The notes under the pieces: generated by a model
Databases searched by the model: none
Told to the model about the DNA's origin: nothing
What the model saw: the letters and a program-made list of their open reading frames with translations, nothing else
Program-made: the position numbers and the translations under genes
Assembly (NCBI GenBank): GCA_021790005.1
Contig: JAJYIP010000001.1
Span: 1-50,622, forward strand
Origin: a bacterium
GTDB lineage: Bacteria > Patescibacteriota > Saccharimonadia > Saccharimonadales > UBA4665
Direction: 5' to 3'
Length of the DNA: 50,622 nucleotides
Shown: piece after piece, positions 1-50,622 of the stretch
Position numbering within the stretch: the first letter of the stretch is position 1
How the letters are laid out: each line of letters starts with the position of its first letter

Positions 1-117
1 ACACCAAGGACACAGATACAGGGTAAACTAGTCAGCTATCTTCACTACTACAACTTTAAACGTGTACACTTGAGCTTACAGTACAGGGTGCCTGCTGACA
101 TGTTGCAAAGCTCCTGA
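1..117 (+). CDS. transposase, C-terminal end only (cut by window edge)
   Basis: The first 38 codons are open in frame 1 and stop with TGA at 115-117. The peptide carries the typical end of a DDE integrase-core (rve) transposase, with YYNFKRVHLSLQY followed by RVPADML. This resembles the YYNxxRPHxSLxYxTP tail of IS481/IS3-type enzymes. The upstream catalytic part lies outside the window, so activity cannot be judged. No inverted repeat could be recognised between the stop and the next promoter at 190. An alternative is a decayed copy, because the stretch before YYNF is atypical. Confidence 0.6.
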   Translation, partial: TPRTQIQGKLVSYLHYYNFKRVHLSLQYRVPADMLQSS

Positions 118-189
118 GTTTTATACGGCGTAGTAGCCGGCGACTATTATTCGTTACACCACTCACGCGGATGTTAGTCTTGCCATGTT

Positions 190-198
190 TGGTATAAT
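190..198 (+). promoter_or_regulatory. extended -10 promoter of the lectin-like gene
   Basis: TGG-TATAAT at 190-198 is a perfect extended -10. No good -35 is visible at the right distance. Predicted transcription starts near 205, leaving a leader of about 20 nt that contains the strong Shine-Dalgarno GGAGGAGGG just before the ATG at 226. Confidence 0.6.
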
Positions 199-225
199 TA
201 AAATTACTAATGGAGGAGGGTTAAT

Positions 226-1167
226 ATGCATCACGTAGATCGTGTCATTGTAAGAACTCGAAAACTAAAAGGTAAAGCTATGTTAATAAGTGCAGCGTTT
301 GTGCTGGCCGGAGGAGGCTTAGCACTGCCGTTGGCTATATTTGGCAGTGTCAGCGCCGATCATGTAGCGCAACCTGTTAATCTACAATATACACCCGAGC
401 CGTTTACTGCGTCATACTTGTCGACTTGGACTCCAGACAGAACCACGCCTTCGGGCGGATACGCGTCTGTTAATTTTGCGGGCCGACAAAACGTACTGCA
501 GATGAATATTGACACTAGCAAACAAAGCCCAATACAGTTTTATCAGACCGAGGGCATACAACACGCGTTGCCCGGAGCTGGCGCAATGACGGCCGATCTT
601 TATGTTGACAGTTCGTGGCTAGGTAGCCCATCCACTCCTGTAAGTGCTGGTTTCTGGGGCGTCGGTAACGATCAAAACGGTGTCGTTAGCGCTTATCCGA
701 TCATAGAATTCACAACTAGAGGAGCGCATAATTTCACAGGTTGGCGACTCTGGAACGATATCGCTGGCAAATGGACCAACTTAGTTAATGTTCCATATCA
801 CGTTAACAGCTGGAATAATCTGGCTATGGTATATGATCCCGCGAACACACTTTTTAATTTGTATGTTAACGGTCAGGCGGTTGGATCAAATGTGTCCAGA
901 GGATCGGTTAAGCTGGGGGCGGTCATATTCGATAACTATAACTACGGTAGTATGGGATCTAACTACAGCGTTTACTGGAGTGACTTTGCCTACAGTACCG
1001 GCGCGACACAGTGCAAGGAAGGCGGTTGGAAAATGTTTGGCAATCCGCTGATGTTCCGTAATCAGGGACAATGTGTAAGCTACTTTGAACACAATGCTTA
1101 TGTCAACACGGATAAGCAGCAGAACCAAAAGCATAATCAGGACAGCAATAAACACCAAGATAAATAA
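226..1167 (+). CDS. secreted LamG/concanavalin-like protein with C-terminal CKxGGW motif
   Basis: A basic N-terminus is followed by a hydrophobic segment at residues 18-41 and a possible signal peptidase site after VSA44. Residues about 55-262 have the Trp/Asn-rich beta-sandwich look of concanavalin-like (LamG-type) domains, e.g. GWRLWND and FNLYVNGQAVG. The tail has C263-KEGGWKMF and, twenty residues on, NQGQC283VSY. From memory this Cys-pair motif recurs at the ends of secreted proteins in Patescibacteria and Actinobacteria. It ends in a hydrophilic Q/N/K/H-rich stretch. The start is fixed by GGAGGAGGG 6 nt upstream. A role in binding surface glycans is inferred from the fold guess only. 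Confidence 0.75.
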   Translation: MHHVDRVIVRTRKLKGKAMLISAAFVLAGGGLALPLAIFGSVSADHVAQPVNLQYTPEPFTASYLSTWTPDRTTPSGGYASVNFAGRQNVLQMNIDTSKQSPIQFYQTEGIQHALPGAGAMTADLYVDSSWLGSPSTPVSAGFWGVGNDQNGVVSAYPIIEFTTRGAHNFTGWRLWNDIAGKWTNLVNVPYHVNSWNNLAMVYDPANTLFNLYVNGQAVGSNVSRGSVKLGAVIFDNYNYGSMGSNYSVYWSDFAYSTGATQCKEGGWKMFGNPLMFRNQGQCVSYFEHNAYVNTDKQQNQKHNQDSNKHQDK

Positions 1168-1189
1168 TAAACTCCTACAAATCTTAACT

Positions 1190-1220
1190 AAACCGGCGCT
1201 AAAAAATCGCCGGTTTATTT
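1190..1220 (+). terminator. rho-independent terminator after the lectin-like gene
   Basis: AAACCGGCG at 1190-1198 pairs perfectly with CGCCGGTTT at 1208-1216 across a 9-nt loop, followed by ATTTTTG. The AAA before the stem may also let it work on the other strand. Confidence 0.85.
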
Positions 1221-1307
1221 TTGTATCAAAAAATCGCTTTTATCTATATAAATGAGGTAGAATTAGAAACATATTAATAAGCTAATATACAGACAATAAG
1301 GCTAGGT

Positions 1308-1313
1308 TATAAA
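1308..1313 (+). promoter_or_regulatory. -10 box of the LCP gene, leaderless type
   Basis: TATAAA (overlapping TAAAAT at 1310-1315) lies only 7 nt before the ATG at 1321 and no Shine-Dalgarno is present, so transcription should begin at or next to the start codon. Confidence 0.45.
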
Positions 1314-1320
1314 ATAAGAT

Positions 1321-2706
1321 ATGGATAGTCGTGACTACAGGCGCCGTTTTATAGAGGATATATCACCGGCGGTTAATAAAAGAGCCCGTCCGACCGATCC
1401 GCCTAAAAATCTTAATCTGGAGCGTTTTTTAGATGCTCCAACTCCAAATCGCGCTCCCAACAGCTCTACTGCACAACCGGACAATAATCTCAGCCAAACA
1501 TCAAGATCATTAGATAATATTAAACCCATCAACAACAATCGTCAGATCACTAATTCAGGTTCACTACTGAATGCGACGCTGCCTAATACGATGTATCGGG
1601 GTCGTAGTGCCGGTAGTGATTCTTTTAAGGCTAAAACCGCCAAGACTAAAAAGAAACGCTGGTTTATGCGACATAAAGTCGCATCTTCTTTTATCCTGGT
1701 ACTTGTCGTGCTTTTTGGTATCGGCGGGTATTTCGGCGGACGCTTATTAGGTGATGTCAATAAGGTACTGCACGGCAATATATTCAGCGACGTCCACGCT
1801 TTATTCAGTACCACCAGACTACAGGGAGAAGCTCAAGGCCGGGTAAATATTCTACTGGCCGGCTATCAGGGTGTTAATAGTGACGAGGGTGCGCTGACTG
1901 ACTCTATCATGCTAATTAGCATTAATACCCGGAACAACACTGCGTTTATGCTTAGTATCCCAAGAGACTTGCTAGTTCATATACCGGGATACGGTTACGA
2001 AAAGATTAACTATGCTAATTCGGTCAGTAGCTTTAATCAGGCCGGTTATTTTAAAGGTGGTATAGGTCAATTGCAGCAGATAATTGAAAACGACTTCGGC
2101 ATACCGGTACAATATTACGCTTTAATTAATTACAACGCCTTTGAAGCGGCTGTCAATGCCGTCGGTGGAATAACAGTCAATATTCAAAGCCCTGATCCGC
2201 GCGGACTTTATGATCCTAACGTAGATAAGGCTCACGGCGGCCCTGTTAAATTACCCAACGGCCCCGTAACCCTAAACGGATTACAGGCTCTTGGTTTGGC
2301 GTTGGCTCGCGGTGATTCACCTTATGCATACGGATTTCCTCTCAGCGATATTAATCGTGAACAACACCAGCGTCAAATGTTGATTGCACTTGAAAAGAAA
2401 GCCCTTAGCGCTGGCGTTTTGAGCAATCCACTAGATGTCACTCATTTATTTGATGCAATCGGCAATAATGTATCAACGGATCTTAATTTGGCTGACGTCT
2501 TGCGCTTAGCTCAGCTGGCTAAACATATTAACGTTTCAAATATCCAGTCTTACGGTTTAAGTTATAGCGGTAAAAACAATCTGCTGGTAACTTATTATTC
2601 ACCAAAGGCCGGCGACTCATTAATACCCAAAGCAGGGCTTAATAATTACTCTCAAATCCAAAGCTATTACCAGTCATTGACTTCCACTGCCAGTTCTAAG
2701 AAATAG
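1321..2706 (+). CDS. LytR-CpsA-Psr (LCP) family wall-polymer ligase
   Basis: LCP proteins transfer undecaprenyl-linked glycopolymers to peptidoglycan outside the membrane. The N-terminal 118 residues are cytoplasmic, Asn/Pro-rich and basic. One membrane helix spans residues 120-139. The LCP domain follows from about residue 173 to 400. It shows VNILLAGY, the hallmark SIPRDLLVHIPG, then EKINYA, VGGI and the late Arg motif DINREQHQRQ. At 461 residues it is a normal size. The gene is first in a surface cluster, 25 bp ahead of the secreted GH5 gene. The substrate polymer is unknown. Family assignment is firm. Confidence 0.92.
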   Translation: MDSRDYRRRFIEDISPAVNKRARPTDPPKNLNLERFLDAPTPNRAPNSSTAQPDNNLSQTSRSLDNIKPINNNRQITNSGSLLNATLPNTMYRGRSAGSDSFKAKTAKTKKKRWFMRHKVASSFILVLVVLFGIGGYFGGRLLGDVNKVLHGNIFSDVHALFSTTRLQGEAQGRVNILLAGYQGVNSDEGALTDSIMLISINTRNNTAFMLSIPRDLLVHIPGYGYEKINYANSVSSFNQAGYFKGGIGQLQQIIENDFGIPVQYYALINYNAFEAAVNAVGGITVNIQSPDPRGLYDPNVDKAHGGPVKLPNGPVTLNGLQALGLALARGDSPYAYGFPLSDINREQHQRQMLIALEKKALSAGVLSNPLDVTHLFDAIGNNVSTDLNLADVLRLAQLAKHINVSNIQSYGLSYSGKNNLLVTYYSPKAGDSLIPKAGLNNYSQIQSYYQSLTSTASSKK

Positions 2707-2715
2707 CTAAGTTAT

Positions 2716-2721
2716 TATAAA
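2716..2721 (+). promoter_or_regulatory. -10 box of the GH5 gene, leaderless type
   Basis: TATAAA sits 10 nt before the ATG at 2732 in the 25-bp gap after the LCP gene, with no Shine-Dalgarno between. It would allow transcription separate from the LCP gene. Confidence 0.4.
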
Positions 2722-2731
2722 ATATACAAAC

Positions 2732-3991
2732 ATGTCAAAAGCGCAAAGATTAGTTAGCTTTCTATTTGTGTTGGCCGTTGTGACGGCTTTAATTCCCGGC
2801 AAGACCATAGCTGCCCGTAGTATTATTCACGCCCGCGTACACAACGGTAATATAATCAAGTATTTTAAAGTTACGGGTAACCGCGTAATCGCTCCCGATG
2901 GCAGCACTTATATACCGGAGGGAATTTCTATTTACGGTGGCTTGGAAGACACTGATTATTTAGAAAATACAGCCAATATTGATGCACAAATTAAGGCTGC
3001 AGCGCTTTACTGGCACAGCAATACCATACGACTTCAGGTTGCCGAAAGTAATCTATTCTTAAATCCAACTAAGAGTAGCGGCTACAATCAGGTTTTTTTA
3101 CGTGAGTTAATTAGGGAAGTCAGTCTGGCGAGGCAGCTTAATTTAGTTGTGGTAATAAATGACCAAACTGAATTTACTAATAATACGCCTTTGCCGACTG
3201 CCATGACTCTCAAGTTCTGGCGCGTAATGTCATCTGTGTTCGGCAATAATCCGTATGTTATTTTCGATTTGTTTAATGAGCCAAGGTTGGAAAATTTTCA
3301 GGCCGTTAATCGTCCAGGCTATAACAATCGTCTGGCCCGGATACTGTTTAATAAACGAATAATTAATCGTTTCATGCCAGCACACAAACCTGTCAATAAA
3401 CTCAATCTTAAAAAAATATGGACTACATGGAAGTATGGCGGGATCGTAAATAAAACTCGCTATATTGGTATGCAAACACTGGTAAATAAGCTTAGAAGTA
3501 GCGGAAATCGTAACTTAATTTGGGTTGAAGGTCCATTCTGGGGTCAAAGTTTACCCAGTGGGAAATATCTATTGACGGGCAGCAATCTAGTTTACTCCTA
3601 TCATCACATTAATCTTAATCACGCTAGAGATTGGCAATTTATAGGTACTCTAGCCGCTAATCACGCTGTCGTAGACGGTGAATGGGCACAGTACCAAGCT
3701 CCGTGGCAGGAGTGCTACGCTAAGGCCCCATCGTCGACCCCACAATATTTAAATTATCTGCATAATCACGGCGTGGGTTTAATTGCTTGGTCGCTGCAGG
3801 CCGGCTCTCTACTCAAGGGAAATCCCAATGTTATTCCAAATAACAATAATTCACCTAACGACCCTAAAACGGCCAATCAGCTTAGTTCACCTAGCCGGTT
3901 TGATCCAAACTATAGGTGTAATACCGATTTCGGACATGGCGCCGGTGCGCTGCTTAAAAAATATGCCTTAATCAATAGTCATCCGGTATAG
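2732..3991 (+). CDS. secreted glycoside hydrolase family 5 (cellulase-like)
   Basis: A signal peptide covers residues 1-28 (hydrophobic core, then TIAARS). The rest is a GH5-type TIM barrel. The acid/base Glu is E183 in VIFDLFNEP and the likely nucleophile is E317 in VVDGEWAQY. Early barrel features PEGISIYGG and HSNTIRLQV also fit. GH5 enzymes hydrolyse beta-glucans, mannans and related glycosides, so the exact substrate cannot be read here. No carbohydrate-binding module or sorting signal is visible, so it is probably released. It ends 8 bp from the convergent PBP gene, with no terminator between. Confidence 0.88.
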   Translation: MSKAQRLVSFLFVLAVVTALIPGKTIAARSIIHARVHNGNIIKYFKVTGNRVIAPDGSTYIPEGISIYGGLEDTDYLENTANIDAQIKAAALYWHSNTIRLQVAESNLFLNPTKSSGYNQVFLRELIREVSLARQLNLVVVINDQTEFTNNTPLPTAMTLKFWRVMSSVFGNNPYVIFDLFNEPRLENFQAVNRPGYNNRLARILFNKRIINRFMPAHKPVNKLNLKKIWTTWKYGGIVNKTRYIGMQTLVNKLRSSGNRNLIWVEGPFWGQSLPSGKYLLTGSNLVYSYHHINLNHARDWQFIGTLAANHAVVDGEWAQYQAPWQECYAKAPSSTPQYLNYLHNHGVGLIAWSLQAGSLLKGNPNVIPNNNNSPNDPKTANQLSSPSRFDPNYRCNTDFGHGAGALLKKYALINSHPV

Positions 3992-3999
3992 AAAGGTAT

Positions 4000-6882
4000 T
4001 TAGGGTACGGACGGCACCGAAGGCAGTGATTGGTTTGGGCTGGAACCGGTATTAGACTGATTCGTTTGGTTGGTTGGTGTTGAAGTGCCCGTATTGTTGG
4101 ACGTTGAAGATGTAGCAGTGCTGGTAATTGTAACGGGTTGTGATGTGCTGCTGTATAGCACACTATCAACGACCTGAGCGGTTAATGAGCTGCCTGGTGT
4201 TAGATTATTAACGGTCGCAGTAGTCACGTAGGGACTGGCCGAATTGATCGGGATTTGCAGGGTTAAAACGTTATTGCCGCTATCCAGAATGGATATGGTG
4301 CCGGCTGGTGCTGTCGTGTAAGATCCGCCAGATAAAGCATGCGTTCCCTGAGCGGCCGTAACGGTGAAGGTGCAATTGTCTTTGCCGTTAACGTCGTCGC
4401 AGGTTACATTGTTAATCGAGATTGAGGGCATAATATCTGAGCATTGATGGATATTGTCTGTTCCTTTGGGGGTTGCTACGCTTGGGCCGCCGTAAAACGT
4501 ATCGACCGAGAAAACATTAGCTCCAGCACCGATGACTTCTTTTGCTAACGGTGGAGTGCATTGAGTTGCGAGTAGTCCGGTTACCTTGTCAATGGTTCTC
4601 GTACTGACCGTGAAGTTAGTATTGACCCATGACGGATATATGTCGGTACTTGGACTTGGATAAACCCAGCCGTAATAATGCCCCAGAGCTTGAGCCGGAG
4701 GGTTGTTTAAGACAAAGGCCGGTAAAGTTTTAATGTCGGCTGGACGTTGCCAGTTAACTGGTTTTTGACCTTGGGTTAAATAGGTGATCATGCCTCTGGT
4801 CAGGGGCTCGGTTAGACCTTCCAGGCCACCATAGTGGGGTGTGAGTGGTTTAACTGCTGTATGATAGCCTACCCAGGAGCCGACAACGTATTGCGTTGTC
4901 ATGCCCATCATGAGTCCGGTTTCATCAGCGTGAGTGGTGCCGGTTTTAATGGCGACATCCCAACCGTTGGTATGTTGGAATTTCCAACCGAATGAAGATA
5001 TGGGTGTGCAGTTGGTTGGCGAGCATTGACCGGGTAGGTAGCTGGCGTTCGGGTCGCTTAATATATTGTCGATTATATATGCAGCATCTTGTTTAACTAC
5101 TTGTTGCGGTTTTGGCTGCTGCCATTGGTACACAACCTTACCCTGATCATTGGTTACCTGAAGGATATATGATTGTGGCAGATAGGCGCCAAGTCTTGAA
5201 TCGGTCGCAAAACCGTTGACATTCTGATTCAGTTGAAGATAACCGCCTTCGCCAATTGCAGCCGATGCGTAGCAGGTGGTTTTAATTGTCTTGGCGCTAT
5301 TGGCATAACAATTGTAGCCGTTTTTAAGCCCCATCGATTCGGAAAGAGAGATGGTTTTTTGCTCGCCGGCAATAAGCATGGCTTTGACGGCCGGTACGTC
5401 TCTAGAGCCGCCTAGGGCGTATCTAATGGGTGTCGGTCCGGGGTACTGGAAGTCATAGTCCCATAGGCAGTTACCTCCGTTAGCCGGTATGGCTTTATTG
5501 GTGCATGGATAGCCCGGCAGGGGTTGCTGGTTGTCGTATATAACACTTCCCGCACCAACGTTTTTGCCGTAATTTATCAAGGCCGTGTAATCATAAAGTT
5601 TATAAGTCGATCCTGGGTTTATCGGTATAGTTGCATAGTTAATTTGCCCATCTACCGGATTGTTGAAGTTCACGCCGCCAATTTGGGCGGTAACTTGACC
5701 GGTTGGTACGCTTTCGACAACCATAGCCTCTTCGTCGCCGCCGCCATTGATAACATTTTGAAGGTTGTTCGTAACCAGATTTTCGGCTTTGTTCTCTTGA
5801 GTCAAATTTAGCGTGGTGATTACTTTCCAGGCGCCTTGTTTAAGCAGGCGGGTGCCAAGACGGTTCTGAAGATGCTGTAAGGCCGTTAGGACAAAATAGG
5901 GCGCTTGCATGCCGGTAAATTTAGATGTCAGTGGATGTATTTCAGCAAGAATATTAACTTTCTTAGCAGCATCGGCCTGAGCTTGCGTAATCATGTGCTG
6001 AGCTGCCATCTGATCCAGAACGTAATGCTGTCTGGCGATTATGGCTTTGGCATCAAAATAATTTTCGGTTGCCGCCGAATTATACTGAGGGCTGCTATAT
6101 GGCGAATAGACTGTCGGGGCTTGCGGAACGCCAGCCAAAAAAGCCGCCTGAGCTAGCGTTAGCTGTGCGGCCGGCTCGTTAAAGTAATCTTCAGATGCGG
6201 ATTGGACACCATACTCAACATTGCCGTAAGGGGCAATGTTAAGATAGGCAGTTAAAATCTGGGATTTTGAGTACTTGTGAGCTAATTCTATGCCTAAAAT
6301 TACTTCTTTTATCTTCTCGGGGATCGTCAACGGATCGGCCCAGCCCTCATTAAGTTTGGCAACTTGCTCCGTGATAGTCGATGCACCCTGTAAACCGCTG
6401 CCCAAGTGGAGTATATCGTGAGCGGCGGCGCGGATAATTGAACCAAAATTTACTCCTGAGTCGTGATAAAAGTTCTTGTCTTCAATGGCTACCGTAGCCT
6501 GTTTCATATAATTGGATATCTGATTGCTGCCGACCGGTATGCGTTTGATGTCCTGGTACTCCTGCCAGAGTGCAGTTTTACCGGTTCGATCATAGAAGGT
6601 TATGCTACCTCCCAGATTCTGGTTATAAATGTTATTGATGTTCGGTGTGTACTTACTGACGTACGCAAATGTCCCCAGGCTGATTAAAAACAGTGCCGCA
6701 ATACTTATGCCGGTAATTTTAAGAAAACGAATCAACCCGGCCCGATTGAACCAGTAATCCTTAAACCTTTGTTTATAGGCTTGAAATTTTGTCCTATTCT
6801 CGACTTTAACAGGCTTACGTCGACGGTTGCGCGTAGTTCTTGGTTTCGATTGGCTTAGCTTTGCTTTAATATCTCTTGCCAT
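4000..6882 (-). CDS. class A penicillin-binding protein (GT51 transglycosylase + transpeptidase)
   Basis: This bifunctional enzyme polymerises and crosslinks peptidoglycan. A basic cytoplasmic tail precedes a membrane helix at about residues 53-73. The GT51 domain has catalytic E134 in EDKNFYHDSG and GASTITEQVAK, where QQ is usual. The transpeptidase has S425-TYK428 and K646-TGT. The second motif reads SRD (GGSRDVPAVK) where homologues usually have SxN. After about residue 840 come an Ig/Fn3-like segment and a Ser/Thr/Asn tail ending in Pro-rich repeats. At 960 residues it is long because of that tail. It is the only PBP in the window. Confidence 0.95.
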   Translation of the reverse strand: MARDIKAKLSQSKPRTTRNRRRKPVKVENRTKFQAYKQRFKDYWFNRAGLIRFLKITGISIAALFLISLGTFAYVSKYTPNINNIYNQNLGGSITFYDRTGKTALWQEYQDIKRIPVGSNQISNYMKQATVAIEDKNFYHDSGVNFGSIIRAAAHDILHLGSGLQGASTITEQVAKLNEGWADPLTIPEKIKEVILGIELAHKYSKSQILTAYLNIAPYGNVEYGVQSASEDYFNEPAAQLTLAQAAFLAGVPQAPTVYSPYSSPQYNSAATENYFDAKAIIARQHYVLDQMAAQHMITQAQADAAKKVNILAEIHPLTSKFTGMQAPYFVLTALQHLQNRLGTRLLKQGAWKVITTLNLTQENKAENLVTNNLQNVINGGGDEEAMVVESVPTGQVTAQIGGVNFNNPVDGQINYATIPINPGSTYKLYDYTALINYGKNVGAGSVIYDNQQPLPGYPCTNKAIPANGGNCLWDYDFQYPGPTPIRYALGGSRDVPAVKAMLIAGEQKTISLSESMGLKNGYNCYANSAKTIKTTCYASAAIGEGGYLQLNQNVNGFATDSRLGAYLPQSYILQVTNDQGKVVYQWQQPKPQQVVKQDAAYIIDNILSDPNASYLPGQCSPTNCTPISSFGWKFQHTNGWDVAIKTGTTHADETGLMMGMTTQYVVGSWVGYHTAVKPLTPHYGGLEGLTEPLTRGMITYLTQGQKPVNWQRPADIKTLPAFVLNNPPAQALGHYYGWVYPSPSTDIYPSWVNTNFTVSTRTIDKVTGLLATQCTPPLAKEVIGAGANVFSVDTFYGGPSVATPKGTDNIHQCSDIMPSISINNVTCDDVNGKDNCTFTVTAAQGTHALSGGSYTTAPAGTISILDSGNNVLTLQIPINSASPYVTTATVNNLTPGSSLTAQVVDSVLYSSTSQPVTITSTATSSTSNNTGTSTPTNQTNQSNTGSSPNQSLPSVPSVP

Positions 6883-7140
6883 ATCCTAATAAGATTAGCT
6901 ATCCCTAACGATAGTAATATTTCTGAAAAAATGCTTACCTTATATATTAATATATTTAAGAGCATTTGTTATATAAAAATATAATTTTATTAATATTTAT
7001 CAATAATGCATTGATTTAAACTTTTAGACAAAATAATTCAAGTACTTTTGTATTTTTATAGGTACATCTTAGTTAGGTTTTCTGAATAAAAGTTTAAAAA
7101 AGATGAATTTATGGGTTAAGTTTGGTTTGGAATAAATCTA

Positions 7141-7650
7141 TTAGCCATTGAACAGGGCTTCGTGGATAAAAAATCTAATACAGCCGGCTCCGATCGTAGC
7201 TACTTGTTGTAGCCCCATGTCGTCTTCCGCTTGCAGAGTCTTTTCTTGAAAGGCAGTAGCTAGAATCGATTGCAATCCGACGTCTTCGTACGCGCTAATA
7301 ATGAACGATTCAGGAATGCCGTTAAATTCAGCAATGTCCTTGCTACTATCGAATGTTTTTTCCACTGGAACGGTTAAATTGCTTTTAGCATAGCTTAAGT
7401 ATGCTAAAGCAGCACCTACTCTAAGAGCCAGATAGGGCCAAAAGCCCTCTGTAGATTTTTTGTTAAGCTCAAATCCGAATTCGTCGAGATATGATTGAAT
7501 GCAGTCCTGATTCGTCTCCAGTTGCTTAGCGGCTGTATTGACAATTGCGATTGCACCGTGTTCGATGATCAAGCTGTTTACGTCATCGACGACGCTAGGT
7601 AATATTTGTGGTGGACTATTGTCTGGTAGCCAAAGCTCTTCTACAAACAT
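7141..7650 (-). CDS. protein of unknown function, 169 aa
   Basis: I do not recognise a family. The frame can be extended upstream to a TTG at 7704. I prefer the ATG at 7650, because a TATAAA box and an AAGG lie just upstream inside the longer version. The protein is soluble, acidic and mostly helical in appearance, with Ala/Leu-rich stretches (LRVGAALAYLSYA) and a C-terminal IGAGCIRFFIHEALF that is mildly hydrophobic. It follows another unknown gene on the same strand (7743-8159) and lies in AT-rich DNA with no homologous neighbour. It could be lineage-specific. Confidence 0.6.
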   Translation of the reverse strand: MFVEELWLPDNSPPQILPSVVDDVNSLIIEHGAIAIVNTAAKQLETNQDCIQSYLDEFGFELNKKSTEGFWPYLALRVGAALAYLSYAKSNLTVPVEKTFDSSKDIAEFNGIPESFIISAYEDVGLQSILATAFQEKTLQAEDDMGLQQVATIGAGCIRFFIHEALFNG

Positions 7651-7742
7651 CTTTGTTGACCTTAAACTTTTATATATATTTACACCTTTAAAAAAGTTTA
7701 GCAATACCTTAACGTCGGTATTTTGTATAAAAGTTAGGTGGC

Positions 7743-8159
7743 TTAGCTTTGGGTTAGTTCAACAATGTTGGTTTTAATTTCGCTATATGCTTGAGCGATG
7801 TTATTGTCGTTGTCTTTGGCCTCTAAGATCTTCGTCAACGCTAGTTTGCCATAATTAGTCAAGCTCAGGCAGTCAGAGAAGTCAGGGGTATCACAGCGCT
7901 CAGCTAAACCAGCGCTATGTACTGCCAAAAGCGAGTAAACCGCCTCAGCTTTAGATGTAGCGACTTGGCGTTCACTGTACTGTTGGTCCAGAAGCTTAGC
8001 ATAAAAGAACGCTCTCTGTTGAAACGGAAGCACATCTATTAAGGCGGTTGGCGGTAGAGGCTGCTCGGATATACCCATGGCCAAAATAAAACACTTTATG
8101 ATACTAGATTTAGTATCTTGATTTAGATCAACTGTCAGCTGCTCGTGATTCATATCCAT
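7743..8159 (-). CDS. protein of unknown function, 138 aa
   Basis: I do not recognise it. It is a soluble, helical-looking, slightly acidic protein with no signal or membrane segment. Two starts are possible, M1 at 8159 or M3 at 8153. No Shine-Dalgarno is seen, but TTAACT lies 7 nt upstream of 8159 on the minus strand and could be a leaderless -10. It is probably co-transcribed with the downstream unknown gene, and divergent from the small gene at 8275. Confidence 0.6.
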   Translation of the reverse strand: MDMNHEQLTVDLNQDTKSSIIKCFILAMGISEQPLPPTALIDVLPFQQRAFFYAKLLDQQYSERQVATSKAEAVYSLLAVHSAGLAERCDTPDFSDCLSLTNYGKLALTKILEAKDNDNNIAQAYSEIKTNIVELTQS

Positions 8160-8253
8160 AAAATTCAGTTAAGCACAAAAAAGTATGGTTTGCTATATTT
8201 TGTCGGTATCGTAAATGCTAGCGTGACCGAAACACAGCCTAAAAAGGTAAATG

Positions 8254-8262
8254 TGATATAAT
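8254..8262 (+). promoter_or_regulatory. extended -10 promoter, leaderless type
   Basis: TGA-TATAAT at 8254-8262 lies 12 nt before the ATG at 8275, predicting a leader of about 5 nt. This supports the small ORF downstream as a real gene. Confidence 0.6.
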
Positions 8263-8274
8263 ATTTGTCCGAAT

Positions 8275-8493
8275 ATGTCTAAAGAATTACCAAATTATGA
8301 AAAAGTTGAGCTTATTCTAGATTATTGTGATTTTGGTGATCCAAACGTGAATCCGGGCATACATGTCGACCCGGTAGCCCTGCGTGAATACCGCATCAAT
8401 AAAATTCATGACTACATAATCAAATATTTTCTGATTAGATCGGACGTATCAACCATCGAATTTAAAGATACAACAAAAGACTATCCGAACTAG
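8275..8493 (+). CDS. small protein of unknown function, 72 aa
   Basis: I recognise no family. The peptide is acidic in its first half (ELILDYCDFGDPNVNPG) and then shows a short amphipathic region (REYRINKIHDYIIKYFLI). There is no membrane segment. The main support for expression is the consensus extended -10 placed a few bases ahead of its ATG, as seen for many genes here. It stands alone between the divergent unknown pair and the propeller gene. Confidence 0.5.
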   Translation: MSKELPNYEKVELILDYCDFGDPNVNPGIHVDPVALREYRINKIHDYIIKYFLIRSDVSTIEFKDTTKDYPN

Positions 8494-8735
8494 AAGCTTT
8501 TTGTACGTTTTCAGGTCAAAAAAACAATATTGCGTTTTAAATCAGGTCAACTTTTAATAAAAGTAAGAAGTTCCTAAGTTTACTGTGAAAGCATTAGATG
8601 TCATTAGTAAATAGCAGCATTAATTATCGGTGCATACACTGACTATTTTATAAATAGTTGGCTGTGAAGAAACTGTTAAATTTTTAAAATAAGTACAAAG
8701 ATGATTTAATAACCACATATATAGGGGAGAGAATT

Positions 8736-10853
8736 ATGAATCAGTTGAGTAGGCATAGAAGTAGGGGTGGCAGGATTTCCTTTCGGGTACTCAGTTTAAT
8801 TCTGGTCTTGTTGGTAATCGGAATTGCTATCTGGGCTTATTCCATGTTGTCTTCTAAGAATAGTTCATCAAACAAATCTATAAGTTCTAAGCCTGGTTCG
8901 ACTTTAAACTCTTCGGCAACAGATAAGCAGCTAGCGGCTGCCGAGTCCGGTATATTGCCGTGGCAGTTAAGTGCACCCTTAAGCCGTATGGCAGTCTTCC
9001 CTGGGCAGAATAGCAATCAATTGGTAATTGCCGGAGGTCTAACCGGAGCCGGACGGTCAGCCAGTGGGATTTATACACTTGATACCTCGAATGGTAATCT
9101 TGCTATGACCGGTACATTACCTACACCAGTCCATGATTCGGCTAGTGCTATGCTGGGAAGTTCATATGGAATGTTTGGCGGGGGCAATACCAGCTCAGTC
9201 GGTAGTGTTAATGTCTTTAGTCTAAATGGTGCTTCGCTTAGTAGCGGCAGTTTGCCTCAGGCCAGATCTGACGGAGTTGCGGTTAATGTTAACAACAAGG
9301 TATATATAATCGGTGGCTATAATGGTGCCACCGGCGATGCCCAGGTTCTCTATACGACCGATGGCAAAAGCTTTACTAAGTCTGCTAATTTACCAATTGC
9401 AGTCAGATATGCGGCGGTGGCATCATCTGGCAGTCTAATTTACGTATTTGGTGGTGAAGCTACCAGCGGACCTAATGCCGGTAATCCAATTAACGCAGTA
9501 CAAGTAATTAATACGGCCAATAATACAGCTAGTGTATCTGCCATTAAATTACCCGTACCGCTTGAGGGTGCATCAGCTTTTGTGATTAATGGTGAAATAT
9601 TTTTAGCCGGCGGTCAGAGCTCGGTTCCGGAGTCGATTACACCCGGAGTTGGTACGACTCAAGTTCCGGGCGTAACGGTTGCCAGCCAATCAGATACATA
9701 TAATACGATTTGGGCGGTAGATACGGTCTCAAATAAGGTGCTTAATGCCGGCACGCTTCAGCTTCCAATTGCTTATGCCGGTATGGCCGTGTTAGGGTCT
9801 AGGGCTTGGTTGATCGGAGGTGAGTACAATGGAACGGTAGTTAGTTCCGTTCAGATGGTTACCCCGAACAGCGCTTTTGGTATTGCCGGCCAACCCGGTG
9901 CCGGATCGCCCTATTATGGTGCGAAACTGATGATTGCTGACCGAGGCAATAACCGAGTGATTGTTATGAATTCAAGTATGCAAATCACTTGGCAATACCC
10001 AGCAGCCAATACTAACACCAAGGCGGCGGGAGGTTTTTATTTCCCCGATGATGCTTTCTTTGCTAATCATGGTACGGCTATAATTTCAAATCAAGAAAAC
10101 AACAATACTATAGTTGAAATAGGCTATCCTTCCGGTAAAGTGTTATGGACGTATGGTCATCCTTTGCAGGCCGGCTCAGCTAATGGCTATTTAAACGCGC
10201 CTGACGATGCGTACGTGCTTAAGAATAACGAGGTCGTGGTAGCGGATGATGTAAATTGTCGGGTGTTGTTTATTGATCAGGCTACCAAGCAAATTGTCAG
10301 TCAGATAGGTACGACGGGAGTTTGTACGCACAATCCTAACGTCTCGCTCGGTGCTGTTAACGGTGACACTCCACTTTATGATGGCAATGTGCTGTTATCT
10401 GAGATCCGTGGCTCGTGGGTTAGTGAATACACGCCACAAGGAAAAATGGTCTGGACGGTACAATTACCAATATCCTATCCATCTGATCCGCAACAGTTAG
10501 GCGCTGGTCCTGGATTAAATCCTGACAAATATTTAATTGCCGATTATTCTAATCCGGGAGCAATTCTTGAGTTTACAAGGGAAGGTAAAGTGCTCTACAG
10601 ATACCAAGTAACATCCGGCACTGGGATGCTTAAATACCCATCATTGGTGGAACTGTTGCCGAGTGGAGTATTTATGGCGAACGATGATCACCGCGATCGT
10701 ATGGTAGCCATCGATCCCAGCACTAACGCACTGGTTTGGCAATACGGCGTCACAGATCAGCCCGGTAATACCACAGGCATGGTACATAAACCGGATGGCT
10801 TTGATATTCTTCTACCTAACGGAACAACCCCAACTCACGGCGCTACCAATTAA
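8736..10853 (+). CDS. membrane-anchored protein with two beta-propellers (Kelch-like then NHL/PQQ-like)
   Basis: An Arg-rich N-terminus and one membrane helix at about residues 17-38 anchor it facing outward, followed by a Ser/Asn linker. Residues about 80-385 contain repeated Kelch-like blades: KVYIIGGYNG, LIYVFGGEA, EIFLAGGQ, AWLIGGEYNG, each after a Gly-rich strand. Residues about 395-690 are a second repeat set of the NHL/PQQ type: MIADRGNNRVIVMN, EVVVADDVNCRVLFID, LIADYSNPGAILEF and VWQYG repeats. It has no catalytic motif I can name. GGGGAGAG precedes the ATG by 8 nt. A surface binding or adhesion role is inference only. Confidence 0.8.
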   Translation: MNQLSRHRSRGGRISFRVLSLILVLLVIGIAIWAYSMLSSKNSSSNKSISSKPGSTLNSSATDKQLAAAESGILPWQLSAPLSRMAVFPGQNSNQLVIAGGLTGAGRSASGIYTLDTSNGNLAMTGTLPTPVHDSASAMLGSSYGMFGGGNTSSVGSVNVFSLNGASLSSGSLPQARSDGVAVNVNNKVYIIGGYNGATGDAQVLYTTDGKSFTKSANLPIAVRYAAVASSGSLIYVFGGEATSGPNAGNPINAVQVINTANNTASVSAIKLPVPLEGASAFVINGEIFLAGGQSSVPESITPGVGTTQVPGVTVASQSDTYNTIWAVDTVSNKVLNAGTLQLPIAYAGMAVLGSRAWLIGGEYNGTVVSSVQMVTPNSAFGIAGQPGAGSPYYGAKLMIADRGNNRVIVMNSSMQITWQYPAANTNTKAAGGFYFPDDAFFANHGTAIISNQENNNTIVEIGYPSGKVLWTYGHPLQAGSANGYLNAPDDAYVLKNNEVVVADDVNCRVLFIDQATKQIVSQIGTTGVCTHNPNVSLGAVNGDTPLYDGNVLLSEIRGSWVSEYTPQGKMVWTVQLPISYPSDPQQLGAGPGLNPDKYLIADYSNPGAILEFTREGKVLYRYQVTSGTGMLKYPSLVELLPSGVFMANDDHRDRMVAIDPSTNALVWQYGVTDQPGNTTGMVHKPDGFDILLPNGTTPTHGATN

Positions 10854-11069
10854 TACATATAAGTTATTAGTAGTTAGTGGTTAAAAGTGGCAAGTTATGA
10901 TGCTGTAACTTTGCGGTCAATATAAAAGATGATGAGTAGTTGATGCTTGTTTCGAACCAGACCTTAATTTCACCATAGCGAATTATTTATTGTGTCTATT
11001 GCATGTGACAATCTGCTTGTTTGCACCGTAAGTAAAATATGGGCAGATGTTGAGAGCGTAGAAATATAG

Positions 11070-11423
11070 TTAACCTGGTATGATCTCAAGTTTTTAAGCC
11101 AGTGGTACAACTATCTTCTCTATGACATTATATTTAGCCACCCAATTACTGCATGCAGCATAAAAGTATTGGCAAGAGTGCTAGCTGAGGTTTTGCTATT
11201 AACTGCTCCTTGGCTCCCCATGTTGGCTGATTTTAGCAAAAGCCATACGTATAGCTTCCTAGAAGCAACCTCGTTCATGGTAGATATACGTGGTGCAACC
11301 GCTGCACTAAATGCCCAGGTCAGAGATTAGCATAATGAAATTTGCTCATCAAATGGATAAATTAAGAGATGCCTTATAGTAAATAGCTGAAGAAATAGGC
11401 ATAAAGCTTAAAGTGGAGATATG
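11070..11423 (+). pseudogene. possible decayed coding sequence
   Basis: Frame 11070-11330 is open for 86 codons with no upstream ATG. It ends in protein-like sequence, including FLEATSFMVDIRGATAALN. The next frame continues from ATG 11335 with FAHQMDKLRDAL, two stop codons, then IAEEIGIKLKVEI and TGA at 11421-11423. A change of frame plus stops fits a broken gene, but I recognise no family, and an 86-codon open frame can arise by chance in this much DNA. Confidence is low. Confidence 0.3.
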
Positions 11424-11432
11424 AATTCAATT

Positions 11433-11495
11433 TTGGCTTGGGCTATGGGTCTTATTTTTGAACCTAGACTCTTAGTATTGACCTTGCATCAATGA
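11433..11495 (+). repeat. degenerate direct repeat A, upstream of the aldo-keto reductase
   Basis: Contains TTGGCTTGGGCTATGGGTC then TTATTTTTGAAC and TATTGACCTTGCATCAATGAC. It aligns by eye at roughly two thirds identity with 12501-12562 downstream of the reductase gene, both on the plus strand. Confidence 0.4.
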
Positions 11496-11523
11496 CAAGA
11501 GTATAGGTCCTGTTAATTTGAGC

Positions 11524-11529
11524 TATAAT
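11524..11529 (+). promoter_or_regulatory. -10 box of the aldo-keto reductase gene
   Basis: TATAAT at 11524-11529. Transcription would start near 11536, just ahead of the Shine-Dalgarno GGAGG at 11544-11548. Confidence 0.5.
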
Positions 11530-11553
11530 AATACATAACTTGTGGAGGTTTTA

Positions 11554-12408
11554 ATGTCAAATATTCCAACTATAGAACTGAACAACGGCGTCCAAATGCC
11601 CGTACTTGGTTTTGGTGTTTTTCAGATGAGTAATGAAGAGGCTGAGCAGAGCGTCTTTGATGCACTTCAAGTTGGGTATCGCCTCATTGATACGGCCGCT
11701 TCATACCGAAATGAGGAAGCAGTCGGACGTGGCATAAAACGAAGTGGCATACCAAGAGATGAGATCTTTGTCACTACTAAGTTATGGGTTGCAGACTCCA
11801 ACTATGATGGAGCAAAAAAGGCTTATCAACTCTCACTTGAAAAATTAGGGCTCGATTACGTTGATTTGTATCTAATACACCAGCCGTACAATGATGTTTT
11901 TGGTGCATGGAAAGCTATGGAAGAACTGTATGAAGCCGGTAAGGTAAAAGCCATAGGTGTTTCTAATTTTACAAGTGCTAAGATTGTAGACTTTGTCCTC
12001 AATAACAAACCCAGGCCTATGGTTAATCAAATAGAGACACATCCGTTCAACCAACAAGCAGAAGCCCATAAAGTAATGGATGAATACGGCATTATCCATG
12101 AAGGCTGGGCGCCGTTTGCTGAAGGAAGGCAAGACTTATTCACGAATAAAACACTAGCAAAAATTGCAGAAACTTACGGCAAGACGACTGGTCAGGTCGT
12201 ATTGCGCTGGAACATACAACGTGGCGTCATCGTTATACCAAAATCTACTCATAAAGAACGTATAGTTGAGAACTTTAATGTATTTGACTTTACGCTTACT
12301 CAAAAGGATATGGCTGAAATTGCTAAGTTAGATGAGAGTAAGGGTTTATTTGTCAATCACGAAGATCCAGAATTTGTTAAGTACCTATACGCACGTGATA
12401 GAAGCTAG
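11554..12408 (+). CDS. aldo-keto reductase (2,5-diketo-D-gluconate reductase-like)
   Basis: A cytosolic NADPH-dependent reductase of the AKR superfamily, 284 residues and complete. The catalytic tetrad is visible as D46 and Y51 (DTAASY), K76 (TTKLW) and H109 (LIHQP). The NADP-binding end has VVLRWNIQRGVIVIPKST. The open frame begins at a GTG at 11542, but that codon lies inside the Shine-Dalgarno GTGGAGG, so the ATG at 11554 is the start. The gene stands alone, bracketed by degenerate repeats A and B, which suggests acquisition. AKRs act on many carbonyls and the substrate is unknown. Confidence 0.93.
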   Translation: MSNIPTIELNNGVQMPVLGFGVFQMSNEEAEQSVFDALQVGYRLIDTAASYRNEEAVGRGIKRSGIPRDEIFVTTKLWVADSNYDGAKKAYQLSLEKLGLDYVDLYLIHQPYNDVFGAWKAMEELYEAGKVKAIGVSNFTSAKIVDFVLNNKPRPMVNQIETHPFNQQAEAHKVMDEYGIIHEGWAPFAEGRQDLFTNKTLAKIAETYGKTTGQVVLRWNIQRGVIVIPKSTHKERIVENFNVFDFTLTQKDMAEIAKLDESKGLFVNHEDPEFVKYLYARDRS

Positions 12409-12500
12409 ATATTAGCACGATACTCACAAGGTTGGTTCGAATAGCTGGCCTTAAGTCAGGTTATTGAAAATATGGAGCTATTGTGGTTGCGTATTACTAC

Positions 12501-12562
12501 ATTGGCCGGGATTATGGTCCTATTTTCGAACTTTGACGTTTGTTATTGATCCAACGTCACTA
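12501..12562 (+). repeat. degenerate direct repeat B, downstream of the aldo-keto reductase
   Basis: ATTGGCCGGGATTATGGTCC then TATTTTCGAACTTTGACG and TTATTGATCCAACGTCACTAG. It aligns with repeat A at 11433-11495. Together they flank the reductase gene. Confidence 0.4.
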
Positions 12563-12576
12563 GCTAGAGTTAAGCT

Positions 12577-13014
12577 CTACTGGCTAGTTCGGTTAAATAA
12601 CGCTACTAGCTGACTTCTTTCGTCCTCAGATACAAACTTAACCCTGTTATCTATTATTTCTTCTAGAGTAAGCCATTTATGATTGGCGTGTTCGTCTGAA
12701 AGTTCAATATCGCCACTAATGTACTGACATTTAAAAAATATTGCTGCAATGTAATTAGTCTTCTCGTCTTTATCGTACTGACGTTTCGACACGAACAATG
12801 TCTGCCCGATTTCGATGGATACTTGTTCGCCAAGCTCCTCGGCCACCTCGCGCTTTAGTGCTTCGGTCCAAGGCAAGTCACGTTCAGATTCGTCGACACG
12901 ACCGCCTGGAAAGTCGAGGTAGCCATCTGCAGTAATAAGTACGAGTATCCGTTTGTCTTTAAAAAGCAGAGCTTTGGTGGTTATCTGGTATAGGGCATGG
13001 TTATACAGAGACAT
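12577..13014 (-). CDS. Nudix hydrolase
   Basis: Hydrolyses a nucleoside diphosphate linked to another group. The Nudix box is present as GGRVDESE followed by REVAEELGE, with three extra residues between the first Glu and the REVAEE helix compared with the strict Gx5Ex7REUxEExGU spacing. At 145 residues it is a typical single-domain Nudix protein. TATTAT lies 6 nt before its ATG on the minus strand, another possible leaderless start. The end of the gene overlaps an imperfect hairpin (12559-12588). The substrate cannot be predicted from sequence. Confidence 0.88.
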   Translation of the reverse strand: MSLYNHALYQITTKALLFKDKRILVLITADGYLDFPGGRVDESERDLPWTEALKREVAEELGEQVSIEIGQTLFVSKRQYDKDEKTNYIAAIFFKCQYISGDIELSDEHANHKWLTLEEIIDNRVKFVSEDERSQLVALFNRTSQ

Positions 13015-13082
13015 TTGTTAATAATATGACAAAAAGTCTTATGTAGCCAATCGGTGTATCGGTACATATTGTTGACACGAGT

Positions 13083-13099
13083 TATAATAAGATTATAAT
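13083..13099 (+). promoter_or_regulatory. two tandem -10 boxes before the AbrB-Doc operon
   Basis: TATAAT occurs at 13083-13088 and again at 13094-13099. The second ends 7 nt before the ATG at 13107, so a transcript from it would be leaderless. Two boxes 11 bp apart may reflect autoregulation by the AbrB-type antitoxin. Confidence 0.5.
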
Positions 13100-13106
13100 T
13101 GGAAAT

Positions 13107-13325
13107 ATGATTGAAACGGAACAAAAACTCATACAAATCGGGTCCAGTGAAGGCATCACGCTATCTAAAAAGGATTTAGCTCGTCTCGGCGCTAAGCGTG
13201 GAGATTTCTTGCGTGTTCGGGTCGAGTTGGTGAATGATAAAGCGAAACACAGTAAACTACTGCAAGAGTACGACGAGTTTGTTGAAAAGTACGGCCAGAC
13301 TCTAAAAAACCTTGCCGATAAATGA
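13107..13325 (+). CDS. AbrB/MazE-type antitoxin of the Doc toxin
   Basis: 72 residues. The N-terminal half has the swapped-hairpin AbrB (SpoVT) pattern: KLIQIGSSEGITLSKKDLARLGAKRGDFLRV is spread over residues 6-37, with the usual IG-S-GI-L-K, L-L-GD spacing. The charged C-terminal half (QEYDEFVEKYGQTLKNL) would bind the toxin. It overlaps the start of the Doc gene by 4 bp (ATGA), typical of a toxin-antitoxin operon. It should bind its own promoter. Doc toxins classically pair with Phd, so an AbrB-type partner is a less common combination. Confidence 0.82.
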   Translation: MIETEQKLIQIGSSEGITLSKKDLARLGAKRGDFLRVRVELVNDKAKHSKLLQEYDEFVEKYGQTLKNLADK

Positions 13326-13705
13326 GTGTTAAATACTTAAGTCTTGAAGAGATTCTTAGGTTACACTTTCAGCTTGTAGAAGATTTTGGTGGATCCCATG
13401 GCGTACGAGATGAGAGACGATTAATCTCAGTTGTTGGAGCTCCAAAACTCGAAGCATTTGGAGTAGAGCAATACCCATCTATTTATGATAAAGCTGCAGT
13501 TTATTTTCGGAATATTATTGGCGATCATCCGTTTGTAGATGGTAATAAGCGTAGCGCAGTAACTGTTTACGGCATTTTTTTACGTCGTAACGACAAGCGG
13601 CTTACAGCTTCTCAAAAAGAACTCGAAGACTTCACGCTGAGAGCGGCCAACGAACATTTAGAAATAACAGAAATTGCGGAGTGGCTTAAGGGCCATACTA
13701 GATAA
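13322..13705 (+). CDS. doc: Doc-type toxin (Fic/Doc family)
   Basis: Doc kinases phosphorylate elongation factor Tu and stop translation. The protein has 127 residues, the length of phage P1 Doc. It carries the family motif HPFVDGNKR at residues 69-77 with the His, Asp, Lys and Arg intact, and the Doc-like start YLSLEEILRLH and GVRDERRL. No damage is visible, so it is probably active. It is translationally coupled to the preceding antitoxin and ends 278 bp before the promoter of a second toxin-antitoxin pair. Confidence 0.92.
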   Translation: MSVKYLSLEEILRLHFQLVEDFGGSHGVRDERRLISVVGAPKLEAFGVEQYPSIYDKAAVYFRNIIGDHPFVDGNKRSAVTVYGIFLRRNDKRLTASQKELEDFTLRAANEHLEITEIAEWLKGHTR

Positions 13706-13983
13706 TCTAAGTTGAGAAGATTGTAGGTATGGTTTGAAATCTTACCAAAGAGTTACTTATGGCTAAACGTGGATTAAAACCCTCGCTCAATGCATGTACT
13801 ACGATTACATAATTGCAAATCAAAAATATCTACAGCATTGAACTCGTATAATCATAAACAACCTGGCTGAGCATACCGGTTAAGAACCTTTTCGTCTTAC
13901 GTTCACTATGTTTCTAAACAAGTTTCTCAATATTGTCCACAGCTTGCTAGACCGAAAAAAAACTTCAATTTATCGGGTTTGGC
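13706..13983 (+). other. intergenic region between the two toxin-antitoxin operons
   Basis: Holds repeat copy C1 (13865-13904). A 17-codon frame at 13759 (MAKRGLKPSL...) is too short to support. No RNA gene recognised. Confidence 0.4.
13865..13904 (+). repeat. 40-bp repeat copy C1
   Basis: GGCTGAGCATACCGGT starts this copy, and TTTTCGT follows 8 nt after it. It matches 15307-15346 at 32 of 40 positions with no gap. The two copies flank the MazE/MazF operon and a coiled-coil ORF in direct orientation. Confidence 0.6.
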
Positions 13984-14013
13984 TTGACAGATAATTATCA
14001 ATGTAAGTATAAT
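13984..14013 (+). promoter_or_regulatory. consensus promoter of the MazE/MazF operon
   Basis: Perfect TTGACA at 13984-13989 and perfect TATAAT at 14008-14013, separated by 18 bp. The start of transcription is predicted near 14020, 3 nt before the ATG at 14023. The TTG inside the -35 box is also an in-frame start codon and could mislead gene callers. Confidence 0.85.
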
Positions 14014-14022
14014 GTAATTACT

Positions 14023-14262
14023 ATGAAAGCAGCAATTATTAATATAGGCAACTCAAAAGGCGTTCGTATACCAAAACCTTTATTAGAAGAAAGTGGCTTG
14101 ATTGACAATGTAGAAATTAAACTCGTAAAAGATGGTCTAAAAATTACTCCAGTCAAAAAGAAAGAGCCCAAAATTAGCGATACTTTGCTTATGAGTCAAC
14201 AGGCTCTTGCAAAAGAATGGGATACACCAGAGGAAGATGAGGCATGGGCATTTTTGCAGTAG
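14023..14262 (+). CDS. mazE: MazE-type antitoxin (AbrB/SpoVT domain)
   Basis: 79 residues from the ATG at 14023. The longer frame from TTG 13984 is rejected because that codon is the -35 box. The N-terminal domain AAIINIGNSKGVRIPKPLLEE is the classical MazE/AbrB DNA-binding hairpin (I-IGNSKG-RIPK-L), within residues 3-23. The acidic tail TPEEDEAW would fill the MazF active groove. The 3' end overlaps mazF by 19 bp, so the two are translationally coupled. Autorepression of the consensus promoter is expected for this family. Confidence 0.92.
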   Translation: MKAAIINIGNSKGVRIPKPLLEESGLIDNVEIKLVKDGLKITPVKKKEPKISDTLLMSQQALAKEWDTPEEDEAWAFLQ

Positions 14263-14576
14263 GGGATGTGGTTATATTACCTTTTCCGTTCTCAGATTTA
14301 TCTAGTAAAAAACTCCGCCCTGCAGTAGTAGTCGCTAGGGCAGACTTTAATGATCTAATATTCTGCCAGATTACATCAAAAGACCGTTCTGAGAATGGTG
14401 CAATAAAATTAACTCTCGATAACTTTGATAGCGGCAGGCTTAATTTAATAAGTTACGCAAGACCAGATAAGCTTTTTACTGGCGATGCATCGATAATTGT
14501 AAATACTTATGGCAAGTTAAATGACGTAACAAAGCAAGATTTGCTCGACTCAATAATGCAATTATTCAAATATTAA
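14244..14576 (+). CDS. mazF: MazF/PemK-family endoribonuclease toxin
   Basis: 110 residues. The family fold signature is clear: FAVGDVVILPFPFSD, then KKLRPAVVVARAD with the conserved Arg, and FCQITS holding the conserved Thr-Ser. The C-terminal half is ISYARPDKLFTGD and a final helix. MazF toxins cut mRNA at short specific sequences; the cutting site here is unknown. It overlaps the antitoxin by 19 bp. No frameshift or truncation is visible, so it is probably functional. Confidence 0.93.
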   Translation: MGIFAVGDVVILPFPFSDLSSKKLRPAVVVARADFNDLIFCQITSKDRSENGAIKLTLDNFDSGRLNLISYARPDKLFTGDASIIVNTYGKLNDVTKQDLLDSIMQLFKY

Positions 14577-14612
14577 ATTATCTCGTGGCTGAGTACGTAG
14601 TAATAAAAAAAT

Positions 14613-14887
14613 ATGAGTAAATCGTCTAAGTCATGGACTATATATAGTATTCTTCCTCAACATCTACAAAAGCAGGTCTTTAAACGTCTTCGTCTCTCAT
14701 GGCTGGCTATGCGTCCCACAGTTGGAACCCCTTCTTAGAAGTTGTGTTGGTTTAGTGAATGGATTAGAGGAACTAAGTTTTAGGGTACAAAGGGGTTGGG
14801 TAGTTATTGTCCAATTAGAGGAAGAAGTCTAGATATGAGATACTCAACAAGATATACAAAAGCCGGTACAGATTCCTCGCAGGCATA
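14613..14887 (+). pseudogene. possible decayed coding sequence
   Basis: ATG at 14613 opens a 41-codon frame (SILPQHLQKQVFKRLRLSWLAMR) ending in TAG. The same frame continues to 14887 with only one more internal stop (SEWIRG, then LDMRYSTRYTKAGTDSSQA). A neighbouring frame reads LVNGLEELSFRVQRGWVVI. No family is recognised. It could be an interrupted gene or chance. Confidence 0.25.
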
Positions 14888-14962
14888 GTTTGCTCTTATT
14901 CTTCTGCTATCAAGTGCTGCTTAGTATATGCAGCTCTGGAAAGAGATATGATCTAGCATGAA

Positions 14963-14971
14963 TGGTATAAT
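14963..14971 (+). promoter_or_regulatory. extended -10 promoter, strictly leaderless type
   Basis: TGG-TATAAT at 14963-14971 ends 6 nt before the ATG at 14978, so transcription should start on the A of the start codon. Confidence 0.6.
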
Positions 14972-14977
14972 AAAATT

Positions 14978-15253
14978 ATGAGTGAATCAGCAACAAGAGA
15001 CGACATTGATGAAGTTATAAATATAGTAAAAGACTTTATGGCTCAGGTAGACATTAGGTTTACTCATATTGAGTCAGAGATTTCAGAGCTAAAAGTCTCA
15101 CATTATAAGTTATTGAATACTATAGATAGTTTTATTTCTAGAATAGATAAATATGAGACCGAATTGGCTGCTAGAGATGCCCAGTTTGAAAGACTACTGG
15201 ATTGGGCTAGGAAAGTTTCTATAAAAACAGGCATCCCACTAGAAGATCTTTAA
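14978..15253 (+). CDS. small coiled-coil protein
   Basis: 91 residues, almost wholly heptad-like helix: DDIDEVINIVKDFM, then FTHIESEISELK, LLNTIDSFISRIDKYETELAARD, and a C-terminal ARKVSIKTGIPLEDL. From memory, short proteins with this order (IxxFxxRIDxYExExAARDxQxxRLxxW and an amphipathic end with KTGI/V) are common in Patescibacteria, function unknown. There is no membrane segment. It sits between the MazEF operon and repeat copy C2, and may be cargo of the same cassette. A similar small coiled coil lies at 37775. Confidence 0.7.
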   Translation: MSESATRDDIDEVINIVKDFMAQVDIRFTHIESEISELKVSHYKLLNTIDSFISRIDKYETELAARDAQFERLLDWARKVSIKTGIPLEDL

Positions 15254-15398
15254 GAAATTAGCAATAAACACTAAATTGAAATTCTATATTGAATACCGGT
15301 TAAATGGGCTGAGCATACCGGTCAGAAAGCTTTTCGTACTTTGTTCGTACTAATCCTAAAAACCTAGACTTTACGGACTTTCATGCTGTACGTATCAT
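15254..15398 (+). other. intergenic region downstream of tRNA-Gln, with repeat C2
   Basis: Apart from repeat C2 (15307-15346) nothing was recognised. A partial second copy of the core, ATACCGGTTA, occurs at 15294-15303 directly before C2. Confidence 0.4.
15307..15346 (+). repeat. 40-bp repeat copy C2
   Basis: GGCTGAGCATACCGGT then CAGAAAGC, TTTTCGT and TTGTTC. It matches C1 (13865-13904) at 32 of 40 positions. It lies 53 bp beyond the 3' end of tRNA-Gln, a usual neighbourhood for integrated DNA. Confidence 0.6.
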
Positions 15399-15472
15399 TG
15401 GCTGGGGATGAGGGATTCGAACCCCCGATCCTGGGACCAGAACCCAGTGCCTTACCGCTTGGCCAATCCCCA
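15399..15472 (-). tRNA. tRNA-Gln (anticodon CUG), CCA encoded
   Basis: The minus strand folds as a full cloverleaf. Acceptor TGGGGAT pairs with ATCCCCA. The D arm is GCC/GGC. The anticodon arm is CTGGG-TTCTGGT-CCCAG with CTG at positions 34-36. The T arm has the GTTCGAAT loop. The discriminator is G and CCA is encoded at 15401-15399. It decodes CAG. The U1-A72 first pair is the known GatCAB recognition feature of bacterial tRNA-Gln, and gatCAB lies in the same window. A possible -10, TAGACT, ends 8 nt upstream. Confidence 0.96.
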
Positions 15473-15578
15473 ATAGTGACAGTCTAAACTAAGTTAGCAC
15501 AAATAATTTTTTTCTAAAAGGATATATAGGGTGTTTTGCTTTTAAAACTATCTATTAATTTTTTGATCATAATCGTAT

Positions 15579-15584
15579 TACAAT
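15579..15584 (+). promoter_or_regulatory. -10 box, leaderless type
   Basis: TACAAT ends 7 nt before the ATG at 15592 and no Shine-Dalgarno lies between. Confidence 0.45.
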
Positions 15585-15591
15585 AGCTAAA

Positions 15592-16566
15592 ATGAATTTT
15601 GTTAAGAAAATTTATCAACTAATACTCAAGTCTCTAAACTATAAAAAGGTAAAACTGGTAATATTTTCAATCCTCATTCTAATAATTATTGGGTTTGGTG
15701 TATTCGCCCTCTACTATGCCGTCTCTGGTTATAATAAGACAAAATCTAATTATGGTGCAACGTCTAACCAGCAAACTACAAACGGTACGGCTGCTCAGTC
15801 AGGTAACCCGTCAAATAGTTCATCAGCTAATCAATCGTCAAATTTGTGGCTTATAGCGTCGTCAGCTGTTGGCTACATAAACCAAGCCGAAGGCAGTAGT
15901 AACTTTACCAATAGTATTTTTAACTTTTCCTATGACTATGAAATAACCACACCCCACATATCTGGCGGCAATCTACTGTCTCATGCCACTAAAGTTATGA
16001 GCTATAAAAGCTATGCTCAATTCCAAGCCGATGCTTACTCTCACAGCCTACCCTCTGGCTATCCGGTTATGATGTACGACAATGAAGACTGGTCATACAC
16101 GCCGATCAACGAACAGCAAAACCCAATACTGTATTACCGGCAATTTGGTCAGTTGGCTCATAGCTTGGGCTATCACGTACTGGCAACGCCGGCTGCCGAC
16201 TTAACGAAAGTTTTATTGCCCAAGACAGATAACTACAGCGGTTATTTAAAGCTGGGCCTGGCTAAAACGGCACAGTTTGCGGATATATTTAACATCCAAG
16301 CGCAGAATACGACTAATGCCCAGTCGTACATTTCATTTGTAGTGTCCGCTATTGCTCAGATTAAACAGGTAAACCCTAAGGCGATCATACTGGCTGGGTT
16401 AACCGTTAAGATTAATGGTCCTTCTTTGGCTACTTTAGAAAAAGAGTATAACGGAACTAAAAATTTAGTTAATGGTTATTGGCTAAACGTAATAAGCCAC
16501 ACGCCTTCAGATAATATCTATGTGGGTAATTTGGCTCACGAATTTCTAATAGCAGTTAAGGCTTAA
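15592..16566 (+). CDS. membrane-anchored extracytoplasmic protein, possible TIM-barrel hydrolase
   Basis: A Lys-rich N-terminus and one membrane helix at about residues 21-44 are followed by a Ser/Asn/Gln linker (to about 83) and a globular domain to residue 324. The domain has strand-like segments spaced as in an alpha/beta barrel. These include PVMMYDNEDWSYTP with acidic residues, LGYHVLATPAADL, ADIFNIQAQ and PKAIILAGLTV. This resembles uncharacterised glycosidase-like barrels. I cannot assign catalytic residues with confidence. It is a single-gene unit between tRNA-Gln and the dienelactone hydrolase. Confidence 0.7.
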   Translation: MNFVKKIYQLILKSLNYKKVKLVIFSILILIIIGFGVFALYYAVSGYNKTKSNYGATSNQQTTNGTAAQSGNPSNSSSANQSSNLWLIASSAVGYINQAEGSSNFTNSIFNFSYDYEITTPHISGGNLLSHATKVMSYKSYAQFQADAYSHSLPSGYPVMMYDNEDWSYTPINEQQNPILYYRQFGQLAHSLGYHVLATPAADLTKVLLPKTDNYSGYLKLGLAKTAQFADIFNIQAQNTTNAQSYISFVVSAIAQIKQVNPKAIILAGLTVKINGPSLATLEKEYNGTKNLVNGYWLNVISHTPSDNIYVGNLAHEFLIAVKA

Positions 16567-16589
16567 AGAATTTTCAAGCAGTTTGGCGT

Positions 16590-16595
16590 TATACT
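16590..16595 (+). promoter_or_regulatory. -10 box of the dienelactone hydrolase gene
   Basis: TATACT at 16590-16595. It leaves a leader of about 32 nt containing GGAG at 16620-16623 ahead of the ATG at 16635. Confidence 0.45.
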
Positions 16596-16634
16596 AAACT
16601 ATAGCTAGATCAAACTAAGCGGAGTAGATAACTA

Positions 16635-17366
16635 ATGTCGAAAGTAATCACCGTAGATGGTACGGAAGTTTATGTGGCCGAACCAACCCAAGAAGTCAAA
16701 GGCGGACTAATCGTTATTCATGAGATATGGGGACTCAACGACCATACTCGAGATGTAGCTGATCGTTTTGCCAAACAAGGCTATCTGGTCTATGCTCCCG
16801 AGCTACTAGCGGGGATGGCAATCAAAGAAGAAGTTACGGAAGATATGCAGCATAATCTTTTTAACCCCGAGAAGCGCAGTGAAGTTCAACCGATCTTGGG
16901 TAAACTGATGCAGCCAACCCAGACGCCGGAATTTACCGCAACAACAGTTAAAAAACTGCAGGCCGTATTTAATGCTCTATTGGCCGATCCAAAGGTTAAC
17001 AATCGGGTTGCCATTCTTGGTTTTTGCTTTGGTGGGAGCTACTGTTTTAACCTGGCCGTAGTCGAGCCTAGACTAAAGGCAGTCGTGCCTTTTTATGGGC
17101 ACTGCGGATATCCGGTTGAAACATTGCGCTTAATCAGTGCGCCGATCCTAGCTTTTTATGGTGAAAATGACCGTGGTATCGCTGCGGAGTTGCCAGATCT
17201 TGAAAACCGGATGCACCAGGCCGATGTAGATTTTAGCTACCGGGTTTATGCCGGTACCGGCCACGCTTTCTTTAACGATACTAATCCATATGCTTACGAT
17301 GAGACTGCCGCCAAAGATGCCTGGAAGCGTACCCTGGAATTTCTCGATAACTCGATTAATCGCTAA
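16635..17366 (+). CDS. dienelactone hydrolase family protein
   Basis: An alpha/beta hydrolase with a cysteine nucleophile, cytosolic, 243 residues. The triad can be placed as C131 (GFCFGGS), D179 (YGENDRG) and H210 (GTGHAFF), with the supporting E30 in VIHEIWGL, all at family spacing. The classical enzyme opens dienelactone in chlorocatechol breakdown, but no such pathway is visible here. A general esterase/thioesterase role is more likely. Its last 11 bases overlap the 3' end of rarA on the other strand. Confidence 0.92.
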   Translation: MSKVITVDGTEVYVAEPTQEVKGGLIVIHEIWGLNDHTRDVADRFAKQGYLVYAPELLAGMAIKEEVTEDMQHNLFNPEKRSEVQPILGKLMQPTQTPEFTATTVKKLQAVFNALLADPKVNNRVAILGFCFGGSYCFNLAVVEPRLKAVVPFYGHCGYPVETLRLISAPILAFYGENDRGIAAELPDLENRMHQADVDFSYRVYAGTGHAFFNDTNPYAYDETAAKDAWKRTLEFLDNSINR

Positions 17367-18549
17367 AAATATCCGATTCACTAAGTTCAGATGGCAAAAA
17401 ACCCTGCTTAGGAATATAGCCAGCTTGCCAGCGATAATCTTTGTTATAGCCGAGGTCTTTCATGAGTTTGGTAGGCGCATTCCTTAGGTGGAGCGGGATA
17501 CTTAGGTTAGGGTATTGCTCGGCCATTAGCTTGGCTTTAGCCATACTCTCAGCCACCTGACGTGACTTGGGTGCTTTTGCGAGTACGGCAGCACAATGGT
17601 ATAGGTTATATTCGGCTTCAGGTAGACCGATACGTTCGACCGCTAAGAATGTTGATACGGCCAAATTAAGAGCAGCCGGAGCCGCTAAGCCAATATCTTC
17701 GCTAGCAAATATGATCATCCGGCGGGCAATAAATTTCGGATCATCACCGCCGAGCAATAATCTGGCCAAGTAATAATAGGCGCCGCCGACACTGCCACCA
17801 CGCAGACTTTTAATGAACGCACTGGCCAGGTTATAGTGCGACTCTCCGGCTTTATCATGTAGTGGTACTTGTTTTTGAGCCGCCACTACAATGACGCTTT
17901 GGTCGATCGGTGCATCTCCGGACAGACTAAGACTTAATTCAAGTATGTTAAGACCATAACGAGCGTCGCCGTTACTGAATGAGGCGATCAGACTGATAGT
18001 TTTTTTGGGTAATTTAGTTTGGCTGATCTTTAGGCTTTTAGCAGCTTGCTGAATAATGGCTTCAATACTGGCTTCATTTAAGGCTTGTAAGACTACTAAC
18101 CGGCAACGACTTAAAAGTGCTGGTATAACCTCGAAGCTTGGATTCTCAGTCGTGGCGCCAATTAAAATAATGGTGCCGTTTTCAACGTATGGCAGGAAAG
18201 CATCTTGCTGGGCTTTATTAAATCGGTGGATCTCGTCAATGAACAGGATAGTGGATTTTTTAAATAGTTGGTTAGACTTGGCTTTATCTATGACTGCCAT
18301 AACGTCTTTTTTACCAGAAGCAACCGCTGACAATTCTATGAATTCGGCATTAGTTTCGTGCGCTATAATCCTCGCTAGGGTCGTCTTCCCGCTACCCGGC
18401 GGCCCCCAGAGAATAAGGCTGATCGGACGTCTGTCGGCAGCCAGTCTGTTGAGCAGTTTACCCGTACCGGTTACATGTTCCTGGCCAATTACCTGATCTA
18501 GTTTCGATGGACGCAAGCGGTCCGCTAAAGGCACATAAGTTTCATCCAT
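17356..18549 (-). CDS. rarA: replication-associated recombination protein A (RarA/MgsA), AAA+ ATPase
   Basis: A clamp-loader-like ATPase acting at stalled replication forks. Walker A GPPGSGKT is at residues 49-56, Walker B LFIDEIHR at 102-109, sensor 1 GATTENPSFE follows, and the Arg finger lies in LLSRCR. The C-terminal tetramerisation region includes RGGSVGGAYYYLARLLLGGDDP and EDIGLA. At 397 residues it is somewhat shorter than the usual 430-450. It is divergent from the alkyladenine glycosylase gene, sharing a 45-bp promoter region with it. Confidence 0.96.
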   Translation of the reverse strand: MDETYVPLADRLRPSKLDQVIGQEHVTGTGKLLNRLAADRRPISLILWGPPGSGKTTLARIIAHETNAEFIELSAVASGKKDVMAVIDKAKSNQLFKKSTILFIDEIHRFNKAQQDAFLPYVENGTIILIGATTENPSFEVIPALLSRCRLVVLQALNEASIEAIIQQAAKSLKISQTKLPKKTISLIASFSNGDARYGLNILELSLSLSGDAPIDQSVIVVAAQKQVPLHDKAGESHYNLASAFIKSLRGGSVGGAYYYLARLLLGGDDPKFIARRMIIFASEDIGLAAPAALNLAVSTFLAVERIGLPEAEYNLYHCAAVLAKAPKSRQVAESMAKAKLMAEQYPNLSIPLHLRNAPTKLMKDLGYNKDYRWQAGYIPKQGFLPSELSESDIFSD

Positions 18550-18558
18550 ATAGCTTCA

Positions 18559-18564
18559 AGTATA
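18559..18564 (-). promoter_or_regulatory. -10 box of rarA, leaderless type
   Basis: TATACT on the minus strand, 9 nt before the rarA ATG. It lies 14 bp from the opposing -10 of the glycosylase gene, so polymerase binding at one site should block the other. Confidence 0.55.
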
Positions 18565-18578
18565 GATTGTGCAGACTA

Positions 18579-18584
18579 TATAAT
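18579..18584 (+). promoter_or_regulatory. -10 box of the glycosylase gene, leaderless type
   Basis: TATAAT ends 10 nt before the ATG at 18595. There is no Shine-Dalgarno (AATATATAAGAAT lies between). Confidence 0.6.
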
Positions 18585-18594
18585 ATATAAGAAT

Positions 18595-19185
18595 ATGCAA
18601 CATACTTTGCTGGCTCAAGAGTTAGGTAGCTTGTCCGCGCATGACGCGGCCGGCCGATTAATCGGCAGCAAACTTAGTGTCAACAGAAACGGTCAGATAC
18701 TTAGCGGTACCATTATCGAGACCGAAGCTTATGATGAGTCTGATCCGGCTAGCCATAGTTTTAAGGGTGTGACTCAGCGTAACCATGTTATGTTTGGTCC
18801 ACCCGGGCGGGCTTATGTTTATTTTACATATGGCATGCACTATTGTTTGAATGTGGTGGTTGGTCGAGACGGTAGCGGTGCCGCTGTTCTAATTCGGGCG
18901 TTAAAGCCGCTGACTGGCATAGAAGCAATGAGGCAATTACGTGCTACGACCAAAGACAATAATTTATTAAACGGACCGGCTAAACTAACTAAAGGTCTGG
19001 ACATCGATATAACTCTTAATGGCCATGATTTAAGCCAAGCTCCCTTAAGGCTTGAACTGCTTGCGCCGTTAAATCCGGAGGAAATTAGCTGGACCAAACG
19101 CATCGGAATCCGAGAAGAAAATGATCGAGAGCTGTACTGGCGGGCGTGTTTAAAAAACTCGCTATATTTGTCAAGAAGCTTGTAA
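18595..19185 (+). CDS. mpg: 3-methyladenine DNA glycosylase, AAG/MPG family
   Basis: Removes alkylated purines from DNA as the first step of base excision repair. The family active site is present: IETEAY at residues 41-46 with catalytic E44, followed by H54 in ASHSFKG. The DNA-reading region GPPGRAYVYFTYGMHYCLNVV and the late NGPAKLTKGL also match. At 196 residues it is a normal bacterial length. It is paired divergently with rarA, both serving genome maintenance, and ends before a strong terminator. Confidence 0.95.
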   Translation: MQHTLLAQELGSLSAHDAAGRLIGSKLSVNRNGQILSGTIIETEAYDESDPASHSFKGVTQRNHVMFGPPGRAYVYFTYGMHYCLNVVVGRDGSGAAVLIRALKPLTGIEAMRQLRATTKDNNLLNGPAKLTKGLDIDITLNGHDLSQAPLRLELLAPLNPEEISWTKRIGIREENDRELYWRACLKNSLYLSRSL

Positions 19186-19230
19186 AATTTCCTATTGAAA
19201 AAATTACTATATAGGCTTAAGCTTTTTAAT

Positions 19231-19249
19231 AGGAAGTGTGAGGCTTCCT
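19231..19249 (+). terminator. small hairpin upstream of the main terminator
   Basis: AGGAAG (19231-19236) pairs with CTTCCT (19244-19249). It has no T tract of its own and may be part of a two-hairpin 3' end. Confidence 0.3.
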
Positions 19250-19253
19250 AAAC

Positions 19254-19281
19254 GACCCGGAGTCAATCCTCCGGGTCTTTT
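19254..19281 (+). terminator. rho-independent terminator after mpg
   Basis: GACCCGGAG at 19254-19262 pairs perfectly with CTCCGGGTC at 19269-19277 over a 6-nt loop, followed by TTTT. It separates mpg from the convergent L,D-transpeptidase gene. Confidence 0.9.
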
Positions 19282-19291
19282 AGTTGACAGC

Positions 19292-20005
19292 TTAGGCGGC
19301 TTTGATAGTAATCGGCGTACCGATCTGGACCCAGTTAAATAGCCACTTAGCGGTCGCCAGCGGGCATTCAACGCAACCGTGCGAAGCGATTGATGAGCTG
19401 GTAGAAATATTGCCAAATTGATTTGGAGTACGCCAAGTAGCGTCATGAAAACCATAAGCTCCGTATTGGTTAAACAGAAATGGCATCCAGTAACTTACTG
19501 GATCGCGCCAGGATGATACTCCGTCGTTTCCGGTTAAGGTCACATTGGTTTCCTTGGCATATATATGATAAGTTCCGGTTGGGGTAACATCGGCCGGATT
19601 ACCCGTATAACCAGTGATGACAGCCGAACTATAGGCTACGTGATTATAATTACAGGCCCATATGTGTTGCAGGCTTAATATAACGATAATTTGTTTAGGA
19701 TTAGTGTTACCGCTGCATTCAGTCGTTTGAGGTTTGGGCAATGGAGTGGTGCTGACATTGTAAATCTGTTGCTTGGTAATTGATTGGTAGGGAATGGATT
19801 TGACCTCTCCGCGAAACAAATATCCGATGGAGCCGACAATCGCTAAGATTATCACCAACCAAAGCATGCCGCCCCGTCGTTTTTTAGCCGGCCTGACAGC
19901 CTGATTAGGCGTCGGCCTATTTAAAATGTCGGCATAGTTTCCGACTTGCAGCATGCCCGGACGGTAGATGCGCATATTTTGGTGATTTTTGAGTTTACGA
20001 ACCAT
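19292..20005 (-). CDS. L,D-transpeptidase (YkuD family), membrane-anchored
   Basis: Makes 3-3 peptidoglycan crosslinks or attaches proteins to the wall, using a Cys nucleophile outside the membrane. A basic N-terminus and a membrane helix at about residues 47-64 precede the YkuD domain. The active site is H209-G-C211 (SHGCVEC), with YGFHDATW upstream. The usual SHGCVRM has become SHGCVECPL, adding C214 close to the nucleophile. The gene faces mpg and is divergent from a VanY-like carboxypeptidase, which suggests a peptidoglycan-maturation pair. Confidence 0.92.
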   Translation of the reverse strand: MVRKLKNHQNMRIYRPGMLQVGNYADILNRPTPNQAVRPAKKRRGGMLWLVIILAIVGSIGYLFRGEVKSIPYQSITKQQIYNVSTTPLPKPQTTECSGNTNPKQIIVILSLQHIWACNYNHVAYSSAVITGYTGNPADVTPTGTYHIYAKETNVTLTGNDGVSSWRDPVSYWMPFLFNQYGAYGFHDATWRTPNQFGNISTSSSIASHGCVECPLATAKWLFNWVQIGTPITIKAA

Positions 20006-20072
20006 AAAATACCTAACTATATTTTACACTATCTCCTTAAGGGAGTCTTAGAATTCGTTTTTACTTTTCAGC

Positions 20073-20081
20073 TGGTTTAAA
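20073..20081 (+). promoter_or_regulatory. extended -10 promoter of the VanY-like gene
   Basis: TGG-TTTAAA at 20073-20081, ending 10 nt before the ATG at 20092. The two upstream alternative starts (TTG 20083, GTG 20089) would lie ahead of the predicted transcription start. Confidence 0.4.
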
Positions 20082-20091
20082 ATTGAGTGTG

Positions 20092-20856
20092 ATGAAAAAA
20101 GGTGTCAAATTTATACTTTTTGTAGTCTTAATCGTTCTGGCCGGATTCGGTATGAATAACCTTGCTAATAAATCCAGTGTTTATAAAAGCTCATCTAAGC
20201 CTAGCTTAAAGCCAACTGTTAAGCCGCCGAGCAAACTGGCGTTCAATACCAAGCTTTATTCACATACCGATCCTACTTCTATTTGGGTGATGGTAAATAA
20301 GAAAAATCCCCTCAACCCCATAGACTACGCTCCGAGCGATCTGGTCGTACCGAACGTGCCGCTTAGGGTACCGGGCAATCAGACGATGCAAATGCGCCGG
20401 ATAGCAGCTGATGCTCTTCAGGCTATGTTTCTAGCAGCTAAGGCTGACACGATTAATTTAATGCTAGCCAGTGGCTACCGCTCATATAGTTACCAAACTA
20501 CGCTGTATAACTTCTATGTTAAGACACAAGGTCAAGCCGTGGCCGATACGCAAAGTGCCCGTCCTGGATACAGTGAGCACCAGACTGGATTAGCGGCTGA
20601 TGTGGAGCCCGTTAGCCGAACGTGTGAAGTGGCCCTATGCTTCGCACTAACACCGGAAGGCAAATGGTTGGCGTCGAACTCCTACCGCTACGGCTTTATA
20701 ATCCGTTATCCTCAAAACGGACAAGCTATCACCGGATATGAATATGAACCGTGGCATATCCGTTATATTGGTGTAGCTGCCGCAACAGCCATGCACAATC
20801 AGGGTGTTCTGACATTGGAACAGTTCTTCAATTATCCGGCCGCGCCAAGTTACTGA
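20092..20856 (+). CDS. D-alanyl-D-alanine carboxypeptidase, VanY/M15 family
   Basis: Trims the terminal D-Ala from peptidoglycan stem peptides outside the cell, using zinc. An N-terminal membrane anchor covers about residues 5-22. The M15 domain has LASGYRSYSYQ, the zinc motif GYSEHQTGLAADV, and the closing EPWHIRYIG with its zinc His. Start choice: ATG 20092 is preferred over TTG 20083 and GTG 20089 because of the promoter position. The length of 254 residues is normal. The last 7 bases overlap the convergent CapA-like gene. Confidence 0.93.
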   Translation: MKKGVKFILFVVLIVLAGFGMNNLANKSSVYKSSSKPSLKPTVKPPSKLAFNTKLYSHTDPTSIWVMVNKKNPLNPIDYAPSDLVVPNVPLRVPGNQTMQMRRIAADALQAMFLAAKADTINLMLASGYRSYSYQTTLYNFYVKTQGQAVADTQSARPGYSEHQTGLAADVEPVSRTCEVALCFALTPEGKWLASNSYRYGFIIRYPQNGQAITGYEYEPWHIRYIGVAAATAMHNQGVLTLEQFFNYPAAPSY

Positions 20857-22109
20857 TCGAATTCGGCGTAATATTGTTTTGAGGTTAGTAACACTACGTT
20901 AACTCCGTAAGAATTCAGTGTAGAGGTTATTCTTTGTTCTTGGGCCTGGATGGTGGTATTTAACTGTTGGGTATTAATCAGGCTTTGGGTGGCGTCCTCC
21001 AATAAATACAGATGAAGATTAGTTCTGGCATCAATATCGTCGGCTGCAGACTGGGCTTCGGTCCATTCATAATGCATATAGATCGGTAAAAAGCCTAGCC
21101 CGGATATTGCTAAAGTCTTTGGATTGATCTGCATGACAGCTATCCCGTTAAAGATAGTGGCGGCAGGTTCCTGAGTGTGTAGAAAATTGCCTAGTCCGTA
21201 CCAGACCAGGGTTTTATTACCATGGCTGCCGCTGAGCCACTGGACGGGTTGCAGTTCGTGTGTACCTTGACCGAGTATTAGATTGACGCCTTGGTCGGCT
21301 AACCACTGGGCATCAGCCGCTTGAATAGGGTTGATTGTCTGACTGTATTCAGTCCCCCAGCGCATGCTGACAATTATAAATTTGGCGCCGTTTTGTCTGG
21401 CAGTATTAATTTGTTGCGAGGCAAAAGCTTTGGAAAAAATATTAACTCCGTAGTTATTAAGCGGTGGCGCGTCTGAATTGGAGTATGTCGTATAGGCCAA
21501 AAAAGCAAACTTAATGCCATGTTTCGTGAAGTATTTGACGGACTCATGTTGCGTTTGGTTCTGATTCTCGCCAGCAAACGCTAGAATACCCGGCGTGTGC
21601 TGCCAGGCGCTGACTGAGTTGTTGACGTTTGTCTGGGTAAAGTCGAAGCTATGGTTAGACGCCAGATTAATTAAGTTGCAACCCAGCTTACCCATATCTG
21701 TTACGAATTCGGTTGGGGAATTAAATTTTGGATATCCGCTAATGCCTAAGCTTTCACCGCCATTTAAAATCGGGTCATTGCAGAAGCGGATGTCTGCAGC
21801 TTGAAAGACGGGCAGGAAATCGTCGATCATTGGCATGTAATTGTATGTACCGTTAGGAAGTTTGGCGGCCGCATTGATTGAATCGTGAGCGATCCAGTCT
21901 CCGGTGGCGATCATATTAATAAACGGTCGGTTGTAGCCCGAGGGTAGCGCTGCCTTGGCGTTAGGTGCGGAATGCCTGGTTGATCCGTACCCCGCTGGCT
22001 TTATATAGTTATATAAAAAGGCCGTAACGATAAGCCCCATTAAAATAAGCAGCCGAAAAACTAAATTACGCCGCTGTTTTCGGTGCCGGTGATAGTCGAC
22101 TTTGTCCAT
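20850..22109 (-). CDS. CapA-family metallophosphatase-like surface protein
   Basis: A membrane helix at about residues 13-32 anchors an extracytoplasmic domain of the bacterial capsule-synthesis (PGA_cap/CapA) family. Its signatures are NMIATGDWIAHDS, LINLASNHSFDF, GILAFAGENQ, KFIIVSMRWGTEY, LADQGVNLILGQGTHELQP and VWYGLGNFLHTQ. These match the metal-binding Asp, Asn-His and Gly-His positions of the family (here GTHELQ). CapA acts in poly-gamma-glutamate export, but no capBC is nearby, so the real substrate is open. TATATT 8 nt before the ATG may be a leaderless -10. Confidence 0.88.
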   Translation of the reverse strand: MDKVDYHRHRKQRRNLVFRLLILMGLIVTAFLYNYIKPAGYGSTRHSAPNAKAALPSGYNRPFINMIATGDWIAHDSINAAAKLPNGTYNYMPMIDDFLPVFQAADIRFCNDPILNGGESLGISGYPKFNSPTEFVTDMGKLGCNLINLASNHSFDFTQTNVNNSVSAWQHTPGILAFAGENQNQTQHESVKYFTKHGIKFAFLAYTTYSNSDAPPLNNYGVNIFSKAFASQQINTARQNGAKFIIVSMRWGTEYSQTINPIQAADAQWLADQGVNLILGQGTHELQPVQWLSGSHGNKTLVWYGLGNFLHTQEPAATIFNGIAVMQINPKTLAISGLGFLPIYMHYEWTEAQSAADDIDARTNLHLYLLEDATQSLINTQQLNTTIQAQEQRITSTLNSYGVNVVLLTSKQYYAEFDQ

Positions 22110-22180
22110 TTATTTTAAATATACATGAAAAGAACGTGGCAATAAGTAAGTTATGGGCCGCACGTTGCCCCAGCATAAGC

Positions 22181-22186
22181 TATAAT
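22181..22186 (+). promoter_or_regulatory. -10 box of rmuC, strictly leaderless type
   Basis: TATAAT ends 7 nt before the ATG at 22194, placing the transcription start on or next to the start codon. Confidence 0.6.
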
Positions 22187-22193
22187 TTTAAAT

Positions 22194-23297
22194 ATGATAG
22201 AAGCCGTGTTGATTATATTGGGTTTGATTGTGCTGGCACTCGGTTATACTTTGTTCAGGCGACAAGGCGGTAGCCAAAACTCTCAAGCGGCGTTATTGAT
22301 CAAGCAGGATCTGGACCGGCTAAGTGAAGACATAACTAATTTAAAAGACAGTCTTAATACACAAATAACTGACCGGCTAGATAAAAATCAGTCGATGATG
22401 CTTAGTAGCATGGAGAAGCAATTTAGTGCCAGTTCCCGGATAATAAATGAAGTAACCCGTAGTCTAACGGAGCTAAAAGAATCAAACAAACAGGTGGTTA
22501 GTATAACCGATGAACTGAAAACTCTTCAGAATGTCTTACAGAACCCGAAGCAAAGGGGAGTTTTAGGAGAATATTATTTGCAATCCGTGCTTGAAAACGT
22601 CTTGCCGCCAGACAGGTTTAAGCTGCAGCACAAGATCGGACAGGGAGATGACGGCCGAGACTTAATCTGTGATGCGGTTATTTTGCTGGACAAGGGTATT
22701 ATGCTGCCGGTTGATGCCAAATTTTCACTCGAGAACTATAACCGGTTAATTGAAGAAAAGAATCCAATTCAACGCGATGCTTTAGCTAAACAGTTCAAGT
22801 CTGATCTTAAGCAGCGGATCGATGAAACTGCTAAATATATCCGGCCGGGCAATGGTACGATGGATTTTGCTTTCATGTTCATACCCAGCGAGGCAATTTA
22901 CTACGATTTGTTAGCCAATAAGGTCGGCGCCAGTAACGTTTCGTCGCGTGATCTTATTGAGTATGCTTTCAGGGATAAAAACGTTATCATCGTCAGTCCA
23001 ACCAGCTTTTTGGCATATCTGCAAACCGTTATGCAGGGGTTAAGAAGCTTGCATATTGAGGAGCAAGCCAAATCAATCCAGCTACGGGTAGGTGAACTAG
23101 GTCGTCATATCAACGGCTACCAGACCAGTATGCTCAAACTAGGCAACTCGTTAAAGAGCACAGTCGGCCATTTTAACCAGGCGCACAAGGAACTGTCCAA
23201 AATGGATAAAGACGTCCTGAAGATTACTGAAACCGGGTCACCAAAGGTTGAAACCTTGCTTTTAGATAAACCCAACCTGGACGATTCAGAGCTCTAA
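22194..23297 (+). CDS. rmuC: DNA recombination protein RmuC
   Basis: RmuC limits rearrangement at inverted repeats and carries a nuclease-like fold. An N-terminal membrane helix (residues 2-20) is followed by a long coiled coil to about residue 120. The conserved core comes next: RGVLGEYYLQSVLENVLPP, GRDLICDAVILL, MLPVDAKFSLENY, DFAFMFIPSEAIYYDLL and IVSPTSFLAYLQTV. At 367 residues it is a typical short RmuC. Its stop overlaps the convergent glycosidase by 4 bp. Confidence 0.95.
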   Translation: MIEAVLIILGLIVLALGYTLFRRQGGSQNSQAALLIKQDLDRLSEDITNLKDSLNTQITDRLDKNQSMMLSSMEKQFSASSRIINEVTRSLTELKESNKQVVSITDELKTLQNVLQNPKQRGVLGEYYLQSVLENVLPPDRFKLQHKIGQGDDGRDLICDAVILLDKGIMLPVDAKFSLENYNRLIEEKNPIQRDALAKQFKSDLKQRIDETAKYIRPGNGTMDFAFMFIPSEAIYYDLLANKVGASNVSSRDLIEYAFRDKNVIIVSPTSFLAYLQTVMQGLRSLHIEEQAKSIQLRVGELGRHINGYQTSMLKLGNSLKSTVGHFNQAHKELSKMDKDVLKITETGSPKVETLLLDKPNLDDSEL

Positions 23298-24616
23298 GCA
23301 TTAAGGGCCAGATCGATTGCTAGTGCGGCCGTCCAGGAAAAGTAAGGTGCGCCTAATCCTTCGCCAGTTTCCGGATTGAAATACTCAAAACATCCATAGC
23401 TGGACACCATAGTTAGAGTAGAACTCCTTAACTTATCGGCTTCTTCGTTAAAGCCGTAGCGTTTAAGGCCGTCAATGATCAACCAGTTAATATTAACCCA
23501 TGCCGGACCTTGCCAGTAATTGGTCGGCTTATACCAGTAGGAATTAAGCGGAACTGAAGGCAGGGGATAGTTTGAGCCGTAAGCGTGTTGATCATTAATC
23601 AAATGAACCAGTTGGCTAGCTTGATCTTTGCTGATGCAGCCAGCATAAAGCGCCAGTAGAGTGCTGACCGATTCGGTTTTCAGTAGTTTGTGAGTAATAA
23701 AATCACGTGAGTAAAACTGGTTGCTTAAAGGATCCCAAAGTTGAGTGAAACTTTGTTTTGTCTTGGCCATGCTTTCCAATAAATCATTTGGCACATCTTC
23801 TTTGAGGCTTTTGGCGATTTCTAGCAAAAGTTCGTTATTTCTGATCAGGATAGCATTAAAAGCGACGTCTTCTATGGCAAACATGGAGTGGTCTAAAATC
23901 CGATCAATATCGTAAGCCTTGCGTCTTAAACGGCGCTGGATATCAAACATGGCCAAGGCTTCAATGGTCGCGAACCGTTCTTTAGAAGGAATTGTTCTAG
24001 TATCACGCCTAAACAGATTTATAAGATTATCTGCCCGGGTTTCTTTGACTAGCCTGATCCACCAACTTAACTGATGCTCATTCAGTTCTGACATCCAGGG
24101 AGGAGTATTGTCCATGCCGATTTCCCAGGGGTGAATTTGTAGTACTAAACCTTCGTCATGCGGATCGCGGTCGTGGTATAACCACTGGTGGTATTTAAGT
24201 AGGCTGGGGTAAACCAGCTCGAACCATGGACGTCGATCTGACCATGTCATTTTTTCGCCGACTCTAGTTATCGCCTCCGCCAACACGGGCGGTTGGGTAA
24301 TACCAGTCGTAGCTACATTGTCGGGTGCGTAGGGGCTTACCCAGCTCCGCCATAAATCCCGGTCTGTGTTGTATTTCGTATCATCGCTAAAAATAATGTT
24401 AGGCAACATGCCATTGTGCCATTGTCCTCTTAACAGGCTTAATATTTCCTGCTTGGCTTTAAAAACGTCACGATGCCGGAGTCCGATAGCTATAAAACAG
24501 CTATCCCACAGCCATTGGTGGGGATATAGATCGGGAGCTGGCTGCGTATAGCCCCAACGAGCATTGGTGTCTAAAACGGAAAACGCTTCGCTGAGTAGAT
24601 CGGTTGGAGGCTGCAT
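23294..24616 (-). CDS. MGH1/GH63-like alpha/alpha-toroid glycoside hydrolase
   Basis: 440 residues from the ATG at 24616. A frame from 24676 adds 20 residues but would include the TATAAA promoter, so I prefer the internal start. The (alpha/alpha)6 barrel signatures are YPHQWLWDSCFIAIGL near the N-terminus, NYWQGPAWVNINWL, and GLGAPYFSWTAAL at the end. These fit glucosidase/mannosylglycerate-hydrolase-like GH63 relatives and exclude classical amylases. It has no signal peptide, so it acts in the cytosol, perhaps on a stored or imported oligosaccharide. It is divergent from pheS. Confidence 0.83.
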   Translation of the reverse strand: MQPPTDLLSEAFSVLDTNARWGYTQPAPDLYPHQWLWDSCFIAIGLRHRDVFKAKQEILSLLRGQWHNGMLPNIIFSDDTKYNTDRDLWRSWVSPYAPDNVATTGITQPPVLAEAITRVGEKMTWSDRRPWFELVYPSLLKYHQWLYHDRDPHDEGLVLQIHPWEIGMDNTPPWMSELNEHQLSWWIRLVKETRADNLINLFRRDTRTIPSKERFATIEALAMFDIQRRLRRKAYDIDRILDHSMFAIEDVAFNAILIRNNELLLEIAKSLKEDVPNDLLESMAKTKQSFTQLWDPLSNQFYSRDFITHKLLKTESVSTLLALYAGCISKDQASQLVHLINDQHAYGSNYPLPSVPLNSYWYKPTNYWQGPAWVNINWLIIDGLKRYGFNEEADKLRSSTLTMVSSYGCFEYFNPETGEGLGAPYFSWTAALAIDLALNA

Positions 24617-24622
24617 GATTAC

Positions 24623-24628
24623 TTTATA
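24623..24628 (-). promoter_or_regulatory. -10 box of the glycosidase gene, leaderless type
   Basis: TATAAA on the minus strand, 6 nt before the ATG at 24616. It decides the start codon choice. Confidence 0.45.
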
Positions 24629-24687
24629 TTTTCCTAATGTCCTTACTAGACTACCACGTTGGCATGTCTTATGCATCGTTTTGCCTC

Positions 24688-24696
24688 TGCTATACT
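24688..24696 (+). promoter_or_regulatory. extended -10 promoter of pheST
   Basis: TGC-TATACT ends 11 nt before the pheS ATG at 24708. The predicted leader is about 4 nt, leaving no space for a T-box or attenuator. Confidence 0.6.
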
Positions 24697-24707
24697 AAAT
24701 AGAAATT

Positions 24708-25784
24708 ATGAATCAGGAACTAACCGATGAAATCAATAATGTTAGAGGCCTGCTTGAGGCTAGACTATTAACGCTTGATGACAAGCGTTCAATACTTCGA
24801 TCAATTGAACTGAAGGCGCTATACGAACGGATTAAAACATTACCGGATGAAAACAAGGCGGCATACGGTCAGGCGGTTAATGAATTGAGGCGTCATCTTG
24901 ATCAATTAGTTGGCGAAGCCGAAGGTTTTGCTCAAGCTTTGGCGCCAATTGATGTCAGTGCCCCGTTTGCGGTCAATTCAGCTAAAGACCGACGGCCGGG
25001 CTTATTGCCGGCTAATTATGGCAGCGAACATCCTATTATGAGCGAACAGACCAAAATACTTAGTATCTTTAAAGGTATGGGATTTTCGATTGTCGAATCT
25101 AGAGAAATTGACGATGACTGGCATATGTTCGGGGCACTTAACTTTCCCGAGGGACATCCGGCGAGGGACGATTACGATACCTTTATGACAATCCAAACTG
25201 ATCCCAAGGGTAAACAATGGATTGCACCGGCTCATACCTCAACTATGCAAAACCGTATTCTTGAGCGATATAAGCCAGAGCTTGACGGTGGACAGCCGAT
25301 TGCCGTAGTTATTCCCGGGCGGGTCTTTCGTAATGAAGATGTGGATGCTCGGCACGAACATACTTTTTACCAAATGGAAGGCGTTTATGTGGGTGAAAAC
25401 GTGTCAATCGGCAATCTGATCGCGACCCTTAAAACTTTTCTGGAATCGTATTATGAGACAGAGATTAAAGTTAGAACCCAACCTTTTTACTTCCCGTTCA
25501 CCGAACCGTCACTTGAATTTTCCATGGGCTGTCCGTTTTGTAACCAGAAGGGATGTCGAGTCTGTTCGCATAGCGGTTGGATTGAAATGCTTGGTTGCGG
25601 CATGATTCACCCGAACGTCCTGCAGTATGCCGGCATTGACCACGACAAGTACCAGGGTTTTGCCTGGGGATGCGGTATCGAACGCTTCATTATGTTAAAG
25701 CACGGTATTGAGGATATTCGTTTATTTGAGTCGGGACGGTTGGACTTCTTAAGACAATTCAGTCTCGGTGGAGGTAGTCAGTAA
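24708..25784 (+). CDS. pheS: phenylalanine-tRNA ligase alpha subunit
   Basis: Catalytic subunit of the alpha2-beta2 PheRS, 358 residues. An N-terminal coiled-coil tRNA-binding arm covers residues 1-90. The class II core follows: motif 2 GRVFRNEDVDARHEHTFYQ, the Phe pocket FPFTEPSLEF, and motif 3 GCGIERFIMLKHGIEDIR. The CPFCNQKGCRVC segment before GWIEMLGCGM is the Cys-rich loop found in many bacterial PheS. The stop TAA overlaps the pheT ATG (TAATG), giving translational coupling. Confidence 0.98.
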   Translation: MNQELTDEINNVRGLLEARLLTLDDKRSILRSIELKALYERIKTLPDENKAAYGQAVNELRRHLDQLVGEAEGFAQALAPIDVSAPFAVNSAKDRRPGLLPANYGSEHPIMSEQTKILSIFKGMGFSIVESREIDDDWHMFGALNFPEGHPARDDYDTFMTIQTDPKGKQWIAPAHTSTMQNRILERYKPELDGGQPIAVVIPGRVFRNEDVDARHEHTFYQMEGVYVGENVSIGNLIATLKTFLESYYETEIKVRTQPFYFPFTEPSLEFSMGCPFCNQKGCRVCSHSGWIEMLGCGMIHPNVLQYAGIDHDKYQGFAWGCGIERFIMLKHGIEDIRLFESGRLDFLRQFSLGGGSQ

Positions 25785-28294
25785 TGAAAATTTCCTTAAA
25801 CTGGCTACAACAATTATCTCCAAACGTTGCTTTACCGCTTAGTGAGGCTGATCTAATCGAGCGACTTGGCAGTCAACTCGGTCAAGTAGATAACGTGACG
25901 GATCTTAGTGAGCTGTACGCTGCCGCGGTAATCGTTAAAGTTGTCGATTGTGACAATATTAGCGGCAGTGATCATTTGCACAGTTGCCTGATTGACGATA
26001 ACGGCGTGGTTGCCGACGTTGAGCGGGAAGACGGTCATCTTATAAGGGTAGTATGCGGTGCCTCTAATGTGGCCAAAGACCAGCTGGTGGTTTGGTTGCC
26101 GCCAGGCATGGTTGTGCCTTCATCTGCCGGCAAGGAACCGTTTGTTTTGGAAGCCAGACAGTTAATGGGAGTCACCAGCAATGGAATGATTGCCAGCGCC
26201 AAAGAACTGGCCATTAGCGATGACCACGAGGGCATTGTAGTCCTGCCAGCGGACACTGGACTAAAACCGGGTGACAGTTTTAGAGATTATTTAGAACTTG
26301 ATGACCGCATAATTGACATTGAAAATAAGATGTTTACCCATCGGCCTGATTTGTTTGGTCAATTAGGTGTCGCTAGAGAGCTAGCTGGCATCTACGGTCT
26401 TAAATTCTCGTCACCGGATTGGTATGACGCTAACCGTGAGTTATCGGGAGCAACCAACGTTGAGCTAAGAGTAGATAATCGTTTGCTGGAAAGTGGCTGC
26501 CCCAGGTTTATGGCCGTGGTTATTGCCGGCTTAAAAGTTGAGACTAGTCCATTGTGGCTACAAAGTTATCTGTCGCGAGTCGGTATCCGCCCTATCAATA
26601 ATATTGTTGATGTGACAAATTACGTCATGCAGGCCACGGGTCAGCCTTTGCATGCCTATGATCTGGATAAAGTTAAAAATGATCAGGCGGTTGAGCTGGA
26701 GATCCGACGGGCTAATGCCGGCGAGGAACTTGAACTGTTGGATGGTAGCCGGGTTAAGCTGCTAGATGCAGACATCGTCGTTGCCAATCGTAGCACGGCT
26801 TTGGGTTTAGGCGGAGTGATGGGTGGCGCTAACTCAGAGATCAGTCAAACAACTGAAGCCATCGTACTGGAATGCGCTACTTTCGACATGTACTCGATCC
26901 GGCGTTCGGCTATGGCCCACGGCGTATTCAGCGAGGCGGTCACCAGATTTACTAAAGGTCAATCTCCGTTACAAAACCGGGCTGTACTAGCGTACGCCAT
27001 TGATCTTATTAAACAGCTTTTACCTCAAGCTAGCATCGTTTCCGAAGTTGTCGATTCGATATCCGACCAAGTCAAGCCACCAGCCGAAGTTAAAACCCGG
27101 CTCGAGTTAATCAATACCTACTTAGGTAGTCCGTTGCCACCCAAAGATATGGCGGCAATGCTTACTAATGTCGAATTCAAGGTTAGTTTTGACGACAACT
27201 ATTTAAACGTCACGCCTCCATTCTGGCGAACAGATGTACTGGCGCCGGAAGACGTTATTGAGGAGATTGCCCGACTTAAAGGTTTTACTAATTTAATCCA
27301 GCAGCTGCCGTTGAGACGAATTGCACCACCATCCACACCCCACCTTTTGCTGCTTAAGCAAGCGATGCGCAGCCTATTGGTAGCAGGCGGTGCCAATGAG
27401 CTAATCGGTTACAGTTTTATCGATGCTAAGTTGATGCAGGTCAGTGGCCAAGATACATCACAGGCTTTTAAGCTGGGCAATGCACTCAGTCCACAACTTG
27501 AATACTACCGGACAATCTTAGTGCCCAGTCTATTGAGTCGACTGCACGCCAACCACAAGGTTGGTTATGATCGGCTGGCATTGTTTGAGCTTGGCAAGAT
27601 ACATCGGCTTGATTGTCTGGACGAAGACGCTATGCCCCTAGAGCCGGAACGCTTAGCCCTCGTTGTGTCAACGATACCAAAAATTGCCAAGACGTATTAT
27701 GATGGTCCGGCCTATTACCAGGCCAGAAGCTATCTGGATTTCTTGCTTGGCGGACTTGGTATCGACACCTCGGTGGTTACATTCGATAGTCTCGCCGGTA
27801 CGTCTCAGGTTAATGAGTGGAAAGATAATCTAAAGCTATATGATTCTAATCGGTCGGCGGTATTGAAGGCTGGTGATCAGATTATAGGGGTAATTGGTGA
27901 ATTTGCCTTTGATGCCAAAAGAGCCTTGAAATTGTCGGAATTCAGTGCTGGCTTTGAGCTGGATCTGGAGGCTATTCATAAACTAAGACAACTTAGTCGC
28001 ACCACCTACCGTCCGTTATCCAAATTCCCATCGGTGGTACAGGATATGACGGTTGCAACGGATGCCGCGATGTCCTATCAAAAACTAGTCAGTAAACTTA
28101 GTCAACAGATCGATAAGCTGGCACCCAAAGACCTTGATTTTACAGTCAGACTCATAGACATTTACCGTGATGAAGCTGCGTCGTCGCAGACGTTACACTG
28201 GACCTTCCGTTTTACGGCCACCAGCCTCGAACAAACTCTTACCGACCAACTAGTGGCGTCACTCATTGAAAACATAAAAGACCTAGTAGGCTGA
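25784..28294 (+). CDS. pheT: phenylalanine-tRNA ligase beta subunit
   Basis: 836 residues, all usual domains in order: N-terminal segment, EMAP-like tRNA-binding domain (about 45-160, with VVCGASNV and a slightly long insert EREDGH), B3/B4 editing domain, B5 domain, catalytic-like core and the FDX-ACB anticodon-binding domain at the end (LSKFPSVVQDMTV onward). The DxxN-type TNGMIASAKEL and HRPDLFGQLGVARE are family hallmarks. It overlaps pheS by one base and ends in TGA. Confidence 0.98.
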   Translation: MKISLNWLQQLSPNVALPLSEADLIERLGSQLGQVDNVTDLSELYAAAVIVKVVDCDNISGSDHLHSCLIDDNGVVADVEREDGHLIRVVCGASNVAKDQLVVWLPPGMVVPSSAGKEPFVLEARQLMGVTSNGMIASAKELAISDDHEGIVVLPADTGLKPGDSFRDYLELDDRIIDIENKMFTHRPDLFGQLGVARELAGIYGLKFSSPDWYDANRELSGATNVELRVDNRLLESGCPRFMAVVIAGLKVETSPLWLQSYLSRVGIRPINNIVDVTNYVMQATGQPLHAYDLDKVKNDQAVELEIRRANAGEELELLDGSRVKLLDADIVVANRSTALGLGGVMGGANSEISQTTEAIVLECATFDMYSIRRSAMAHGVFSEAVTRFTKGQSPLQNRAVLAYAIDLIKQLLPQASIVSEVVDSISDQVKPPAEVKTRLELINTYLGSPLPPKDMAAMLTNVEFKVSFDDNYLNVTPPFWRTDVLAPEDVIEEIARLKGFTNLIQQLPLRRIAPPSTPHLLLLKQAMRSLLVAGGANELIGYSFIDAKLMQVSGQDTSQAFKLGNALSPQLEYYRTILVPSLLSRLHANHKVGYDRLALFELGKIHRLDCLDEDAMPLEPERLALVVSTIPKIAKTYYDGPAYYQARSYLDFLLGGLGIDTSVVTFDSLAGTSQVNEWKDNLKLYDSNRSAVLKAGDQIIGVIGEFAFDAKRALKLSEFSAGFELDLEAIHKLRQLSRTTYRPLSKFPSVVQDMTVATDAAMSYQKLVSKLSQQIDKLAPKDLDFTVRLIDIYRDEAASSQTLHWTFRFTATSLEQTLTDQLVASLIENIKDLVG

Positions 28295-28313
28295 CAAGTC
28301 AAAACATAACCGT

Positions 28314-28319
28314 TATACT
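28314..28319 (+). promoter_or_regulatory. -10 box of the Nudix gene, leaderless type
   Basis: TATACT at 28314-28319. Transcription should start near 28326, which excludes the GTG at 28323 and favours the ATG at 28329. Confidence 0.5.
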
Positions 28320-28328
28320 AACGTGAGT

Positions 28329-28775
28329 ATGCTAAAAGCTGTTCGTGCCATCATTCTAGACGAAGATAGAATCATGGTAATGCATCGTAACAAATTTGGT
28401 CGCGAATACGATATTCTTATTGGCGGTGGTGTCGAAATCGGTGAAACTCCCGAACAGGCTCTTTTTAGGGAGATCAAAGAAGAAGTTGGCATAGGTATTG
28501 CTGATCCGCGTCTGGTTTTTATTGAACGGGCAGGGGTACCCTATGGTGATCAGCTGGTTTTTTTATGCCGTTACGTTAGTGGCGATATTAACATGGATAA
28601 GACTACTAATGAATTTAAGATCAATCTGCTGGGTCTTAATACGTATAAACCCGTCTGGCGCAGTTTCAAAGAGTTTGAATCAATTAATTTCCGTTCGCCG
28701 TCACTACATCGAGCTGTACTTGAAGGTATAAAACACGGTTTTCCGATTCGCCCTATCGACATCACTAATACCTGA
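28329..28775 (+). CDS. Nudix hydrolase
   Basis: 148 residues from ATG 28329; the frame also offers GTG 28323. The Nudix box is canonical: GGGVEIGETPEQALFREIKEEVGIGI, spread over residues about 37-62, with all Glu residues and the RE-EE-G spacing. Upstream VRAIILDEDRIMVMHRNK is the usual first strand pair. This is the classical house-cleaning type; the substrate is not readable. It follows pheT by 34 bp but has its own -10. It is one of three Nudix genes in the window. Confidence 0.9.
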   Translation: MLKAVRAIILDEDRIMVMHRNKFGREYDILIGGGVEIGETPEQALFREIKEEVGIGIADPRLVFIERAGVPYGDQLVFLCRYVSGDINMDKTTNEFKINLLGLNTYKPVWRSFKEFESINFRSPSLHRAVLEGIKHGFPIRPIDITNT

Positions 28776-28778
28776 CGT

Positions 28779-28784
28779 TATAAT
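28779..28784 (+). promoter_or_regulatory. -10 box of the FKBP gene, leaderless type
   Basis: TATAAT just after the Nudix stop codon, ending 10 nt before the ATG at 28795. Confidence 0.55.
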
Positions 28785-28794
28785 AGTCGACTAT

Positions 28795-29358
28795 ATGGCA
28801 ACAAAAAGTGGAAGATTTTTCGCCGGTTTCGGCGCCGCACTATTTTTAGTAACATCATCAGCTTTAACTGTGGGGGTAATTTTGACACTTCAGCAATCAA
28901 ATAACAGTTCACAAGCGGCCAGTGCTACTACTAACACGTCAACCGCCAATTCGACGCCAGGCGCGACTAATATTGATCCGTCCGGATCTTTTAGTGTTGG
29001 TCAAAAGCTGACGGGATACACGCCACTGACTAAGCCCTTGGCACACCTAGAGATTTATAATTTACAAACTGGCACTGGTACGGCCGTAACGGCCGGCTCG
29101 ACCGTGACCGCTGATTATGTGGGTGCTCTGGCTGACAGCGGTACCGTTTTCGATGATTCCTCAGCTCACGGTGGAGCGCAGACATTCTCGCTCAGTAGTG
29201 TAATTAAAGGTTGGTCCTTGGGCATTCCTGGCATGAAAGTCGGCGGCGTGCGTGAAATTATGATTCCTTCCGGGCTTGGCTACGGTTCTCAGGCGGTTAG
29301 CAGCATCCCGGCTAACTCTGACCTTGTTTTTTGGGTTAAGATAACAGCTGTAAAATAG
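28795..29358 (+). CDS. membrane-anchored FKBP-type peptidyl-prolyl isomerase
   Basis: An N-terminal hydrophobic segment (about residues 8-33) and a Thr/Ser/Asn-rich linker precede one FKBP domain at about 95-187. Its signatures are VTADYVGAL, SGTVFDDSS, FSLSSVIKGWSLGIPGMKVGG, REIMIPSGLGYG and DLVFWVKI. It should catalyse proline isomerisation in extracytoplasmic proteins, many of which (PBP, propeller protein, hydrolases) are encoded nearby. It is a single-gene unit. Confidence 0.93.
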   Translation: MATKSGRFFAGFGAALFLVTSSALTVGVILTLQQSNNSSQAASATTNTSTANSTPGATNIDPSGSFSVGQKLTGYTPLTKPLAHLEIYNLQTGTGTAVTAGSTVTADYVGALADSGTVFDDSSAHGGAQTFSLSSVIKGWSLGIPGMKVGGVREIMIPSGLGYGSQAVSSIPANSDLVFWVKITAVK

Positions 29359-29390
29359 ACTTTGTATTAAAAAGCACAATATATAGCGTC

Positions 29391-29420
29391 TTGACGTAAA
29401 ACGGGACACTATTTTATACT
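29391..29420 (+). promoter_or_regulatory. strong promoter of the glutaredoxin / thioredoxin reductase operon
   Basis: TTGACG at 29391-29396, an 18-bp spacer and TATACT at 29415-29420. It yields a leader of about 90 nt that ends with AAAGGAG before the ATG at 29518. No riboswitch fold was recognised in the leader. Confidence 0.75.
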
Positions 29421-29517
29421 GCTAATGCAACAGAACTTTAAGTCCAAAATAAATAGTTCCAAGGCAAGACATAAAAGCTAGAAAAACATAATTCCCTAAA
29501 CAAAGGAGACCCCTAAA

Positions 29518-29766
29518 ATGGTCAAGAACATAACCATCTTCACTACTAACACCTGCGCTTATTGCCAGATGGTCAAGACTTACCTTAGAGCCAAGGGGGT
29601 TGGCTATGACGAAGTTAATTTAGATGAAAATCCACACCGTCGGATTGAGGCTCACAGTCTAAGTGGTGCCCTGACGGTGCCGGTTACGGTCGTAACTAAA
29701 ACTGATGACAGTCAGGAAATCATAGTTGGATATAATCTGTCCAAGTTAGTACCGGCGATCAGTTAG
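29518..29766 (+). CDS. glutaredoxin-like protein
   Basis: 82 residues with a thioredoxin fold and a dithiol C13-AYC16 (TTNTCAYCQMVKTYL), followed by the cis-Pro region ALTVPVTVV. It resembles NrdH/mycoredoxin-type proteins reduced by thioredoxin reductase rather than glutathione. The context agrees, since the next gene 27 bp downstream encodes a fused thioredoxin reductase. AAAGGAG gives a strong translation start. Confidence 0.9.
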   Translation: MVKNITIFTTNTCAYCQMVKTYLRAKGVGYDEVNLDENPHRRIEAHSLSGALTVPVTVVTKTDDSQEIIVGYNLSKLVPAIS

Positions 29767-29793
29767 TTTAAGACAAGAGGAAGGTTTGGTTTT

Positions 29794-30999
29794 ATGAGTC
29801 AGCAGATTGTTGTTTATGGTGCTTCGTGGTGTCCGGATTGTCATCGCAGCCGCACCTTTTTAGACGAACACCACATTAGTTATGACTGGATAGATATTGA
29901 CGAAGACCCAGCGGCAGCGGATAAGGTTGCCCAAATTAACCATGGCAACAAAACTATTCCGACCATAATATTCCCTGATGATTCGATTTTAGTCGAGCCG
30001 TCGGACAAAGCCCTATCAGAAAAACTGGTAACATTAAATATTATGCAGCCCGACAACAAGCAATCAGCTGTAGTCACCCACGACGTTATCATGGTCGGCG
30101 CCGGTCCAGCGGCTTTAACAGCGGCGATTTATACTACCAGAGAAGATATTGATACTTTGTTGTTTGAAAAAGGCGTTATTGGCGGTCTGGCGGCGGTAAC
30201 GGATTTGATCGATAATTACCCTGGTTTTACCAATGGCGTACACGGCCTTGAACTGGCGGATAGCCTAAGAGGTCAAGCCGAACGCTTCGGCGCTGTTATA
30301 GAGCTGGGCGAAGTTATGTCAATTAAAGACGAGGGCAAAATGAAGCGCCTTGAAACTACTAGCGGCGACATGCTGGCTAGGGCTGTCTTGATTGCTACCG
30401 GCAGTGATTATAAGAAAACCGGTGTGCCTGGCGAAGCGGAATATTATGCCCGTGGGGTGCACTACTGTGCGACTTGCGATGGTGCTTTTTATAGAGATAA
30501 AAAATTAGCCGTGATTGGCGGAGGCAACTCAGCCGTGCAGGAATCGATCTTTTTGACCCGTTTCGCTAGCCATATCGACCTGCTGGTACGCTCAACCCTC
30601 AAAGCCAGTGAGGTTTTGCGCAGCGAACTTAAACAGTACGTCGCTGCTGGCAAGATAACCGTTCATGAAGGCGTTAAGCCCAAAGAGATTGTTGGCGACG
30701 ATAACGGCGTCAATAAAATTATTACCACTGACGCAAACGATAAAGAAGTAGTGTATGACATTGACGGGGTGTTTGTTTTTATCGGCTTACTACCAAACAC
30801 CGGTTTCTTGAAGAGCTCGGGCATCGAACTGGACGCAGTTGGTTTAATTAAAACAGACCAAAATCTTGAGACTAACATTAAAGGTGTGTTTGCAGCCGGT
30901 GATGTGCGCAGCGGAGCGACCATGCAAATTGCCAGCGCTGCCGGCGAAGGTGCGACGGCCGCTTTGAAAATTCGGGAATATCTAGAAGGCAAACTTTAG
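29794..30999 (+). CDS. trxB: glutaredoxin domain fused to thioredoxin reductase
   Basis: 401 residues in two parts. Residues 1-80 are a glutaredoxin/mycoredoxin-like domain with C13-PDC16 (GASWCPDCHRSRTFL) and cis-Pro TIPTIIF. Residues about 95-401 are a complete thioredoxin reductase: FAD site VGAGPAALTAAIYT, redox C225-ATC228 in YCATCDGAF, NADPH site IGGGNSAVQESIFLT, and the final FAD motif FAAGDVRSGATMQIASAAGEG. The fusion would pass electrons from NADPH to its own dithiol arm or to the free glutaredoxin upstream. GAGGAAGG precedes the ATG. Confidence 0.95.
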   Translation: MSQQIVVYGASWCPDCHRSRTFLDEHHISYDWIDIDEDPAAADKVAQINHGNKTIPTIIFPDDSILVEPSDKALSEKLVTLNIMQPDNKQSAVVTHDVIMVGAGPAALTAAIYTTREDIDTLLFEKGVIGGLAAVTDLIDNYPGFTNGVHGLELADSLRGQAERFGAVIELGEVMSIKDEGKMKRLETTSGDMLARAVLIATGSDYKKTGVPGEAEYYARGVHYCATCDGAFYRDKKLAVIGGGNSAVQESIFLTRFASHIDLLVRSTLKASEVLRSELKQYVAAGKITVHEGVKPKEIVGDDNGVNKIITTDANDKEVVYDIDGVFVFIGLLPNTGFLKSSGIELDAVGLIKTDQNLETNIKGVFAAGDVRSGATMQIASAAGEGATAALKIREYLEGKL

Positions 31000-31009
31000 T
31001 CAAGACAAG

Positions 31010-31672
31010 CTAAAACTTGGTTGGATAGTCAGTTACGATCGAACCGACACCTATACGGGCTAGTTTGTAGGCTCGTTTCGGATTGTTGACGGTGTAGGCT
31101 GTTAAATCGTAGCCGCGGTTGGCCAGGGGTCTGACGTAGCCAACCCACAGCCAGCGCTGATTCATGATTAGCCGTTTGGTATTAAGGATTTTGGCTCTAT
31201 GCCCGGCTCTGACGCCTGACCATGGTTCGCTAACGGCGACCGCCAATTGCGGCAAAGCGTGATGGATGTCTTTTAGTACCTGAAAATCAAAGGAGCATAT
31301 TTCGATATCCGCGGCACTCCAACCGTTTGCTAAAGCCCGCTTAAGCTCCTTGACAATCGGATTAACTGGCTCAACCGGCTTTATCTCAATTAATAGTTTA
31401 AGCTTGCCTTGAGCACTTTCCAGAACGTCACTCAGACTTGTCAGATCACTCTTCAAATCCCTCAGTTGTTGAAATGTAGTAGTGCGTATTAGTAACTGTT
31501 GTCCTTCGTAAGCTACATGAGTGTCATGGTTTAAAAGCGGCACCATATCACTACTGACTCGGACATCGATTTCAACGGCTTCAACGTGGTCTTTAATTGC
31601 CTGATCGATAATCTTTAAGGTGTTTTGTTGGGTTTGGTCGGCAGTGCCGCCGCGGTGGCCAATTATCTTCAT
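31010..31672 (-). CDS. glycerophosphodiester phosphodiesterase
   Basis: 220 residues of the GDPD TIM-barrel family. Catalytic and calcium-site motifs are visible: IGHRGG at the start, NTLKIIDQAI, VEAVEIDVRVS, LLNHD for the catalytic HD, and LIEIKP. The usual PENT is QQNT and the usual T-DG is S-DM. The late barrel has YDLTAYTVNN. It has no signal peptide, so it would act in the cytosol on glycerophosphodiesters from lipid turnover. It converges on trxB with only 10 bp between the stops. Confidence 0.92.
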   Translation of the reverse strand: MKIIGHRGGTADQTQQNTLKIIDQAIKDHVEAVEIDVRVSSDMVPLLNHDTHVAYEGQQLLIRTTTFQQLRDLKSDLTSLSDVLESAQGKLKLLIEIKPVEPVNPIVKELKRALANGWSAADIEICSFDFQVLKDIHHALPQLAVAVSEPWSGVRAGHRAKILNTKRLIMNQRWLWVGYVRPLANRGYDLTAYTVNNPKRAYKLARIGVGSIVTDYPTKF

Positions 31673-31683
31673 TGCCTATAGTG

Positions 31684-31689
31684 TACAAT
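31684..31689 (+). promoter_or_regulatory. -10 box of ppa
   Basis: TACAAT at 31684-31689. Its leader of about 40 nt ends in GAGGAGG before the ATG at 31736. Confidence 0.45.
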
Positions 31690-31735
31690 AGCTGGTGAAT
31701 CATCAGATAAATTAATTCATGAGGAGGCAAACCTT

Positions 31736-32263
31736 ATGCCAGATTTTAATCAAGTATTAACACCGGGAGATATTGACGCTGGTCGGCTTAACGCAGTCGT
31801 TGAAATTCCAGAAGGCAGCCATTTAAAAATCGAATACGATCGCAGCCGGGCCTGCTTTATGATTGATCGAGTCGAGCCGAGCATATATGCCAAACCGGTC
31901 AATTATGGCTTCATACCGGCCACAAAAGACGAAGACGGTGACGAACTGGACGTATTGGTTGTTACCAGCGAACCGATCCCGACCGGTATTTGGCTGGAGT
32001 GCAGATACATTGGCGTGCTTAAGTTCGAAGATGACGGTGAAGGTGACCATAAGATTGTTGCCGTTCCGGCTGACGACCGTGACAATGGTGACAGCATTAA
32101 CAGCTTAAGTGACCTGGGTCAACGCTGGCAACAGAAAATTACCGAGCATTTTTCACACTATAAGGATCTAAAAAAACCGGGTACGACCAAGGTTCTTGGT
32201 TGGGGTGATGTTAAAGAAGCCAAGCAAGTGATCGAGGCATCGATTAAGCGTTACAAAGGCTAG
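31736..32263 (+). CDS. ppa: inorganic pyrophosphatase, family I
   Basis: Splits pyrophosphate and so drives biosynthesis; cytosolic, 175 residues. Metal-binding signature DEDGDELDVLVVTSEP matches the family D-DGDPLDVLV pattern with the Pro replaced by Glu. KIEYDRSRACFMIDR, YGFIPAT and KIVAVPADD are also typical. A strong Shine-Dalgarno GAGGAGG precedes it. It opens the carbon-metabolism block and is followed after 7 bp by a Nudix gene. Confidence 0.97.
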   Translation: MPDFNQVLTPGDIDAGRLNAVVEIPEGSHLKIEYDRSRACFMIDRVEPSIYAKPVNYGFIPATKDEDGDELDVLVVTSEPIPTGIWLECRYIGVLKFEDDGEGDHKIVAVPADDRDNGDSINSLSDLGQRWQQKITEHFSHYKDLKKPGTTKVLGWGDVKEAKQVIEASIKRYKG

Positions 32264-32270
32264 TTTTAAG

Positions 32271-32726
32271 GTGCATAACCACATCATTGTTACTAAAATT
32301 ATATTGGTTCATCCTCTGGAGCCGAAAATTTTACTGCTCAAGCGCAGTGCAACCGACCCGAGGCGTCCGGGGCAGTGGGACATTCCCGGCGGTAAATTTG
32401 AACCAGATAAGGACAAGATGCCGTCCGACGGAGCGATCAGGGAGTGTTATGAGGAAGCCGCTATAACGTTAAAGCCAGACGATCTGAGCTTTTTGACCAG
32501 TGATCATGAAGATTTTAACGATGCTGACCCTAAAGTTGTCGATTGGCTGTTTTTTGTCGCTAGAAGTAACTCTGAGCAGGTTAGTTTAAGCTATGAGCAC
32601 GATAGTTTTACTTGGGTAGAGCCAAAATCCGCTCTAGACGGCATGCTTAGTTACGAGCGGCACATTAAAACCATTCAGTATGCGCTCAAGTTTGGTGCTC
32701 TAGCTAAGTACGGTATTACGGCTTAA
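32271..32726 (+). CDS. Nudix hydrolase
   Basis: 151 residues starting at GTG 32271, only 7 bp after ppa, so probably coupled to it. The Nudix box is GGKFEPDKDK followed by GAIRECYEEAAI, with a longer spacer than the strict motif. Upstream LLLKRSATDPRRPGQWDIPGG resembles dinucleotide and dGTP-type hydrolases. Coupling with pyrophosphatase would suit an enzyme that releases pyrophosphate, but this is inference. Confidence 0.88.
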   Translation: MHNHIIVTKIILVHPLEPKILLLKRSATDPRRPGQWDIPGGKFEPDKDKMPSDGAIRECYEEAAITLKPDDLSFLTSDHEDFNDADPKVVDWLFFVARSNSEQVSLSYEHDSFTWVEPKSALDGMLSYERHIKTIQYALKFGALAKYGITA

Positions 32727-32749
32727 GCTTTAACTCAGCCTTATAGTGC

Positions 32750-32758
32750 TGTTATAAT
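32750..32758 (+). promoter_or_regulatory. extended -10 promoter of gap
   Basis: TGT-TATAAT at 32750-32758, with a second TATAAT at 32766-32771. The AT-rich leader ends in AAGGAAAG before the ATG at 32806. Confidence 0.6.
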
Positions 32759-32805
32759 AGTGCTATATAATTAAAATAAATATTACTAAAAAGGAAAGAT
32801 TATAA

Positions 32806-33849
32806 ATGAAAACAAAAGTTGCTATTAACGGTTTTGGTCGGATTGGTCGCGTATCTTTTAGGATCGCCTTTGAGCGTAGCGACATGGAAATAGTTGCAAT
32901 TAATGATTTGTTCGCGACCAGCATTTTAGCTTATCTACTGTCGCATGATAGTAACTATGGTAATTTTCAGCATAAAGTTGAGTTTGACGACAACAGCTTA
33001 ACAGTAGATGGTCAGCGAATTCCAGTTTATGCCGAAAAAGATCCGACTTTACTGCCTTGGCGCGATCTTGAAGTTGATGTAGTCATTGAATCGACCGGCC
33101 ATTTCACGACTGCCGAAAAAGCCAAAGCCCACATTCAGGCTGGCGCTAAAAAAGTTATACTATCCGCTCCATCCAAGGATGATGAAGTTAAGACAATCGT
33201 GATCGGTGCTAACGATAGCGAACTTAAAGACGCTGGCGAGATTATCTCTAATGCCTCATGTACTACCAACTCGGTTGCGGCCGTCATGGATATTATTGAC
33301 CGTGAGTACGGCATCGAGAAAGCCATGCTAACGACCGTCCACAGCGATACGGCGTCCCAGACTCTAACAGACAGTCCAGCTAAAGATTTGCGTGAAGGCC
33401 GGGCGGCACCATCGAATATTGTCCCAACAACTACCGGTGCGGCGATTGCCGTAACCAGGACCGTACCAAATTTAGTCGGTAAATTTGATGGTTTGAGCGT
33501 ACGCGTGCCTACGCCAGTCGTCAGTTTGAGTGATGTTACTATGCTTTTAAAACAATCAACTACCAAAGAAGCTATCAATGAGACGCTTACTAAAGCCTCG
33601 CACGATCCATATTACCAGGGTATTGTGGCGGTTTCCGATGAGCCTCTGGTTAGCAGCGATTACATAGGCAACAGTAACTCAGGCATAGTTGATTTGGAGC
33701 TGACTAACGTTGTCGCCAGCAATCTTGCCAAAGTTGTAGTCTGGTATGACAATGAATGGGGTTATTCGAACCGGTTGGTCGAATTAGTGGCGGATACCGG
33801 CAGACTGTTACATGGAAGTAGTGACGTACCGGAGCCAAGCGAAGGTTAG
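32806..33849 (+). CDS. gap: glyceraldehyde-3-phosphate dehydrogenase
   Basis: Type I GAPDH, 347 residues. Rossmann motif INGFGRIGR; the Asp in AINDLF favours NAD over NADP. Catalytic C152 in SNASCTTNS and H179 in TTVHSD are at family spacing. PTTTGAAIAV and WYDNEWGYSNRLVEL are conserved. It starts a run of glycolytic and pentose phosphate genes on the same strand with gaps of 3-21 bp, so a long operon is likely. Confidence 0.98.
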   Translation: MKTKVAINGFGRIGRVSFRIAFERSDMEIVAINDLFATSILAYLLSHDSNYGNFQHKVEFDDNSLTVDGQRIPVYAEKDPTLLPWRDLEVDVVIESTGHFTTAEKAKAHIQAGAKKVILSAPSKDDEVKTIVIGANDSELKDAGEIISNASCTTNSVAAVMDIIDREYGIEKAMLTTVHSDTASQTLTDSPAKDLREGRAAPSNIVPTTTGAAIAVTRTVPNLVGKFDGLSVRVPTPVVSLSDVTMLLKQSTTKEAINETLTKASHDPYYQGIVAVSDEPLVSSDYIGNSNSGIVDLELTNVVASNLAKVVVWYDNEWGYSNRLVELVADTGRLLHGSSDVPEPSEG

Positions 33850-33852
33850 ACT

Positions 33853-34299
33853 ATGAAGATTTATTTGGGCAGTGACCACAATGGTTATGAATTACGCACT
33901 AAACTGGCTGAATTCTTAAAACGGAGTGGATTTGAAGTTGTCGATGAAGGCGATCAGAAACCTAATCCAAATGATGACTTTCCGGTTTTTGCCAGCCGGG
34001 TAGTCAGCGCCATAAGAACTAGCGACGATTTCGAAGCGCGTGGAATATTAATTTGTGGTAGCGGTCAAGGAATGTGTATGGCCGCTAACCGTTTTCGTGG
34101 TATCCGGGCGGCTTTATGCTGGAATTTAATTGAAGCCAAATCATCACGCAATGACGATAACAGTAACGTCTTGTGCTTAAGCGCCACATCAACCAGCTTA
34201 AAGGAAGCCGAACCAATTGTTATTACCTGGTTATCGACTCCTTTTGCTGGGGCAGCCAGGTTTAAGCGCCGCTTAACGGAACTGGACAACTTATCCTGA
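33853..34299 (+). CDS. rpiB: ribose-5-phosphate isomerase B
   Basis: Interconverts ribose 5-phosphate and ribulose 5-phosphate in the non-oxidative pentose phosphate path. GSDHNGYELR at the N-terminus, the anion-hole motif GILICGSGQGMCMAANR and the later RNDDNSNVLCLSA match RpiB/LacAB proteins. At 148 residues it is complete. It lies 3 bp after gap and before the epimerase gene. Confidence 0.96.
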   Translation: MKIYLGSDHNGYELRTKLAEFLKRSGFEVVDEGDQKPNPNDDFPVFASRVVSAIRTSDDFEARGILICGSGQGMCMAANRFRGIRAALCWNLIEAKSSRNDDNSNVLCLSATSTSLKEAEPIVITWLSTPFAGAARFKRRLTELDNLS

Positions 34300-34320
34300 A
34301 AGGTAGAAGGCAATAAACTC

Positions 34321-34959
34321 TTGGTCAGTATCTGCCCGACTGTAACAGTCCAAAACCGTGACGAATTCGACTCTCAGTTGGCTTTAACGGCGAGTCTTAC
34401 TAATCGATTACATATAGATTTATCGGATAATACGCTGGCACCCAGAAGCCTATTGCCCATAACGGCCATGAGCTGGCCGAAAGATAAGCAGATTGATCTT
34501 CATGTTATGGTGATGCAACCAGGTAATATCTTAAACGAGCTGATCCGATCCAAGCCCCAGCTCGTCATCGTTCACGCCGAAGCTGAAGGTAATTTGTACG
34601 AACTTGCCAAACGCTTTAAGATTAACCGGATTAAAGTCGGTGTAGCCCTACTCCAGCCGACACCGACGTCAATAGTGATGCCGGCGCTTGATTTAATTGA
34701 TCATGTATTAGTGTTTTCCGGCAATCTAGGTTATCAGGGTGGTTCTAGTGTTGATATGACTTTGCTAGGCAAGGTCAGTGAGCTTAAATATGCCAAACCC
34801 AGCTTGGAGATTGGTTGGGATGGCGGTGTTAATGATCAAAATATAGCCGATTTAGTTCGAGGTGGGGTTGACGTTATTAACGTTGGCGGTTATATCCAAA
34901 ACGCCAGTGATCCGCTTCAAGCTTATGCTAAACTAAAAACAGCCGCAGGGATTATCTAA
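34321..34959 (+). CDS. rpe: ribulose-phosphate 3-epimerase-like protein (divergent)
   Basis: A 212-residue TIM barrel. Start is TTG 34321 with GAAGG upstream. Metal ligands H31 and D33 (LHIDLSD) and H61 (DLHVMV) are present, as is the second catalytic Asp in IGWDGGVN and the phosphate end VINVGGYI. The usual HxDxMDGxFVPN loop is changed to HIDLSDNTLAP and the early barrel is poorly conserved. Epimerase function is supported by its place between rpiB and transketolase, but altered substrate use is possible. Confidence 0.82.
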   Translation: MVSICPTVTVQNRDEFDSQLALTASLTNRLHIDLSDNTLAPRSLLPITAMSWPKDKQIDLHVMVMQPGNILNELIRSKPQLVIVHAEAEGNLYELAKRFKINRIKVGVALLQPTPTSIVMPALDLIDHVLVFSGNLGYQGGSSVDMTLLGKVSELKYAKPSLEIGWDGGVNDQNIADLVRGGVDVINVGGYIQNASDPLQAYAKLKTAAGII

Positions 34960-34960
34960 T

Positions 34961-35818
34961 ATGCCTCATAAATTATCTATTAAACAACTTGAAGAAATCG
35001 CCAACGATATTCGCAAGGATATCATCCGGATGCTAGAAAAAGCCGGTAGTGGTCATTCGGCTGGACCGCTCGGTATGGCGGATATTTTTACGGCACTTTA
35101 TTTCGACGTATTAAAACACGACCCAAAAAACCCTGACTGGGAAGACCGGGATATCCTTATATTATCAAACGGTCATACTGTTCCAGTGAGGTATGCCACT
35201 ATGGCTAAGGCCGGTTACTTTCCGCACAATGAACTGATGACGTTACGTAAGTTTGGCTCCAGATTGCAGGGTCATCCAGAACGCAAACGATTACCTGGTC
35301 TGGAATCAACATCTGGTCCCTTAGGCAGCGGTTTAAGTCAGGCTTGTGGCATTGCGCTCGCGCACCGCATGGACCAAATACACCATCGCTGGGTATATGT
35401 TGTGATGGGCGACGGCGAAACAGACGAAGGCAATGTCTGGGAGGCGGCGATGCTGGCCGGTGCTAATCACCTCAGTAATGTGATTGCAATTATTGATCGC
35501 AACAACATCCAGATCGATGGACCGACCGAAGTGGTGATGCCGCTCGAGGATTACAGGGCAAAATGGGAGGCGTTCGGCTGGCACGTATTGGAAATTGACG
35601 GCAACAATATAGAGGACGTGATAGATGCCTGCGCGATGGGCCGCGCAATTGTTGAAAAACCGGTTATGATCTTAGCTCATACTGTTGCCGGTAAAGGCGT
35701 TGACTTCATGGAATACGATTTTCACTGGCATGGTATGCCGCCAAACTTTGAACAGGCCAATAAGGCATTAAAAGAGCTTAGGACGCTCGGCGGTAAGATC
35801 AGGAGCGAACATGAGTAG
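34961..35818 (+). CDS. transketolase, N-terminal subunit
   Basis: 285 residues covering the thiamine-diphosphate-binding half of transketolase. GSGHSAGPLGMADIFTALYF, the GPLGSGLSQACGIALA segment and the ThDP motif GDGETDEGNVWEAA to NNIQIDGPT are intact. The pyrimidine-binding half is encoded by the next gene, which overlaps it by 8 bp, so the two chains form the split enzyme known from archaea and many bacteria. It acts in the non-oxidative pentose phosphate pathway. Confidence 0.96.
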   Translation: MPHKLSIKQLEEIANDIRKDIIRMLEKAGSGHSAGPLGMADIFTALYFDVLKHDPKNPDWEDRDILILSNGHTVPVRYATMAKAGYFPHNELMTLRKFGSRLQGHPERKRLPGLESTSGPLGSGLSQACGIALAHRMDQIHHRWVYVVMGDGETDEGNVWEAAMLAGANHLSNVIAIIDRNNIQIDGPTEVVMPLEDYRAKWEAFGWHVLEIDGNNIEDVIDACAMGRAIVEKPVMILAHTVAGKGVDFMEYDFHWHGMPPNFEQANKALKELRTLGGKIRSEHE

Positions 35819-36785
35819 CCTAGTTTATGACGTTGGTAAGGATAAATTGTCGGAAGAGCCAATCAGAAAAGGGTTTGGTCGCGGTCTCGAGAGAGCTGGA
35901 CACGAAAATGCGAACGTTGTGGCGGCTTGCGCCGATCTAACTGAATCCACCCAGATGCATTTGTTTCGACAGTCATTTCCTGATAGGTTCGTTGAAATCG
36001 GGATTGCCGAGCAGAATCTTGTGACCGTCGGTAGTGGTCTGGCGGCGGCCGGTAAGATACCGTTCGTTAGTAGTTATGCAGCATTCAGTCCTGGCCGTAA
36101 CTGGGAGCAGATCAGGACAACTATTTGCTTAAACGATGTGCCGGTAAAGATTATCGGATCGCATGCCGGTGTCAGTGTTGGCCCTGATGGAGCAACGCAC
36201 CAAATGCTTGAGGATATCGCCTTAATGCGCGTATTACCAAATATGGTAGTCATAGCGCCCTGCGATAGTATCGAAGCCGAAAAAGCGACCCTGGCCATGG
36301 CAACTGACAAACGCCCTAATTACATGCGTTTGGCCAGAGAAGCAACACCAATTATTACTAAACCGGAAACTCCTTTTGTAATCGGCAAAGCCCAAATTTT
36401 TGAAGTCGGCAGCGATGTGACCATTATTGCGACCGGTACAATGACTTACCAGGCGCTTTTGGCGGCCGATCAGCTATATAAGGACGGAATTGAGGCTGAA
36501 GTGGTACACGTGGCGACGATTAAGCCGCTAGATACTGATTTGATTCTAGCCAGTGTTAAAAAGACCAAAGCTGTCGTGACGGCTGAAGAAGGTCAAATGA
36601 ATGGCGGTCTGGGCGGAGCGATCAGCGAACTGCTTGGTGAGTACTATCCGGCTCCGCTGCGCCGCATCGGCATGAAAGACCGGTTTGGCGAATCCGGCGA
36701 ACCTAACGAACTGATGCAGTATTTCGGTCTGGACGCTAACCATATACGTTTAGCAGCACATGAAGTAGTTGAGCGCAAAAAGTAA
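35811..36785 (+). CDS. transketolase, C-terminal subunit
   Basis: 324 residues with the pyrimidine-binding domain (VEIGIAEQNLVTVGSGLAAAG holding the catalytic Glu, then PFVSSYAAF) and the C-terminal domain (VTIIATGTMTYQAL, VVTAEEGQMNGGLGGAI). It works with the preceding subunit. The 8-bp overlap ensures coupled translation. No loss of key residues was noticed. Confidence 0.96.
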   Translation: MSSLVYDVGKDKLSEEPIRKGFGRGLERAGHENANVVAACADLTESTQMHLFRQSFPDRFVEIGIAEQNLVTVGSGLAAAGKIPFVSSYAAFSPGRNWEQIRTTICLNDVPVKIIGSHAGVSVGPDGATHQMLEDIALMRVLPNMVVIAPCDSIEAEKATLAMATDKRPNYMRLAREATPIITKPETPFVIGKAQIFEVGSDVTIIATGTMTYQALLAADQLYKDGIEAEVVHVATIKPLDTDLILASVKKTKAVVTAEEGQMNGGLGGAISELLGEYYPAPLRRIGMKDRFGESGEPNELMQYFGLDANHIRLAAHEVVERKK

Positions 36786-36803
36786 TAGAGAGGGTGGGAA
36801 GTT

Positions 36804-37718
36804 ATGCCGCGAACATTAGATGAGATGAGAAAAAGCTGCGCACTGGCCAGAGCTCGCATGCAAGATGCTAGAGATCAGCACTGGGCATTCGGGGCCTTTA
36901 ACTTAGATGACGAACCGACTCTAATTGCGGTGGCGCGAGCGGCTCGTAAGCATAACGCTCCGGTGTTAGTTGAGGTCAGTCAGGGTGAAGTTGATGACAT
37001 TGGTATCAACAACATCCGTGATCTGGTAGATAATATAAAAAATTCATACGGCATAGAAATTTACGTTAACCTTGATCATAGTCCGAGCGTGGAAGCGGCT
37101 AAGCTGGGCATTGAAGCCGGCTTTGAATTTATCCACATTGATGTATCGCAGGCCGACCACAATGCCAGTGACATGGATATTATCGCGGCCACCAAGCAAG
37201 TCGTTGACTATGCTCAATTAACTGGTGCATCGGTTGAGAGCGAACCACATTATTTTGGGGGCTCATCTAATTTACACACTGAAAAAATCGATTACGAAGA
37301 GATTAAGAAAACATTTTCGACTCCTGAAGGCGCCAAGCTTTTTGTGGACGAAACCGGAATTGACACATACGCCGCTGCAATTGGTAACCTGCACGGTAAA
37401 TATCCGGTACCAAAAATTCTCGATCTTGATCTGCTGAAGCAAATTCGGCAGGCGATCAGTTGCAATATTAGTCTGCATGGCGGCAGCGGTACGCCGGGTC
37501 ACTATTTTAAAGACGCTGTTAAGATTGGGGTTAGCAAGATAAATATTAATTCCGATATGCGTATTGCATACCGTGAAACACTAGAAAAGACATTACAAGC
37601 TAATCCCCATGAATACTCAGTAGCTAAACTCATTTCTCAAGACGTGATTGATGCTGTACAAGCGGTTGTCGAAAGTAAAATCGCTGATTTTAATTCTTCT
37701 GGCCGGGCTCAACCCTAA
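36804..37718 (+). CDS. fba: class II fructose-bisphosphate aldolase
   Basis: A zinc-dependent aldolase of 304 residues that joins or splits triose phosphates. Zinc ligand H92 is in NLDHSPSVEAA, with two more His in GNLHGKYP and ISLHGGSGTP. The catalytic Asp region and KININSDMRIAY phosphate loop are present. GAGGGTGGG gives a good ribosome site. It sits after the transketolase pair, which provides its glyceraldehyde 3-phosphate. Confidence 0.96.
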   Translation: MPRTLDEMRKSCALARARMQDARDQHWAFGAFNLDDEPTLIAVARAARKHNAPVLVEVSQGEVDDIGINNIRDLVDNIKNSYGIEIYVNLDHSPSVEAAKLGIEAGFEFIHIDVSQADHNASDMDIIAATKQVVDYAQLTGASVESEPHYFGGSSNLHTEKIDYEEIKKTFSTPEGAKLFVDETGIDTYAAAIGNLHGKYPVPKILDLDLLKQIRQAISCNISLHGGSGTPGHYFKDAVKIGVSKININSDMRIAYRETLEKTLQANPHEYSVAKLISQDVIDAVQAVVESKIADFNSSGRAQP

Positions 37719-37759
37719 CTAAAACATAAGCGCGGTTGATTATTGACGTAGTTTTAAGC

Positions 37760-37765
37760 TATAGT
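37760..37765 (+). promoter_or_regulatory. -10 box of the small coiled-coil gene
   Basis: TATAGT, 9 nt before the ATG at 37775. A TTGACG lies at 37743-37748, 11 bp upstream. The open frame extends back to a TTG at 37736, ahead of these elements, so that start is not used. Confidence 0.4.
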
Positions 37766-37774
37766 GTACTCACG

Positions 37775-38014
37775 ATGCAGTCTTTGAGTGAGGATGAAAA
37801 ACGGCAGGTCTTGGGTACGATTTTAGCCGACCAATTGAGCGCTCTGCATGATGCAGTGAGTGATTTGCCGGAAGTTAAAAAACAACTTGATCGCCTGGAA
37901 GAACAGGTTGGCATAGTTAAAGATGACGTCAAAGTCGTTAAGGCAGCCATCACCAGCTTGAGCGACCAGATAAATACTCAAGAGAGGCAAATCGCCGAAC
38001 TCAAGGCGTTTTAA
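37775..38014 (+). CDS. small coiled-coil protein
   Basis: 79 residues from ATG 37775. Nearly all is heptad helix: LHDAVSDLPEVKKQLDRLEEQV, then KDDVKVVKAAITSLSDQINTQ. No motif suggests a function. It lies between fba and a PfkB kinase with its own promoter. It differs in sequence from the coiled-coil ORF at 14978 but shares the general style seen in Patescibacteria. Confidence 0.7.
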   Translation: MQSLSEDEKRQVLGTILADQLSALHDAVSDLPEVKKQLDRLEEQVGIVKDDVKVVKAAITSLSDQINTQERQIAELKAF

Positions 38015-38041
38015 TAAACAGTAAGTAAGGGTGGGTGGTCT

Positions 38042-39043
38042 ATGGCACAGAAACCGGATGTAATAAGTGTTGGTGATATCGTTACCGACGTTTTTATTAA
38101 GTTGCTTGACGATCAGGCACGCGAATACACTGACGATCAGGGGCGTTGGCTGACGATGCCGTTTGCCACTAAAATTCCATTCGATATGGCTGAAACAATC
38201 AAGGGTGTAGGCAATGCGGCCAATGCTGCTGTCGCTTTTGCGCGACTCGGACTTAACTCGGCTTTCGCTACCAACGTGGGCAGTGACCAGGAGGGGCGGG
38301 ACATGATCGCTGCCTTACAGACTAATCAGGTGGATACCAGATTCGTCAGTATTAATCAGGATAAGGTCAGCAATGTGCACTACGTCCTGAGGTATCAGGT
38401 TGAGCGGACGATCTTAATTCATCACGAAATTTATGATTACCATTGGCCACATTTACGCCCAGATGAGATGCCGTCCTGGATCTATTTCAGCTCAATTTCA
38501 CAGCATGCCATGGAGTATCACGACCAAATCGCGGACTGGCTAGAAGGTCATCCGGAAGTCAAGATGGCGTTTCAGCCGGGAACTTTCCAGATGGATGCCG
38601 GAGTTGAGCGTTTGCGCCGGATATATGCCCAAAGCGATATTCTAATTGTTAACCGTGAGGAGGCCGCGTTTATTACTGGTGGAAACCGTGATGACTACTT
38701 TGATCTCCTAAATCGAATACACGGTTTGGGGGCACAAGTGGCTGTCATAACAGACGGTCCTAATGGTGCCGTGGCGAGTGACGGCAAAGAAGTTTACCGC
38801 ATGCCGCTCTATCCGGATCCGGCACCACCGGTAGACAGGACTGGCGCTGGTGACGCTTTTGCCTCAACCTTCGTCGCTGCTTTAATTAAAGGTAATACGC
38901 TCGCGGGGGCGTTGCAATGGGCACCAATCAATTCTATGAGCGTGTTGCAAAAAGTCGGAGCCCAAGCCGGTTTGCTGACCGAAGCCGAACTTGAACATTT
39001 TTTGACTAATGCGCCAGAATCCTACAAACCTGAACGCCTGTAA
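38042..39043 (+). CDS. PfkB-family carbohydrate kinase
   Basis: 333 residues of the ribokinase/PfkB superfamily. The second signature DRTGAGDAFAS is complete, with catalytic D271, and the N-terminal GVGNAANAAVAFARLG and NVGSDQEGRDM are typical. Possible substrates include fructose 6-phosphate, ribose and nucleosides. The position after fba makes a sugar-phosphate kinase feeding glycolysis attractive but unproven. AAGGGTGGG precedes the ATG. Confidence 0.92.
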   Translation: MAQKPDVISVGDIVTDVFIKLLDDQAREYTDDQGRWLTMPFATKIPFDMAETIKGVGNAANAAVAFARLGLNSAFATNVGSDQEGRDMIAALQTNQVDTRFVSINQDKVSNVHYVLRYQVERTILIHHEIYDYHWPHLRPDEMPSWIYFSSISQHAMEYHDQIADWLEGHPEVKMAFQPGTFQMDAGVERLRRIYAQSDILIVNREEAAFITGGNRDDYFDLLNRIHGLGAQVAVITDGPNGAVASDGKEVYRMPLYPDPAPPVDRTGAGDAFASTFVAALIKGNTLAGALQWAPINSMSVLQKVGAQAGLLTEAELEHFLTNAPESYKPERL

Positions 39044-39128
39044 GTCTGGAAACTGCTTTAACGCTTATGCTAGGATAGATATAGCTAGGGGTAACATTTA
39101 AATTGCAAGACATAAACATAAATCATCC

Positions 39129-40379
39129 ATGAACCGAACTTTATCATTGCTGTTTGAAGCTCAAGAACCGAACTTTCATCACGTTTTGGCTAGATTAGAA
39201 GCGGCTGGATCGCATGTCTCTCATGACATTCGCCTGGTTGAGCATGTGAATTCCTTGTGTAGGGATAAGATAAGTGCTCTTGGACTTGATCCCCATGACA
39301 CTACTGGTGAAGAGTTGTATCGGGCATTACAGGTTAAGTTGGCTGGTGACGACCAGTTATTAATTAAACGGTTGCGCGCAATGAGCGCTCAACATATTAA
39401 CGCTGAAGCCAATGTGACCGACGGTTTAATTTATGCGCTTGAACAGGCGTCTGTAGAGAAGTTTGGCTATGGCATTAAGAATGCGGTTTTAAAACGGATC
39501 TTAACTAAAATACCGCCCAAACGGACCATGCGCTCGATCGGTTACCGTTCAATAGCCTCCATGCTCAAGCACGAACCCCTCGCTTTACTTACCAGTGTTG
39601 CAATTAACTATGAATCCGAAACCTGGCTTAAACAGTATCGTCAACAAGTTAAGGCTTTAAAACCTAAAGACTGTGAAACCAGAGCCGTTGCGGTTTACGG
39701 TCTGAACCGAAATCACTGGAGAAAACTTTCACTTGAGCTAGCACCAATTATCAAGCAAACGGTCATTGTTGAGCGAGAGTTGTCCACTCTGGTAATCTTG
39801 GATGTTCCTAGTAACAACCCGAAGGCTGGGTTGGCGACGGCCACGCTCGGCTTGGGTTTAAGCGGTTTAAACGAGATTCATTCAAGTGCCAATTATTTGA
39901 AAATCAGTCAAGTCTCGCCCAATTTTGGTGAACGTATGAGTGAGTGTGTGATTGAAGAACCAAAACTTAGTATTGGCCTACTCGATACTCCGTTAAGTTG
40001 GGAAACAGTGCAACGCTTCGTGCATAAGCTTAAAGGTGCACTAGAGCTGGACAAAGAAGACCACCTGGATGTTTGGGAACTAATCGGTTGGCAGCCGATC
40101 GAAAAGATGTTGGTCCGGATCGCACCCGAGCTTAAGTTTTGGCAAGACTCGGGACATTTGGCTCAATTAGATAAGACTCGACCGGTGTCCTTGAATATTC
40201 TAGACAATTCCCTAAACTTATTTAATCATCGCGACTACGACCAGAGGGTTTATCGCAGTGCCCAGCGCAATCTTTGGCAAGAGCTGGTAATACGCTACAT
40301 CCGGCCGGATTTACTGGTTCAGGCTATTAATAACGAATTACAACCTAAATTGGCGCTTGAGTTGACTGTCAATGCCTAA
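39129..40379 (+). CDS. conserved-looking protein of unknown function, 416 aa
   Basis: I recognise no named domain. The N-terminus (to about 90) is charged and helical, with the phrase LDPHDTTGEELYRAL, a pattern I associate with Patescibacteria proteins. A middle region has KIPPKRTMRSIGYRS and SMLKHEPLALLTSVA. The C-terminal part is mixed alpha/beta with WELIGWQPIEKML. It has no signal or membrane segment. CATAAA lies 7 nt upstream and may be a leaderless -10. It is followed after 20 bp by a LOG-like gene. Confidence 0.65.
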   Translation: MNRTLSLLFEAQEPNFHHVLARLEAAGSHVSHDIRLVEHVNSLCRDKISALGLDPHDTTGEELYRALQVKLAGDDQLLIKRLRAMSAQHINAEANVTDGLIYALEQASVEKFGYGIKNAVLKRILTKIPPKRTMRSIGYRSIASMLKHEPLALLTSVAINYESETWLKQYRQQVKALKPKDCETRAVAVYGLNRNHWRKLSLELAPIIKQTVIVERELSTLVILDVPSNNPKAGLATATLGLGLSGLNEIHSSANYLKISQVSPNFGERMSECVIEEPKLSIGLLDTPLSWETVQRFVHKLKGALELDKEDHLDVWELIGWQPIEKMLVRIAPELKFWQDSGHLAQLDKTRPVSLNILDNSLNLFNHRDYDQRVYRSAQRNLWQELVIRYIRPDLLVQAINNELQPKLALELTVNA

Positions 40380-40399
40380 AGAAGAAAGGAATTAGAGTT

Positions 40400-40966
40400 A
40401 TGTATCAGATTGCCGTATCGGGGGCCGCTAAAGGTGATAGTGTCGAAGAAGGTAAAGAGTTAGCTAGAGCTATGGGAGCAGCGATTGCTGACGCCGGACA
40501 TGCTCTGCTGAGCGGTGCAACCATCGGGCTGCCTAATTATGCAGCCGAAAGCTATAAACAAGCTGGTGGTAAGATGAGTGTCGGCATCAGTCCGGCCAGT
40601 TCTAAGGTTGAACACATTCTGAAGTACCGGCTACCGACCGAAGCTTATGACACTATTCTATATACCGGCCTACATTACATCGGACGGGATACGCTCTTAA
40701 TTACGTCGAGCGATGCTGTTGTCAGTATTGGCGGGCGGATCGGCACATTGCATGAATTTACAATTGCCGTAGAGAGTGATACGCCAATTGCGTTTTTGCA
40801 AGGCGCCGGCGGTATTAGTGATGAAATCCAGACCTTGTTATCTTTAGCGCACCCTTTGCGTGAACAGCACGAAATTATCTTCAGCGATTCCCCAACAGAA
40901 CTTATCCATGAGTTAACTAAGACGCTAGATCGTATGCACGGCCACTATAAGGGTCTTTACTACTAG
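40400..40966 (+). CDS. LOG/SLOG-family Rossmann protein (nucleotide phosphoribohydrolase-like)
   Basis: 188 residues. The fold is that of lysine-decarboxylase-like LOG and TIGR00725 proteins: IAVSGAAKGDS at the start, AGHALLSGATIGLPNYAAE, and SIGGRIGTLHEFTIAVE in place of the canonical PGGxGTxxE. LOG enzymes release bases from nucleotide monophosphates; related SLOG proteins bind nucleotides. The loss of the first Pro-Gly and the His next to the Glu leave activity uncertain. Confidence 0.8.
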   Translation: MYQIAVSGAAKGDSVEEGKELARAMGAAIADAGHALLSGATIGLPNYAAESYKQAGGKMSVGISPASSKVEHILKYRLPTEAYDTILYTGLHYIGRDTLLITSSDAVVSIGGRIGTLHEFTIAVESDTPIAFLQGAGGISDEIQTLLSLAHPLREQHEIIFSDSPTELIHELTKTLDRMHGHYKGLYY

Positions 40967-40991
40967 AATAAGTCAATCATCACCCCCGAGC

Positions 40992-41000
40992 TGTTACAAT
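40992..41000 (+). promoter_or_regulatory. extended -10 promoter of uvrB
   Basis: TGT-TACAAT. It leaves a leader of about 15 nt with AGCAGGTG as a weak ribosome site. No LexA-type operator was recognised around it. Confidence 0.5.
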
Positions 41001-41021
41001 TAGACGTTAGCAGGTGTTTAT

Positions 41022-42983
41022 ATGGCTACATTTAATTTGAAAAGTGACTACCAGCCGATGGGTGATCAACCGAATGCGATCACCCAGCTTAATGACGGAC
41101 TTATTAGCGGGCAAAAACACCAGACTTTGCTTGGTGCTACCGGCTCCGGCAAAACCTTCACTGTCAGTAATGTTATAGCCAAAACTGGCAAACCGACCCT
41201 GGTGTTAAGTCACAATAAGACTTTGGCAGCCCAGCTTTACTCAGAATTTAAACGTTTTTTTCCAGAAAATGCCGTTCATTACTTCGTCAGCTACTTTGAT
41301 TATTACCAGCCTGAGGCATACATTCCCCGTAGTGATACGTATATTGAAAAAGACAGCCAGATCAATGAGGAAATTGATCGTTTACGACACGCTGCTACCG
41401 ATGCGCTGTTAAGCCGCCGCGACGTAATAATCGTAGCTTCGGTCAGCTGTATTTACGGTATTGGTAGTGTGGAAGATTATAACGACTTGGCTGTATCGAT
41501 AAACGTCAAAGAGATTAGGCAACGGGATAAGTTTTTGCGGCATCTAACCGACATTCAGTACGAGCGTAACGACGTCGACTTTCATCGTGGATCTTTTAGG
41601 GTGCGTGGTGATGTGGTGGATGTCTTTCCGGCTGGCGAGGAAACATCTTACCGAATCGAGTTTTTTGGCGACGAAGTTGAGCGCATTAACCGGCTTAACC
41701 CACTTACCGGTGAGTTAACCGGTAGCCTTGAGTCATTAAAAATCTTCCCGAGCTCACATTACGTCACGCCACAAGAAAAGCTTAAACTGGCACTAGTAGA
41801 TATTGAAGCCGAATTAAGTGAGCGTTTGGCCTGGTTTCGCGCTAACGGCAAACTTTTAGAAGCTCAGCGACTCGAACAACGTACCCGTTTCGACATTGAA
41901 ATGATGGCGGAAACCGGTTTTGTTAAAGGTATCGAAAACTACAGTCGTTATCTGACAAATCGCGAACCGGGCGAACAACCGGCCACACTGTTGGATTATT
42001 TTCCTGATGATTTCTTAATGGTTATTGACGAGTCACACATGACGATTCCTCAGCTACGCGGCATGTATAACGGCGATCGGGCGCGCAAAGAATCGCTTGT
42101 GCAGTATGGTTTTCGTTTGCCCAGCGCACTGGATAACCGACCGCTTACATTCAGTGAGTTTGAAAAGCACGTTAACCAGGTGATTTATGTTTCGGCTACG
42201 CCGGCAGACTATGAACTCAGACTTAGTCCGCCGCCGGCCCAACAGGTTATCCGACCGACCGGCCTACTCGATCCAGTAATATCCGTTAAGCCGATTGAAG
42301 GTCAAATCGACGATCTAATCAATGAGATTCGTCTAACAATCGACAAATCGCAGCGGGTTTTAGTCACCACCTTAACTAAACGTATGGCCGAAGATTTGGC
42401 CGAATACCTGGCGGAACTGAATATTAAAGTCGCCTATTTGCACAGCGATATCGACACGCTTGAGCGGACTGACATCTTGCGAGACTTAAGACTGGGCGTT
42501 TTTGATGTATTAGTTGGTATCAATTTACTCAGAGAGGGACTAGACTTACCAGAAGTATCATTCGTGGCCATACTTGACGCTGACAAAGAAGGTTTTCTAC
42601 GCAGCGCACAGGCTTTAATTCAGATTACCGGCCGGGCCGCGCGCCATGTCGAGGGTCATGTCAGTATGTATGCGGATAAAATCACCGCCAGTATGAAGTT
42701 AGCTATTGACGAAACTAATCGGCGTCGCGAAATCCAGACGGAATATAACCTTCAAAATAACATAACTCCGCAATCGATTACCCGCGAAGTCGAAGCTAGG
42801 CTAAATCTCGGTGAAGATATGCCCAAACAAGACAAGATTGATCTTAAGAAAATACCAAAAGATGAATACGCCTATCTCGTCAAAGACTTATCGGCGCAAA
42901 TGGCACTGGCGGCCGCCAATCTACAATTCGAACAGGCAGCGGAGCTAAGAGACCTAATTAACGAAATTAAATCAAAACAATAA
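41022..42983 (+). CDS. uvrB: excinuclease ABC subunit B
   Basis: Damage-verifying helicase of nucleotide excision repair, 653 residues and complete. Walker A GATGSGKT is at 38-45, the DNA-clamping hairpin is in [20 protein letters not shown]-like VIDESH, helicase motifs [17 protein letters not shown] and [11 protein letters not shown], and a C-terminal UVR domain ([11 protein letters not shown]) for UvrA/UvrC contact. uvrA and uvrC are not in the window. Confidence 0.98.
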
Positions 42984-42989
42984 ATAACA

Positions 42990-43328
42990 TTATTGATCGT
43001 CCTTGCCGTCACTAAAACGATTAAACAAGTTCAGTTTTATGGCTATGTCAAAATGTTTAGCTTTATATCTATTCCAGCCGTAACTGCCGGCAGCTATAAA
43101 CGAACCGGTGGCAATGCCTAAAATGCCTGCCGAGATGGTGCTTTCATTGTAGCTGGTCGGTGTGATCGCCATGTATTTAAGAGCCAATAAAAACACGTTG
43201 TTGATCATTGTGCCGTACAAAGCCCCTCTACCTATAGAGGTCTCCAAGGCTATTTTACGGTTAACGTTTTCGCCTATTGCATCAAGCAAAGGCTTAAACT
43301 CCGCACCATCCGGCTCACGTTCATGCAT
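42990..43328 (-). CDS. small membrane protein of unknown function, 112 aa
   Basis: Charged N-terminus (MHEREPDG), then two likely membrane segments, TMINNVFLLALKYMAIT (about 35-52) and ISAGILGIATGSFIAAGSYGW (about 66-86), and a basic, soluble tail ending in DGKDDQ. Family not recognised. On the minus strand TATAAT lies 15 nt before the ATG. Its stop is 6 bp from the uvrB stop. Confidence 0.65.
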   Translation of the reverse strand: MHEREPDGAEFKPLLDAIGENVNRKIALETSIGRGALYGTMINNVFLLALKYMAITPTSYNESTISAGILGIATGSFIAAGSYGWNRYKAKHFDIAIKLNLFNRFSDGKDDQ

Positions 43329-43375
43329 AATTTATGAGATTACATTATAAACTATCTGTAAAATATCCAAACTAC

Positions 43376-43384
43376 TGATACAAT
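43376..43384 (+). promoter_or_regulatory. extended -10 promoter of the gatCAB operon
   Basis: TGA-TACAAT ends 11 nt before the gatC ATG at 43396. There is no Shine-Dalgarno, so initiation is predicted to be almost leaderless. Confidence 0.55.
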
Positions 43385-43395
43385 AGGATTTAATT

Positions 43396-43689
43396 ATGGC
43401 AAAACTTTCTAGAGATGATGTGCTCAAATTGGCCCGGTTAGCCCGGCTCGAATTAAGTGATGCTGAAATCGAGGAATACCAAGACGAGTTAAGCCAAATA
43501 CTGGATTATGTTCAGCAACTACAGCAAGTGGATACTGCCGGACTAAAACCAACTAACCAGGTGACCGGTCTAGTGAATGTTATGCGTGATGACGAGATTA
43601 CGGACTACGGTTATGCACCCCGCCAACTACTGGATAATGTCGCAGAGGTAGAAGCTGATCAAATCAAAGTTAAAAGGATGGTTGAATAG
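43396..43689 (+). CDS. gatC: Asp/Glu-tRNA amidotransferase subunit C
   Basis: 97 residues. GatC wraps and stabilises GatA in the amidotransferase that converts Glu-tRNA-Gln to Gln-tRNA-Gln. LARLARLELSDAEIEEYQDELSQIL is distributed over residues 12-36 and the C-terminal NVMRDDE and NVAEVEADQIKVKRMVE match the family. It is the first gene of the operon, followed after 2 bp by gatA. Confidence 0.96.
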   Translation: MAKLSRDDVLKLARLARLELSDAEIEEYQDELSQILDYVQQLQQVDTAGLKPTNQVTGLVNVMRDDEITDYGYAPRQLLDNVAEVEADQIKVKRMVE

Positions 43690-43691
43690 GT

Positions 43692-45119
43692 ATGTCTTGG
43701 GAGCCGATTGATGAGTTGGTAACGGCTGTAAAAGCAGGACGGATTAGTGCAGTGGAATTGGTTGAGCGATCACTTAAAGCGATCGACGAGAATCAAAGTT
43801 ATCACGCTATTATTAGTGTTTTAAAGGACAACGCTCTGACTCGGGCAAGGCAAATCGATCAGGCAGTAAAGAACGGAGAAGATCTGGGTGTTTTAGCTGG
43901 TGTTCCTTTCATTGCCAAGGATAATTTTTTAGTCTACGGAAGCGATACGACCGCCGCCAGTAATATTCTGAGAGGCTTTGCAGCACCCTATCAGTCAAGT
44001 GCCATTAACCGTTTGGAGGCGGCCGGTGCAATCTGCGTTGCTAAAGCTAATCTGGACGCCTTTGCTCATGGTGCCAGTACGGAAAACAGCGATTTTTTTG
44101 TTACGTTTAATCCGCATGACAAAACGCGCGTACCGGGTGGTTCATCGGGAGGGTCGGCCGCAGCCGTAGCGCTAGGAATGGCACCTTTTGCACTTGGTAC
44201 GGATACTGGTGGTTCAATTCGTCAACCAGCCAGCTTTTGTGGTGTATTTGGACTCAAGCCGACCTATGGACTGGTTAGCCGCAGCGGTGTTGTGGCTATG
44301 GGCAGTAGCTTAGATTGCATTGGTCCGCTGACTAACTCTGCCAAGGATGCCGCTATCGTGCTTGATGTCATAAGCGGTCGTGACAAACTTGATGCTACGA
44401 CCATAGACAAAGATACTGCAGGCTATGCTAACACGGAAGCCTCATTACTGAAGGGCATTAAGATTGGCGTAGTGAAAGAATATATGGGTGATGGTGTTAA
44501 CGACGAGGTTAAATTAAGCATTAAACGCACTATCGACTCTCTGGCTGAGCGTGGCGCGGACATCATCGAGATCAGCTTACCGTCATTACCGCTTGCCTTA
44601 GCTTGTTATTACATTATTGCTCCCGCTGAAGTCAGTTCCAATCTCAGTCGTTATGATGGCGTTAGGTATGGGTATCGTGACACAGAGGCTCCAGATTTGT
44701 TTGATAGCTATACCAAGTCCAGGGGTCATGGCTTTGGCAAAGAAGCTAAACGCCGCATCATGATCGGTACCTACGTTCTCAGTAGCGGTTACTATGATGC
44801 TTACTATAAAAAAGCCCAGACGGTCAGGACTAAGTTAATCAATGAATTTAGCGCTGCCTTTGACGCAGTGGATTATCTAGCTGGTCCGGTATTTCCGACT
44901 ACAGCCTTCAAGATTGGCGAAAACGTTAAAAATCCTCTGGCCATGTATTTGTCCGATGTTATGACTGTCGCTGCCAATCTGGCTGGCGTGCCATCACTAA
45001 GTTTGCCTATTGCTCAAGACTCGCATAATCTACCGATTGGATTACAACTTATGGCGCCTCAACAACGGGACCGTGAACTGTTAGGTTTAGCGATGGCGGT
45101 AGAGGAGCTTGTCAAGTGA
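43692..45119 (+). CDS. gatA: Asp/Glu-tRNA amidotransferase subunit A
   Basis: 475 residues, amidase-signature glutaminase subunit. The catalytic Ser-cisSer-Lys set is intact: K76 in FIAKDN, S151 in PGGSSGGS and S175 in DTGGSIRQP. These are offset by three from the well-studied staphylococcal enzyme. It releases ammonia from glutamine and channels it to GatB. The stop TGA overlaps the GTG start of the next gene. Confidence 0.98.
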   Translation: MSWEPIDELVTAVKAGRISAVELVERSLKAIDENQSYHAIISVLKDNALTRARQIDQAVKNGEDLGVLAGVPFIAKDNFLVYGSDTTAASNILRGFAAPYQSSAINRLEAAGAICVAKANLDAFAHGASTENSDFFVTFNPHDKTRVPGGSSGGSAAAVALGMAPFALGTDTGGSIRQPASFCGVFGLKPTYGLVSRSGVVAMGSSLDCIGPLTNSAKDAAIVLDVISGRDKLDATTIDKDTAGYANTEASLLKGIKIGVVKEYMGDGVNDEVKLSIKRTIDSLAERGADIIEISLPSLPLALACYYIIAPAEVSSNLSRYDGVRYGYRDTEAPDLFDSYTKSRGHGFGKEAKRRIMIGTYVLSSGYYDAYYKKAQTVRTKLINEFSAAFDAVDYLAGPVFPTTAFKIGENVKNPLAMYLSDVMTVAANLAGVPSLSLPIAQDSHNLPIGLQLMAPQQRDRELLGLAMAVEELVK

Positions 45120-45541
45120 ACATATCCAAACACATCATCGCTTACGCAGCCTTAGGGTTAGCACTAACATTAATTTTAATTGCCTTAGGCATAATCTTGG
45201 CGGCTAAACGTAAAAAACGCGGTATTGCAGAACGCTGGAAAGAAAACCAAAGATTACTGGTAGATAAAAAGACCTGGCAGGATGCAGTTATAGGTGCCGA
45301 TAGACTGCTGGATGAAGTGTTGAAAAAGCGCCACTTTAAGGGTAAAACTACCGGCGAACGACTGGTCGCAGCCCAGCATGCCTTAAGCATGAATGATGCG
45401 GTTTGGTTCGGTCATAAACTTAAGAACCGTATCGTCGACAATAAAGAGTCGGTCTCGAAAGCCGAGGTCAAAAAAGCTTTGCTTGGTTTTTGGCAGGCGA
45501 TGAAAGATCTGGGGGAGTTTAATAAAAATGACGAAAAATAA
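45116..45541 (+). CDS. membrane protein embedded between gatA and gatB
   Basis: 141 residues from GTG 45116, overlapping gatA by 4 bp and gatB by 14 bp. One membrane helix lies at residues 10-30, followed by a basic stop-transfer sequence (KRKKRG). The cytosolic domain is helical and has AVIGADRLLDEVL, TTGERL, then AVWFGHKLKNRIVDN and ALLGFWQAMKDLG. This order (AD-LLD-L, G-RL, W-HKLRN-I, W/Y-A-DLG) resembles a small family I recall from Patescibacteria and loosely HEPN-type helical proteins. The function is unknown. The coupling suggests an amount tied to GatCAB. Confidence 0.7.
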   Translation: MNISKHIIAYAALGLALTLILIALGIILAAKRKKRGIAERWKENQRLLVDKKTWQDAVIGADRLLDEVLKKRHFKGKTTGERLVAAQHALSMNDAVWFGHKLKNRIVDNKESVSKAEVKKALLGFWQAMKDLGEFNKNDEK

Positions 45542-46982
45542 GTATGTCGCTACTATCGGTATTGAGTGTCACGTTCAACTAAAGACTAACTCTAAGTTGT
45601 TTTCAGGAGCGGGTAACGACGCCCGAGAAGCTGAGCCCAACACGCTCGTTAATCACATTGATTTTGGATTGCCGGGAGCCTTACCGGTATTTAACCGACA
45701 AGCCTTAGTGCTGGCTTCCCGCGCCGCGCTGGCATTAAAAACTAAACCCCAAAAATTCTCAACTTTTGATAGAAAACATTATTTTTACCCTGATCTACCA
45801 ATGGGCTACCAGATAACTCAGTACGACCAGCCGATCATTCTGGGCGGTAAAGTCGATTACATGTTAAACGGTGAAAACAAGACGGTTGGCATTACTAGAG
45901 CACATCTGGAATCTGATGCCGGCAAAAGCACTCATCCTGCCGGTAAAGACTACTCTTTAGTTGATCTTAACCGTGCTGGTACTCCTTTACTGGAGATAGT
46001 TAGCGAACCGGACATGCATTCATCAGCCGAAGCTAAAGCCTATGCTAAAGAGCTTTACTTATTAATGCGTTACGCTGACGTAACCGCTGGAGATCTCTAT
46101 CACGGTAATATGCGTTTTGATGTCAATGTCAGTGTTAGTCAAGACAATACTTTAGGTACCAGATCCGAAACTAAGAATTTGAATAGTTTTCGCTCGATTG
46201 AAAAAGCTATCGATTATGAGATTAAACGTCAAATCGAGGTAATTGAAAGCGGTAAGAGTGTCGTGCAGGAAACCCGTGGTTGGAATGAAGCTAAAAGTCG
46301 GACTATTTCCCAACGCAGTAAAGAAAATGCCGATGACTACCGCTATATGCCTGATCCGGATTTACCTCCGCTCGTCATTGACGATGACTACATTGCTAAA
46401 ATTTCTCTGGCTATGCCCAGTTTGCCGGATGAATTAAGAACTAAATTGGCTAAAATCGGTTTGGATAAAGCTCAAATTGAAACCCTGATTGATGCTAATG
46501 TAGAGATTAGTCAGGCCGGTTATTTGGACTTGTTGGACTCATTCGCTAAAGACAGCGAAACTGTAAAAACCTTAGCTAACTGGTTAGTGAACGTGGATAT
46601 TCCCCTATTTAAAGACAAAGCGGCCAATGCGGCGCGGGATCGCCAAAAACTATACAGTGCGGCCATTGCCATGTTGAAGGCGGCCAAACTTAGCTCGACA
46701 AATGCCAAAGAGCTTATTCAACGCTGTCTTACTATGGGAAAATTGCCGCAAGATATTGAAAGCTATGCTGAGACTAGTGGACTATTGCAGCAGTCGGACA
46801 GTTATGAGCTTAGCAAAGTCATCGACGAAGTTATTGCAGCTAATCCCAAAGCTGTTAACGACGTCGTGAACGGAGAGCTTAAAGTGATTGGTTTTCTTCT
46901 TGGCCAAGTCATGGCCAAGACTAAAGGTCGAGCCAACCCCGGTCTGGCTAAACAGATTATGGAGTCCAAGCTGATTAACTAG
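45528..46982 (+). CDS. gatB: Asp/Glu-tRNA amidotransferase subunit B
   Basis: 484 residues. GatB binds the mischarged tRNA and amidates it. The cradle domain shows IGIECHVQL, DRKHYFYPDLPMGYQITQ and GTPLLEIVSEPD, then RFDVNVSVS; the C-terminal helical and YqeY-like tail ends in GRANPGLAKQIM. It is complete. Together with the tRNA-Gln(CUG) at 15399 it indicates indirect Gln-tRNA synthesis; whether tRNA-Asn is also served cannot be told. Confidence 0.98.
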   Translation: MTKNKYVATIGIECHVQLKTNSKLFSGAGNDAREAEPNTLVNHIDFGLPGALPVFNRQALVLASRAALALKTKPQKFSTFDRKHYFYPDLPMGYQITQYDQPIILGGKVDYMLNGENKTVGITRAHLESDAGKSTHPAGKDYSLVDLNRAGTPLLEIVSEPDMHSSAEAKAYAKELYLLMRYADVTAGDLYHGNMRFDVNVSVSQDNTLGTRSETKNLNSFRSIEKAIDYEIKRQIEVIESGKSVVQETRGWNEAKSRTISQRSKENADDYRYMPDPDLPPLVIDDDYIAKISLAMPSLPDELRTKLAKIGLDKAQIETLIDANVEISQAGYLDLLDSFAKDSETVKTLANWLVNVDIPLFKDKAANAARDRQKLYSAAIAMLKAAKLSSTNAKELIQRCLTMGKLPQDIESYAETSGLLQQSDSYELSKVIDEVIAANPKAVNDVVNGELKVIGFLLGQVMAKTKGRANPGLAKQIMESKLIN

Positions 46983-47064
46983 ACGGCTTGGTAACATAAT
47001 GCTAAAGCTTGCTTACAGTAATAATAGTTAACATTAATCTAGTTAAACTAAAGGATTAATAAGC

Positions 47065-48249
47065 ATGAAAATACTAATACTAGGAGGCGACGGTTTTTGT
47101 GGTTGGCCGACATCGTTATATTTGTCCAAAGTCGGCCATGAAGTTGTGATCGCGGATAATCTGTCACGCCGACAGATTGATGTCCTGTTGGCAGTCGAGT
47201 CTCTGACGCCAATTGCTTCAATTGATGAACGGCTAGCCAGCTGGAAAAAACAGACAAATAAATCTATAAGTTACGTCGAACTGGACGTCGCGCAAGAATA
47301 CGACAAACTACTGGAGGTTATAAAAAACGTCAAACCTGATGCCGTGGTCCATTTTGCCGAACAAAGGTCGGCACCCTATTCTATGAAATCACCGAAGACT
47401 AAACGCTACACGGTGGACAATAACGTCAATGCGACCCATAACCTGATGTGCGCGCTGGTGGAGTCGGGTAGTGATGCGCACGTTGTACATCTTGGTTCGA
47501 TGGGAGTTTACGGTTATGGCTGGTCTGGATCGGCACCTATTCCTGAAGGCTATCTGCCAGTTACAATCGATACTCCGGACGGTAGCCTAGTTAGAGAAAT
47601 ACTGCATCCTGCCAATCCCGGCTCGGTCTACCACTTAACCAAGACGCTTGATCAGTTAATGTTTGCTTTTTATGCTAAAAATGACCAACTGAGGGTGACA
47701 GACTTACACCAAGGTATTGTCTGGGGTACCCAAACCAGCGAAACTCTGCTCGACGAAGCTTTAATTAACCGTTTTGACTACGATGGCGATTACGGTACGG
47801 TACTTAACCGATTTTTGATGGAAGCGGCTATTAAACGTCCTCTAAGCGTGCATGGCAGCGGTGGGCAAACCCGGGCTTTTATTCATATTAAAGATAGCGT
47901 GAGATGCATCGAGATTGCCCTAAATAACCCGCCAAAAAAAGGTGACAAGCCGAAAATATTCAACCAAATGACTGAAACCTATACGGTAAAGGAATTAGCC
48001 GAACTTATCGCTAAGTTAACTGGCGCTAAGATCGAGTACGTCACTAATCCGAGGAAAGAAGACGACCAAAACGACCTGGTGGTTGAAAACCAGCAGTTTC
48101 TGGCCTTGGGTCTTAGTCCCACTACGCTCAGTGACGGTTTATTGGTGGAAATCGAACAGATCGCCAAAAAGTATGCCAAGCGCATCGACCAGTCTAAAAT
48201 ACCGGCTAAATCAACCTGGAACAGGACTATAAAGCTGACTAAACAATAG
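47065..48249 (+). CDS. UDP-sulfoquinovose synthase-like NAD-dependent epimerase (SQD1 family)
   Basis: 394 residues of the extended short-chain dehydrogenase family. Several stretches match SQD1/SqdB closely: GGDGFCGWPTSLYLSKVGHEV, SLTPIASIDERLASWK, VVHFAEQRSAPYSM, and GGQTRAFIHIKDSVRC (each read from the sequence in separate parts). The catalytic Y189-HLTK193 is present. The position of the SQD1 Thr in LGTMGEYG is S145 here, and the following Glu is V148. SQD1 adds sulfite to UDP-glucose to make the sulfolipid head group. No glycosyltransferase partner lies beside it. AAAGGA precedes the ATG. Confidence 0.85.
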   Translation: MKILILGGDGFCGWPTSLYLSKVGHEVVIADNLSRRQIDVLLAVESLTPIASIDERLASWKKQTNKSISYVELDVAQEYDKLLEVIKNVKPDAVVHFAEQRSAPYSMKSPKTKRYTVDNNVNATHNLMCALVESGSDAHVVHLGSMGVYGYGWSGSAPIPEGYLPVTIDTPDGSLVREILHPANPGSVYHLTKTLDQLMFAFYAKNDQLRVTDLHQGIVWGTQTSETLLDEALINRFDYDGDYGTVLNRFLMEAAIKRPLSVHGSGGQTRAFIHIKDSVRCIEIALNNPPKKGDKPKIFNQMTETYTVKELAELIAKLTGAKIEYVTNPRKEDDQNDLVVENQQFLALGLSPTTLSDGLLVEIEQIAKKYAKRIDQSKIPAKSTWNRTIKLTKQ

Positions 48250-49726
48250 AACGCTCAGCTAGTTCGGCTTGCATTGAATTCATTGGGTCGAACTTGCCTT
48301 TAAAAACTATATCTAGCATTCGAGGATTGTTTTTGTATTGCTTCCAGAAATCGATGGCCAGTAGTTTGCCTTTTAAGTACGCTAAATCCTTGTTGTACGT
48401 CAATACTCGATTCTTTGTGCGTGGCATATTGGTTGGTGTGCCTCTTAAAATTCGCGTTACGGCGGTATAGGCTGAAGTTTTTGCCTTGGTAATCATGGCT
48501 TCGTATAAGTCCGGTCCGGGGGCAGCCATTAAAGCTTGAACGCGCCACAGTGTTTCGTATGTTTTTCGAAAGTCCAGTCCGTTATAAACCAGCCCAATCG
48601 CCAGATATTTGTTGAGAAAATTGGCATCCCATTTGGTCGTGTCGCTGGCAACGGCGGCTTCGCATAAACTGGCAAAACCTTCTTCAAAAGTCAGATAATC
48701 GCTTTGCTCGTTGTCCTTAGCTTCGGTATACAAGCCGCTTCCTAAAACAGCTAAGTTCGAACTTGAGCCGTAAATTGCTCGTCCGGCATGAACTATATAC
48801 TCGTGTACTATCTTTGAAAACATGGCTTCAGGCGTTTTAAGACTAGCGCGTCTCATGCCCACTATAACGGCCATTTTGGGAGTATCCCAGGCCAGGCTGG
48901 AACTATTAGGGTTCGTAATTATCTCAACGCCGGACAAGTTTAAGGGGTCTTTAAGTTCATGGACTTTTTGGAATAAATAGGCCATATCGGACGTGCTAAA
49001 GGCGCGTTCTGCCTCCGGTCTTTGATCGACTACCTGGTCTTTATATTCTTTGATCAGATTAAAAATGTCTTGATGTTCGGCATATAACCGTTCTTTAAGA
49101 TAACCGAGTAGATCTTCCGGTATTGTTGGTAAACTTTCCGGACCATCAGAACTTAAGGGGGGTAACTCGATTGTGCTATCGACTAACTGAATGTCGATGC
49201 CATGTTTCAGATCGTTAAGTAACGTCTGGCCTAAAGAGGAATAAGTCCTGGCCTCGATATTATGATAAATTTCATTCACAACGGCATTGAGTATTGGTTT
49301 TTCTGGTTGGCCGTACAGCTGTTCGTTTAACTCCTGAGTGGACGAGACCGCTTGGTCAAGTTGTTCGTCCGACATTGAATCATATAAACGCACCAGATGT
49401 TCGCTGCTAAGCAACCAATACATTTCTGCCATTCTATAAGCCGCGCTATCCCAGACCGCCGAGCTTATGGTTGCATCTTCCTGCCTGGCGGCAAGGTCTA
49501 ATATGTCGTTCAAATTACTGATGCCAGTGCGGAGTTCTGCGGGTTTTAATAAAGGGTAATCAAATTCCGGATTCATTGTCCGGTCATTTATAAAAGCCTC
49601 ACGCTCGGCATCTCTTACGCTAGCCTTACCGGCAAGCTTTTCGTAAGCCTGAAAGCCTAATTCGGGTGTAGCTCTCGGGTTCAGAGCCTCTTTAAGCGAA
49701 ATTAGTTGGGGATCAATCTCAGTCAT
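48239..49726 (-). CDS. putative zinc metallopeptidase, DUF1704/MATCAP-like
   Basis: 495 residues, cytosolic, no signal. Residues 308-313 are HEYIVH, an HExxxH motif, followed by R316, GLY at 331-333 and LTFEEGFASL with E348/E349. The spacing HExxxH...R...GL...TEEGLA is that of DUF1704, the family including the vertebrate microtubule tyrosine carboxypeptidase MATCAP. A plausible metal site is H308, H313 and E348 or E349. The N-terminal 250 residues are helical. Its substrate in a bacterium is unknown. The 3' end overlaps the SQD1-like gene by 11 bp. Confidence 0.75.
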   Translation of the reverse strand: MTEIDPQLISLKEALNPRATPELGFQAYEKLAGKASVRDAEREAFINDRTMNPEFDYPLLKPAELRTGISNLNDILDLAARQEDATISSAVWDSAAYRMAEMYWLLSSEHLVRLYDSMSDEQLDQAVSSTQELNEQLYGQPEKPILNAVVNEIYHNIEARTYSSLGQTLLNDLKHGIDIQLVDSTIELPPLSSDGPESLPTIPEDLLGYLKERLYAEHQDIFNLIKEYKDQVVDQRPEAERAFSTSDMAYLFQKVHELKDPLNLSGVEIITNPNSSSLAWDTPKMAVIVGMRRASLKTPEAMFSKIVHEYIVHAGRAIYGSSSNLAVLGSGLYTEAKDNEQSDYLTFEEGFASLCEAAVASDTTKWDANFLNKYLAIGLVYNGLDFRKTYETLWRVQALMAAPGPDLYEAMITKAKTSAYTAVTRILRGTPTNMPRTKNRVLTYNKDLAYLKGKLLAIDFWKQYKNNPRMLDIVFKGKFDPMNSMQAELAERSIV

Positions 49727-49736
49727 TTACCGCAGT

Positions 49737-49745
49737 AGTATACCA
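49737..49745 (-). promoter_or_regulatory. extended -10 promoter of the metallopeptidase gene, leaderless type
   Basis: Minus strand TGG-TATACT, ending 10 nt before the ATG at 49726. Confidence 0.6.
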
Positions 49746-49847
49746 CAAACACGACAAAAAACCAAAGACATTGCAGTATAGTCTTACAATCTAATCTAAG
49801 CATTTTTTTATTAACATAAATAGTCAATTATGTTGTAGAGTTAAGTC

Positions 49848-50093
49848 ATGCAACTATTCGATCGGATAGTCTTAGATATAGCCGCAATTATCTTTAGTCT
49901 GTTTTTTGTGTTTGCCACGGGTTTAATCATATACGTTTGGATAACCTATCGACGTTTGGTTAAAAGAGCCACTATGGCAATTGACAGCGTCGAATCTGTC
50001 AGTCGGATGATTAAAGAAGTCGGTTCGAAATCGTCTCTCAAAACTGTCGCTAAAATATTAAAGTACATCTTCATGTCTAGCAGAAAGAATTAG
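49848..50093 (+). CDS. small membrane protein of unknown function, 81 aa
   Basis: One membrane helix at about residues 8-31 (LDIAAIIFSLFFVFATGLIIYVW in parts) is followed by a basic juxtamembrane region RRLVKRA and an amphipathic, Lys/Ser-rich tail. The family is not recognised. Its stop is 2 bp before the YtxH-like gene, so the two likely form an operon and may act together at the membrane. Confidence 0.65.
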   Translation: MQLFDRIVLDIAAIIFSLFFVFATGLIIYVWITYRRLVKRATMAIDSVESVSRMIKEVGSKSSLKTVAKILKYIFMSSRKN

Positions 50094-50095
50094 CT

Positions 50096-50506
50096 ATGGG
50101 TTATAAGAGATCGCTTAAAAAAACCGCCGCCACGGCCTTTTTAGTGGGCCTAGCTGGTTATATTGCCGGTTTGCTAACGGCTCCGAAAGCCGGCAAAGAA
50201 ACCAGAGAAGATATTCGCCGATCATTACCGGTGGATAAACGCGATGCTATCGAGAAGGCCGAGTTTTTATATAGCGAACTTAACGAGCTGTTAAGTAATG
50301 CCGTAGAAGATCATGAAGTTTTGACTACCAAGGCTCTTCATAAGCTGAATTTGGCTTTGGATAAGGCTAAATCCGGACGTGACAAGCTCGAAACCGTCAT
50401 TGAAGCTGTTAAGCATGGCGAGGGATCAGATCGGGATCTAAACCAATCTATTAAAGAGGCTGAAAAAGCCGTCGTCCATTTCAAGAAGTTCATGCTTAAA
50501 AAATAG
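50096..50506 (+). CDS. YtxH-like membrane protein
   Basis: 136 residues. A Gly/Ala-rich membrane helix near the N-terminus (AFLVGLAGYIAGLLTAPKAG) is followed directly by KETREDI, the YtxH/GvpP-type pattern of hydrophobic segment, TAP/S-KSGKETR and a long charged helix. The remainder is coiled-coil-like. YtxH proteins are general-stress-associated and poorly understood. It is paired with the 81-residue membrane protein upstream. Confidence 0.82.
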   Translation: MGYKRSLKKTAATAFLVGLAGYIAGLLTAPKAGKETREDIRRSLPVDKRDAIEKAEFLYSELNELLSNAVEDHEVLTTKALHKLNLALDKAKSGRDKLETVIEAVKHGEGSDRDLNQSIKEAEKAVVHFKKFMLKK

Positions 50507-50538
50507 TATTTCTGGTCTGGAAATCCTATTGCTTAAAC

Positions 50539-50547
50539 TGCTATACT
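50539..50547 (+). promoter_or_regulatory. extended -10 promoter of the gene at the right edge
   Basis: TGC-TATACT at 50539-50547, with a leader of about 50 nt ending in AGAGGGAG before the ATG at 50605. Confidence 0.5.
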
Positions 50548-50604
50548 TTTAGTATTGATCTCACGGATAGTGGGCTAAAGAGACAAAAAGTCAAAAGAGG
50601 GAGC

Positions 50605-50622
50605 ATGACAGAACGAGCCTCA
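50605..50622 (+). CDS. start of a gene cut by the window edge
   Basis: ATG at 50605 opens six codons (MTERAS) to the end of the window, with Shine-Dalgarno AGAGGGAG and an upstream extended -10. Identity cannot be told. Confidence 0.5.

Follow-up and report, generated by a model that had tools for sequence, protein, structure and literature searches.

We analyzed a stretch of 50,622 nucleotides from contig JAJYIP010000001.1 of a Saccharimonadales genome (GCA_021790005.1, here referred to as G000). This whole stretch is called the window. The initial annotation had placed AbrB-Doc and MazEF operons, followed by a disrupted frame and a coiled-coil ORF, next to repeats and a tRNA-Gln gene. All of these were found where it had put them, and the distance of 317 bp between the doc stop and the mazE start was confirmed. 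The genes and predicted promoters are:

13072..13099 (+): abrB-doc promoter, TTGACA-16-TATAAT (12/12 match)
13107..13325 (+): AbrB-like antitoxin; TIGR02609 30.9 bits, short of the 55.9-bit cut-off; 4-bp overlap with doc
13322..13705 (+): Doc toxin; TIGR01550 72.2 bits, PF02661 58.8 bits
13984..14013 (+): mazEF promoter, TTGACA-18-TATAAT (12/12 match)
14023..14262 (+): MazE antitoxin; PF04014 24.0 bits, slightly below the cut-off of 24.7
14244..14576 (+): MazF/PemK toxin; PF02452 37.7 bits, above cut-off
14613..14738 (+): the "decayed frame", the start of a small membrane protein fused to a stretch that matches the C-terminal end of large serine integrases
14978..15253 (+): coiled-coil ORF of 91 aa, function unassigned; relatives lie within modules of G092 and G012
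15399..15472 (-): tRNA-Gln(CTG), called by ARAGORN

The Fic motif HPFVDGNKRSA, which we take to be of the HPFxxGNKR type of Doc proteins, is intact in the translation, and doc forms an operon with its antitoxin gene as is usual for the family. Likewise, the PemK/MazF toxin gene is preceded by a MazE-like antitoxin gene. Both antitoxins scored below cut-off, and their names rest also on the operon position. Both toxins appear intact, as had been noted before. The coiled-coil ORF gave no Pfam match above cut-off. Each toxin operon has its own perfect sigma-70 promoter match, the only two of the region, and both sites previously proposed for antitoxin binding coincide with these predicted promoters. 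The Doc/AbrB-like and MazEF genes themselves are nothing unusual; what is new is their vehicle.

The stretch had been described as more AT-rich than its surroundings. This holds for the toxin-antitoxin and coiled-coil modules, whose GC content is 35.5-39.6%; the DNA on their left has 43.1% and that beyond 16600 has 45.7%. However, the gene following the tRNA (15473-16600) is likewise AT-rich with a GC content of 38.0%.

The repeat pair 13865-13904 / 15307-15346 is real, with 80% identity over 40 nt. Both copies are similar to the 3' end of the tRNA-Gln gene beside them and lie on the same strand as this gene. Across 852 kb of fetched loci, which had in part been selected by the motif, a profile of the repeat gave 55 copies, against none in the reversed control, which argues against a chance resemblance. 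The consensus of the repeat, here named core b, reads GGTTC-N8-CATNCTCAGCCA. A genome-wide repeat family was rejected as an explanation, since the 16-base core has no further copy in G000 beyond the two. A reading of the repeats as terminators was likewise dropped, none being predicted at the b cores.

On our best reading, at least four small mobile modules are lined up in tandem at 12507-15398, on the 3' side of tRNA-Gln(CTG); from the tRNA outwards they carry the coiled-coil ORF, MazEF, AbrB-Doc and a NUDIX hydrolase. The end of each module on the tRNA strand would be an attachment site resembling the 3' end of tRNA-Gln and closing in (C)AGCCA, intact or decayed; the repeats of the initial annotation are then two such sites. 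The elements of the array are:

15399-15423 (-): attachment core a (anchor), the last 25 nt of tRNA-Gln; exact copy in 14 of 19 genomes of the genus
15307..15398 (-): 92-bp spacer without cargo from the tRNA core to the first b core; the a...b unit recurs elsewhere
15307..15344 (-): attachment core b, copy 1; profile match E=1.5e-9
14700..15306 (-): module 1, coiled-coil ORF and non-coding DNA; right edge at core b, left edge at the end of G083 homology
13864..14699 (-): module 2, MazEF, GCCA at both ends; defined by homology with G083:C63 and G013
13864..13901 (-): attachment core b, copy 2; profile match E=3.7e-10, pattern match with 1 mismatch
13762..13863 (-): 102-bp spacer with a degenerate site at its end (...TTTAGCCA); putative boundary, AbrB-Doc homology with G026 ending at 13762
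13063..13761 (-): module 3, AbrB-Doc; lower edge approximate (13063-13072)
12507..13060 (-): module 4, NUDIX hydrolase with ORF 12577-13014 (-); degenerate site at ~12536-12507

The modules have site copies at both ends, oriented as the 3' end of the target. Several window sites, those at 15306, 13762, ~13063 and 12507, are degenerate and were placed by the limits of homology. Module 1 ends in a tRNA-end-like site at ~14729-14700, and a relative in G092 has a single gene and lies between two b cores. Module 3 shows DNA identities of 74% to G026 (13072-13762) and 67% to G012 (13072-13688), and module 4 of 86.5% to G001 (12502-13060), where it lies directly behind a tRNA-end copy, and 83% to G008 (12583-13059). 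Additional non-tRNA copies of core a bound modules in G001 and G018, and the a...b unit was present at other places in G007, G014, G012, G004 and others.

The sites recur in Patescibacteria, have one orientation, are anchored at tRNA-Gln and coincide with the points at which homology between genomes begins and ends. The core-b pattern was present in 16 of 93 genomes of the family (27 places) and, in a phylum-wide sample of 379 genomes, in 21 (39 places); the reversed pattern was absent from both sets. Neighbouring sites were arranged head-to-tail, with 48 on the same strand and one on the opposite strand. This sole opposite-strand pair of b cores belongs to locus L256. Within 20 kb of a tRNA-Gln gene, 39 b cores lay downstream on the same strand, none upstream and one on the opposite strand, a few loci being counted twice. 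Many loci had been fetched because they carry a site or a Doc/MazF relative, so site densities are biased; the direction and anchor counts are less affected. Furthermore, in seven of eight regions picked solely by core-b matches, which are part of the core-bearing regions from the scan of 379 genomes, a same-strand tRNA-Gln was located 0.5-7.2 kb upstream. The anchoring tRNA-Gln genes are of both CTG and TTG type. No exact match of the core-b pattern was found in viral contigs, and phages were rejected as carriers. One further match, from a Clostridiales MAG (L302), falls within coding sequence and has neither a tRNA nor neighbouring sites; it was taken as chance.

Whole modules are common to different genera at high DNA identity with unrelated flanks. 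The MazEF module (13864-14706) is 98.6% identical to contig G083:C63 of another genus (831 of 843 columns), and the flanking sequence is unrelated on both sides. From 13864 on it also shares 93.6% identity with G013 of the same genus. A VapBC module of 769 bp from site to site is 94.9% identical between G001 and G080. Of the between-genome HSPs of at least 150 bp that meet a non-tRNA site, 26 of 29 end inside it, compared with 42 of 518 (~8%) for a control summed over eight shifted positions, with reciprocal pairs counting twice. This tally replaced an earlier one that included tRNA sites (1006 of 1013), because conserved full tRNA genes inflate the endpoint matches. Longer shared stretches exist too (2.8 and 5.1 kb), and general recombination could move those as well. 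Modules are rich in toxin-antitoxin genes according to a comparison of 88 versus 88 ORFs, in which ORF lengths differ (median 110 and 220 aa), spurious ORFs are counted and the outside set includes one MazEF pair from G025.

The region had previously been interpreted as an acquired island. Acquisition is supported, as the high MazEF identities stand against only 69% amino-acid identity of the housekeeping protein RarA with G013, and as the far side of the tRNA is constant within the genus whereas the content after the tRNA is variable. The side away from the modules (DLH-RarA-MPG) is conserved in the genus, and the sequence following tRNA-Gln was different in every genome in which it could be read. 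A single island is ruled out by the module edges and the separate relatives of the pieces; several modules were acquired separately. An empty site had been suggested as a check. In G018:C66, the closest syntenic relative found (RarA 83%), tRNA-Gln is intact, a HAD-hydrolase module lies next to it and the toxin-antitoxin genes are absent. The bin G018 looks mixed, with several RarA copies. A strict empty site could be constructed for VapBC (G001 versus G004) but not for the modules of the window. Synteny of the whole block, which would have spoken against acquisition, was not seen in the genomes compared. AbrB-Doc followed by MazEF also occurs in G007:C1 (Doc 66%, MazF 53% identity), so that this pairing may predate the other modules.

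Large serine integrases are located at tRNA-Gln in relatives. At least nine were found in 7 of the 19 genomes of the array family, part of the PF00239 matches having been examined. All eight that were tested have the Resolvase, Recombinase and Zn-ribbon domains (E<=0.001; zinc ribbon below cut-off in two of them), in line with the three-domain proteins of 400-600 aa that define the group. Among 20 PF00239-matching ORFs examined in other families, three lie at tRNA-Gln and one reads into a b core. Relatives carry a large serine recombinase beside tRNA-Gln on the opposite strand. In G000 (87% complete) no serine integrase was found. PF00239 gave no match in the b-core-bearing genomes G000, G004 and G061 and none in G450, G299, G476 and G184; the integrase is thus not always on board. 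A sequence search around the array heads of distant families found no serine integrase either. A trace is left in the window: the integrase tail of the decayed frame matches the 3' end of the G087 integrase gene over 61 bp (78.7%, E 1e-8) as well as L255 and L248 over 40-53 bp, and it runs into the module boundary at 14700. No such tail was found in the remaining modules of the window.

The locus is best read as a tandem array that has no integrase of its own and in which cassettes, each acquired independently, are stacked at an attachment site in tRNA-Gln. We consider it probable that these mobile modules were joined to tRNA-Gln by serine integrases acting in trans. In this model, the large serine integrases of bigger elements at the same tRNA-Gln 3' end would catalyse the joining and would act on CIME-like modules that had lost their own integrase and retained a site at either end. 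The MazEF module appears to retain the last codons of one such integrase. Toxin-antitoxin pairs may be frequent cargo because they resist loss after integration. As no serine integrase was found in G000, its array may be dormant or await an enzyme from outside.

Natural transformation followed by homologous recombination between short shared sites or tRNA-Gln copies would need no site-specific enzyme, and we regard it as unlikely. Competence genes abound in Patescibacteria, and natural transformation is known from one Saccharibacterium (PMC11665869). The several array genomes without any PF00239 match and site units of up to about 100 bp would fit as well. However, many sites share just 25-40 bp of imperfect identity, which is little for RecA-type recombination. 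Moreover, homology stops at the site on both module ends next to unrelated flanks, and serine integrases lie exactly at the same target, one of them reading into a b core. Slightly less likely still is that the arrays are built by some other enzyme, either the genus's Xer-like tyrosine recombinase or an undescribed one, while the serine-integrase elements merely use the same tRNA. PF00589 matches are indeed present in 14 of 19 genomes of the genus, and array heads in distant families have no serine integrase nearby. Yet the array-bearing G013 gave no PF00589 match, no ORF like the tyrosine recombinases of the genus was found in any of the site-bearing loci examined, and the sites bear no resemblance to dif.

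Chimeric joins at short repeats during assembly or binning are improbable as the source of the pattern. The genomes are, as far as named, without exception MAGs, related and neighbouring mine samples (by record title) yielded some of the shared modules, and six contigs of the genus break off no more than 400 bp from the 3' end of a tRNA-Gln gene. Against this, sites occur in records from independent projects and within contigs as long as 504 kb (G012) and 460 kb (G248), and they have one direction and one anchor. We give the least credence, and very little, to an ordinary, vertically inherited toxin-antitoxin cluster whose repeats are terminators or regulatory elements. The adjacency of AbrB-Doc and MazEF in G007:C1 would suit it, but not the near-identical MazEF between unrelated flanks in another genus compared with the RarA divergence within the genus, and no terminator call overlaps the b cores.

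Beyond the proposed serine-integrase array at this locus, we tentatively suggest a more general, integron-like gene capture in Patescibacteria, which we hold to be slightly less likely than not. Both tRNA-Gln genes would serve as the fixed platform, and every cassette would be marked by the conserved second site type. Serine integrases arriving with passing elements would act in trans and move cassettes of one gene or one toxin-antitoxin pair from genus to genus, and even from class to class. The genomes of Patescibacteria are tiny, and little is known about their routes of gene gain. An oriented cassette array on tRNA-Gln offers a concrete route, explains the clustering of toxin-antitoxin pairs there and turns the 3' side of tRNA-Gln into a hypervariable place open to inspection in any genome. 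According to the Islander paper, no serine integrase is known to have a tRNA gene as its target (PMC4383910); this rule is touched by the many serine integrases found here at tRNA 3' ends. If the integrases act on these sites, they could provide a gene-insertion route for bacteria with few genetic tools. Among titles and abstracts of published open-licence papers, none describing such arrays in Patescibacteria was found, which is weak evidence of novelty.

In integrons and in CALIN, which are attC clusters without an integrase, small modules follow one another head-to-tail in one orientation from a single anchoring place and often carry toxin-antitoxin pairs, and in this respect the present array is similar. 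It differs in that core b lacks, by eye, the RYYYAAC/GTTRRRY cores of attC sites, no IntI-type integrase was seen at the anchor, and the anchor is a tRNA gene. In tRNA-integrated islands the far end is marked by a tRNA 3' fragment, as in our modules, according to the Islander paper (PMC4383910). CIMEs are described in a review as elements that kept attL and attR, lost the integrase and accrete in tandem (PMC5704250). Our integrase-less modules with sites at both ends likewise pile up at the target gene, MazEF still keeping an integrase tail, but the CIMEs treated there derive from conjugative or mobilizable elements. A figure legend of the review places the targets of serine recombinases within genes and those of tyrosine recombinases at gene ends.

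The closest known system is that of the Dehalococcoides ssrA islands. As described in PMC3146451, these are multiple, tandem islands downstream of an RNA gene and bounded by short 3'-end repeats; DsiB, a serine recombinase of 540 residues, adjoins attL on the reverse strand, and the integration module was kept in only 16 of 31 islands. Tandem islands behind an RNA gene, borders made of 3'-end repeats and members without an integrase are common to both systems; a large serine recombinase beside the target was found here in relatives, but not in G000. In contrast to that description, the target here is tRNA-Gln (CTG and TTG) instead of ssrA, the modules often consist of one gene or one toxin-antitoxin operon of less than 1 kb, core b is a further kind of site, distinct from the tRNA end and present in several families, and the hosts are Patescibacteria.

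Judged by sequence, the 40-bp repeats of the window are attachment sites. Like tRNA-Gln(CTG) (15399-15472), they are on the minus strand, and they are similar to its last 25 bases (core a), sharing GGTTC, an AT step and the final CAGCC(A) with the tRNA end. The repeats represent a second, non-tRNA site type, referred to as core b. Read from the tRNA, the array was composed as follows:

92 bp, spacer, first after tRNA-Gln
15306-14700, coiled-coil module
14699-13864, MazEF module
102 bp, spacer between the MazEF and AbrB-Doc modules
13761 to about 13063, AbrB-Doc module
about 13060-12507, NUDIX module

The edges at the b cores and at 14700 are firm, the others (13762, 13063 and 12507) were set where the homology of relatives ends. 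Several attachment sites were degenerate.

The window belongs to a draft genome (G000) of 724 kb in 38 contigs with 87% completeness (C20:1-50622). The ORFs, families and tRNA proposed in the initial annotation were borne out by ORF reading, tRNA search and family profiles. Doc (TIGR01550, 72 bits) and MazF (PF02452, 37.7 bits) were clear by profile; both antitoxins scored weakly, yet are placed in overlapping operons. Both toxin-antitoxin operons carried their own perfect match to a sigma-70 promoter, at 13072-13099 for AbrB-Doc and at 13984-14013 for MazEF. MazE and MazF differed little from their counterparts in genome G013 (omega 0.33 and 0.30, based on few changes), and Doc compared with G026 gave an omega of 0.05 with synonymous change near saturation. 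The close Doc relative of G026 (L054, 548-925) reads DPF...NKH where HPF...NKR is expected and, from this motif, may be inactive.

Beyond a VapBC operon of genome G001, the end of the tRNA recurred as an exact copy, next to an 86% relative of the window NUDIX gene. A copy with one mismatch lies beyond a HAD-hydrolase gene in G018:C66. The profile of core b found 55 copies in 77 fetched sequences and none in their reversed versions. The core b pattern was present in 16 of 93 family genomes and 21 of 379 genomes sampled across the phylum, with no match of the reversed pattern in either set. One and the same block of tRNA-Gln, short ORF and core b occurred in MAGs labelled Nitrospirae and Armatimonadetes (L298 and L301, both from one sampling location), which hints that the attachment sites reach past Patescibacteria, the true host being uncertain. 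A conserved promoter-like and tRNA-like module (GCGAGTCGTnAAAATnCGATGGTaATAT...GGTTCGAATCCC), which may be transcribed, accompanied several tRNA-end copies, either at the copy itself or a short way upstream, in the following fetched stretches:

L126, about 9684-9773
L047, 8100-8205, 8240-8330 and 10670-10773
L055, 1200-1307
L256, 6876-6985
L254, 846-955

Between-genome homology blocks of at least 150 bp meeting a site outside a full tRNA, with reciprocal directions both counted, ended inside the site in 26 of 29 cases; eight shifted control positions ranged from 1/47 to 12/61 (total 42/518). The MazEF modules of the window and of G083, a different genus, agreed in 831 of 843 columns. The shared stretch spans CCAGCCA to CTCAGCCA in the window (CTTAGCCA in G083), and the flanking DNA is unrelated on both sides. 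Compared with G013 the MazEF module was 93.6% identical and the housekeeping protein RarA 69%. The VapBC modules of G001 and G080 were 94.9% identical over 769 bp from site to site, and a 2.8-kb block shared by G013 and G092 (99.9%) ends at a site in both. An empty site for the G001 VapBC module was present in G004, which joins the arm beyond the second site of G001 directly to tRNA-Gln. Several RarA and Xer-like copies were present in G018, whose bin we suggest to be a mix of more than one organism. G007 carried three full tRNA-Gln(CTG) genes with different cargo after each (L228, L229 and L051).

Site neighbours within 3.5 kb had the same orientation in 48 of 49 pairs. Within 20 kb of tRNA-Gln, 39 b cores were located downstream on the same strand, none upstream and one opposite (two sequences entered twice). 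For other tRNAs the numbers were 23, 0 and 6, respectively, with 21 of the 23 due to one tRNA cluster beyond tRNA-Gln in L341. When eight regions of distant families were chosen by core b alone, seven had a same-strand tRNA-Gln (CTG or TTG) 0.5-7.2 kb upstream; in the eighth (G327:C13) none was found in 16 kb. One of these regions packs six sites into 3.9 kb.

Pfam matches of the 88 ORFs between sites were led by Fic/Doc (6), MazE (5), PemK, ParE, RHH and HicB (4 each) and PIN (3); NUDIX, HAD and glycosyltransferase genes were further cargo. No toxin-antitoxin family was among the first 25 families listed for 88 ORFs away from sites. Behind the NUDIX module of G001 comes a protein built from some nine repeats of 33 residues each, almost identical to one another (L126, 11327-12571). 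Two serine-integrase elements at tRNA-Gln, L229 (G007:C21) and L140 (G008:C48), carried large helicase-like and methyltransferase-like ORFs, named by eye, which look like restriction-modification or defence genes.

Of 19 family genomes, all but one or two of these 19 being site-bearing, 16 had matches to serine integrases (PF00239). Nine were located at tRNA-Gln, from overlapping it to 3.4 kb away, in seven genomes (G012, G035, G094, G087 and G007 with two each, G008 and G089). A second set gave matches in 19 of 25 genomes; among 20 integrase ORFs examined, three were at tRNA-Gln, eight at other tRNAs and one (G327:C10) reads into a b core, while eight had neither tRNA nor b core in the fetched stretch. 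The G087 integrase gene reads through tRNA-Gln, and its 3' end matches 61 bp of the window frame initially annotated as decayed (14613-14738, plus strand), which runs into the edge at 14700. Two different integrases end in one identical site, GTTCGAACTTGTTCCCCGATGAACAGCCA (L373, 17638 region, G205:C4; L374, 5180 region, G442:C32), and the sequences part directly after GCCA, as a crossover there would produce.

Based on the integrases at tRNA-Gln or reading into a b core and the integrase tail at 14700, our best guess is that serine-integrase elements would target the tRNA-Gln 3' end. The small modules with the same sites would be carried in trans or be remnants. No PF00239 match was found in the site-bearing genomes G000, G004, G061, G450, G299, G476 and G184. 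Movement of the modules by transformation followed by general recombination is a live alternative to such integrase targeting. All of this is drawn from sequence analysis of draft genomes, and of MAGs where named.

Serine integrases at tRNA 3' ends are new here; a statement in the Islander paper of 2014 has them as then not known (PMC4383910). The closest known system is that of the tandem ssrA islands with a serine recombinase in Dehalococcoides (PMC3146451). Those islands too bear a tRNA-like RNA (compare the promoter-like and tRNA-like module above). In contrast to them, the present arrays are anchored at both tRNA-Gln genes, carry cassette-sized cargo rich in toxin-antitoxin pairs and have a second site type common to several families.
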